Shown: piece after piece, positions 1 through 32,305 of the stretch
Numbering within the stretch: the stretch's first letter is position 1
Layout: every line of letters begins with the position of its first letter
IMG/VR virus record: IMGVR_UViG_3300047481_000521
Span: 1-32,305 of that record
DNA from: a virus
Reading direction: 5' to 3' (one strand)
DNA length: 32,305 bases
Made by a program: the position numbers and the translations under genes
The notes under the pieces: generated by a model
Databases searched by the model: none
Seen by the model: the letters and a program-made list of their open reading frames with translations, nothing else
Told to the model about the DNA's origin: nothing

Positions 1-5
1 AATTT

Positions 6-497
6 ATGGTAGAATGTTATTCTATTCAAGAGACTTCTCTTACGAGAGTAATGAGAAAGTCTCAAAAAGGTGGAATGGCAATTATGTCTGCCCAGAGGGG
101 GGATAAATCTAAAAAAGAAAACAAAGCCCGCTCAAAGCAACTTGAAAAAGATGTAAGGGGTGCTGGTCTTCCTGGACCTACCAAAGTTTCTGGACGATAT
201 ACAGAAAATCCTGGAACTTCGCAAGAAAAGAAAGTGGGTGAAAAATCTCATATCATTACTCCTGGTAAGAAAGGTAAGAGAAAGTTTAAAAAAGCAATTG
301 AAAAACTTGGTAAAAAGTATGACCAAGACTCTGTATTGATTCAACGCAAAAAAGGTGGAGAATCAACTCTTAAAGGAACTTCAAAAACTTCTTGGCCTGG
401 AAAGGGAAAGAATGTTAAAATAGGAAGTATGAAACCTGGTAGAACTGGTGAGTTTGATACCAAAGTTAAGAACAAAACATTTACAGTTGAAAAATGA
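6..497 (+). CDS. DUF3293-like protein, probably 5'-truncated
   Basis: Basic, Lys-rich protein of at least 163 residues. The segment around residues 25-118 follows the DUF3293 pattern as I remember it: an AIMSAQRG stretch in place of the usual I-x-TA-x-NP, then an N-x-x-R-x-x-x-L helix, a Gly-Arg strand, an E-K-S-H strand and a final K-Y-x-Q-D-S-V strand. The biochemical role of that family is not known to me. No ribosome binding site can be seen because the ATG lies 6 bases from the window edge and the frame is open upstream, so the true start may be outside. The stop overlaps the next start (ATGA), so the pair is probably cotranslated. Related proteins occur in cyanophages. The family assignment is inference; the reading frame itself is secure. 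Confidence 0.7.
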   Translation: MVECYSIQETSLTRVMRKSQKGGMAIMSAQRGDKSKKENKARSKQLEKDVRGAGLPGPTKVSGRYTENPGTSQEKKVGEKSHIITPGKKGKRKFKKAIEKLGKKYDQDSVLIQRKKGGESTLKGTSKTSWPGKGKNVKIGSMKPGRTGEFDTKVKNKTFTVEK

Positions 498-679
498 AAT
501 CTAAATTCCCATTTGACCACGTAGTCAAATCTGATACAAAAGAAGTATGGGTAAAATGTGATAGTGCAATCACTGCGATGGGGATTGGGACTATCGTCAA
601 ACAATTCTATCCAGGATACACTACTCATATTGCGAGTGAGAATTATCTGAATGAGTTGAGAAACCAGTTGGCCAACTGA
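494..679 (+). CDS. small hypothetical protein (61 aa)
   Basis: ORF of 61 codons starting in an ATGA overlap with the DUF3293-like gene, which supports translation by coupling. I do not recognise a family. The product is soluble-looking with no signal peptide or membrane segment; it has a short central hydrophobic stretch (AMGIGTIVKQF) and an acidic/amide C-terminus. It is the last gene before the repeat-containing promoter of cobS. Confidence 0.6.
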   Translation: MKSKFPFDHVVKSDTKEVWVKCDSAITAMGIGTIVKQFYPGYTTHIASENYLNELRNQLAN

Positions 680-681
680 CC

Positions 682-710
682 ACTCTGCCCCAACTCTGCC
701 TCACTCTGCC
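682..710 (+). repeat. three phased direct repeats ACTCTGCC
   Basis: Three copies of ACTCTGCC start at 682, 693 and 703, so they are spaced 11 and 10 bases apart, about one DNA helical turn. They lie just upstream of a TATAAT box at 713-718, where a -35 element would be. This is what a binding site for a dimeric or multimeric activator or repressor looks like. No other copy was noticed elsewhere in the window. Confidence 0.7.
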
Positions 711-712
711 CT

Positions 713-718
713 TATAAT
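713..718 (+). promoter_or_regulatory. cobS promoter -10 box (TATAAT) without -35
   Basis: A perfect TATAAT lies 24 bases ahead of the cobS start. The expected -35 position (about 690-695) does not resemble TTGACA and is occupied by the ACTCTGCC repeats, which suggests an activator-dependent promoter of the T4 middle type. Expected start of transcription is about 725. No Shine-Dalgarno sequence is evident before the cobS ATG. Confidence 0.55.
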
Positions 719-741
719 GGCTTCAGTGAAAAACACACATC

Positions 742-1872
742 ATGTCCCGCATTCAAATGACCGACGACCAAATTCTTGCCGATCTCAAAACTACTTTTGG
801 TGTAGAATTTACCGCTGCTGATGTTCGCGGTTTTTGTGCATCAAAAGGAGTTTCATACCCGACTGTTACCAAGCGTCTAGATCAGTTCAAAGTTGGTCGT
901 GGTAAGTGGAATTTGGAAGTCACTCAACAAAAAGTTGATGAAATTGAACGCACTTTCCAAGCTCCCGCTGTAATCCCTCCTGTGGAACAAAACCTTATTC
1001 CCGATAAAGATGATACCTTCGTCAAGTTTGGTAATTTCAACGATATTAAAAAAATTATTGAATCCCGTCTTTTCTATCCTACGTTCATTACGGGTCTTTC
1101 GGGTAATGGTAAAACGTTCAGTGTTGAGCAAGCATGTGCCCAACTTAAGCGCGAACTAATTCGTGTAAACATTACCATCGAGACTGATGAGGATGATCTG
1201 ATCGGCGGTTTCCGTCTGGTCAATGGTGAAACTGTTTGGCATAACGGCCCTGTGATTGAAGCACTGGAGCGCGGCACTGTCCTGCTGCTAGATGAAATCG
1301 ACCTTGCTTCTAATAAGATTCTGTGCCTGCAATCTGTTCTGGAAGGTAAGGGTGTCTTCCTGAAAAAGATTGGTCGCTTTGTGAAACCTGCCGCAGGTTT
1401 CAACGTTGTTGCCACCGCAAACACTAAGGGCAAAGGTTCTGACGACGGTCGCTTTATCGGCACCAACGTGCTCAACGAAGCATTCCTTGAGCGTTTTCCT
1501 GTGACTCTGGAGCAGGAATATCCCACTGCTAAAATTGAGTGTCGCATTTTGCAAGGTGTTGCTAAATCTGTTGGTGTCGATGACTTTGCTTTCTGTGAGC
1601 GACTTGCAGATTGGGCTGATATCATTCGTAAGACATTCTATGATGGTGGCATTGAAGAAATCATCAGCACCCGCCGCTTGGTTCATATCATTCGTGCTTA
1701 CAGCATCTTTGGTAACAAGGCAAAAGCAATTGATGTTTGTACGTCAAGATTTGATGATGAGACGAAGATGGCTTTTATTGAACTCTACGATAAAGTGGAT
1801 GCTGACTTTCAGATGCCTACCGAAGTCTCAAATGAAGTTCTCCCACACATTGACCAACCCGCTCCTTTCTGA
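742..1872 (+). CDS. cobS: CobS-like AAA+ ATPase (cobaltochelatase subunit family)
   Basis: 376-aa MoxR/CobS-class AAA+ ATPase. Walker A is GLSGNGKT at about residues 118-125, Walker B LLLDEID at 181-187, and a sensor/arginine-finger region with FLERFP lies near residue 248. The N-terminal ~80 residues look like a helical adaptor domain. In bacteria CobS works with CobT and CobN to insert cobalt in aerobic cobalamin synthesis; cyanomyoviruses carry only cobS, and what the phage protein does is unsettled. No cobT or cobN is seen here. The gene is visibly richer in G+C than its neighbours (bases 1201-1260 are 30/60 G+C), with many C-ending codons, which fits high expression or acquisition from a host. 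The downstream promoter overlaps its last codons. Confidence 0.9.
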   Translation: MSRIQMTDDQILADLKTTFGVEFTAADVRGFCASKGVSYPTVTKRLDQFKVGRGKWNLEVTQQKVDEIERTFQAPAVIPPVEQNLIPDKDDTFVKFGNFNDIKKIIESRLFYPTFITGLSGNGKTFSVEQACAQLKRELIRVNITIETDEDDLIGGFRLVNGETVWHNGPVIEALERGTVLLLDEIDLASNKILCLQSVLEGKGVFLKKIGRFVKPAAGFNVVATANTKGKGSDDGRFIGTNVLNEAFLERFPVTLEQEYPTAKIECRILQGVAKSVGVDDFAFCERLADWADIIRKTFYDGGIEEIISTRRLVHIIRAYSIFGNKAKAIDVCTSRFDDETKMAFIELYDKVDADFQMPTEVSNEVLPHIDQPAPF

Positions 1873-1878
1873 TATAAT
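1850..1878 (+). promoter_or_regulatory. sigma70-type promoter for the clamp operon
   Basis: TTGACC (1850-1855), 17-base spacer, TATAAT (1873-1878). The -35 and spacer encode the last residues of cobS, and the -10 directly follows its TGA stop. The predicted start, about 1885, lies inside the left arm of the hairpin at 1881-1905. It would drive the DUF3310-like gene, 45, 44, 62 and regA. Confidence 0.8.
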
Positions 1879-1880
1879 TG

Positions 1881-1909
1881 GGGAAGGTAAATTATGGCCC
1901 TTCCCTTTT
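1881..1909 (+). terminator. terminator hairpin after cobS
   Basis: GGGAAGG (1881-1887) pairs with CCTTCCC (1899-1905) around an 11-base loop, followed by TTTT. It fits an intrinsic terminator for cobS transcripts. Because the next promoter should start RNA within the left arm, RNA from that promoter would lack most of the stem and escape termination. Confidence 0.6.
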
Positions 1910-1912
1910 ATT

Positions 1913-2320
1913 ATGGACGAGTATCCTTATTCTGAATACCAATTCACCCTGTCTCAAAATGAAGAGACGGGAATGCTTAATTTGACAAAAACCCCCGTTA
2001 TGAGTGAAACCAAAAACAATCTTTGGAAATACAATGAAGATAAAATCCTGAAAGACATTCAGGACTATGTGACCAGTACTTATGGCAGTCACTATTGTGG
2101 TCACAATCAAGATGATATTCAGACTATTGATCTGATGGCAGCAAAAGATCTAGCAGTGTCTTTCTGTCAGGCAAATATTCTTAAGTATGGAAGCCGTTAT
2201 GGTGATAAAGACGGACGTAATAAACGCGACTTGATGAAAGTCATTCACTATGCTATGCTACTGCTTCACTTCGATGGACATTATTCTCGTAAAGATAATG
2301 GACTTACTGAATTTCGTTGA
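1913..2320 (+). CDS. DUF3310-like (SaV-type) protein
   Basis: 135-aa protein. The segment from about residue 60 carries the DUF3310 signature: HYC near the front, a D-D-I-Q-T-I-D stretch, then F-C-Q-A-N-I-L-K-Y, a short D-G loop, and R-D-L-x-K-V-I-H-Y. DUF3310 proteins are small phage proteins sometimes called nucleotide kinases, but that activity is weakly founded. The ATG at 1913 is chosen because it lies just after the promoter and hairpin; the same frame is open far upstream through cobS, which is accidental. No clear Shine-Dalgarno sequence is present. The next gene follows within 3 to 24 bases, so this is the first gene of the replication operon. Confidence 0.75.
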   Translation: MDEYPYSEYQFTLSQNEETGMLNLTKTPVMSETKNNLWKYNEDKILKDIQDYVTSTYGSHYCGHNQDDIQTIDLMAAKDLAVSFCQANILKYGSRYGDKDGRNKRDLMKVIHYAMLLLHFDGHYSRKDNGLTEFR

Positions 2321-2322
2321 TC

Positions 2323-2364
2323 ATGAAACTGAAAGACAAAACTATGAAACTCTCTGACAAAACT
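2323..2364 (+). repeat. 21-bp tandem duplication of the gene 45 start region
   Basis: Bases 2323-2343 and 2344-2364 are near copies (17 of 21 identical; the difference is GAAA versus CTCT in the middle). Each begins with ATG and encodes MKLKDKT or MKLSDKT. The second copy matches the normal N-terminus of T4-type sliding clamps. Confidence 0.85.
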
Positions 2365-3009
2365 GTAAACCTTCTGAAAAACTTTTCGAATATCAATCAG
2401 TCGATTCTGATTAAGGAAGGTAAACAACTTCGTACTATTTCTGTGATGAAAAATATTCTCGCAGAAGCAACAATCGAAGAAGAATTTCCCAAAGACTTTG
2501 GTATCTATGATCTTAACCAGTTTCTGAATGGTCTGTCACTTCATCAAAGTGCGGAACTCGATTTTCAGAATGATAACTATGTTGTGATTCGTGAAGGTAA
2601 ATCTCGTTCCAAGTATTTCTTTGCAGATCCAAATGTAATTGTTGTTCCTCCCGACAAGTCTATCAATCTTCCCACTGAAGATGTTTGTTTTGTTCTTGAT
2701 ACTAAGGAACTGGATAAACTCCTGAAGGCAGCTGCTGTGTACCAACTTCCAGATCTTTCTGCAATTGGTGAGGCAGGTGTAGTCAAGTTGGTTGTACGTG
2801 ATAAAAAGAACGATACATCTAACGATTTCTCAATCGTAGTTGGTGAAACTGACGATAACTTTGTATTTAACTTTAAAGTGGAGAACATTAAGATTCTTCC
2901 TGGTTCGTATGAAGTGGTTGTCTCTTCTAAACTTTTGTCGCGCTTTACTAGTACCAATCACGATCTCTGCTATTATGTAGCTCTTGAACCCGATTCTACT
3001 TTTGGATGA
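2344..3009 (+). CDS. 45: sliding clamp of DNA polymerase (T4 gp45 type)
   Basis: 221-aa trimeric sliding clamp that tethers the DNA polymerase and, in T4, also activates late transcription. Recognised from the N-terminus MKLSDKTVNLLKNF, which aligns with T4 gp45, from the IYDLNQFL segment, and from the C-terminus YYVALEPDSTFG (T4 has YVVALEADST). Length is close to T4 gp45 (228 aa). Start 2344 is preferred from this alignment; an in-frame ATG at 2323 would add a duplicated MKLKDKT heptad and sits 2 bases after the previous stop, so it may also be used. The stop overlaps the next start (ATGA). Its position just ahead of clamp-loader genes 44 and 62 is the T4 arrangement with insertions. Confidence 0.93.
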   Translation: MKLSDKTVNLLKNFSNINQSILIKEGKQLRTISVMKNILAEATIEEEFPKDFGIYDLNQFLNGLSLHQSAELDFQNDNYVVIREGKSRSKYFFADPNVIVVPPDKSINLPTEDVCFVLDTKELDKLLKAAAVYQLPDLSAIGEAGVVKLVVRDKKNDTSNDFSIVVGETDDNFVFNFKVENIKILPGSYEVVVSSKLLSRFTSTNHDLCYYVALEPDSTFG

Positions 3010-3515
3010 ACATTTTTGTAACCAGTCCTTTTCCTGCAGAAAGTGCAATTTGTCTTCCAGACAAACACATAGTTAAAATGCCACTTGAGTGCTGTCAGAT
3101 GCTTTCTATCGTGGCATCCAAGTGGTATCACAATTATGGAGAAATTCATAAAACTGATGGCAATCCATATTCAACTGCAAAGGGTGCGTTTCGCAATCAC
3201 CCATGTACACAATGGGCAGCAAAGACAATTGATAATGCCTATTGGCTTATTAAGTGGGGATTGAACTTGTGTGATGAATACACTTTGCGCTATAATAAAA
3301 TACATGCATGTCAAAATGCACTTGTAGAGTCATATTATTTGTTTCCTAAAGGAAAACTTACTAACGTAACGCCATTCGCAAGAGCAATGCCTGAAGAGTG
3401 GAAATATGATACTAGCATTGACACTTTTACTGCTTATAAGATGTATATTGCATCTAAACCTTGGGTTGCAACTAATTATCTTCGTATGCCACAACGAAAG
3501 CCAGAATGGATTTAA
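3006..3515 (+). CDS. conserved phage protein, MNIFV...DKH-VKM family
   Basis: 169-aa soluble protein starting in an ATGA overlap with gene 45. It has the pattern of a family common in tailed phages: an N-terminal MNIFV strand, C-L-P-D-K-H-I-V-K-M-P-L-E at about residues 17-29, a HPCTQWA motif near 65-71, C-D-E-Y-T-x-R-Y-x-K-x-H near 89-100, TPFARAMPEEW near 120-130 and a C-terminal PEWI. The invariant His, Lys, Asp and Trp residues suggest an enzyme or nucleic-acid-binding protein. A distant link to pyrimidine-dimer glycosylases crossed my mind but I cannot support it. Its place between the clamp and the clamp loader suggests a role in DNA metabolism. Confidence 0.75.
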   Translation: MNIFVTSPFPAESAICLPDKHIVKMPLECCQMLSIVASKWYHNYGEIHKTDGNPYSTAKGAFRNHPCTQWAAKTIDNAYWLIKWGLNLCDEYTLRYNKIHACQNALVESYYLFPKGKLTNVTPFARAMPEEWKYDTSIDTFTAYKMYIASKPWVATNYLRMPQRKPEWI

Positions 3516-3516
3516 A

Positions 3517-3774
3517 ATGAGTTCAACAGATAAATTCATACACCCACAATATCCAAGATTAAGTTGGTTGCGAATTGTTGGTAATACATTTTTTATTATA
3601 GGATATGCAGTAATTCTTTTTAATAGTGTACAACTTGGAATTTATTTTAGATTGTTTGGAAATCTATTATCATTTCCATATTTTTACAAAGTGAGGATGT
3701 GGGACATGATGACTATTCGTAGTTTTTTTGCTATCATAGAACTAGCAAAGCTTATTGAGATTTTCTTTTTTTGA
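3517..3774 (+). CDS. small membrane protein, paralogue of 31775-32008
   Basis: 85-aa protein with two predicted membrane segments (roughly residues 19-38 and 42-60) and a hydrophobic C-terminus. The ATG at 3517 follows the previous stop directly and replaces a longer out-of-context start. It is clearly related to the 77-aa ORF at 31775: both have LR-x-x-GN-x-F-x-I-x-GY, then G-x-L-x-x-P, K-x-x-x-WD, and a C-terminal E-x-x-KL. No function is known to me. It sits between replication genes 45 and 44, an odd place for a membrane protein. Confidence 0.7.
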   Translation: MSSTDKFIHPQYPRLSWLRIVGNTFFIIGYAVILFNSVQLGIYFRLFGNLLSFPYFYKVRMWDMMTIRSFFAIIELAKLIEIFFF

Positions 3775-3776
3775 TT

Positions 3777-4721
3777 ATGAACAGCGATTTTATTTGGGTT
3801 GAAAAGTATCGTCCCAAAACAATTGAAGAATGTATTCTTCCCGAAAGTATTAAGAAAACCTTTAGCGACTTTCTAAATAAGGGTGAAATTCCAAATATGC
3901 TTCTTGCTGGTCCTCCTGGTATTGGAAAGACCACAGTTGCTAAGGCACTCTGTAATGAATTGGGAGTAGACTTTTATGTCATCAATGGATCCGACGAGGG
4001 TAGATTCCTTGATACTGTCAGAAACAATGCGAAAAACTTTGCTTCGACCGTATCGCTTTCGTCAACTGCTAAACACAAAGTCATCATCATTGATGAGGCA
4101 GATAACACAACCTCAGATGTTCAACTCCTTTTACGGGCGTCTATTGAGGAATTTAGTAAGAATTGTAGATTCATCTTCACCTGCAACTACAAAAACAAAA
4201 TCATCGAGCCACTTCACTCCCGATGTGCAGTCGTTGAATTTGGAATCAAAGGAAAAGACAAAGCCAAACTTGCTGCAGGTTTTTATAACCGCCTTCAAGA
4301 AATCCTTCAAACCGAAGGTGTAGAATTTGATCAAAAAGTTTTGATTGAATTGATCAATAAGCACTTTCCAGATTGGCGTCGTGTATTGAATGAGTGTCAG
4401 AGATATGCATCTAATGGTAAAATAGACTCAGCAATTCTTGCATCTTTTTCTGATGTTTCCGTCAATGAACTTATTAAAAACCTTAAAGAAAAAAACTTTC
4501 CCGAAGTTCGTAAATGGGTGGTCAATAATTTGGACAACGATTCTTCTGATCTGCTTCGTCGCATTTATGACTCATCTTACGAGTTTCTTGTTCCTAGTTC
4601 TATTCCTGCTGCTGTTTTGATCATAGCTAAATACCAATATCAGATTGCTTTCGTAGCAGATCAAGAGATTAATTTGCTTGCAGCGTTAACTGAAATTATG
4701 GTTGAATGTGAATTCAAATGA
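3777..4721 (+). CDS. 44: clamp loader large subunit (T4 gp44 type)
   Basis: 314-aa AAA+ ATPase that with gp62 opens the sliding clamp and loads it at primer ends. Motifs: WVEKYRPKTIEECILP at the N-terminus, Walker A GPPGIGKT (45-52), Walker B VIIIDEAD (102-109) and the SRC arginine-finger motif (148-150), all as in T4 gp44 (319 aa). ATG 3777 is chosen because it gives the family N-terminus; the frame is open 6 bases further back to a TTG. The stop overlaps the next start (ATGA). Confidence 0.95.
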   Translation: MNSDFIWVEKYRPKTIEECILPESIKKTFSDFLNKGEIPNMLLAGPPGIGKTTVAKALCNELGVDFYVINGSDEGRFLDTVRNNAKNFASTVSLSSTAKHKVIIIDEADNTTSDVQLLLRASIEEFSKNCRFIFTCNYKNKIIEPLHSRCAVVEFGIKGKDKAKLAAGFYNRLQEILQTEGVEFDQKVLIELINKHFPDWRRVLNECQRYASNGKIDSAILASFSDVSVNELIKNLKEKNFPEVRKWVVNNLDNDSSDLLRRIYDSSYEFLVPSSIPAAVLIIAKYQYQIAFVADQEINLLAALTEIMVECEFK

Positions 4722-5833
4722 TTGTTAGTGAAAGTGATGCAGTTTGGGCTGCAAATGAGTTTATTGAATATTTTTCTCATATGTCTAACATTGAAGACTA
4801 TTTGAGATTTGTAAAAAAGGAAGTGATTGCATCTACAAGTTCTCTTGTATCACTGCACGATGAATTTTTTAATGAAGATGTTCATCCTGAAGACATGGAT
4901 TTTGATATTAAGTTTGTTGGTACTCGATTTCAAAATGCGGTCCCTCAAGAACATTATGTCAATCTTCTGAGAGCAGTTTCTTCGCATAATAATGAAGCAA
5001 ATATTCCAGGACGTGAATTGCGTTGGATGGTGTTTGAAAAGAACACCAAAAAAGTTCTTGGATTTATTCGTTTTGGTTCACCCACAATCAATTCAAAACC
5101 TAGAAATGAATGGTTGGGTAAGTCACCAGATCTTACTATCTTTAATAGACATGCAGCTATGGGATTTGTAATTGTCCCATCGCAACCTTTTGGATATAAT
5201 TATCTTGGTGGTAAACTTCTTGCCCTTCTTTGTTGTTCACATCTTGCGAGAGAGTCTCTAAATGAGGTATTTGAGAAGGATATTGCTTTGTTTGAGACTA
5301 CATCTCTTTATGGATCCACAACAGATGCATCTCAGTATGATGGTCTAAAACCTTTTATGCGGTACAAGGGATTGACAGAAAGTAAATTTCTTCCGCTTCT
5401 TCATGATGAGGTATTCCATAAGTTGCATGACAGATTTACTTTATTGAATAATAATACTCCATTGACGGATAACAAAGCTTCATCCAAAAAGATGAAGCGC
5501 CAGACAAAGATGATTTCTATTATTCGCAATTCACTTCAAGATAAACAAAAACTTGCTGAATTTAATTCTGTAATTGGCGCCGCATTTGCATTAACTCAAA
5601 AGAAAAGATTTTATATCTGCGATTATGGTTATTCAAATGTTAGAGAAGTAATTCTTGGCGAACAGAAAGAACTTCTTCGTGGTTTAAATTGGGATAAGTT
5701 TTATGTAGAAAATATTATTTCTTGGTGGAAGAAGAAATCAGCAAAACGATATGAAAAACTAAAAATAGAAAATAGATTCAGAACTAAGGTCGAACTCTGG
5801 ACGGACGACGATGAAATTCAAATTATCCGATGA
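4718..5833 (+). CDS. DUF4338/DruA-like protein inserted between 44 and 62
   Basis: 371-aa protein, not part of the T4 44-62 pair. Residues about 98-235 run as GRELRWMVF, VLGFIRFGSP, a PRNEWLG motif, F-x-I-V-P, NYLGGKLLALLC, IALFETTSLYG and YDGLKPFMRYKGLTES. This order resembles DUF4338, the domain of the Druantia defence protein DruA and of some transposon proteins (LRYLVFD, R-D-x-WIGW, RFLILP, NLASH-x-L, L-ETFV, Y-AANW-x-x-GET). The C-terminus is Lys-rich with a WWKKK run. It starts and ends in ATGA overlaps, so it is fully embedded in the replisome operon. Similar proteins occur in other marine T4-like phages as far as I recall. The function is unknown; the DUF4338 link is inference from motif order. 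Confidence 0.75.
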   Translation: MIVSESDAVWAANEFIEYFSHMSNIEDYLRFVKKEVIASTSSLVSLHDEFFNEDVHPEDMDFDIKFVGTRFQNAVPQEHYVNLLRAVSSHNNEANIPGRELRWMVFEKNTKKVLGFIRFGSPTINSKPRNEWLGKSPDLTIFNRHAAMGFVIVPSQPFGYNYLGGKLLALLCCSHLARESLNEVFEKDIALFETTSLYGSTTDASQYDGLKPFMRYKGLTESKFLPLLHDEVFHKLHDRFTLLNNNTPLTDNKASSKKMKRQTKMISIIRNSLQDKQKLAEFNSVIGAAFALTQKKRFYICDYGYSNVREVILGEQKELLRGLNWDKFYVENIISWWKKKSAKRYEKLKIENRFRTKVELWTDDDEIQIIR

Positions 5834-5973
5834 AATGTGAAGTCCAACTCTATGTTGCTGGCACGGTTTTTTATGAGACTGTAATTGCCAAAGATTATAA
5901 AGAAGCAAAAGAAGTCGCTCTTGCTCGTAATCCCAATGCAAAAGTAATTGCTGTAACTGCAAAATTTAAATAA
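5830..5973 (+). CDS. small conserved cyanophage protein (47 aa)
   Basis: ORF of 47 codons beginning with MKCEVQLYVAG and ending NAKVIAVTAKFK, containing a Y-x-E-A-K-E-V-A-L-A-R-NP segment. The short beta-alpha-beta pattern and repeated hydrophobic spacing suggest a small compact domain. It starts in an ATGA overlap and its TAA overlaps the ATG of gene 62 (TAATG), so it is translationally coupled on both sides. Comparable mini-genes before gene 62 are familiar from cyanomyoviruses. No function is known. Confidence 0.75.
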   Translation: MKCEVQLYVAGTVFYETVIAKDYKEAKEVALARNPNAKVIAVTAKFK

Positions 5974-6356
5974 TGGAACTCAAAGACTGGTTAAATTCAA
6001 TTAACTTTACAAAAGAAGATTTATCCGAAGAGATAAAATCTTATCCACCATATATTATCAATAGATGTTTATCTGGACATATTGATTGCATCATGTTTGC
6101 AAATGAAATGAACATGAATCATCATCTTGATAAAAATCTACAATATTCCTTTTATCTAAATAGTCTAAGGAAAAAAAAGAGATTCTCTCCTTGGATCCGA
6201 AAAGATAATATCAAAGATTTAGAATGCGTTAAGCAGTACTATGGTTATAGTAATGAAAAAGCATCTCAAGTTTTGAAGATTTTATCCAAACAACAAATCG
6301 ACTTCATAAAAAAACGACTTGAAACTGGTGGAAACAATGGCAAACCAAACAACTGA
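5973..6356 (+). CDS. 62: clamp loader small subunit (T4 gp62 type)
   Basis: 127-aa partner of gp44 in the clamp-loader complex; it has no ATPase motif of its own. Recognised from YPPYIINRC, the FANEMN motif near residues 45-50, the LQYSFYLN segment, K-K-R-F-S-P-W-I, and VKQYYGYSNEKA, all of which parallel T4 gp62. T4 gp62 is longer (187 aa), so this is the compact cyanophage form. The start is fixed by the TAATG junction and the 3' end overlaps regA by 20 bases. Confidence 0.88.
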   Translation: MELKDWLNSINFTKEDLSEEIKSYPPYIINRCLSGHIDCIMFANEMNMNHHLDKNLQYSFYLNSLRKKKRFSPWIRKDNIKDLECVKQYYGYSNEKASQVLKILSKQQIDFIKKRLETGGNNGKPNN

Positions 6357-6780
6357 ACCTCAGGTAAATTGGGCTCCTCATATGATGGTAGAAGTCCTTT
6401 TAAACGAACCTGACGATTTTCTAAAGGTACGGGAAACCTTGACTCGTATCGGAGTGGCATCAAGAAAAGAGAAAAAACTCTACCAAAGTTGTCACATTTT
6501 ACATAAACAAGGAAAGTATTATATCGTTCACTTTAAGGAATTATTTGCTTTAGATGGCAAATATGCAAATCTTACCGTAAACGACGTTCAGCGCCGCAAT
6601 CGAATTGTACGTTTACTTGGCGATTGGGGATTAATCACTATTATTAACGAAGATTTGGTCCAAGACATTGCTCCTTTGAATCAAATCAAAGTAATTGCAC
6701 ATAGAGATAAGAGTGAGTGGATTCTGGAACAGAAATATAATATTGGTAAAAAGAAATCGGTGGTTGAAGAAACCGAATAA
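6337..6780 (+). CDS. regA: translational repressor RegA
   Basis: 147-aa homologue of T4 RegA, which binds initiation regions of early mRNAs (including its own and clamp-loader genes) and blocks translation. Typical features are VEVLLNEPDDFLKVRETLTRIG at the front and the SCHILHKQGKYYIVHFKELF block in the middle, then DVQRRNRIVRLLGDWGL. The N-terminus is extended by about 10 residues relative to T4. ATG 6337 is used, inside the end of gene 62; a purine-rich GGTGGA lies upstream. It is the last gene before a terminator. Confidence 0.93.
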   Translation: MANQTTEPQVNWAPHMMVEVLLNEPDDFLKVRETLTRIGVASRKEKKLYQSCHILHKQGKYYIVHFKELFALDGKYANLTVNDVQRRNRIVRLLGDWGLITIINEDLVQDIAPLNQIKVIAHRDKSEWILEQKYNIGKKKSVVEETE

Positions 6781-6786
6781 TTTTGT

Positions 6787-6811
6787 GGGGAGTTCAACAC
6801 TCCCCTTTTTT
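6787..6811 (+). terminator. intrinsic terminator after regA
   Basis: GGGGAGT (6787-6793), 5-base loop, ACTCCCC (6799-6805), then six T. It closes the clamp-regA operon. Confidence 0.92.
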
Positions 6812-6821
6812 GTGATTGTTG

Positions 6822-6827
6822 TATAAT
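6822..6827 (+). promoter_or_regulatory. hsp20 promoter -10 box
   Basis: TATAAT immediately downstream of the regA terminator, 61 bases ahead of hsp20. No good -35 lies at the right distance because the terminator stem occupies it, so the promoter may need an activator. Confidence 0.5.
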
Positions 6828-6887
6828 TAGTAGTGGATGCCGCAAGGGTCCACAAAACACAAACTCGCTTTTAAAGGAGCTACCATA

Positions 6888-7319
6888 ATGACTAACCTTA
6901 CACGTTACACTGCTGCGGATCTTCCTGCACTGATGGATAAGATCACTCGCAATAGTATTGGTATGGACGAGTATCTTGATCGTCTGTTTAACTTTGAATC
7001 AAATTCAAATTATCCCCCATACAATCTTGTTCAAGTAAGCAATGTAGAATCACGTTTAGAACTTGCACTTGCTGGATTTAAGAAGGAGGAAGTTCATGTG
7101 TACACCGAGTATGGAAAACTTTTTGTTGAAGGGCAAAAGGAGGATAAATCCTCTGAATCCAACTACATCCATCGAGGAGTGGCTCAAAGAAGTTTCCAGA
7201 GAGCATGGACAATCGCAGATGATACAGAAGTCAAAGAAGTTAAATTCGAAGATGGACTTCTTTCAATTGAATTGAAAAAAATCGTTCCTCAACATCATCA
7301 AAGAAAAGATTATATCTAA
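6888..7319 (+). CDS. hsp20: small heat-shock protein Hsp20
   Basis: 143-aa alpha-crystallin-type chaperone, typical of cyanomyoviruses, that would bind unfolding proteins during infection. The alpha-crystallin domain spans about residues 40-135: E-L-A-L-A-G-F-K-K-E-E-V-H-V, G-K-L-F-V-E-G, a GVAQRSFQRAW strand and the conserved G-L-L-S-I-E-L near the end. A strong AAGGAG lies 9 bases before ATG 6888, which decides the start over an upstream in-frame ATG at 6837. The gene is monocistronic: terminators flank it on both sides. Confidence 0.93.
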   Translation: MTNLTRYTAADLPALMDKITRNSIGMDEYLDRLFNFESNSNYPPYNLVQVSNVESRLELALAGFKKEEVHVYTEYGKLFVEGQKEDKSSESNYIHRGVAQRSFQRAWTIADDTEVKEVKFEDGLLSIELKKIVPQHHQRKDYI

Positions 7320-7343
7320 ATAGAATTGAATATCGTCGGCGCA

Positions 7344-7386
7344 GAGGGGAGACTGGCACAATCCAGTCATTTCCCCTCTTTTTTGT
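7344..7386 (+). terminator. intrinsic terminator after hsp20
   Basis: GAGGGGA-GACTGG (7344-7356) pairs with CCAGTC-ATT-TCCCCTC (from 7363), leaving a 3-base bulge and a 6-base loop, followed by six T. Confidence 0.85.
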
Positions 7387-7393
7387 ATAAATA
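7386..7393 (+). promoter_or_regulatory. T4-type late promoter
   Basis: TATAAATA directly after the hsp20 terminator. T4-like phages use this box with gp55. The expected start is about 7400, just ahead of the HExxH gene. Confidence 0.6.
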
Positions 7394-7415
7394 AACAAAA
7401 CCTGTATGTTACGAG

Positions 7416-7796
7416 TTGGACATTCTTTTGTCACTCTTAATCTGGGTCAATGGACTTACAATCCAGAGTGGGGGGAATGATTGTGTTAATCAGAACCTTA
7501 TGGGGCAGTATCGAGTAGGAACAAAAGAGATACTGATTTGCGAAGAGAATATTCAAAAGCACAACATATCAAAAACAGAAGTCATTCAACACGAATACAT
7601 TCATTATGTTTATGATAAGAAAAAAATTAAAAAAACCATTCTACCAACTCCTTTACATCACTTTTTAATTAAGCATTTTATGGATGATCGTGAGAAACTT
7701 TTTGTATTTCTTCACGAAAACGATTACTCATCAGGCGAAGAGTTAGAAGCAAGATTTTTGTCACGACTTCCAACGGCATTTTTATTTTTCTTATGA
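7416..7796 (+). CDS. HExxH putative metalloprotease, possibly exported
   Basis: About 126 aa. The motif H-E-Y-I-H at about residues 56-60 is a zinc-protease HExxH signature inside a helix (EVIQHEYIHYVYD). The N-terminus in this frame (LLSLLIWVNGL) is hydrophobic and could be a signal peptide, followed by two Cys (residues 23 and 42) that could form a disulfide, but the only start codon for it is a TTG at 7416. An ATG at 7406 opens a different frame that stops at 7480 just after a run of six G; a +1 shift at that run would fuse the two. So either a TTG start or a frameshift is needed. Similar secreted-looking HExxH proteins exist in cyanophages. The substrate is unknown. Confidence 0.6.
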   Translation: MDILLSLLIWVNGLTIQSGGNDCVNQNLMGQYRVGTKEILICEENIQKHNISKTEVIQHEYIHYVYDKKKIKKTILPTPLHHFLIKHFMDDREKLFVFLHENDYSSGEELEARFLSRLPTAFLFFL

Positions 7797-7824
7797 TTGA
7801 CTTTTTTTTCTTTTCTGTTAGAAT
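7797..7824 (+). promoter_or_regulatory. sigma70-type promoter for the polymerase operon
   Basis: TTGACT (7797-7802), 16-base T-rich spacer, TAGAAT (7819-7824), starting right at the stop of the HExxH gene. The expected start, about 7831, leaves a short leader before ATG 7845. Confidence 0.7.
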
Positions 7825-7844
7825 GGATGTAAATGGATGTGATT

Positions 7845-8090
7845 ATGGTTAAGTTATTAGTTTTGTCCGAAGATCAAATTTTGATCACACAAATAGAAGA
7901 AGTCGGTTCTGAAATGGGAGAACCTGATTGTAAGTTGACAAATCCCTTTGTTGTAAGAGGTGATAGTTTAGAACCATGGTTGGTAAACGTAACAAACCAA
8001 AATGTTTTCATGATTCATTCTGATAAGATTTTGACAATTACTGATCCAAAGCCAACACTTCTTGAAAAATACGAGCAACTGACTAAATGA
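7845..8090 (+). CDS. conserved cyanophage protein upstream of DNA polymerase
   Basis: 81-aa protein beginning MVKLLVLSEDQ. Beta-rich pattern: L-I-T-Q-I-E-E-V, L-T-N-P-F-V-V, then V-N-V-T-N-Q-N-V-F-M-I and the segment HSDKILTITDPKPTLLEKY. The layout is reminiscent of the small Sm-like barrel proteins common in marine phages, but I cannot name a family with certainty. An in-frame ATG at 7833 would be only about 2 bases from the predicted RNA start, so 7845 is preferred. Its stop overlaps the polymerase start (ATGA), so it heads that operon. Confidence 0.7.
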   Translation: MVKLLVLSEDQILITQIEEVGSEMGEPDCKLTNPFVVRGDSLEPWLVNVTNQNVFMIHSDKILTITDPKPTLLEKYEQLTK

Positions 8091-10582
8091 AATTTTACAC
8101 AAACGTACAATTAATTGGAAATCAGTTTTTAGTTCGTGCATATGATAATGGAAATTATGTAATGTTCAAGGAGGAATATACTCCAACTCTTTTTATTCCA
8201 ACAAAAAAAGAATCAAAGTATAAAACTCTTGAAGGAGAAAGTGTTGAACCAATTCAACCTGGATTTGTAAGAGACTGTAGAGAGTTTTATAAAAAGTATG
8301 AGGGTGTAGATGGGTTTCGTATCTATGGAAATGATAGATATGTCTCTCAATACATTTCTGAAAAATATCCAGAAGACGAAATCAAATTTGATATTTCTAA
8401 AATTCGTTTGTACAGTTTGGATATTGAGGTTGCATCTGAAAATGGGTTTCCAAACGTAGAGTCAGCTTCAGAAGAAATTCTTCTGATTACGATTCAAGAT
8501 TATAATACAAAAAAGATTATTACTTGGGGAACAAATCCGTTTAAAAATAAACAAGATAATGTCACTTACTATGAATGTGGTGATGAATATAATCTACTAC
8601 AAACTTTTATTGAGTGGTGGGATCATAATCATCCAGATGTGATTACTGGATGGAACGTGCAACTTTACGATATTCCATACATTTGCCGAAGACTCAACAG
8701 AGTTTTGGGTGAGAAGCAAATGAAACGCATGTCTCCTTGGGGACTGAATACAGAAAACGAGATTTATGTAAGCGGTAGAAAGCAGGTTTATTTTGATGTC
8801 GGTGGTATTACTCAACTTGATTATTTGGATCTCTATAAAAAGTTTACTTATAAAGCCCAAGAATCATATCGCCTAGATCATATTGCTGAAGTTGAACTGG
8901 GACAGAAAAAACTTGACCACTCAGAGTTTGATACATTCAAAGATTTCTATAGCAAAGGTTGGCAAAAGTTTGTAGAGTACAACATCGTTGACGTGGAACT
9001 TGTTGACCGTTTGGAAGATAAGATGAAACTCATTGAACTTGCTCTCACTATGGCTTTCGATGCGAAAGTAAACTTTGGTGATGTTTTCTATCAAGTTCGC
9101 ATGTGGGACAACATCATCTATAACTATCTAAAGAAGAGGAATATTGTTATTCCCCCTAAAGAACGTACAGCAAAAGACACTAAGTATGCGGGGGCATATG
9201 TTAAGGAACCGAATCCTGGGGTATATGATTGGGTGGTCAACTTTGATCTCAATTCTCTTTATCCCCATCTTATTATGCAGTACAACATTTCGCCAGAAAC
9301 CCTCCTGGACGAAAGACATCCCACTGCAACTGTTGAAAAGATCTTAAATCAAGAAATTAATTTTGAACTCTATAAAGACCAGGCAGTTTGTGCCAACGGA
9401 GCAATGTTCCGTAAGGATGTTCGTGGATTTCTGCCAGAACTTATGGAGAAGATGTATAACGAACGAGTTATTTTCAAAAAGAAAATGATTGAGGCAAAAA
9501 AGAAGTATGAAAAAACTCCGACGAAAGAATTGGAAAAGGAAATTGCAAGATGCAACAACATCCAGATGGCAAAAAAGATTTCTCTTAACTCTGCTTATGG
9601 TGCTATCGGCAATCAGTATTTCCGCTACTATAAATTAGCCAATGCAGAGGCAATTACTCTTTCTGGACAAGTCAGTATTCGCTGGATTGAAGGAAAGATG
9701 AATTCTTATCTCAATAAAATTCTCAAGACAAATGATGTTGATTATGTTATTGCTTCAGATACTGATTCTATCTACCTTAACATGGGTCCTTTGGTTGAAT
9801 GTGTATTCAAAGGAAGAGAGAAAACTACTCAAAGCATTGTTTCGTTCCTTGACAAGATCTGTGAAATGGAACTTGAAAAGTATATTGAAGGTTCTTACCA
9901 AGAATTGGCTGACTATGTGAATGCCTATGATCAGAAGATGCAGATGAAGCGTGAGAATATTGCAGATCGTGGAATCTGGACTGCAAAGAAACGTTACATT
10001 CTGAATGTGTGGAACAGTGAAGGTGTTGCATATTCTGAACCCAAACTTAAGATCATGGGAATTGAAGCAGTCAAATCCTCCACTCCTGCTCCTTGTCGTA
10101 AAATGATCAAAGATGCTCTTAAGATCATGATGACTGGTAGTGAAGATGATGTGATTAATTTTATTGATAAGTGTCGTGAACAGTTTAGATCGCTTCGTCC
10201 AGAAGATATTGCCTTTCCAAGAACAGCATCTGATGTTCAAAAATATCATTCTTCATCAGAAATTTATAGTAAGGGCACACCCATTCATGTGCGCGGAGCT
10301 TTACTGTTCAATCATTATGTCAAACAGAAAAAACTTACGAATAAGTATTCTTTGATTGGAAATGGTGAAAAGATTAAGTTTGTATATTTGAAAAAACCGA
10401 ATACCATTCAAGAAAATATTATTTCTTTTATTCAAGACTTTCCCAAAGAACTGGGTCTTGACAAATATGTGGATCATGACCTACAATTTGAGAAAGCATT
10501 TCTTGAACCACTGAAATCAATCCTAGATGCGATTGGTTGGAATGTAGAAAAAACTGTAAACCTTGAATCATTTTTTGCCTAA
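8087..10582 (+). CDS. 43: DNA polymerase (T4 gp43, family B)
   Basis: 831-aa replicative family B polymerase with 3'-5' proofreading. Exonuclease motif I is SLDIEVA (D112, E114), followed later by the Exo II region VITGWN and Exo III Y-N-I-V-D-V-E-L. Polymerase motif A is FDLNSLYPHLI near residue 386, motif B KKISLNSAYG near 496, and motif C SDTDS near 557. T4 gp43 is 898 aa; the shorter form is usual in cyanophages. The reading frame is intact, with no intron or intein seen. It starts in an ATGA overlap and its TAA overlaps the next ATG (TAATG). Confidence 0.97.
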   Translation: MKFYTNVQLIGNQFLVRAYDNGNYVMFKEEYTPTLFIPTKKESKYKTLEGESVEPIQPGFVRDCREFYKKYEGVDGFRIYGNDRYVSQYISEKYPEDEIKFDISKIRLYSLDIEVASENGFPNVESASEEILLITIQDYNTKKIITWGTNPFKNKQDNVTYYECGDEYNLLQTFIEWWDHNHPDVITGWNVQLYDIPYICRRLNRVLGEKQMKRMSPWGLNTENEIYVSGRKQVYFDVGGITQLDYLDLYKKFTYKAQESYRLDHIAEVELGQKKLDHSEFDTFKDFYSKGWQKFVEYNIVDVELVDRLEDKMKLIELALTMAFDAKVNFGDVFYQVRMWDNIIYNYLKKRNIVIPPKERTAKDTKYAGAYVKEPNPGVYDWVVNFDLNSLYPHLIMQYNISPETLLDERHPTATVEKILNQEINFELYKDQAVCANGAMFRKDVRGFLPELMEKMYNERVIFKKKMIEAKKKYEKTPTKELEKEIARCNNIQMAKKISLNSAYGAIGNQYFRYYKLANAEAITLSGQVSIRWIEGKMNSYLNKILKTNDVDYVIASDTDSIYLNMGPLVECVFKGREKTTQSIVSFLDKICEMELEKYIEGSYQELADYVNAYDQKMQMKRENIADRGIWTAKKRYILNVWNSEGVAYSEPKLKIMGIEAVKSSTPAPCRKMIKDALKIMMTGSEDDVINFIDKCREQFRSLRPEDIAFPRTASDVQKYHSSSEIYSKGTPIHVRGALLFNHYVKQKKLTNKYSLIGNGEKIKFVYLKKPNTIQENIISFIQDFPKELGLDKYVDHDLQFEKAFLEPLKSILDAIGWNVEKTVNLESFFA

Positions 10583-10746
10583 TGGATTTACCTATTAATG
10601 ACGAAGAACTGAATACAATTGTAAAAGCACTTAGTTTTGGTGGAGATTCTGCTCTGTATCATAAACTGAAACTAGTTAAAGAACTTAAAGAACAAGGTTT
10701 ACCTTATAAGAAAATTTTACGTGAACAATACGGGATGGTGGCATGA
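10582..10746 (+). CDS. small conserved protein (54 aa) after polymerase
   Basis: 54 codons beginning MDLPINDEELNTIV and ending REQYGMVA. Mostly helical, with a charged middle (KLKLVKELKEQG). The TAATG junction with gene 43 and an ATGA overlap with the next ORF show that it is part of the 43-uvsX operon. Mini-genes of this type occur between polymerase and uvsX in cyanomyoviruses. The function is unknown. Confidence 0.75.
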   Translation: MDLPINDEELNTIVKALSFGGDSALYHKLKLVKELKEQGLPYKKILREQYGMVA

Positions 10747-10874
10747 TGATTAAACTGAATTATTATATCAAAGAGTTTCCAAACACAATACTCTTTAAAT
10801 TTTTTAAAACTAAAGAAGCAGTAGAAATGTTTAAATTTCAAAATCCAGATTATGTTTTTATTGGAAATAAGTGA
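10743..10874 (+). CDS. mini-protein (43 aa)
   Basis: 43 codons starting with two ATGs (10743 and 10746), encoding a Phe/Tyr/Lys-rich peptide: MMIKLNYYIKEF at the front and NPDYVFIGNK at the end. It overlaps the previous stop (ATGATG) and its TGA overlaps the uvsX ATG (TGATG). The continuous coupling suggests it is translated. I do not recognise it. Confidence 0.6.
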   Translation: MMIKLNYYIKEFPNTILFKFFKTKEAVEMFKFQNPDYVFIGNK

Positions 10875-11881
10875 TGGACTTTTTAAAGGATATTGTAAAA
10901 GAAATTGGTGATGATTACACCAAGTTAGCATCAGATATTGACGAAACTGAAACATATGTGGATACGGGTTCATATGTTTTTAATGCACTGGTTTCAGGTA
11001 GTATATTTGGTGGTGTATCTGGGAATAAGATTACTGCTATTGCTGGAGAGTCTTCTACTGGAAAGACTTTTTTCTCTCTCGCTGTGGTTAAGAATTTTCT
11101 TGATACTCATCCCGATGGTTACTGTCTCTACTTTGATACTGAAGCTGCTATTACCAAGTCACTCTTAGAATCTCGTGGTGTTGATACTGCTCGAACAGTT
11201 GTTGTAAATGTAGTGACAATTGAAGAGTTTCGTAGTAAAGCACTTAAGGCAGTTGATATTTACTCAAAAAAACCTGTAGAAGAACGCAAACCTTGCATTT
11301 TTGTGTTAGACTCTTTGGGTATGCTTTCTACGGAGAAAGAAATTACTGATGCACTGAATGACAAACAGGTTCGTGACATGACCAAATCTCAACTTGTCAA
11401 GGGTGCATTCCGAATGCTCACACTCAAATTAGGTCAAGCAAATGTTCCACTTATTGTCACAAATCACACATACGATGTCATCGGAGCTTACGTACCAACG
11501 AAAGAAATGGGCGGAGGTTCTGGACTCAAATATGCAGCATCTACGATCATCTATCTCAGCAAAAAGAAAGAGAAGGATGGAACAGAAGTGGTCGGTAATA
11601 TTATCAAAGCTAAGACTGCTAAGTCGCGTTTGAGTAAGGAAAATAAAGACGTTGAAATTCGTCTATTTTATGATGAGCGCGGTCTTGATCGCTACTATGG
11701 TCTTTTAGAACTCGGGGAACTCGGTGGACTCTGGAAGAATGTTGCTGGACGTTATGAGATTAATGGTAAGAAAATTTATGCGAAAGAGATTCTGAAGAAT
11801 CCTGATCAATATTTCACTGAAGAAGTGATGCAACAATTAGACGAAATTGCACAAAAGGAATTTAGTTATGGAGCAAGTTGA
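10874..11881 (+). CDS. uvsX: UvsX RecA-like recombinase
   Basis: 335-aa strand-exchange recombinase of the RecA/Rad51 family, needed in T4 for recombination-dependent replication and repair. Walker A is GESSTGKT (58-65). The Walker B strand is CIFVLDSLG near residue 148, and loop L2 lies around the VTNHTYDVIGAYVPTKEMGGGSGLKYA region (quoted as separate motifs VTNHTYDVIG and GGGSGLKYAAS). Length is close to T4 UvsX. The ATG at 10874 overlaps the previous stop, and the gene overlaps helicase 41 by 14 bases. Confidence 0.95.
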   Translation: MDFLKDIVKEIGDDYTKLASDIDETETYVDTGSYVFNALVSGSIFGGVSGNKITAIAGESSTGKTFFSLAVVKNFLDTHPDGYCLYFDTEAAITKSLLESRGVDTARTVVVNVVTIEEFRSKALKAVDIYSKKPVEERKPCIFVLDSLGMLSTEKEITDALNDKQVRDMTKSQLVKGAFRMLTLKLGQANVPLIVTNHTYDVIGAYVPTKEMGGGSGLKYAASTIIYLSKKKEKDGTEVVGNIIKAKTAKSRLSKENKDVEIRLFYDERGLDRYYGLLELGELGGLWKNVAGRYEINGKKIYAKEILKNPDQYFTEEVMQQLDEIAQKEFSYGAS

Positions 11882-13244
11882 ATTTCTAATTCTTAGAAAT
11901 TTATTATACAATGAGGAGTATTTAAGAAAAGTTTTACCGTTCATCAAATCTGAATATTTTGAAGATGCAAACCAAAAGATTGTATTCGAAGAGATTGTTT
12001 CCTTTGTGCAAGAATATAATAAACTTGCAACAAAGGAAATTCTTTGTATCGAAGTAGAAAATCGTAAAGACATTACCGATACTTCATTTAAAGAGATTGT
12101 TCATTTGATTGATAATCTTAATGATGTTCCTATTGAATTAAATTGGATTGTTGATACTACTGAAAAGTGGTGTCGTGATCGTGCAATTTACTTGGCTCTA
12201 ATGGAGTCAATTCATATTGCTGACGGCAAAGATGAAAAAAAGAATCGTGATAGTATTCCCAGTATTCTGTCTGATGCTTTAGCAGTTTCTTTTGATAATC
12301 ATGTAGGTCACGATTACTTAGAAGACTATGAGCAACGTTACGAGTCATATCACAAGAAGGAAGAAAAACTTGAATTCGATCTTGAGTTCTTTAACAAGAT
12401 TACAAAAGGTGGTTTGCCTAGTAAGACTCTCAACATCGCTCTTGCTGGTACGGGTGTCGGCAAATCTTTATTCATGTGCCATGTGGCTGCTTCCATCTTA
12501 CTGCAAGGAAAAAATGTTCTCTATATCACTCTTGAAATGGCTGAGGAGCGAATTGCAGAACGAGTTGATGCAAATCTCCTTAACGTTCCCATCCAAGAAA
12601 TTTCGGAATTGCCGAGACAAATCTTTGAAAATAAAGTAACCAATCTTGCAAAGAAAACTCAAGGTACTCTTATCATTAAAGAGTATCCGACTGCATCAGC
12701 ACATAGCGGTCATTTTAAATCACTTCTTAATGAACTCGCCCTTAAGAAATCATTTAAACCGGACATTATCTTTATCGACTATTTGAATATTTGTGCCTCT
12801 TCACGGTATAAGGGAAACCTTTCCGTTAACTCTTATTCGTATATCAAGGCAATTGCTGAGGAACTTAGAGGACTTGCAGTAGAATTTAACGTTCCGATTG
12901 TCTCTGCTACTCAAACCACTCGTTCTGGTTATGGAAGCTCTGACGTTGAACTTACTGATACTTCCGAATCCTTTGGTCTTCCTGCTACCGCAGACCTTAT
13001 GTTTGCATTGATTAGTACGGAAGAACTTGAGGGACTTGGACAAATTCTTGTAAAGCAATTAAAGAATCGTTATAATGATCCTACTATTCATAAACGTTTT
13101 GTGATTGGAATTGATCGTGCTAAAATGCGTCTTTATGATTGTGAACAATCTGCTCAAGATGATATCCTTGACAATAAGAAAGAAGAGGAGTATGATTACG
13201 AAGAAAAGAAACCAAAAAAATCATTTGAAGGATTTAAATTCTGA
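11868..13244 (+). CDS. 41: replicative DNA helicase (T4 gp41, DnaB-like)
   Basis: 458-aa hexameric helicase that unwinds DNA at the fork together with primase gp61. A helical N-terminal domain (about 1-150) precedes a RecA-type ATPase domain: Walker A AGTGVGKS (193-200), the YITLEMAEERIAERVDANL segment after it, Walker B IIFIDYLN, and the VSATQTTRSG motif. T4 gp41 is 475 aa. The ATG at 11868 lies inside the end of uvsX; its stop overlaps mazG (TGATG). Confidence 0.95.
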   Translation: MEQVEFLILRNLLYNEEYLRKVLPFIKSEYFEDANQKIVFEEIVSFVQEYNKLATKEILCIEVENRKDITDTSFKEIVHLIDNLNDVPIELNWIVDTTEKWCRDRAIYLALMESIHIADGKDEKKNRDSIPSILSDALAVSFDNHVGHDYLEDYEQRYESYHKKEEKLEFDLEFFNKITKGGLPSKTLNIALAGTGVGKSLFMCHVAASILLQGKNVLYITLEMAEERIAERVDANLLNVPIQEISELPRQIFENKVTNLAKKTQGTLIIKEYPTASAHSGHFKSLLNELALKKSFKPDIIFIDYLNICASSRYKGNLSVNSYSYIKAIAEELRGLAVEFNVPIVSATQTTRSGYGSSDVELTDTSESFGLPATADLMFALISTEELEGLGQILVKQLKNRYNDPTIHKRFVIGIDRAKMRLYDCEQSAQDDILDNKKEEEYDYEEKKPKKSFEGFKF

Positions 13245-13657
13245 TGTCTAAAGTTATTGATACAAACAAGTATATTGAATTCGTTCGTCAAACCACAAGT
13301 CCTGCAAGTAGCAACTATGCAGATTTAGTTTCTCGTTTGTCTCAACTTGAAGTTGAATTTGATGCTGATGTTCCTCGTCTTCTTACCGCAGCTCTTGGTA
13401 TAACTGCAGAAGCGGGTGAGTTTACTGAAGTAGTTAAAAAGATTTTCCTTCAAGGAAAACCTTACAACGAAGAAAATGTTTTTCACCTAAAGCGGGAACT
13501 TGGAGATATCTGTTGGTATCTGGCACAAGCATGTATGGCTCTTGATACTAACTTTGAGGAAGTTCTGCAAATGAACTTTGAGAAACTGAGTGCTCGTTAC
13601 CCTGAGGGTGCGTTTGATGTTTATCGTTCTGAAAATCGAGTCAAAGGCGACCTATAA
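13244..13657 (+). CDS. mazG: MazG-like nucleotide pyrophosphohydrolase
   Basis: 137-aa all-helical NTP pyrophosphohydrolase. The Mg-binding motifs are E-A-G-E-F-T-E (56-62) and E-L-G-D (85-88), the ExxE...ExxD pattern of MazG. Cyanophage MazG is known; it was first thought to lower (p)ppGpp, while biochemistry favours hydrolysis of dGTP/dCTP. Last gene of the 43-uvsX-41 operon. A late promoter box overlaps its stop codon. Confidence 0.9.
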   Translation: MSKVIDTNKYIEFVRQTTSPASSNYADLVSRLSQLEVEFDADVPRLLTAALGITAEAGEFTEVVKKIFLQGKPYNEENVFHLKRELGDICWYLAQACMALDTNFEEVLQMNFEKLSARYPEGAFDVYRSENRVKGDL

Positions 13658-13676
13658 ATAAATTACCCTTCGGGGT
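13653..13676 (+). promoter_or_regulatory. late promoter plus UUCG hairpin before tRNA-Ala
   Basis: TATAAATA (13653-13660) overlaps the mazG stop. It is followed by ACCC-UUCG-GGGT (13665-13676), a short hairpin with an extra-stable cUUCGg tetraloop ending 5 bases before tRNA-Ala. It could mark RNA processing or weak termination. Confidence 0.5.
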
Positions 13677-13681
13677 TTCCT

Positions 13682-13754
13682 GGGGATATAGCTCAGTTGG
13701 TAGAGCGCCTGCTTTGCAAGCAGGATGTCAGGAGTTCGAGTCTCCTTATCTCCA
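13682..13754 (+). tRNA. tRNA-Ala (UGC)
   Basis: Complete cloverleaf: acceptor GGGGATA/TATCTCC, D arm, anticodon stem CCTGC/GCAGG with loop TTTGCAA (anticodon TGC), T arm GGAGT-TCGAGTC region. CCA is not encoded. It sits alone between mazG and the late gene block. Confidence 0.95.
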
Positions 13755-13760
13755 TAAATA
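13753..13760 (+). promoter_or_regulatory. probable late promoter (CATAAATA)
   Basis: CATAAATA overlaps the 3' end of tRNA-Ala and lies 12 bases before the next gene; a one-base variant of the T4 late box. Confidence 0.5.
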
Positions 13761-13772
13761 TTTCAAAAACGA

Positions 13773-14678
13773 ATGTCTAGAAATACAGACCTAGCAGATG
13801 TTAATGAAATATATTGTGCATATGCATTAAATGGAAATGAATTTCCAGATTCCGCATCCGAATCACAATATAATAAAAAACTGAATATGATTACTGAGGA
13901 GCAGGCCAATCAACAGATTGGTAGAGCAATTGCTATGGTCGATGAATTTTTGACATGGGCAAAAAGAAATGGTTACTCTGGTATTCAAGAGACGTATTGG
14001 ACTGCTAGACCGGGATTTTCTTTTAAGGCAGTTGTTGGTGTGGATGTAGATCAAAGAAAAAATCCAACAGATGTTTTAGTTAAATTTAAAAAAGGTGGAT
14101 ATCTTGGACTGTCTGCAAAATCAACAAAGGGGAAGGGTGATATTGGATTTAAAAACCCTGGAGTCGGAACTGTTGATAAAGATTTAGGATTAAAGTTAAA
14201 CGATATTAATAAAAAGGAACAGGACAATATTGTAAAACAATTTAAATTACCTGCTTCTGCATCAGCAAGAAAAAATGAGATTAGAAAGAATAAAGCAATT
14301 CAGATGCAAACTGATAGATTGGGTTCAAAGGTTTTAAGTGATTGTAGAAATGTTCTTCTTAAAAAACTCAATACATTAAAACCAGAAGAAAGAAGAGATT
14401 ATATTATTAAAAGTTGGATTGATGCTAGTGAAGAGTTGTATCCACCATATGTTAAAGTTACTGGAAGGGGAACAAAGGATCCATATTCTGCTTCCGTTGA
14501 AGATCCACTAAATAATCCAAAATTAAAAGCGATTCTCAATGAGAGAATAACATTTGAAGAAGTGGGTAATGATTCTGTTGGTGTCAAAGCAGGATCTAAA
14601 AAAATACTCAAGATGAGATTCAAATATGAATCAGAAAAACTCGCAAGCAGTTTAAAAATGTCTGGTGATCCTTGGTAA
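13773..14678 (+). CDS. putative PD-(D/E)XK nuclease-like protein
   Basis: 301-aa protein. An alpha-helical first part precedes a stretch resembling a PD-(D/E)XK core: a K-A-V-V-G-V strand, NPTDVLVKF with D100, then YLGLSAKS with K116 at the usual spacing and a Ser-x-Lys in place of E-x-K. The region after it is Lys-rich, with GFKNPGVGTV and several helices, and the C-terminus is KMRFKYESEKLASSL. It begins the late gene block after tRNA-Ala, so it may be packaged or act on DNA late. Conserved in cyanophages from memory; the nuclease call rests only on the D-x15-SxK arrangement. Confidence 0.6.
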   Translation: MSRNTDLADVNEIYCAYALNGNEFPDSASESQYNKKLNMITEEQANQQIGRAIAMVDEFLTWAKRNGYSGIQETYWTARPGFSFKAVVGVDVDQRKNPTDVLVKFKKGGYLGLSAKSTKGKGDIGFKNPGVGTVDKDLGLKLNDINKKEQDNIVKQFKLPASASARKNEIRKNKAIQMQTDRLGSKVLSDCRNVLLKKLNTLKPEERRDYIIKSWIDASEELYPPYVKVTGRGTKDPYSASVEDPLNNPKLKAILNERITFEEVGNDSVGVKAGSKKILKMRFKYESEKLASSLKMSGDPW

Positions 14679-14684
14679 TAAATA
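14677..14684 (+). promoter_or_regulatory. probable late promoter (AATAAATA)
   Basis: AATAAATA overlaps the stop of the previous gene, 20 bases before ATG 14704; a one-base variant of the T4 late box. Confidence 0.45.
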
Positions 14685-14703
14685 AGATTATATTAAGATA
14701 AAT

Positions 14704-15966
14704 ATGAAAGAATTTTTCCGATTTATATCCGAAGCAAAAGAATCTCAAGCGTCAATGCAGGCACGACGCATGGGGCTCAAGGGCGATGGCCACGGTGGTT
14801 GGTACAATCCCCAGGGAGAATTTGTTGCGAAAACTGAAGGGGGGGAACTAAAGTTTTATAATCAAGGGCAGAGAACTGGACAAAGAGATATTCCTCAGCA
14901 AAGAACCAAAGCAAATCAGCAAGTTGCGGCAACACAAGCAGCAACAAAACCACAAGAACAAGAACCACAAAGAAAAGAAGCAGAAGTTCTTCGTGGTGAT
15001 GAAGAGGGTAAAGGTGTAACAGTTGTATTTGGTCGCTTCAATCCACCAACAACGGGACATAAAAAACTTCTTGATTCTGCATCAAACATTTCTGCAGGAT
15101 CTGAGTTAAGAGTTTATCCATCAAGAACACAAGATGCAAAGAAGAATCCATTAGATCCTTCAACTAAGATTGAATACATGAAAAAAATGTTCCCCAAATA
15201 TGAGGAGAATATTATTGATGATGATAACATGAAATCAATCTTTGATGTTCTAAAAGTTGCTGATGAAGATGGATTTACTGATATAACTATTGTTGTCGGT
15301 GCAGATCGTTTGGGAGAATTTAAAAACTTAGCTAATAAGTATAATGGAGATCTTTATACCTTTGACATGATCAATGTTGTATCTGCAGGTGAACGCGATG
15401 CTGATGCTGAAGGTGTAGAAGGAATGTCAGCATCTAAAATGAGAAAGGCAGCGGCAGATAATGATTTTGAAACTTTTAAATCTGGTATTCCAAAATCTTT
15501 AGGTCCAGAAGAAACAAAAAATCTTTTTAATGCTCTCCGCAAATCTATGAGAGTATCTGCAAAAGAGTCATATAATCTTTGGGAGATTGCACCTAAGTTT
15601 GATATGTGGAATCTCCGTGAAAATTATATAACCAAAAAGATTTTTAGACTTGGAGATCTTGTAGAAAATTTAAACACTGGTTTGGTTGGCGAAGTAATGC
15701 GTCGCGGTGCTAATCATCTAATCTGTGTAACCAAAGAAGGTTGGATGTTTAAGTCTTGGATTAAAGATTTAATGGAATATACTGAAGTGAAGATGGATAA
15801 GCAAATGAGAACTCCAAAGAAACCAAACACACTAATTGGAACCACTGGTTACTTTAAAACAGCGGCAAAGATGACTCCAGGATCTTTAGATGTTGGAAAA
15901 GAAAATCTTCAGTATGGTGGAAAGTCCTATGGGATTAATTTTATAAATAAGTACAGGAAAAAGTAA
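14704..15966 (+). CDS. nucleotidyltransferase-fold late protein
   Basis: 420 aa in three parts. Residues 1-100 are a Gln/Lys-rich linker with MQARRMGLKGDGHGGWYNP. Residues about 100-270 are a cytidylyltransferase/NMNAT-type Rossmann domain: V-T-V-V-F-G-R-F-N-P-P-T-T-G-H at about 104-118 and the second nucleotide motif GMSASKMRKA. The first His of the classical HxGH is replaced by Thr (TTGH), as in other marine-phage relatives I recall, so catalysis may be altered. The last 110 residues form a separate module (FRLGDLVENLNTGLVGEVMRRG, then WMFKSWIKDLMEYTE) that I have seen attached to other phage structural proteins. The late promoters around it suggest a virion or late role. The substrate is unknown. 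Confidence 0.7.
   Translation: MKEFFRFISEAKESQASMQARRMGLKGDGHGGWYNPQGEFVAKTEGGELKFYNQGQRTGQRDIPQQRTKANQQVAATQAATKPQEQEPQRKEAEVLRGDEEGKGVTVVFGRFNPPTTGHKKLLDSASNISAGSELRVYPSRTQDAKKNPLDPSTKIEYMKKMFPKYEENIIDDDNMKSIFDVLKVADEDGFTDITIVVGADRLGEFKNLANKYNGDLYTFDMINVVSAGERDADAEGVEGMSASKMRKAAADNDFETFKSGIPKSLGPEETKNLFNALRKSMRVSAKESYNLWEIAPKFDMWNLRENYITKKIFRLGDLVENLNTGLVGEVMRRGANHLICVTKEGWMFKSWIKDLMEYTEVKMDKQMRTPKKPNTLIGTTGYFKTAAKMTPGSLDVGKENLQYGGKSYGINFINKYRKK
15942..15949 (+). promoter_or_regulatory. late promoter inside the end of the NTase gene
   Basis: Perfect TATAAATA within codons for F-I-N-K at the 3' end of the preceding gene, 28 bases before ATG 15978. Confidence 0.6.
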
Positions 15967-15977
15967 TTTTTATTAAG

Positions 15978-17345
15978 ATGTCTCAAAATATTTTAAATGA
16001 TATCTCCAAGGTGTATTTGGAGAAAGTTGCAGTTCAGGAAGCTGTAAGGGGACAAGATACTGAAATGAGAAAGGCTGCTTCTGCAGAAAGAAGAGCGGGT
16101 GATACCTTGACTAAAAAACTTCCCCCAAGCGAGGGTAAGAATTATGGAAAGTATCTGGGGCACCAAATTTCTTACGTCGATAAGAAAACGAAAGGAAAGT
16201 ATATTCCTGGTATGGCAAGAGAAGCACTGGATCCTGTAGGTCATGAGGATGCAGATATTGATAATGATGGTGATACAGATAAGTCTGATAAGTATCTTCA
16301 TAAACGTCGTAAGGCAATTGGTAAAGCGATTGCAACCCGTAAAGAATCATTCTCTAACTGGAGACAAGATCTTGCTGAAGTAATGGATAAAATTGAGAAG
16401 GATAATGAGCATAAGCAAATCAAAGAAAAGAAAAATATAAACAACAAGATTGTAATTAATCCAGATTTTAAAGAAGCGGTGGAAGAACTCGGTGGAGTTC
16501 TTCTTGAGACTGTTGAAATTGATAAAGCACTTGGAGAACTTGGTGAGTCTTCACATCTAGAGACTGATATGAAGAAGCGTGCAGAAGCAAATGAAAAAGC
16601 ACGCAAAGAGATGATGAAGACGAAGGCGCACAAAGATATGGTTTCTGCAGTAAGAAAGAAATTTGATGAAGCTTTTGTAGATCCAGAGCACGGTGAAACA
16701 CCAAGCGGAAGAAGTCCATTGCAGAATGTTTCAGATCATCCCAAAGCATCTGTACGAAAAACTGCTGTAAAAGGATTTAAGAAGCAGATGAGTAAAGAGT
16801 ATGGTGGAAGCTGGAAATCTAGATCTGGTGATCCTGTAGGTGAAGAGTATCAAGTTGATGAGGGTATGCATAGAGATGCTGAGACTGGTGAAATTGTAAG
16901 TAAAGCAGTTCCAGGTAGAACTTATTATCCTGCTCAACCTATGAAAAAAACTTCGGTTGCTATTGAAAAAGAAAAAAAAATGAAAAAGGCAAATGAAGAA
17001 GTTGAACTTGATGAAAAAACTTTGACTCCTGCAGAGAAAAGAAAAAGAGAAGAAATTGCAACATCAATGAGTCTCAAAGATTTTGAAAAGAGATATCCTG
17101 GCCGTGGAATGGAGGTTAAACTTGCCACTGCTACAAAGATGGCAAAAAAGTTGGCAGAGGCAGATAAAACAGCACTTGATCTTGTAAGACAAAGCGTTGA
17201 AAAACAATATGGTAAAGATGCTTTGATGACTGGAAAGACAAAGAAACCAAAACCAACTGCAGCACAAAAGGCAGCAGCACAAAAGGCATCTGCTAATTAT
17301 CAAAAGAAAACTTCTGAATACTTACACTCTTCTCCAAGAGATTGA
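15978..17345 (+). CDS. Lys/Glu-rich late protein with Ca-binding-like motif
   Basis: 455-aa highly charged protein with long predicted helices. At about residues 92-107 it has H-E-D-A-D-I-D-N-D-G-D-T-D-K-S-D, an EF-hand/dockerin-like calcium loop, followed by YLHKRRKAIGKAI. An HGETPSGRSPLQNVS segment and several K/E-rich stretches follow. The C-terminus contains a tandem AAQKA repeat (17259-17288). Such modular proteins are found near structural genes of marine T4-like phages and are plausible head-core or internal virion proteins, which is inference. ATG 15978 lies behind a late promoter. Confidence 0.7.
   Translation: MSQNILNDISKVYLEKVAVQEAVRGQDTEMRKAASAERRAGDTLTKKLPPSEGKNYGKYLGHQISYVDKKTKGKYIPGMAREALDPVGHEDADIDNDGDTDKSDKYLHKRRKAIGKAIATRKESFSNWRQDLAEVMDKIEKDNEHKQIKEKKNINNKIVINPDFKEAVEELGGVLLETVEIDKALGELGESSHLETDMKKRAEANEKARKEMMKTKAHKDMVSAVRKKFDEAFVDPEHGETPSGRSPLQNVSDHPKASVRKTAVKGFKKQMSKEYGGSWKSRSGDPVGEEYQVDEGMHRDAETGEIVSKAVPGRTYYPAQPMKKTSVAIEKEKKMKKANEEVELDEKTLTPAEKRKREEIATSMSLKDFEKRYPGRGMEVKLATATKMAKKLAEADKTALDLVRQSVEKQYGKDALMTGKTKKPKPTAAQKAAAQKASANYQKKTSEYLHSSPRD
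17259..17288 (+). repeat. 15-bp perfect tandem repeat
   Basis: GCAGCACAAAAGGCA occurs twice in a row (17259-17273 and 17274-17288), in frame in the preceding gene and encoding AAQKA twice; probably a slippage expansion. Confidence 0.85.
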
Positions 17346-17386
17346 TTTTCTAAATAGTCCAGGATACTCTCTATTCGGAGGACATC

Positions 17387-17560
17387 ATGGACGCAGTAGT
17401 AGCGGTTGTAAAACCACTTCTGATTTCAATTGCAACACATCCTGCTGTAAAGCAATTGGTTGTAGACCTTCTTGCAAAGTATGTAAGAACGACAGATAAC
17501 TCGATTGATGATGTTGTATTTGCATTAGTTAAAGATAAGTTATTCACACCACAGAAATGA
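17387..17560 (+). CDS. small conserved protein (57 aa)
   Basis: 57 codons beginning MDAVVAVVKPLLISIATHP and ending KDKLFTPQK. A strong CGGAGGA lies 5-11 bases upstream of ATG 17387, so translation is well supported. The product is helical and moderately hydrophobic, with no clear transmembrane segment. The stop overlaps the next start (ATGA). A CTAAATA box at 17350-17356 may be a weak late promoter. Similar pairs of tiny ORFs occur in cyanophage structural regions. The function is unknown. Confidence 0.75.
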   Translation: MDAVVAVVKPLLISIATHPAVKQLVVDLLAKYVRTTDNSIDDVVFALVKDKLFTPQK

Positions 17561-17721
17561 TTACTTGCCTAGTTACTAACTGGGGAGTAACGATTGTTCT
17601 CGGTCTATTGTTAACTGCTTCAGAGTGGTTAGCAAAAACAAAAAGATTTGAGGAGAATGGTTTACTTGATCTTATTTCTAATTTTTTAAGAGTTATGCTT
17701 CATAAGGGAGACCAAAAGTAA
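17557..17721 (+). CDS. small single-span membrane protein (54 aa)
   Basis: 54 codons beginning MITCLVTNWG, with one membrane segment (about residues 9-27, GVTIVLGLLLTASEWLA) and a basic/amphipathic C-terminus ending KGDQK. The ATGA overlap with the previous gene indicates coupling. Its size and topology would suit a holin or a membrane accessory protein, but nothing in the sequence decides that. The stop lies inside the loop of the terminator. Confidence 0.7.
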   Translation: MITCLVTNWGVTIVLGLLLTASEWLAKTKRFEENGLLDLISNFLRVMLHKGDQK

Positions 17722-17735
17722 GGTCTCCTTTTTTT
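17707..17735 (+). terminator. intrinsic terminator
   Basis: GGAGACC (17707-17713), 8-base loop containing the stop codon, GGTCTCC (17722-17728), then seven T. Confidence 0.92.
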
Positions 17736-17742
17736 ATAAATA
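17735..17742 (+). promoter_or_regulatory. T4-type late promoter
   Basis: TATAAATA begins in the last T of the terminator; 29 bases before the start of the following structural gene. Confidence 0.7.
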
Positions 17743-17771
17743 TTTCTAGCAAAATTTTTACGGAAAAAAAC

Positions 17772-18296
17772 ATGGCACTCTGGGGAAATAATGACGCAAA
17801 AGGATCTGGTGGAACCGTATCCCTTGACTATACTACTCTTATTGTAACTGGTAGTGGCACAACCTTCGGTCAAGTTGGCGCAGCTGCCACTGGTGATGTA
17901 ATTCGTTTTGGTCCACAGGGAGAAATTGGAAACGCTGTAATTGTTGGTATTGCTAGTACCACACAACTCTCTATTGCATCAACTGCTGGTTTAAGTGGTG
18001 TTGCAGTTGCTGCTACCGATTTCCAGATCAGCGAACTTCCTAAGTATACTGTTCTTGATAGCCGCTGGAGTGAAACCAATACAGGTTATGAACCACATAT
18101 CTATGGTGTCGCTGATGGTGGAATTGCCGCAGCGCAAGGAACTTCATATGCACTGACACATGAAGGTTGGGTTGGTGTTACAACCTATGTTGATACTCAT
18201 GGCAATCTGAGAGTTAAGTCTGAAACTTTGGTTGCAATGTCCGGTATCACAACTGGCAATCTTCCAATTTACGACGGCGATCCAACAGTTGCTTGA
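17772..18296 (+). CDS. virion structural protein (MALWGNNDA family)
   Basis: 174-aa Gly/Thr/Val/Ala-rich beta protein with a strong structural-protein look: MALWGNNDAKGSGGTV at the front, VTGSGTTF, TGDVIRFGPQGEIGNAVIVGI, and a C-terminal DPTVA. The N-terminal family is widespread in marine T4-like phages. It has its own late promoter directly after a terminator, which suggests high independent expression, as for a capsid decoration protein (inference). Confidence 0.75.
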   Translation: MALWGNNDAKGSGGTVSLDYTTLIVTGSGTTFGQVGAAATGDVIRFGPQGEIGNAVIVGIASTTQLSIASTAGLSGVAVAATDFQISELPKYTVLDSRWSETNTGYEPHIYGVADGGIAAAQGTSYALTHEGWVGVTTYVDTHGNLRVKSETLVAMSGITTGNLPIYDGDPTVA

Positions 18297-18302
18297 TAAT
18301 AT

Positions 18303-18692
18303 ATGATTTTTAATGAATTGAATGAGGAAAATTTTCTTTTATTCGCCATCAAACATTATGAAAATCCTCAGGCAGTAACCAAAGAAGATTTTGATAAAGA
18401 TCTACAGCATTTCAAATACATTAAGCGTTTGCTTAAAAAGTATAAGAACACTGGAGAATTGAAAGCACATTTGCTTTTGAATCACTTTATCATTCTTTAT
18501 AATATTTTTAGTGATGCTGCCACTCCAATGCTATTTTATAAGATTGAAAAGGATCTTTGGTCAACAGTAAAAACATTTGTTTTATTTTTAAACAAATTGC
18601 CAGAGACTCCAAGATGTTATATTCATGATGTTTCTGTTGATATAAACTGCCTATCAGAACTTCAGAACATTTGTAAAAATGGCCAATCTTGA
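18303..18692 (+). CDS. conserved helical phage protein (129 aa)
   Basis: Begins MIFNELNEENFLLFAIKHYENPQ and continues with DLQHFKYIKRLLKKY, LNHFIILYN and the LFYKIEKDLWSTVKTF helix. All-helical and cytoplasmic. The same protein type, about 130 aa with the HYxNP and KRLL-K-Y motifs, is conserved in cyanophages in late regions; I believe it carries a DUF number (DUF7207) but cannot confirm it. It overlaps the next ORF by 14 bases. Confidence 0.75.
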   Translation: MIFNELNEENFLLFAIKHYENPQAVTKEDFDKDLQHFKYIKRLLKKYKNTGELKAHLLLNHFIILYNIFSDAATPMLFYKIEKDLWSTVKTFVLFLNKLPETPRCYIHDVSVDINCLSELQNICKNGQS

Positions 18693-18882
18693 AAGAATTA
18701 TTCAAATGATAAGGGAACAAATGGTAGCAAATGCTCCAGGAGGTTCTGGTGGGTTTAGTGGTTCTTCAGATCCAAAAGGGCCAACCGCTGGATTTGATCC
18801 TGTTATGGGATTGAAAAGAAGAAAGGGACCACAAATTAAGTTACCTCCAGGTTCCCGTAAAAGGTGGAAAACTGATAAATAA
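18679..18882 (+). CDS. small Gly-rich basic protein (67 aa)
   Basis: Starts MANLERIIQMIREQM inside the end of the previous gene. An N-terminal helix is followed by a flexible GGSGGFSGSSD linker and a basic tail (GLKRRKGPQIKLPPGSRKRWKTDK region). It looks like a small structural or nucleic-acid-contacting virion protein. Conserved next to the preceding gene in cyanophages from memory; the function is unknown. Confidence 0.7.
   Translation: MANLERIIQMIREQMVANAPGGSGGFSGSSDPKGPTAGFDPVMGLKRRKGPQIKLPPGSRKRWKTDK
18874..18881 (+). promoter_or_regulatory. probable late promoter (GATAAATA)
   Basis: GATAAATA overlaps the stop of the 67-aa ORF, 55 bases before the next gene, which also has a GGAG upstream. 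Confidence 0.4.
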
Positions 18883-18935
18883 AAATGACCAACACTATGC
18901 CATTCGTTGAGATAACGGAGTAAAAAATTCTCATC

Positions 18936-19310
18936 ATGGCCGAAGAAATTAGAGTCGCCATTCTAGAACAAAAACTGGAAGATTTAAAAGATATCATTGT
19001 CAAGATTGATAATGCTATCGAAAAACTTAGTGAAGTAAATAGTAATGTGAGTAAGATGCTCGCAGTACATGAAGAACGAATCACCAAGCAAGAAGAAACT
19101 GACACTATACTCTTTGCAAAAGTTGACAAACTCCGTGATAAGGTTGACAGCGATTATGACAGTATTGTGTCAAGAGTACAGGCAATAGAAAAGCGTGTGT
19201 GGATGGCTATCGGAGCAATCGCTTGCCTGACATTTTTGATGAATACGAATGTTATTGAAGTCTTGACACCTGGCAGCGAAAGTACTATAATACAGCAGCG
19301 AAATTATTGA
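18936..19310 (+). CDS. coiled-coil protein with C-terminal anchor, XhlA-like
   Basis: 124 aa. Residues about 5-85 are an uninterrupted heptad-like coiled coil (EQKLEDLKDIIVKIDNAIEKL, HEERITKQEE and so on, each with hydrophobic a/d positions). They are followed by R-V-x-A-I-E-K-R-V-W and one membrane segment, MAIGAIACLTFLMN, with a short tail outside. This is the architecture of XhlA-type proteins that work beside holins, although cyanophage versions may serve something else. The promoter for primase lies inside its last codons. Confidence 0.7.
   Translation: MAEEIRVAILEQKLEDLKDIIVKIDNAIEKLSEVNSNVSKMLAVHEERITKQEETDTILFAKVDKLRDKVDSDYDSIVSRVQAIEKRVWMAIGAIACLTFLMNTNVIEVLTPGSESTIIQQRNY
19263..19291 (+). 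promoter_or_regulatory. perfect sigma70-type promoter for primase and nrd genes
   Basis: TTGACA (19263-19268), 17-base spacer, TATAAT (19286-19291), both consensus. It lies inside the end of the coiled-coil gene, so a late gene carries the early promoter of the next operon. Expected start about 19298. Confidence 0.9.
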
Positions 19311-19318
19311 ATTTGATT

Positions 19319-20287
19319 ATGGATTATGTTGATGTTAAATACATCAATTTGATTTCTGCAAGACTGTTAAATTTTAAAAGAATAAAAAATAATCTTTATA
19401 ATTTTAGATGTCCAATCTGTGGAGACTCAAAAAAGAACAAGAGTAAATCCAGAGGATATCTGTATCAAGTAAAAAATAATACAAACTTCAAGTGTCATAA
19501 CTGTGGAGTTAATATTTCGTTCAATAATTTTTTGAAGCAAGTAGATCCTGCAATATACAAACAATATACATTTGAAAAGTTTAAAGAGGGACATACTGGA
19601 AGAAACTTCATTACCGATGAACCCGATTTCGTTTTTGAGAAACCTGTATTTAAAACCAAGGTTGTTCTCCCTTTATGTTCTGAAGTGGAGCGTGGTAGAA
19701 CCTATCTTGAGAAACGTAAACTCGACCCAACGAAGTTTTATTATGCAGAAAAGTTTAAAGAGTTTGCTAACTCGCTTAAGCCAACATTTGCAAACACAGA
19801 TTACGAAGAGTCTCGCATCATAATTCCTTTGTATTATCAGAAAGACCTAATCGGTTTTCAGGGAAGAGCATTGGGTCCATCTCCCAATAAATATATCACT
19901 GTCATGCTTTTTGATGATGCACCAAAGATTTATGGACTTGATGATCTCAACAAAGAAAAAACAGTTTATGTTACAGAAGGACCATTTGACTCAACATTCA
20001 TTTCAAATTCGATTGCTCTGTGTGGAGCTGATGGTGATCTTAATAAGTGGGGGATTAGCAATCCTGTGTGGATCTATGATAACGAACCACGAAATGCAGA
20101 AATACATTCCCGCATCTCCAAAGTTATTCATAGGGGGGAAAGAATCGTCATCTGGCCATCTGGCATAACTCAAAAAGATATTAATGATATGGTTTTGTCT
20201 GGACTTAATGTTCAGTCTGTGATAGAATCAAATACTTATAGTGGATTAGAAGCAAAATTAAAGTTTACTACTTGGAAAAAAATATGA
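19319..20287 (+). CDS. 61: DNA primase (T4 gp61 type)
   Basis: 322-aa DnaG-family primase that makes RNA primers with helicase gp41. The N-terminal zinc ribbon is CPIC (C31, C34) ... CHNC (C59, C62). A TOPRIM-like domain follows, with VYVTEGPFDS (Glu near residue 220) and VWIYDNEPRN. T4 gp61 is 342 aa. ATG 19319 is chosen since it follows the perfect promoter by about 21 bases; the frame extends 12 bases upstream to a TTG. The stop overlaps nrdA (ATGA). Confidence 0.92.
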   Translation: MDYVDVKYINLISARLLNFKRIKNNLYNFRCPICGDSKKNKSKSRGYLYQVKNNTNFKCHNCGVNISFNNFLKQVDPAIYKQYTFEKFKEGHTGRNFITDEPDFVFEKPVFKTKVVLPLCSEVERGRTYLEKRKLDPTKFYYAEKFKEFANSLKPTFANTDYEESRIIIPLYYQKDLIGFQGRALGPSPNKYITVMLFDDAPKIYGLDDLNKEKTVYVTEGPFDSTFISNSIALCGADGDLNKWGISNPVWIYDNEPRNAEIHSRISKVIHRGERIVIWPSGITQKDINDMVLSGLNVQSVIESNTYSGLEAKLKFTTWKKI

Positions 20288-22584
20288 GTAACGGAACAAA
20301 AGTTGTCAAGAGAAATGGTGGAATTGAATCTCTTGACTTGGATAAGATGCACATCATGGTTGAAGAGGCATGTAGGGGTCTTAAAGGGGTCTCTGCGAGT
20401 CAAGTTGAAATGCAATCTGGAATCCAGTTTTATGACGGCATCACCACTGGAGAAATTCAAGAAATTTTGATTCGTTCTGCTTCGGATTTGATTGATTTGG
20501 ATCATCCAAACTATCAATATGTCGCAGCAAGATTGCTCATGTTTTCTCTGCGTAAAAATCTTTATGGTAAGATGAGAGAACTTCCTCATCTTGAGCAGCA
20601 TATTGTCGATTGCGTTTCCGCAGAAGTTTATGATCACGACATTTACACAAAATATTCTCAAGAGGATATTGATAAAGTAAATAGTTTTATTGATCATGAA
20701 CGAGATTTTAACTTTACCTATGCAGGCCTTCGCCAAGTTGTGGATAAGTATCTCGTACAAGATCGCAGTACTGGTGGAGTTTATGAAACCCCACAATTCA
20801 TGTATATCATGATTGCATTGACTATCTTTGCAGAATATCCAAAGGAGACTCGTCTGTCTTATGTCAAACGATACTACGACGCAATCAGCAAGCACAAAAT
20901 CAACATTCCTACGCCAATCATGGCAGGTGTTAGAACCCCACTTCGCCAATTTGCAAGTTGCGTTCTTATTGACGTTGATGACACCCTTGATAGTATCTTC
21001 AGCTCTGATATGGCAATTGGTCGGTATGTTGCTCAAAGAGCGGGAATTGGTATCAACGCAGGTCGCATCAGGGGCATCAACAGCAAAATCCGTGGTGGAG
21101 AAGTGCAGCATACAGGTGTTATCCCATTCCTCAAAAAGTTTGAAGCAACTGTCAGATGTTGTACACAAAACGGGATTCGTGGTGGAAGTGCTACTGTCCA
21201 CTTTCCAATCTGGCACCAAGAAATAGAAGATATTATTGTTCTTAAAAACAATAAAGGTACAGAAGATAATCGTGTTCGCAAACTCGATTACTCAATTCAG
21301 ATTAGCAAGTTATTCTATGAAAGATTCATTCAAGATGGCGAGATCACTCTTTTCTCCCCACACGATGTACCTGGACTTTATGATGCTTTCGGATCAGATC
21401 GCTTTGACGATCTCTATGTACAATATGAAAACGATCCGTCCATTAAGAAAAAAACTGTTAAGGCACAAGAACTCATTCTTGACCTTCTCAAAGAACGTGC
21501 TGAGACGGGTCGCATCTACATTATGAATCTTGATCATTGCAATTCTCACTCATCCTTTAAGGATAAAATTGAGATGAGCAATCTGTGTCAAGAAATTACT
21601 TTACCAACTTATCCAATTCAACATATCGATGAAGAGCATGGTGAAATTGCTTTGTGCATTCTTTCGGCCATCAATGTTGGTAAGGTAAAATCTGATGAAG
21701 AACTTGAAGACCTTTGTGACCTTTCTGTTCGCTCTCTGGACGAGTTGATTGACTATCAGAACTATCCCGTAAAGGCAGCGGAGATCGCCACCAAGGCACG
21801 TCGGTCGTTAGGTATAGGGTTTATTGGGTTGGCACACTATTTGGCAAAACTTGGATTTAAATATGACTCTCAAGAAGCATGGAATGCCGTTCACGGACTT
21901 TCTGAATCATTCCAATATTTTCTTCTGAAGGCATCAAATCAACTCGCCAAGGAGAAAGGCTATTGCGAAAACTTTGGTCGTACCAAGTATGCAGATGGCA
22001 TACTGCCCATTGACACTTACAAAAAAGAAGTAGACGAAATCGTTGTCCCTAAGTATCAACATGATTGGGAAACTCTTAGACTATCTATCCTGGAGCACGG
22101 CCTCAGGCACTCAACACTGTCCGCACAGATGCCATCGGAGAGCAGTTCCGTTGTGTCAAACGCAACCAATGGAATTGAACCCCCTCGGGGATTTTTGTCC
22201 ATTAAGAAATCAAAGAAAGGGCCTCTTAAGCAAGTTGTTCCACAATACACATCATTGAAAAACAACTACACATTGTTATGGGATATGAAGAGTAATGAGG
22301 GATACATTAAAATTGTTGCTATGATGCAAAAGTTCTTTGATCAAGCAATTTCTGGTAACTGGAGTTACAATCCAGAAAATTATCCAGATAATGAAGTCCC
22401 AGTTTCGGTCATGGCAAATGACTTTTTGACTACATACAAGTACGGGTGGAAAACTTCTTATTACCAAAACACGTATGATGCAAAAACTGATGAGGTAACT
22501 GAAGACAAGAAACCCAATCTTGAAGATCTAATTAATGAGTTAAGTAAAGTTGAAGAAGGAGAGTGTGAATCCTGTGCAGTTTAA
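20284..22584 (+). CDS. nrdA: ribonucleotide reductase, large subunit (class Ia)
   Basis: 766-aa NrdA that reduces ribonucleotides to deoxyribonucleotides. The active-site triad N-L-C-Q-E places N433, C435 and E437, close to E. coli N437, C439 and E441. The redox Cys of strand 1 lies in QFASCVLIDVDD, the substrate region in MNLDHCNSHSS, and the C-terminal swinging thiols are C-E-S-C-A-V (C761, C764). A shortened ATP-cone-like region (VVKRNGGIESLDLDKMH) is at the N-terminus. No inteins or introns are seen. It runs into nrdB with 25 bases between stop and ATG. Confidence 0.96.
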   Translation: MSNGTKVVKRNGGIESLDLDKMHIMVEEACRGLKGVSASQVEMQSGIQFYDGITTGEIQEILIRSASDLIDLDHPNYQYVAARLLMFSLRKNLYGKMRELPHLEQHIVDCVSAEVYDHDIYTKYSQEDIDKVNSFIDHERDFNFTYAGLRQVVDKYLVQDRSTGGVYETPQFMYIMIALTIFAEYPKETRLSYVKRYYDAISKHKINIPTPIMAGVRTPLRQFASCVLIDVDDTLDSIFSSDMAIGRYVAQRAGIGINAGRIRGINSKIRGGEVQHTGVIPFLKKFEATVRCCTQNGIRGGSATVHFPIWHQEIEDIIVLKNNKGTEDNRVRKLDYSIQISKLFYERFIQDGEITLFSPHDVPGLYDAFGSDRFDDLYVQYENDPSIKKKTVKAQELILDLLKERAETGRIYIMNLDHCNSHSSFKDKIEMSNLCQEITLPTYPIQHIDEEHGEIALCILSAINVGKVKSDEELEDLCDLSVRSLDELIDYQNYPVKAAEIATKARRSLGIGFIGLAHYLAKLGFKYDSQEAWNAVHGLSESFQYFLLKASNQLAKEKGYCENFGRTKYADGILPIDTYKKEVDEIVVPKYQHDWETLRLSILEHGLRHSTLSAQMPSESSSVVSNATNGIEPPRGFLSIKKSKKGPLKQVVPQYTSLKNNYTLLWDMKSNEGYIKIVAMMQKFFDQAISGNWSYNPENYPDNEVPVSVMANDFLTTYKYGWKTSYYQNTYDAKTDEVTEDKKPNLEDLINELSKVEEGECESCAV

Positions 22585-22609
22585 AATTTCATCCACCAAG
22601 GAAAACCAA

Positions 22610-23755
22610 ATGCAAGTCAAAGGAATGACAGTATTCAATACTGATCACTTTGATTCCAAAAAACAACCAATGTTTTTCGGAAAACCACTTGGAATTCAAC
22701 GATATGATTCATACAAATATCCAATTTTTGAAAAACTTACAACTCAACAATTAGGATACTTCTGGAGACCAGAAGAAGTTTCTCTTCAAAAAGATCGCGG
22801 AGATTATCAAACACTCCGCCCAGAGCAAAAGCATATCTATACTTCTAATCTGAAGTATCAAATCATGCTTGACAGTGTTCAGGGCCGTGGACCAGGAATG
22901 GCATTCTTACCTTATTGCTCACTTCCTGAATTGGAAGCATGTATGGAAGTGTGGGGATTTATGGAGATGATCCATAGTCGTTCATACACATACATCATCA
23001 AGAATGTTTATTCGGATCCATCTGAAGTATTTGATACAATCATCACAGATGAACGTATCTTGGAAAGATCTTCGAGTGTCACGGAATCATATGATGATTT
23101 CATAAATTCCGCGCAAAGTTATGGTGCATCTAATGCTTGGATGCATAATCTTGAAGGAGTACCGTACGCTAAGGAAACACTCAACGATGTTAAACGAAAG
23201 TTGTACAGAGCAGTCGCAAACGTTAACATTCTTGAAGGTATTCGGTTCTACGTTAGTTTTGCTTGTAGTTTCGCCTTTGGTGAACTTAAGCTTATGGAAG
23301 GATCCGCTAAGATCATCTCTCTTATCGCAAGAGACGAAAACCAACATCTAGCAATCACGCAAAACATCTTAAACAAGTGGCGTGATGGTGATGATCCAGA
23401 AATGAAGCAAATCGCTAAAGAAGAAGAGGAGTGGGTTTATGCAATGTTTGATCGTGCAGTAAATGAAGAAAAACGTTGGGCAGACTATCTGTTCAAAGAT
23501 GGAAGCATGATTGGACTTAACGATAAACTTCTTCAACAGTACGTAGAATGGGTTGCAAATCGTCGATTAAAAGCGATTGGTCTTAAACCACGATACGATA
23601 TTTCTGCAAACAATAATCCACTTCCATGGACTCAGCACTGGATTTCTTCTAAGGGACTTCAGGTAGCTCCCCAGGAAACGGAGGTAGAATCGTATGTAGT
23701 TGGTGGAATCAAACAAGATATGAAAAAAGATGCATTTAGTGGTTTTAAATTGTAA
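22610..23755 (+). CDS. nrdB: ribonucleotide reductase, small subunit (class Ia)
   Basis: 381-aa NrdB holding the diiron-tyrosyl radical cofactor. Ligands and radical Tyr are intact: E119, H122 and Y126 in EMIHSRSYTYI (E. coli E115, H118, Y122), plus LDSVQGR, NILEGIRFY and ARDENQHL. ATG 22610 is preferred because AAGGA lies 8-12 bases upstream; ATG 22625 would give a protein starting MTVFNTDHF and is the alternative. A terminator follows. No glutaredoxin or thioredoxin gene is seen nearby. Confidence 0.95.
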   Translation: MQVKGMTVFNTDHFDSKKQPMFFGKPLGIQRYDSYKYPIFEKLTTQQLGYFWRPEEVSLQKDRGDYQTLRPEQKHIYTSNLKYQIMLDSVQGRGPGMAFLPYCSLPELEACMEVWGFMEMIHSRSYTYIIKNVYSDPSEVFDTIITDERILERSSSVTESYDDFINSAQSYGASNAWMHNLEGVPYAKETLNDVKRKLYRAVANVNILEGIRFYVSFACSFAFGELKLMEGSAKIISLIARDENQHLAITQNILNKWRDGDDPEMKQIAKEEEEWVYAMFDRAVNEEKRWADYLFKDGSMIGLNDKLLQQYVEWVANRRLKAIGLKPRYDISANNNPLPWTQHWISSKGLQVAPQETEVESYVVGGIKQDMKKDAFSGFKL

Positions 23756-23778
23756 TATTTAAATAAAACATTATACAT

Positions 23779-23805
23779 AGAGGAGCAATAGTCTCCTCTT
23801 TTTTT
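23779..23805 (+). terminator. intrinsic terminator after nrdB
   Basis: AGAGGAG (23779-23785), 7-base loop, CTCCTCT (23793-23799), followed by a T run immediately before the next ATG at 23806. Confidence 0.92.
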
Positions 23806-23967
23806 ATGCCTAGAAATCAGATTTCTAAACAAGAAATAAAAACTCGTGTGTTAGAATTGAAACATCAACTTTATCTTGATCATATAAGACACGATATGGA
23901 CATGAAAGGACTTGCCCATAAATATCTGAATCAAGTTATTGACATTATTGATGAGTACCGATATTGA
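23806..23967 (+). CDS. small helical protein (53 aa)
   Basis: 53 codons beginning MPRNQISKQEIKTRVLELK and ending LNQVIDIIDEYRY. Two amphipathic helices, no membrane segment. Its ATG abuts the nrdB terminator T run, so with the terminator active it would be read only by readthrough or by an unseen promoter. It overlaps the GIY-YIG gene by 17 bases. The type is familiar from cyanophages; the function is unknown. Confidence 0.7.
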   Translation: MPRNQISKQEIKTRVLELKHQLYLDHIRHDMDMKGLAHKYLNQVIDIIDEYRY

Positions 23968-24394
23968 CTATGAGAACCCATGGTACTATAATGGGCAAGT
24001 GTTTCTTTCCGACAATATTGGTGACAACTTTGGATTCGTTTATTTGATTGAAAACAAATTAAACGGTAGAAAATATATTGGAAGAAAATACTTCTGGTCA
24101 TTTCGAAAACCAAAAGGCAAAAGTCGAAAAGTAAAATCTGAATCTGATTGGAAAAAGTATTATGGGTCTTGTCCGGAACTTAAAGAAGACATTATCAAGT
24201 TTGGCAGAGAAAATTTTAGTCGAACTATGTTATCAGTACATAAAACAGGCGGCAGAACAAACTTCGAAGAAACGCGGCAGTTATTTGCAAACAATGTACT
24301 CACAGAATCGCTTGACGATGGAAGCCCAGCGTGGTACAATAGCAACATCCTCAGCAGATACTTCCGAAAAGATTATTATGGAAAAGACGATTGA
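23951..24394 (+). CDS. GIY-YIG family protein, probable endonuclease
   Basis: 147 aa. Residues 28-46 read GFVYLIENK...RKYIGRK, the GIY-YIG signature with the second element as KYIG followed by Arg/Lys. Downstream are KYYGSCPELKEDI and FGRENFSRTML, typical of phage GIY-YIG nucleases (SegE-like), and FEETRQLF supplies a candidate catalytic Glu. Such proteins act as homing endonucleases or host-DNA nucleases. It is embedded by overlaps on both sides (17 bases each), which argues for a settled rather than newly arrived gene. Confidence 0.8.
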   Translation: MSTDIDYENPWYYNGQVFLSDNIGDNFGFVYLIENKLNGRKYIGRKYFWSFRKPKGKSRKVKSESDWKKYYGSCPELKEDIIKFGRENFSRTMLSVHKTGGRTNFEETRQLFANNVLTESLDDGSPAWYNSNILSRYFRKDYYGKDD

Positions 24395-24602
24395 ACCAGT
24401 TGCATATGTTCGTGATTGGAGTATTGATCGCATTCATGAACTTGCTGAAGGAGATCTGAAAAGTCAATTTGATGCAGTTGCAATCGCAGAAGAATTTGCT
24501 GAGTGGATTCATCTTCCTCAAGGCCCAAACCACCTACAGTGTCTTGTGCTTGAACGACACCCTGGATTTGGGGATCAAGAGATTGACATTCTTGACAAAT
24601 AA
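24378..24602 (+). CDS. small acidic protein (74 aa)
   Basis: Starts MEKTIEPVAYVRDWSIDRIHELAEGD inside the end of the GIY-YIG gene (given here as the first residues MEKTIEPVAY). Acidic and helical, with an AIAEEFAEWIHLP helix and a C-terminal DQEIDILDK. The last three codons and stop form the -35 element of the next promoter. I do not recognise a family. Confidence 0.65.
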   Translation: MEKTIEPVAYVRDWSIDRIHELAEGDLKSQFDAVAIAEEFAEWIHLPQGPNHLQCLVLERHPGFGDQEIDILDK

Positions 24603-24620
24603 TAAATAATCACTTATAAT
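24592..24620 (+). promoter_or_regulatory. perfect sigma70-type promoter ahead of the RlpA-like gene
   Basis: TTGACA (24592-24597), 17-base spacer, TATAAT (24615-24620). The -35 is formed from the last codons of the upstream gene. An AATAAATA late-type box (24601-24608) lies inside its spacer, so the site may be read both early and late. Confidence 0.9.
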
Positions 24621-24628
24621 GTTTTTAT

Positions 24629-24651
24629 ACCCGTCAAATTCGACGGGTTTT
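24629..24651 (+). terminator. hairpin with T run at the start of the leader
   Basis: ACCCGTC (24629-24635), 6-base loop, GACGGGT (24642-24648), then TTT. It could terminate upstream transcription. RNA from the promoter above would begin about 24627 and carry this hairpin at its very 5' end. Confidence 0.75.
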
Positions 24652-24677
24652 CTCATAATGAGACAGTGAATGACAAT

Positions 24678-24739
24678 TAGAGCCTAGGAGATTGCCCCTT
24701 GAGAAAGGGGAAGTGCGCTTTCTCTATTAGGATGTAGAG
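24678..24739 (+). ncRNA. structured leader RNA candidate upstream of the RlpA-like gene
   Basis: CCCCTT-GAGA-AAGGGG (24695-24710) is a 6-bp hairpin closed by a GNRA tetraloop. Around it GAGA (24688-24691) can pair with TCTC (24721-24724), and CCTA (24683-24686) with TAGG (24728-24731). CTCTA (24722-24726) can instead pair with TAGAG at 24678-24682 or with an identical TAGAG at 24735-24739, giving exclusive alternatives. No known riboswitch class was recognised, and the gene's ATG at 24754 lacks a Shine-Dalgarno sequence. Function is inference. Confidence 0.5.
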
Positions 24740-24753
24740 TTCTATCAATTTTA

Positions 24754-25116
24754 ATGCTTTTTAAAACACTTTCAATTCTTGCTTTTGCTGTTACAGGACT
24801 GGCACCCCTTCAAGCAAAGGCAGCGAGCGGATGTTCCCTCGCATCACATTATGGTATTGGTGACGGATATCATGGGCAGACAACTGCTAATGGAGAAAGA
24901 TACAATGCTTATGGAAAATCAGTAGCACATCGATGGTTGCCTTTTGGTACTAAATTGCGAGTAACGAATCAATCAAATGGCAAATCTGTAATTGTGCGTG
25001 TAAATGATCGTGGCCCTTACGTTGGCGGACGAGATCTTGACTTGTCTTATGGTGCATTCTCTTCCATTTCTCACCCAGGTCGAGGCGTTGCTAACGTATG
25101 TTATTCACGAGTCTAA
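24754..25116 (+). CDS. exported RlpA-like double-psi beta-barrel protein
   Basis: 120 aa. The N-terminal signal peptide (MLFKTLSILAFAVTG, cleavage likely after AKA near residue 23) directs it to the periplasm or outside. The rest is a single RlpA-type domain: C-S-L-A-S-H-Y-G, a Q-T-T-A-N-G-E-R-Y motif, LPFGTKLRVTN and V-N-D-R-G-P-Y-V with the conserved Asp, then DLDLSYGAF. RlpA proteins cut denuded glycan strands of peptidoglycan. It lacks the SPOR domain and the lipoprotein Cys of cellular RlpA, but has two Cys (C27 and C116) that could pair. A lysis or cell-wall role is plausible. Own promoter and terminator. Confidence 0.85.
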   Translation: MLFKTLSILAFAVTGLAPLQAKAASGCSLASHYGIGDGYHGQTTANGERYNAYGKSVAHRWLPFGTKLRVTNQSNGKSVIVRVNDRGPYVGGRDLDLSYGAFSSISHPGRGVANVCYSRV

Positions 25117-25122
25117 TTGAAT

Positions 25123-25130
25123 AATAAATA
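25123..25130 (+). promoter_or_regulatory. probable late promoter (AATAAATA)
   Basis: AATAAATA between the RlpA-like gene and its terminator hairpin, 28 bases before the next ATG. Confidence 0.4.
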
Positions 25131-25132
25131 TT

Positions 25133-25154
25133 GGGGAGGCAGGTTCTCCCCTTT
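25133..25154 (+). terminator. terminator hairpin after the RlpA-like gene
   Basis: GGGGAG (25133-25138), 7-base loop, CTCCCC (25146-25151), then TTT. A short T run makes it moderately strong. Confidence 0.75.
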
Positions 25155-25157
25155 CTT

Positions 25158-25343
25158 ATGTCAATCTCAGCAAAGGTTGTATCAAAACTTTTAAGTTGGT
25201 CGAGTGATAATCAACTTAAGAATCGTTGTAAAATTACTCTTGATACATACTTACATTACGAGCCAAATTTAACTGAGGAAGAATTAGAAAAGGCTCTAAA
25301 AATTTATCTTGAAGGTCTAGAAGATGAACTTCAATTTTGGTAA
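25158..25343 (+). CDS. small acidic protein (61 aa)
   Basis: Starts MSISAKVVSKLLSWSSDNQ; an acidic helical C-terminal half contains LTEEELEKALKIYLEGLEDE. The ATG at 25158 is chosen because the frame upstream lies inside the terminator. It overlaps the next gene by 20 bases. No family recognised; cytoplasmic by composition. Confidence 0.65.
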   Translation: MSISAKVVSKLLSWSSDNQLKNRCKITLDTYLHYEPNLTEEELEKALKIYLEGLEDELQFW

Positions 25344-25737
25344 AAAGAAACCAGATAAAAAGCAATTACTTATACTTAGTGTAGTGTTATCAAGTATAAT
25401 TGCAACACTCTCACAATGTACTGGAGCATCAGAAAATGGACTTTGGGACTTATTGGATGAGATTCAGAGAAAGTATTTCCCGCAAACTATTCTCAATGAG
25501 ATTTTTATTCAAGATTCTGACAAAGTAGAACGTAGAATCAAGCGGGATGTTGATAGAGCGATTCGTGATGTCACACCAGAGTATGATCGGATTATTTCCG
25601 ATTATGCTCGCAAATATAAACAAAAATATGTGGAAGAAAAAAATGATGAATCTGTGTGTTACACTGATGAATGTAAAGCACTTGCACCACCAATGAGAAT
25701 CTGTTCTATATGGGTTGACGACTGCCCCAAGGACTAG
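25324..25737 (+). CDS. exported or membrane-anchored protein, lipoprotein-like
   Basis: 137 aa. A basic N-terminus (KKKPDKKQ) and a hydrophobic stretch (LLILSVVLSSIIATLS, about 15-30) are followed by Cys32, giving L-S-Q-C, a lipobox-like site but with Gln before Cys, which is atypical. The rest is charged and helical (RRIKRDVDRAIRDVT, IISDYARKYKQKY) with four Cys near the C-terminus. It could be a lipoprotein or an uncleaved single-span protein facing the periplasm. Just downstream of the RlpA-like gene, it might join in lysis (spanin-like), which is inference. Confidence 0.7.
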   Translation: MNFNFGKKKPDKKQLLILSVVLSSIIATLSQCTGASENGLWDLLDEIQRKYFPQTILNEIFIQDSDKVERRIKRDVDRAIRDVTPEYDRIISDYARKYKQKYVEEKNDESVCYTDECKALAPPMRICSIWVDDCPKD

Positions 25738-25756
25738 TATAATAAGAAAGTCGTTA

Positions 25757-25830
25757 GGGTCCATAGTTCAGATGGATAGAACAACAGCCTTCTAAGCTGT
25801 GTGTCGCAGGTTCGAGTCCTGCTGGACCTG
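25757..25830 (+). tRNA. tRNA-Arg (UCU)
   Basis: Acceptor GGGTCCA/TGGACCT, D stem GTTC/GAAC, anticodon stem ACAGC/GCTGT with loop CTTCTAA (anticodon TCT), T arm GCAGG/CCTGC. No CCA encoded. Decodes AGA/AGG, codons common in AT-rich phage genes. Confidence 0.95.
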
Positions 25831-25859
25831 TTGACAATTATACTCAATTACTCTATAAT
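25831..25859 (+). promoter_or_regulatory. perfect sigma70-type promoter for tRNA-Gly and tRNA-Asn
   Basis: TTGACA (25831-25836) begins at the base after tRNA-Arg; 17-base spacer; TATAAT (25854-25859). Expected start about 25866, 4 bases before tRNA-Gly. Confidence 0.9.
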
Positions 25860-25869
25860 TGTCTCATAA

Positions 25870-25940
25870 GCGGGTATGGTGTAGCGGTAACACGCCATCC
25901 TTCCAAGTTGGAATCACCGGTTCGAACCCGGTTACCCGCT
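25870..25940 (+). tRNA. tRNA-Gly (UCC)
   Basis: Acceptor GCGGGTA/TACCCGC, D stem GTGT/ACAC, anticodon loop CTTCCAA (anticodon TCC), T arm ACCGG/CCGGT. The anticodon stem CCATC/GTTGG contains one U-U mismatch. Confidence 0.92.
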
Positions 25941-25947
25941 CCTAAAT

Positions 25948-26019
25948 TCCCCTGTGGCGCAGCGGTAGCGCAGTTGACTGTTAATCAATGGGTCGCAAGT
26001 TCGAATCTTGCCGGGGGAG
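25948..26019 (+). tRNA. tRNA-Asn (GUU)
   Basis: Acceptor TCCCCTG/CGGGGGA, D stem GCGC/GCGC, anticodon stem GTTGA/TCAAT with loop CTGTTAA (anticodon GTT), T arm GCAAG/CTTGC. No CCA encoded. Confidence 0.94.
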
Positions 26020-26058
26020 TTGGTAGAATACCTTATAAATAAAAAAGTATTCTACCAA
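26020..26058 (+). repeat. 12-bp inverted repeat with a late promoter in the loop
   Basis: TTGGTAGAATAC (26020-26031) and GTATTCTACCAA (26047-26058) are perfect inverted copies separated by 15 bases that contain TATAAATA (26034-26041). The repeat starts at the base after tRNA-Asn and ends 4 bases before the HNH start codon. It can be a stem-loop in RNA or a protein-binding palindrome in DNA. Confidence 0.88.
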
Positions 26059-26062
26059 ATAT

Positions 26063-26494
26063 ATGAAACAAACTGCGATCTGTCTAAATTGCTCTAAGGT
26101 ATTTGAATATAATCCTTACCATAAAAGAGGTAAGTATTGTAATAATAAGTGCCAACAAGAACATTTTAGAAATCAGTATATTGCTGAATGGAAACAAGGT
26201 TTAGTTTCAGGAGGTTCTTCTTACAATTTATCTCAATATGTAAGAAATTACCTCATGGAAGCAGCACAACATAAGTGCTCTAAATGTGGGTGGTTTGGAA
26301 CTAATATTCATACAGGAAAAGTTCCACTTGAAATTGATCATATTGATGATAATCCATTTAATCATTCGCCAGACAATTTGCAAGTTTTATGTCCAAATTG
26401 TCATTCTCTAAAAACTCAACCTCCAAATAAAAGTAAAGGTGGAAGATATAAAAATGGAAATCATCCAAAATATGGGAGCATAGCTCAGCGGTAG
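26063..26494 (+). CDS. HNH endonuclease, probable homing enzyme
   Basis: 143 aa. An N-terminal zinc ribbon (C-L-N-C ... C-N-N-K-C) is followed by a classical HNH module: CSKCGW, then EIDHIDDN near residue 89, DNLQVLCPNCHSLKT, and a basic tail. This is the layout of phage HNH homing endonucleases that cut a related genome and copy themselves in. The final codons (GSIAQR and TAG) are the first 21 bases of tRNA-Val, so the ORF runs into the tRNA. The low G+C and strongly A/T-ending codons stand out from the replication genes. Preceded by an inverted repeat enclosing a late promoter. Confidence 0.88.
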   Translation: MKQTAICLNCSKVFEYNPYHKRGKYCNNKCQQEHFRNQYIAEWKQGLVSGGSSYNLSQYVRNYLMEAAQHKCSKCGWFGTNIHTGKVPLEIDHIDDNPFNHSPDNLQVLCPNCHSLKTQPPNKSKGGRYKNGNHPKYGSIAQR

Positions 26495-26546
26495 CAGCGT
26501 CTGCTTTACACGCAGAATGTCGGGGGTTCGAATCCCTCTGCTCCCA
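26474..26546 (+). tRNA. tRNA-Val (UAC)
   Basis: Acceptor GGGAGCA/TGCTCCC, anticodon stem TCTGC/GCAGA with loop TTTACAC (anticodon TAC), T arm GGGGG-TTCGAAT-CCCTC. Its first 21 bases also encode the HNH C-terminus and stop codon. No CCA encoded. Confidence 0.94.
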
Positions 26547-26548
26547 CT

Positions 26549-26556
26549 TATAAATA
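26549..26556 (+). promoter_or_regulatory. T4-type late promoter for dps
   Basis: TATAAATA two bases after tRNA-Val and 13 bases before the dps ATG. Confidence 0.65.
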
Positions 26557-26569
26557 CTTCAAAAAGATA

Positions 26570-27007
26570 ATGGACGAGTTATACGAACTTCTTCATAAAG
26601 CACAAACAAGTCTTTTCTGTTTATTTCAGAAAACCTGGGTTTATCATTGGAACGTGGTGGGATCTGATTTCTATCAACTACATAAAATATTTGGTAAGCA
26701 ATATGAAACAATGTTTGAGGAAATTGATCGCCTTACAGAACATATGCGTTATCTTCGCATGAAAGCCATAGGTCCAATTAGTATGGTTGTTGAAACTTCG
26801 GAAATTCCTGAGGCAAAAACTTCATCAACTGCAGAATCGATGGTCAGTCAATTGCTTGCTGATAACAAGACATTTTGTGAAATGTGTGCTAAAATTTCAG
26901 AAGAGTCGGAAAAACAAAGACAATATGCTACAGCAAATCTAGTTCAAGATTTAATGGAAGCACATGGTAAAAATGTTTGGATGTTACGTTCCTTTTTAAA
27001 AGAATGA
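26570..27007 (+). CDS. dps: Dps-like ferritin
   Basis: 145-aa four-helix ferritin of the Dps group, which normally stores iron and shields DNA from oxidants. The signature YHWNVVGSDFYQLH at 25-38 is followed by the helix to EEIDRLTEH. By alignment with E. coli Dps, H26, H38, D53 and E57 match ferroxidase residues H51, H63, D78 and E82, but the D67 equivalent is Gly42. The Lys-rich N-terminal DNA-binding tail of E. coli Dps is absent. Late promoter upstream; stop overlaps the next start (ATGA). A role in protecting DNA or holding iron late in infection is inference. Confidence 0.87.
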   Translation: MDELYELLHKAQTSLFCLFQKTWVYHWNVVGSDFYQLHKIFGKQYETMFEEIDRLTEHMRYLRMKAIGPISMVVETSEIPEAKTSSTAESMVSQLLADNKTFCEMCAKISEESEKQRQYATANLVQDLMEAHGKNVWMLRSFLKE

Positions 27008-27219
27008 AAAAGAAAACTATTAGTAAACTTATTCAGGGACCCTTGAGGTTTCATCATCAAGATATTCACGAAGAATTAGAAGAGATTAAAGGTAAATTGG
27101 ATCATGTTAGTAGTCAGATGCAAATGCTGCAACAAAGAATTGATTGGTACATCCAAACTACAGGTTTGCGGTTGCCCAAATCAGATGTCAGTGAAAGAGG
27201 ACAAGATCTCTGCGATTGA
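27004..27219 (+). CDS. small coiled-coil protein (71 aa), overlapping the next gene
   Basis: Starts in an ATGA overlap with dps. Basic N-terminus MKKKTISKLIQGP, then a heptad-like helix (HEELEEIKGKLDHVSSQM, then LQQRIDWYI) typical of a short coiled coil. The last 116 bases are shared, in another frame, with the zinc-ribbon gene that begins at 27104. The coiled-coil segment continues some 60 bases into the shared part, so both frames look coding; the tail after about residue 56 is less convincing. Confidence 0.6.
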   Translation: MKKKTISKLIQGPLRFHHQDIHEELEEIKGKLDHVSSQMQMLQQRIDWYIQTTGLRLPKSDVSERGQDLCD

Positions 27220-27352
27220 CTTATCTCAAATAGTTGTGGTAGAATCACATAACCAGAAAAAACAATCTGGTATTCTTTCATCCCAAGATCTTGCCTTTCA
27301 GGAGGCAAGGAGACAGCGTAAAGTTCGTAAACTCGAATTTGACGTTCGTTAA
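27104..27352 (+). CDS. zinc-ribbon conserved cyanophage protein (82 aa)
   Basis: Begins MLVVRCKCCNKELIG and has C-x-C-C ... C-x-C (about residues 6-9 and 22-24), a likely zinc knuckle, then MSVKEDKISAIDLSQIVVV and a basic C-terminus RRQRKVRKLEFDVR. I recall the same protein with R-C-K-x-C-N-K-E-L, CGCPN and RKL-x-F-x-VR ends in other cyanophages, so the upstream start inside the coiled-coil ORF is likely real. It ends 5 bases before tRNA-Ser. Confidence 0.75.
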   Translation: MLVVRCKCCNKELIGTSKLQVCGCPNQMSVKEDKISAIDLSQIVVVESHNQKKQSGILSSQDLAFQEARRQRKVRKLEFDVR

Positions 27353-27357
27353 ATATT

Positions 27358-27442
27358 GGAAGGGTGGTCGAGTGGTTGAAGGCTCTAGTCTTGAAAACTA
27401 GCGATGTGCAAGCATCCGTGGGTTCGAATCCCACCCCTTCCG
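27358..27442 (+). tRNA. tRNA-Ser (UGA)
   Basis: Class II tRNA of 85 nt with a long variable arm: acceptor GGAAGGG/CCCTTCC, anticodon stem CTAGT/ACTAG with loop CTTGAAA (anticodon TGA), T arm GTGGG/CCCAC. No CCA encoded. Confidence 0.95.
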
Positions 27443-27459
27443 TTTATAAGTAGTGTCAA

Positions 27460-28632
27460 ATGAAAATAGCAATTTTAGGTAAAGGGACATCCGCAATTAT
27501 TACATCCCTTGTGTGTATTAAAAATGGTTATGATGTTGAAATATATTTTGATCCAAATAAACCTCATTTAAACGTTGGTGAATCTACAACTCCACATATT
27601 GCAAGAATAATTAAAGAAACATTAAATATCTCAATAGGCGATTTAATAGATGAAAATATTGTTTCACTTAAAAATGGTATATTATTTGACGGATGGGGAA
27701 TAGGAAATACTTTCCGACATTATTTTAATGGTAACTTTGTAGCTTTTCATTTTGAAAGCGGCACATTTAATAAATTTATTCATGACATTTTAGAAAAACG
27801 TGGAGTAAAATATCATGCTTTTAAAATTGAAAAATATGATGTCAATTTAGATTTGGAAGAAATTATTATTAATGATATTTCTTATGATCACTTAATTTGT
27901 TGTTCTGGATGGGATAGAGGAGATGAATATAGAAAACCAATTTTTGAAACGGTGAACAATGCACTTGTTTATTCTAAAGAATGTTTCAGTAGTCAACCAT
28001 ACACACATCATTTAGCGACGATTGATGGTTGGCAATTTGGTCTTCCATTTCCAGATAGAAACTTAATCAAACACGGATATCTTTTTAATTCAAAATTTAC
28101 AAGTATTGAAGATGCAAGAAAAAGTATTGGATATGAAAATGTAAAACACATATCTTGGGATCCAAAATATTGTAAAAAAATGATTCAAAATCGTTTTTGT
28201 TCTTATAATGGAAACCGACTAATGTTTTTAGAACCTTTACAAGCTTTATCATTACACTATTACGCAATGTTTGCGGATTTTATTTGTTCTTTTATCGGTG
28301 ACAGGAAGCATGAAAACTATGTCAAATATAATCAACTATATTACAAAGAAATGTTTAACTATCAATTATCTCTTGCATGGCATTACAGTTATGGGTCTAA
28401 ATACAAATCCTCATTTTGGAGTGATGTTGTAAAAAGATCACAAGAATTAATGAATACTTCATATATTACTAATCGAGAATATTATGAAGATGCTCTTCAG
28501 CACGATAGAAAATTCTCTTCAAGGGAATATTTCAACATTGGATGTTTTGGATATAAAGATTATCTTCAAGTTCATGCTGGTATGATGGGACAAAAAATGG
28601 AGTTTAAGGATACCTATACAAATTTCTGGTGA
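27460..28632 (+). CDS. tryptophan-halogenase-like flavoprotein
   Basis: 390-aa FAD-dependent protein of the tryptophan halogenase family. FAD-binding motif G-K-G-T-S-A (7-12) after the first beta strand; VGESTTPH at 39-46 matches the conserved VGEAT-P motif; G-W-Q-F-G-L-P-F near residue 190 corresponds to the WxWxIP halogenase motif but with Phe for the second Trp. True halogenases are longer (about 500-540 aa), so activity cannot be assumed. Homologues annotated as halogenases are known in cyanophages. The gene is AT-rich (bases 27541-27600 are 17/60 G+C), unlike the replication genes. It sits alone between tRNA-Ser and a small-gene operon, with no flavin reductase in sight. Confidence 0.82.
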   Translation: MKIAILGKGTSAIITSLVCIKNGYDVEIYFDPNKPHLNVGESTTPHIARIIKETLNISIGDLIDENIVSLKNGILFDGWGIGNTFRHYFNGNFVAFHFESGTFNKFIHDILEKRGVKYHAFKIEKYDVNLDLEEIIINDISYDHLICCSGWDRGDEYRKPIFETVNNALVYSKECFSSQPYTHHLATIDGWQFGLPFPDRNLIKHGYLFNSKFTSIEDARKSIGYENVKHISWDPKYCKKMIQNRFCSYNGNRLMFLEPLQALSLHYYAMFADFICSFIGDRKHENYVKYNQLYYKEMFNYQLSLAWHYSYGSKYKSSFWSDVVKRSQELMNTSYITNREYYEDALQHDRKFSSREYFNIGCFGYKDYLQVHAGMMGQKMEFKDTYTNFW

Positions 28633-28674
28633 TTTAATAATTTCTTAAACAGTGTTACATAATGAACACAATGG

Positions 28675-28702
28675 TTGACTTTTGAACTGTAGTGATTAGT
28701 AT
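28675..28702 (+). promoter_or_regulatory. sigma70-type promoter
   Basis: TTGACT (28675-28680), 16-base spacer, TAGTAT (28697-28702), 26 bases before the next ATG. The intergenic region 28633-28727 otherwise holds only the inverted repeat listed separately. Confidence 0.6.
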
Positions 28703-28722
28703 ATAGTAGTATTATCACTACA
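28688..28722 (+). repeat. operator-like 9-bp inverted repeat over the promoter
   Basis: TGTAGTGAT (28688-28696) and ATCACTACA (28714-28722) are perfect inverted copies with a 17-base spacer. The -10 box lies in the spacer, so a bound dimer would block the promoter. Confidence 0.8.
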
Positions 28723-28727
28723 AACTC

Positions 28728-28877
28728 ATGGATCAACACACCTATGATAATTGGGTGAAGATCAAAGAAACCTTTGAATCTTCTGGTAATACAGATAATA
28801 TGTTCTATAAAAGAGCAGTTGAAATTATAAAAACCAGAAGAGATCCCTTAGCAAAATTTCTTGGAGATGAAAAATGA
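28728..28877 (+). CDS. small protein (49 aa)
   Basis: 49 codons beginning MDQHTYDNWVKIKETFESSG and ending KFLGDEK, with FYKRAVEIIKTRRDPL in the middle. Helical and charged, no membrane segment. Directly behind the promoter and inverted repeat, and coupled to the next gene by an ATGA overlap. I do not recognise it. It could be a small regulator, which is only a guess from position. Confidence 0.7.
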   Translation: MDQHTYDNWVKIKETFESSGNTDNMFYKRAVEIIKTRRDPLAKFLGDEK

Positions 28878-29077
28878 TTCAAGAACAAGATGAACTTGTA
28901 AGTCGGTCTGAAGTACAAGAGATGATCGATGATGCAATTCGTCAGCACAACCGCAATGCCGCAATTATTTCTATGTGTGTTGGTTGGGTCGTTCTTGCTT
29001 TATTTGCTGAAGGTCTCCTCAGACTCATAGGTGTCATTCCACCATTACTGCCATGGCTCAAAATCACCTTGTCGTAA
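28874..29077 (+). CDS. small membrane protein (67 aa)
   Basis: N-terminal acidic/charged region (IQEQDELVSRSEVQEMIDD), then one membrane segment about residues 30-50 (AIISMCVGWVVLALFAEGLL) and a Pro/Leu-rich end. Single-span topology; the order coiled helix then membrane segment recalls the coiled-coil protein at 18936 in miniature. The start is fixed by the ATGA overlap. The function is unknown. Confidence 0.7.
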   Translation: MIQEQDELVSRSEVQEMIDDAIRQHNRNAAIISMCVGWVVLALFAEGLLRLIGVIPPLLPWLKITLS

Positions 29078-29121
29078 CTTTGTTAAATAATGATATATTC
29101 CTGGGAACACTTTGCTATCTG

Positions 29122-29150
29122 TTGACAATGGTCCCTATCTTGGGTATAAT
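29122..29150 (+). promoter_or_regulatory. perfect sigma70-type promoter for tRNA-Pro
   Basis: TTGACA (29122-29127), 17-base spacer, TATAAT (29145-29150). Expected start about 29157, 18 bases before tRNA-Pro. It could also serve the antitoxin-like gene and the two tRNAs beyond it. Confidence 0.9.
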
Positions 29151-29174
29151 GGTCGTACATTCAAGAAAAGACAA

Positions 29175-29246
29175 CGGGGCGTAGTTCAGCGGTAGAATGC
29201 TGGTTTTGGGAACCAGAGGTCACAGGTTCGATCCCTGTCGCCCCGA
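29175..29246 (+). tRNA. tRNA-Pro (UGG)
   Basis: Acceptor CGGGGCG/CGCCCCG, anticodon stem CTGGT/ACCAG with loop TTTGGGA (anticodon TGG), T arm ACAGG/CCTGT. No CCA encoded. Confidence 0.95.
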
Positions 29247-29259
29247 TATTAATTTACTT

Positions 29260-29481
29260 ATGAAAATGAATCACGAACTTCAAACGTACACAGTAGAAGA
29301 TTTTCAAGCAGATTTTGATAATCTAATGTCTAGAGTAGAAAATGGAGAATCGTTTATCATAACAAGCGAGCATGGAAACGCGGTTATGGTTCCTTATAAG
29401 GAAGTCATAGAAATATTTGAAGAATCTAAAGTGGATTCAGAAATCATACGCATCCACACCGATCACGAAGAGGGATCGTAG
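29260..29481 (+). CDS. Phd/YefM-like antitoxin without a toxin
   Basis: 73 aa. The N-terminal part matches the Phd/YefM DNA-binding fold: L-Q-T-Y-T-V-E-D-F-Q-A-D-F-D-N-L, then V-E-N-G-E-S-F-I-I-T (usual V-E-x-G-E-x-x-x-I-T) and A-V-M-V-P-Y-K-E. A variable acidic C-terminus follows, where toxin binding would occur. No RelE, Doc or other toxin is found next to it. ATG 29260 is used; 29266 is an alternative, and the frame upstream lies in tRNA-Pro and is spurious. It may block a host toxin or repress the tRNA unit. Confidence 0.75.
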   Translation: MKMNHELQTYTVEDFQADFDNLMSRVENGESFIITSEHGNAVMVPYKEVIEIFEESKVDSEIIRIHTDHEEGS

Positions 29482-29482
29482 T

Positions 29483-29554
29483 GGGAGCATAGCTTAATGG
29501 TTAGAGCGGCCTGCTTATAACGGGTTAGTCTGGGTTCAACTCCCAGTGTTCCTA
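29483..29554 (+). tRNA. tRNA-Ile (UAU)
   Basis: Acceptor GGGAGCA/TGTTCCT with two G-U pairs, D stem GCTT/GAGC, anticodon stem GCCTG/CGGGT with loop CTTATAA (anticodon TAT), T arm CTGGG/CCCAG. Would decode the AUA codon, usually read by a lysidine-modified CAU tRNA in bacteria. Confidence 0.85.
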
Positions 29555-29639
29555 TTGGGTGCAACAAGGAACGTTGTATTAAACGAAGGGTCCCCTCTGC
29601 TGAATCGTAGATTATCGTGGTCAGACACCCTCGCCCAAA
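29555..29639 (+). ncRNA. orphan structured RNA candidate in the tRNA cluster
   Basis: 85 nt filling the exact gap between tRNA-Ile and the CAU tRNA. The ends form a 7-bp tRNA-like acceptor stem TTGGGTG/CGCCCAA (29555-29561 with 29632-29638) plus one overhanging A. Stacked on it is AGGGT/ACCCT (29587-29591 with 29627-29631). CAAC/GTTG (29562-29565 with 29573-29576) makes a hairpin right after the first stem, and CTGA/TCAG (29600-29603 with 29621-29624) an inner stem. No anticodon arm or T loop exists, so it is not a tRNA. T4 encodes two stable non-tRNA RNAs (species 1 and 2) in its tRNA cluster, which is the closest precedent. Confidence 0.6.
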
Positions 29640-29641
29640 AT

Positions 29642-29714
29642 GCTCCTTTAGCAATCTGGTGAATGCACCGAACTCATAATTCGGCTAAGGTGGGTTCAAT
29701 CCCCTCAAGGAGCA
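29642..29714 (+). tRNA. tRNA with CAU anticodon (Met or Ile2)
   Basis: Acceptor GCTCCTT/AAGGAGC, short D stem GCA/TGC, anticodon stem CCGAA/TTCGG with loop CTCATAA (anticodon CAT), T arm GTGGG-TTCAATC-CCCTC with one mismatch. It lacks the GGG/CCC anticodon stem of initiators, so elongator Met or lysidine-modified Ile are the choices. Confidence 0.82.
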
Positions 29715-29717
29715 TGT

Positions 29718-29725
29718 AATAAATA
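29718..29725 (+). promoter_or_regulatory. probable late promoter (AATAAATA)
   Basis: AATAAATA 3 bases after the CAU tRNA and 20 bases before the carbamoyltransferase ATG. Confidence 0.45.
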
Positions 29726-29745
29726 CGTTTAGAATTTAAACACTT

Positions 29746-31245
29746 ATGAAATTTATTGGACTGAGATTGTGTGAACACGATTCAAATATTTCTTATTCTA
29801 ATGGAAAATATGTAAAATATTACAAATCGGAAAGAGATTATCAAATTAAACATCACGGATTTCAAGATCTTAATCAGTGGAAAAGAATAATTGATAGTTG
29901 GAATATCAATCCTTCTGAGATAGATGCGATAGGAATTGTTCTCGATTGTTTTAGGCATCCCCATTTGAAATGTGATGAAAGTAAACTATATGAGACAATT
30001 GATATTCCCTTATTTAAAAACATGGGATTCAATTGTCCAGTTTTTAGAGTAGATCATCACTATGCACATTTTTTAAGTTCATGGCCATTGGATATTGATC
30101 CCACGATAGGATTTGTATTTGATGGATTTGGAGATGATTTTATTACCCACAGTATTTTTAAATCAGAAGAACGAACACTTAAATATGATAGAACATTCTC
30201 CCCCAGTTTTGGAATAATTCTTTCGAGGGTTGCATTGTGTTTGAATATTGGGGGATCTTCGTATGATCATGCTGGAAAAGTTATGGCATTAAAGGGATAT
30301 GGAAATATTTCCTCAGAAGAACTTGAGCGGGAAAAAACAAGACTTTCGAGATTTAATCTAAATTTTTTAGATATATTGTGGAATACTCAATGTATCCCAG
30401 AATTAGAAAAACAGGGTCAATATAATCATATTCAAATATGTCACGAGATAACTGAAGACATTTATGTTGAACATTTTAAAAAATATTCCAATCAAAATGA
30501 TATAGTCTGTTACTCCGGAGGAGTTGCTCAAAATACTATTATTAATAGTAAAATTAAAAAACATATTCCAAATCTTCATATTCCCCCACACTGCAATGAT
30601 GAAGGATTATCTTTAGGAGTTATTGAATTTCTTAGAAAATATTTTCAACAAGAAAAATTTGATAATTCTGGATATCCTTTTTGGCAATTTGATGAAGCAC
30701 CAGATTCCATTGTTTCCGAAAAAACTATTTCTAAAACTGCAGAACATTTAGCAAATGGTAAGATTGTTGGGTGGTATCAAGGAAACGGCGAAGTTGGATC
30801 TCGAGCTCTTGGAAATCGTAGCATTTTAATGAATCCTTTAATTAAAAATGGAAAAGATATTCTTAACCAGAGAGTTAAGCATCGTGAATGGTTTAGACCT
30901 TTTGGTGCATCAATTTTAGAAGAAGAAACGCAAAATTATTTTGATTGGAATGGGCATTCTCCATATATGCTCTATGTGATGAATATATTGAACAAGCAAA
31001 GTTTTCCAGCAATCACTCATATAGATGGAACTTGTAGAACACAAACCGTTTCTTCAAACTTATCTTCTTATTATAGTTTAATTGAAAAATTTAAAACTAT
31101 TACTGGAGTTCCAATGCTTTTAAATACCTCATTAAACAATGGTGGAAAACCAATTTGTGGAAGAATAAATGATGCTTTGGAACTTTTTTCTGCAACTGAT
31201 TTGGATGTGCTGGTAGTTGGTGATCAGATTTACGAAAAGACTTGA
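29746..31245 (+). CDS. NodU/TobZ-type carbamoyltransferase
   Basis: 499-aa O-carbamoyltransferase. The N-terminal Kae1-like domain has D-H-H-Y-A-H (His104, His105, His108; metal/carbamoyl-AMP site), F-D-G-F-G-D-D, and S-G-G-V-A-Q-N at 257-263. The C-terminal domain has VGSRALGNRSI near 351 and WFRPFGAS, then PMLLNTSLNNGG. Family members move carbamoyl to hydroxyl groups of sugars or antibiotics using carbamoyl phosphate and ATP. Known in cyanophages, possibly changing surface polysaccharide. AT-rich (30361-30420 are 17/60 G+C), like the halogenase. The intact length is slightly short for the family (about 550-600 aa). The -35 of the next promoter overlaps its stop. Confidence 0.9.
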   Translation: MKFIGLRLCEHDSNISYSNGKYVKYYKSERDYQIKHHGFQDLNQWKRIIDSWNINPSEIDAIGIVLDCFRHPHLKCDESKLYETIDIPLFKNMGFNCPVFRVDHHYAHFLSSWPLDIDPTIGFVFDGFGDDFITHSIFKSEERTLKYDRTFSPSFGIILSRVALCLNIGGSSYDHAGKVMALKGYGNISSEELEREKTRLSRFNLNFLDILWNTQCIPELEKQGQYNHIQICHEITEDIYVEHFKKYSNQNDIVCYSGGVAQNTIINSKIKKHIPNLHIPPHCNDEGLSLGVIEFLRKYFQQEKFDNSGYPFWQFDEAPDSIVSEKTISKTAEHLANGKIVGWYQGNGEVGSRALGNRSILMNPLIKNGKDILNQRVKHREWFRPFGASILEEETQNYFDWNGHSPYMLYVMNILNKQSFPAITHIDGTCRTQTVSSNLSSYYSLIEKFKTITGVPMLLNTSLNNGGKPICGRINDALELFSATDLDVLVVGDQIYEKT

Positions 31246-31271
31246 CAGAACCTTCATCAAACCAGTATAAT
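31242..31271 (+). promoter_or_regulatory. sigma70-type promoter
   Basis: TTGACA (31242-31247), 18-base spacer, TATAAT (31266-31271). The -35 contains the TGA stop of the carbamoyltransferase. Drives the following small genes. Confidence 0.85.
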
Positions 31272-31293
31272 ATCAAGGTCAACATTCAAAACA

Positions 31294-31509
31294 ATGACTA
31301 TCGTTTCCAAATTCAAGAAAGACATTCAGACTCTTCGCGGCGCTGCTAACGGCGATTACTATCTTGATGTAAAGAATCCGAAACTTTATAAAAAGATTCG
31401 TCGTTACTATGAAAGCGAAGGTGTAGTATTTTCTGGTGATCCTTTGGATGACTATGAGATGCTCATGGAATATGTTTATAATGATCTTGAATCTGTTGAG
31501 GTTGCATGA
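31294..31509 (+). CDS. small conserved protein (71 aa)
   Basis: Begins MTIVSKFKKDIQTLRGAANG, with a YYLDVKNPKLYKKIRRYY segment and an acidic C-terminus DDYEMLMEYVYNDLESVEVA. Compact alpha/beta-looking, cytoplasmic. First gene behind the promoter; the stop overlaps the next start (ATGA). I recall similar short proteins in cyanophages but know no function. Confidence 0.75.
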   Translation: MTIVSKFKKDIQTLRGAANGDYYLDVKNPKLYKKIRRYYESEGVVFSGDPLDDYEMLMEYVYNDLESVEVA

Positions 31510-31748
31510 AGATTATTCTTGAACGATTTCCTTATCGTTACATAGAATCGGGAATCTTAGACAACGGGTTCCCCGACTATCGCATTCAAAAAGCAGATAG
31601 TTGGACTAAGCGTTATTCTGATATGTACTTATGTGATAACGGAATGCAATTGACAACTGCTATGGAAGATTTTGAATACACCAAATGGCTTGATCCTGAA
31701 GGTGTACCTTGCTATATAAAAGATGAAGAAGACACGGATGGTCTATAA
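31506..31748 (+). CDS. small hypothetical protein (80 aa)
   Basis: Starts in an ATGA overlap with the 71-aa gene: MKIILERFPYRYIESGILDNGF, a Trp/Tyr-rich middle (WTKRYSDMYLC) and an acidic end (KDEEDTDGL). No membrane segment, no recognised domain. Translational coupling with the upstream gene suggests a common role. Confidence 0.65.
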   Translation: MKIILERFPYRYIESGILDNGFPDYRIQKADSWTKRYSDMYLCDNGMQLTTAMEDFEYTKWLDPEGVPCYIKDEEDTDGL

Positions 31749-31774
31749 CAGCACTGGTCGGGAGCAAACCCCTT

Positions 31775-32008
31775 ATGTCTAAAGCAAGTATCTTAAGATA
31801 TCTTGGAAACCTTTTCCTTATAGTGGGATATCAAATCATGCTATGGGGAGAATTCAAATATGGTTTAATGTTAAAATGTATTGGAGGTCTTCTCACAGTG
31901 CCCTTTGCCATTAAACTTAAACTTTGGGATGTATTATTTTTGTGTGCATTCTTTGGTATCTCCGAAATATCAAAGTTAACCCAACTTTTCTTAGTTTCGA
32001 AAAACTAA
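31775..32008 (+). CDS. small membrane protein, paralogue of 3517-3774
   Basis: 77 aa with two or three membrane segments (about residues 8-26, 30-46 and 50-70). It aligns over its length with the 85-aa protein at 3517: LR-x-LGN-x-F-x-I-x-GY, then a G-x-LL-x-x-P, KLKLWD and EISKL blocks. A GGGAG lies 11-15 bases upstream. The function is unknown; two copies 28 kb apart on one phage genome suggest a duplicated membrane function. An 8-bp hairpin includes its stop codon. Confidence 0.72.
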   Translation: MSKASILRYLGNLFLIVGYQIMLWGEFKYGLMLKCIGGLLTVPFAIKLKLWDVLFLCAFFGISEISKLTQLFLVSKN

Positions 32009-32009
32009 G
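31990..32009 (+). other. perfect hairpin over the stop codon
   Basis: CTTAGTTT-CGAA-AAACTAAG, an 8-bp stem with a 4-base loop (31990-32009). It contains the TAA of the membrane protein gene. No T run follows, so it is an RNA-stability or processing element rather than a clear terminator. Confidence 0.6.
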
Positions 32010-32032
32010 TGGTGGAGTCAATTTGACCTAAA

Positions 32033-32305
32033 ATGAAAAGTAAAAAAATTTTTTATCATCCTGATCCAAAATCTCCATCTTCTGTGGAGAATTTGCATGT
32101 ACCAATAAAAATTGATACAAGTTATTCAGAAGATTCTATTCTTTCATCTTGTCCAGTATGGGCTCATCAAAGTTCTAAAATTTTTACTGTCTATGCATCA
32201 TCAAATTTACATCTACAAATAGATACAAATTCTGATTATGTTCATTCAAATAATTTAAATCAAAAAGAATTTGATGAATATATTATTCTTGCAGAAAATT
32301 GGAAT
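32033..32305 (+). CDS. partial hypothetical gene at the window end
   Basis: Open frame of 91 codons from ATG 32033 with no stop before the window ends. Begins MKSKKIFYHPDPKSPSSVENLHV, then SILSSCPVWAHQSSKIFTVYAS and NNLNQKEFDEYIILAENWN, quoted here by key motifs. The P-D-P-K-S-P-S-S start and S-C-P-V-W-x-H motif recall a family of phage proteins of unknown function. 3' truncated by the window edge. Confidence 0.65.
   Translation, partial: MKSKKIFYHPDPKSPSSVENLHVPIKIDTSYSEDSILSSCPVWAHQSSKIFTVYASSNLHLQIDTNSDYVHSNNLNQKEFDEYIILAENWN

What the first reader, a model, noticed from the sequence alone, without database searches (positions are those of the whole stretch)
682..718. Helically phased triple repeat replaces the -35 box of the cobS promoter
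Three copies of ACTCTGCC at 11- and 10-base spacing end 2 bases before a perfect TATAAT. They occupy the same DNA face and the -35 position. T4 middle promoters use a MotA box plus -10 (established); no such tandem array is known to me in cyanophages, so this could be a distinct activator or repressor site controlling an auxiliary metabolic gene.
Basis: partly seen in the sequence, partly recalled or inferred. Interest (0 to 1): 0.62.

Follow-up and report, generated by a model that had tools for sequence, protein, structure and literature searches.

The report
Cyanophage promoter with triple repeat box
Viruses of ocean and lake cyanobacteria share a kind of gene switch in which a mirror-image DNA site sits at a fixed distance from the start box, and in many of them the usual recognition box between the two is replaced by three copies of an eight-letter word, most often in front of the cobS gene; no protein that reads it is known yet.

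Summary
In detail: ACTCTGCC at 682-689, 693-700 and 703-710, then TATAAT at 713-718. No such triple repeat arose in 200 shuffles. It is not unique to this contig. In six cyanophage genomes plus the window, palindrome/-10 pairs peak at gaps 34 (52) and 35 (24) against about 6 at other gaps. In many promoters the slot holds a hairpin, often a terminator; in a subset it holds the three-octamer array. Of 124 distinct array promoters found in viral contigs, 112 have an ORF just downstream, and 51 of those are cobS. 31 isolate records carry one array each. None was found in 386 cyanobacterial genomes. In the cobS tree the array has been gained or lost at least 4 times while the 34-bp frame stayed. 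Best reading: an activator-dependent promoter for host sigma70 RNA polymerase, with palindrome and array as protein sites replacing the -35 box. The binding proteins are unknown. Doron et al. 2016 may describe the palindrome element; that paper was not available.

The parts
665..678 (.). Palindrome CAGTTGGCCAACTG (upstream dyad; class consensus TGTGNCAGTTNNNNAACTGNCACA), centred about -53 from the predicted start site
   Evidence: Direct reading; unselected left half-site conserved in 56 aligned array promoters (C 1.65, A/G 1.16, T 1.33 bits); distance to -10 fixed at 34-35 bp across genomes
682..689 (+). Array unit 1, ACTCTGCC
693..700 (+). Array unit 2, ACTCTGCC (overlaps the place of a -35 box)
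   Evidence: unit 2 was never selected for in set C yet is conserved
703..710 (+). Array unit 3, ACTCTGCC
713..718 (+). -10 box TATAAT
   Evidence: constant part of the class
725..725 (+). Predicted transcription start (A of CAGT), not measured
   Evidence: Conserved CA at 6-7 bases after the -10 (C 43/56, A 45/56); inference
742..1872 (+). cobS (CobS/MoxR-like AAA+ ATPase), the gene driven by this promoter
   Evidence: PHROG 249, E 5e-137; tblastn up to 78% to isolate cyanophages
494..679 (+). Small upstream ORF (61 aa); its last codons and stop overlap the palindrome
   Evidence: no PHROG match

Best explanation
The site is the promoter of cobS and a member of a cyanophage promoter class: a palindrome centred near -53, a 34-35 bp slot, and a sigma70-type -10 box, with no -35 box. 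Shown by sequence comparison: the architecture, the fixed spacing, the recurrence of the array, its orientation and placement before genes, and its absence from the host genomes searched. Inferred: a dimeric protein, probably phage-encoded, binds the palindrome; a second protein (or a multimer of the same one) binds the three octamers, which fall about one helical turn apart; together they stand in for -35 recognition and recruit the host RNA polymerase to TATAAT, with transcription starting near 725. Where the array is absent a hairpin, often a terminator, commonly fills the same slot, so the array is best read as an extra control module on a basic palindrome-dependent promoter, most often used for cobS.
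For: Triple repeat 1 in window, 0/200 shuffles. Array scan of viral contigs: 89 loci, most with palindrome, 2-3 units and -10 on one strand. Selecting only on palindrome half plus unit 1, 76 of 90 have a -10 at 33-35 bp, with units 2 and 3 conserved. 112 of 124 distinct array promoters have an ORF starting 27-35 nt after the -10 (90% against 25% at random sites). Over 116 arrays the palindrome-to-(-10) gap is 34 in 89, 35 in 24, 33 in 3, although unit spacing varies. Gap census in six genomes and the window: 52 at 34, 24 at 35, about 6 elsewhere. Hosts: no array promoter of the class in 386 cyanobacterial genomes; palindrome at only 2 places, without a -10, in 79 genomes of one order. cobS tree: array state changes at least 4 times on well-supported branches. 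No -35.
Against: No transcript, binding or mutation data. The binding proteins are unidentified. Most genomes that have the array hold only one, which is odd for a dedicated regulator. Many cobS promoters do without the array, so it is not essential for cobS. Activation and repression cannot be separated by sequence.
Confidence: 0.62

Rival explanations
1. The array is an operator: a repressor covering about -20 to -43, next to the -10, shuts the promoter off at a set time, while the palindrome is the activator site (or the reverse).
For: Unit 3 ends 1-2 bp from the -10 (92 and 24 of 116), where a bound protein would block RNA polymerase; the array is an optional addition to a promoter that exists without it.
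Against: There is no -35 box under the array to block; the slot must still let polymerase bind in array and hairpin forms alike. Not decisive.
Confidence: 0.2
2. The array is only a length-keeping filler of the 34-bp slot, chosen because it is C-rich and unstructured; nothing binds it, and only the palindrome and the -10 matter.
For: The slot tolerates very different sequences as long as its length is 34-35.
Against: The same octamer recurs three times before at least 24 gene families, with some linker bases more variable, and degenerate copies still match most positions. A neutral filler would not stay this exact.
Confidence: 0.12
3. The array is an iteron-like replication origin that happens to adjoin an AT-rich -10.
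For: Phased direct repeats beside an AT-rich hexamer; one array in each isolate record found; near a GC-skew maximum in Syn9 and G001.
Against: Co-oriented with and 27-35 nt before a start codon; some contigs carry two (L036, L078, L371, L472); not at a skew extreme in S-CAM3; same frame as non-array promoters.
Confidence: 0.03
4. An ordinary host-type sigma70 early promoter with a weak -35; the repeats are incidental.
For: Perfect TATAAT; the literature says sigma70-like motifs occur upstream of early genes in some cyanophages (PMC2984593).
Against: No -35-like hexamer at 16-18 bp; the conserved fixed-distance palindrome and repeats are not part of a sigma70 promoter.
Confidence: 0.03

Closest known systems
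Early-gene regulatory element of cyanophage Syn9 (Doron et al. 2016, ISME J 10:1437; recalled from memory, paper not held)
   Same: Cyanophage-wide promoter element, conserved among T4-like cyanophages; possibly the same thing as the palindrome-34-TATAAT frame.
   Different: Identity could not be checked. Whether that paper describes the octamer array is unknown; the only cyanophage text hit for CTCTGCC in the open library is a PCR primer.
T4 middle promoter (MotA box plus -10, with AsiA)
   Same: Activator site in place of -35, sigma70 -10 kept.
   Different: One 9-bp MotA box near -30 against a palindrome near -53 and three octamers; no MotA in the cyanophages tested.
P2/P4 late promoters (Ogr/delta; from memory)
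   Same: Palindrome centred near -55, no -35, host polymerase.
   Different: TGT-N12-ACA consensus not met here; no Ogr/delta protein found in 10 cyanophages; P2 has no octamer array.
Cyanobacterial Pho box (CTTAN7CTTA, 11-bp period, as used in PMC3037559)
   Same: Tandem direct repeats about one helical turn apart upstream of a -10.
   Different: Sequence unrelated; a host phosphate-regulon site, while this array is found only in phages here.

Membership tests
Palindrome-34-TATAAT cyanophage promoter class (defined here) | CAGTTNNNNAACTG-like dyad | tested here: met
   CAGTTGGCCAACTG, 665-678
Palindrome-34-TATAAT cyanophage promoter class (defined here) | 33-35 bp from AACTG to a TATAAT/TATACT -10 | tested here: met
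   34 bp in the window
T4 middle promoter (MotA/AsiA) | MotA box (TGCTT core) near -30 | tested here: not met
   No TGCTT in 660-712 by direct reading
T4 middle promoter (MotA/AsiA) | motA in the phage | tested here: not met
   MotCF absent from 10 cyanophage records, present in T4 at 7e-71. The window's own genome is a fragment, so tested in relatives only
T4 middle promoter (MotA/AsiA) | asiA in the phage | tested here: inconclusive
   No match in 10 records but no positive control rang
Host-type sigma70 promoter | -35 TTGACA 16-18 bp from -10 | tested here: not met
T4-type late promoter | TATAAATA | tested here: not met
   TATAATGG at 713-720
Cyanobacterial Pho box | CTTAN7CTTA | tested here: not met
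   Direct reading of 660-720
P2/P4 Ogr-delta late promoter | TGT-N12-ACA near -55 | tested here: not met
   Direct reading
P2/P4 Ogr-delta late promoter | Ogr/delta zinc-finger activator | tested here: not met
   PF04606 absent from 10 cyanophage records (relatives, not the window's own genome); control rings in E. coli
Syn9 early regulatory element (Doron et al. 2016) | Same motif and early expression | not testable with these tools
   Paper not held

The most novel reading that the evidence does not exclude
Cyanophages use an undescribed two-part activator system in which a phage protein on a fixed-distance palindrome and a second protein on a three-octamer array together replace -35 recognition, and the array is a swappable module exchanged between promoters by recombination.
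Probability: 0.4. Interest if true: 0.72.

Novelty: new variant of a known kind. Interest (0 to 1): 0.58.

Why it matters
How T4-like cyanophages switch on early and middle genes without MotA and AsiA was called unclear in 2010 (PMC2984593). A promoter class with an exact geometry, shared by many cyanophages and not found in the host genomes searched, points to phage-encoded transcription factors, gives predicted start sites that existing transcript data can confirm, and offers bait DNA for finding the proteins.

Tried and rejected
Host regulator: disfavoured for lack of array promoters or palindrome promoters in the cyanobacterial genomes searched. MotA/AsiA, Pho box, Ogr/delta: see membership test. 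Divergent use of one palindrome (P-SSM2 68.8 kb, G001 67.1 kb) is compatible with chance and not claimed. GC-skew origin test was inconclusive. Literature searches did not find a text description of the array; motif logos in figures cannot be searched. The first regular expression in Syn9 missed promoters because the palindrome is degenerate; replaced by the scored scan.

Full report
Observation. The window has ACTCTGCC at 682-689, 693-700 and 703-710 and TATAAT at 713-718. A triple exact 8-mer with gaps of 1-5 bases occurs once in the window and in none of 200 dinucleotide-preserving shuffles. The downstream gene is cobS, a MoxR-like AAA+ ATPase (PHROG 249, E 5e-137). The -35 position holds CCAACT, and no sigma70 pair is found. 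The window is a 32-kb viral contig with no more of its genome on hand.

The array recurs in cyanophages. A scan for ACTCTGCCNNNACTCTGCC returned 89 viral stretches. Some are chance coding matches, but most show one architecture: palindrome, two or three octamers, one or two bases, TATAAT or TATACT, then a start codon. Because that scan selected for two octamers, I made two less biased sets. Selecting only on the palindrome's right half plus unit 1, 76 of 90 distinct sequences have a -10 at 33-35 bp, with units 2 and 3 conserved, although neither was asked for. Selecting only on unit 3 plus TATAAT gave 117 distinct sequences, of which well over half show units 1 and 2; most of the rest are chance coding matches. 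The left half of the palindrome, never selected, is conserved.

Geometry. In 116 arrays the distance from AACTG to the -10 is 34 (89), 35 (24) or 33 (3). The commonest unit spacing is 12 and 10; the window and its sisters L010 and L035 have 11 and 10 with one more base before the -10, so the total stays at 34 (that call kept units with at most two mismatches, so its conservation figures lean high). Measured to the predicted start at 725, the palindrome is centred near -53.

It is a promoter. Of 124 distinct array promoters, 112 have an ORF starting just downstream (90% against 25% at random sites), typically 27-35 nt after the -10. Fifty-one are cobS; the others fall into at least 23 families, among them small unknown ORFs, a 717-aa protein and a family beginning MQNKHQEHPEDTIL. 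Isolates carry it too: 31 records, one place each, among them S-CAM4, ACG-2014j and e, S-CAM3 and Sf-CH11 at or near cobS, and Syn9 and Syn10 before gp61.

The wider class. cobS loci chosen as the closest relatives have no array (0 of 73 distinct upstream regions with two octamers). Most keep the palindrome and the 34-bp distance, with a terminator-like hairpin in the slot. A search of 22 records for palindrome half and -10 found matches in 18 of them, well above the reversed-pattern control. In six genomes plus the window, a looser palindrome paired with a -10 gives 52 pairs at gap 34 and 24 at gap 35, against about 6 at each other gap from 18 to 52. Stronger members cluster in one part of S-SRM01, P-SSM2, S-SSM7 and G001, with others near cobS. 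In 57 matched promoters, nearly all without the array, the slot folds better than shuffles (mean z -1.8; 53% under -1.5), while array slots do not fold at all.

History. In a tree of 145 CobS proteins the array/no-array label needs 9 changes, at least 4 forced by well-supported branches, against about 45 for shuffled labels. The window, L010 and L061 form an array clade nested among 16 non-array rows. So the content of the slot has been exchanged repeatedly while its length stayed. Recombination between promoters that share palindrome, -10 and leader is the likely route (inference). The sample was partly chosen for the array, so the number of swaps is a lower bound for these sequences and not a rate.

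Hosts. No array promoter of the class was found in 386 cyanobacterial genomes; the one match lacks the architecture. The palindrome CAGTTNNNNAACTGNCACA occurs at two places in one of 79 genomes of a cyanobacterial order, both without a -10. The regulators are therefore probably phage-encoded (inference).

Mechanism. Shown: architecture, spacing, recurrence, orientation, absence from the searched hosts. Inferred: an activator dimer on the palindrome; a protein on the octamers; joint replacement of -35 recognition; start near 725. The array could also be a repressor site. MotA is absent from ten cyanophage records while T4 gives 7e-71; AsiA gave no match but had no positive control; Ogr/delta is absent with a working control. 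The literature agrees that marine T4-like cyanophages lack MotA and AsiA and that their early and middle control was unclear (PMC2984593; PMC5780444).

Novelty. From memory, Doron et al. 2016 reported a new regulatory element for early genes in Syn9, conserved among T4-like cyanophages. The palindrome frame found here may be that element; the paper was not held, so I cannot claim the frame as new. I found no text description of the octamer array or of the array/hairpin alternation in the open library, which does not show that none exists. I file it as a new variant of a known kind: an activator-dependent phage promoter without a -35 box.

Noticed in passing
L092-L171, upstream of cobS; also P-SSM2, S-SRM01, S-SSM7: Promoters without the array often carry a hairpin, in many cases an intrinsic terminator, in the 34-bp slot between palindrome and -10: a terminator built into a promoter of fixed length.
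   Followed up: partly
L172:44804-45466 (Syn9 gp61): The annotated start of gp61 (44804) lies inside the array promoter; an in-frame ATG at about 44855, after the predicted transcription start, is the likelier start.
   Followed up: no
L183:1184-1300 (S-CAM3, AOV58660): An annotated minus-strand hypothetical protein overlaps the array promoter and the start of cobS; probably not a gene.
   Followed up: no
S-SRM01 at about 52.0, 52.4, 56.8 and 61.5 kb (L565, L566): Four promoters of one genome share a nearly identical slot (AAGGGCACTTGAAAACAGGTGCCCTTT), a second recurrent slot sequence besides the octamer array.
   Followed up: no
P-SSM2 68762/68767 and G001 67066/67071: One palindrome with a -10-like hexamer at 34-35 bp on both sides, possibly divergent promoter pairs; compatible with chance.
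   Followed up: no
window:25757-29715: Eight of the window's nine tRNA genes lie in this stretch (Arg, Gly, Asn, Val, Ser, Pro, Ile, Met).
   Followed up: no
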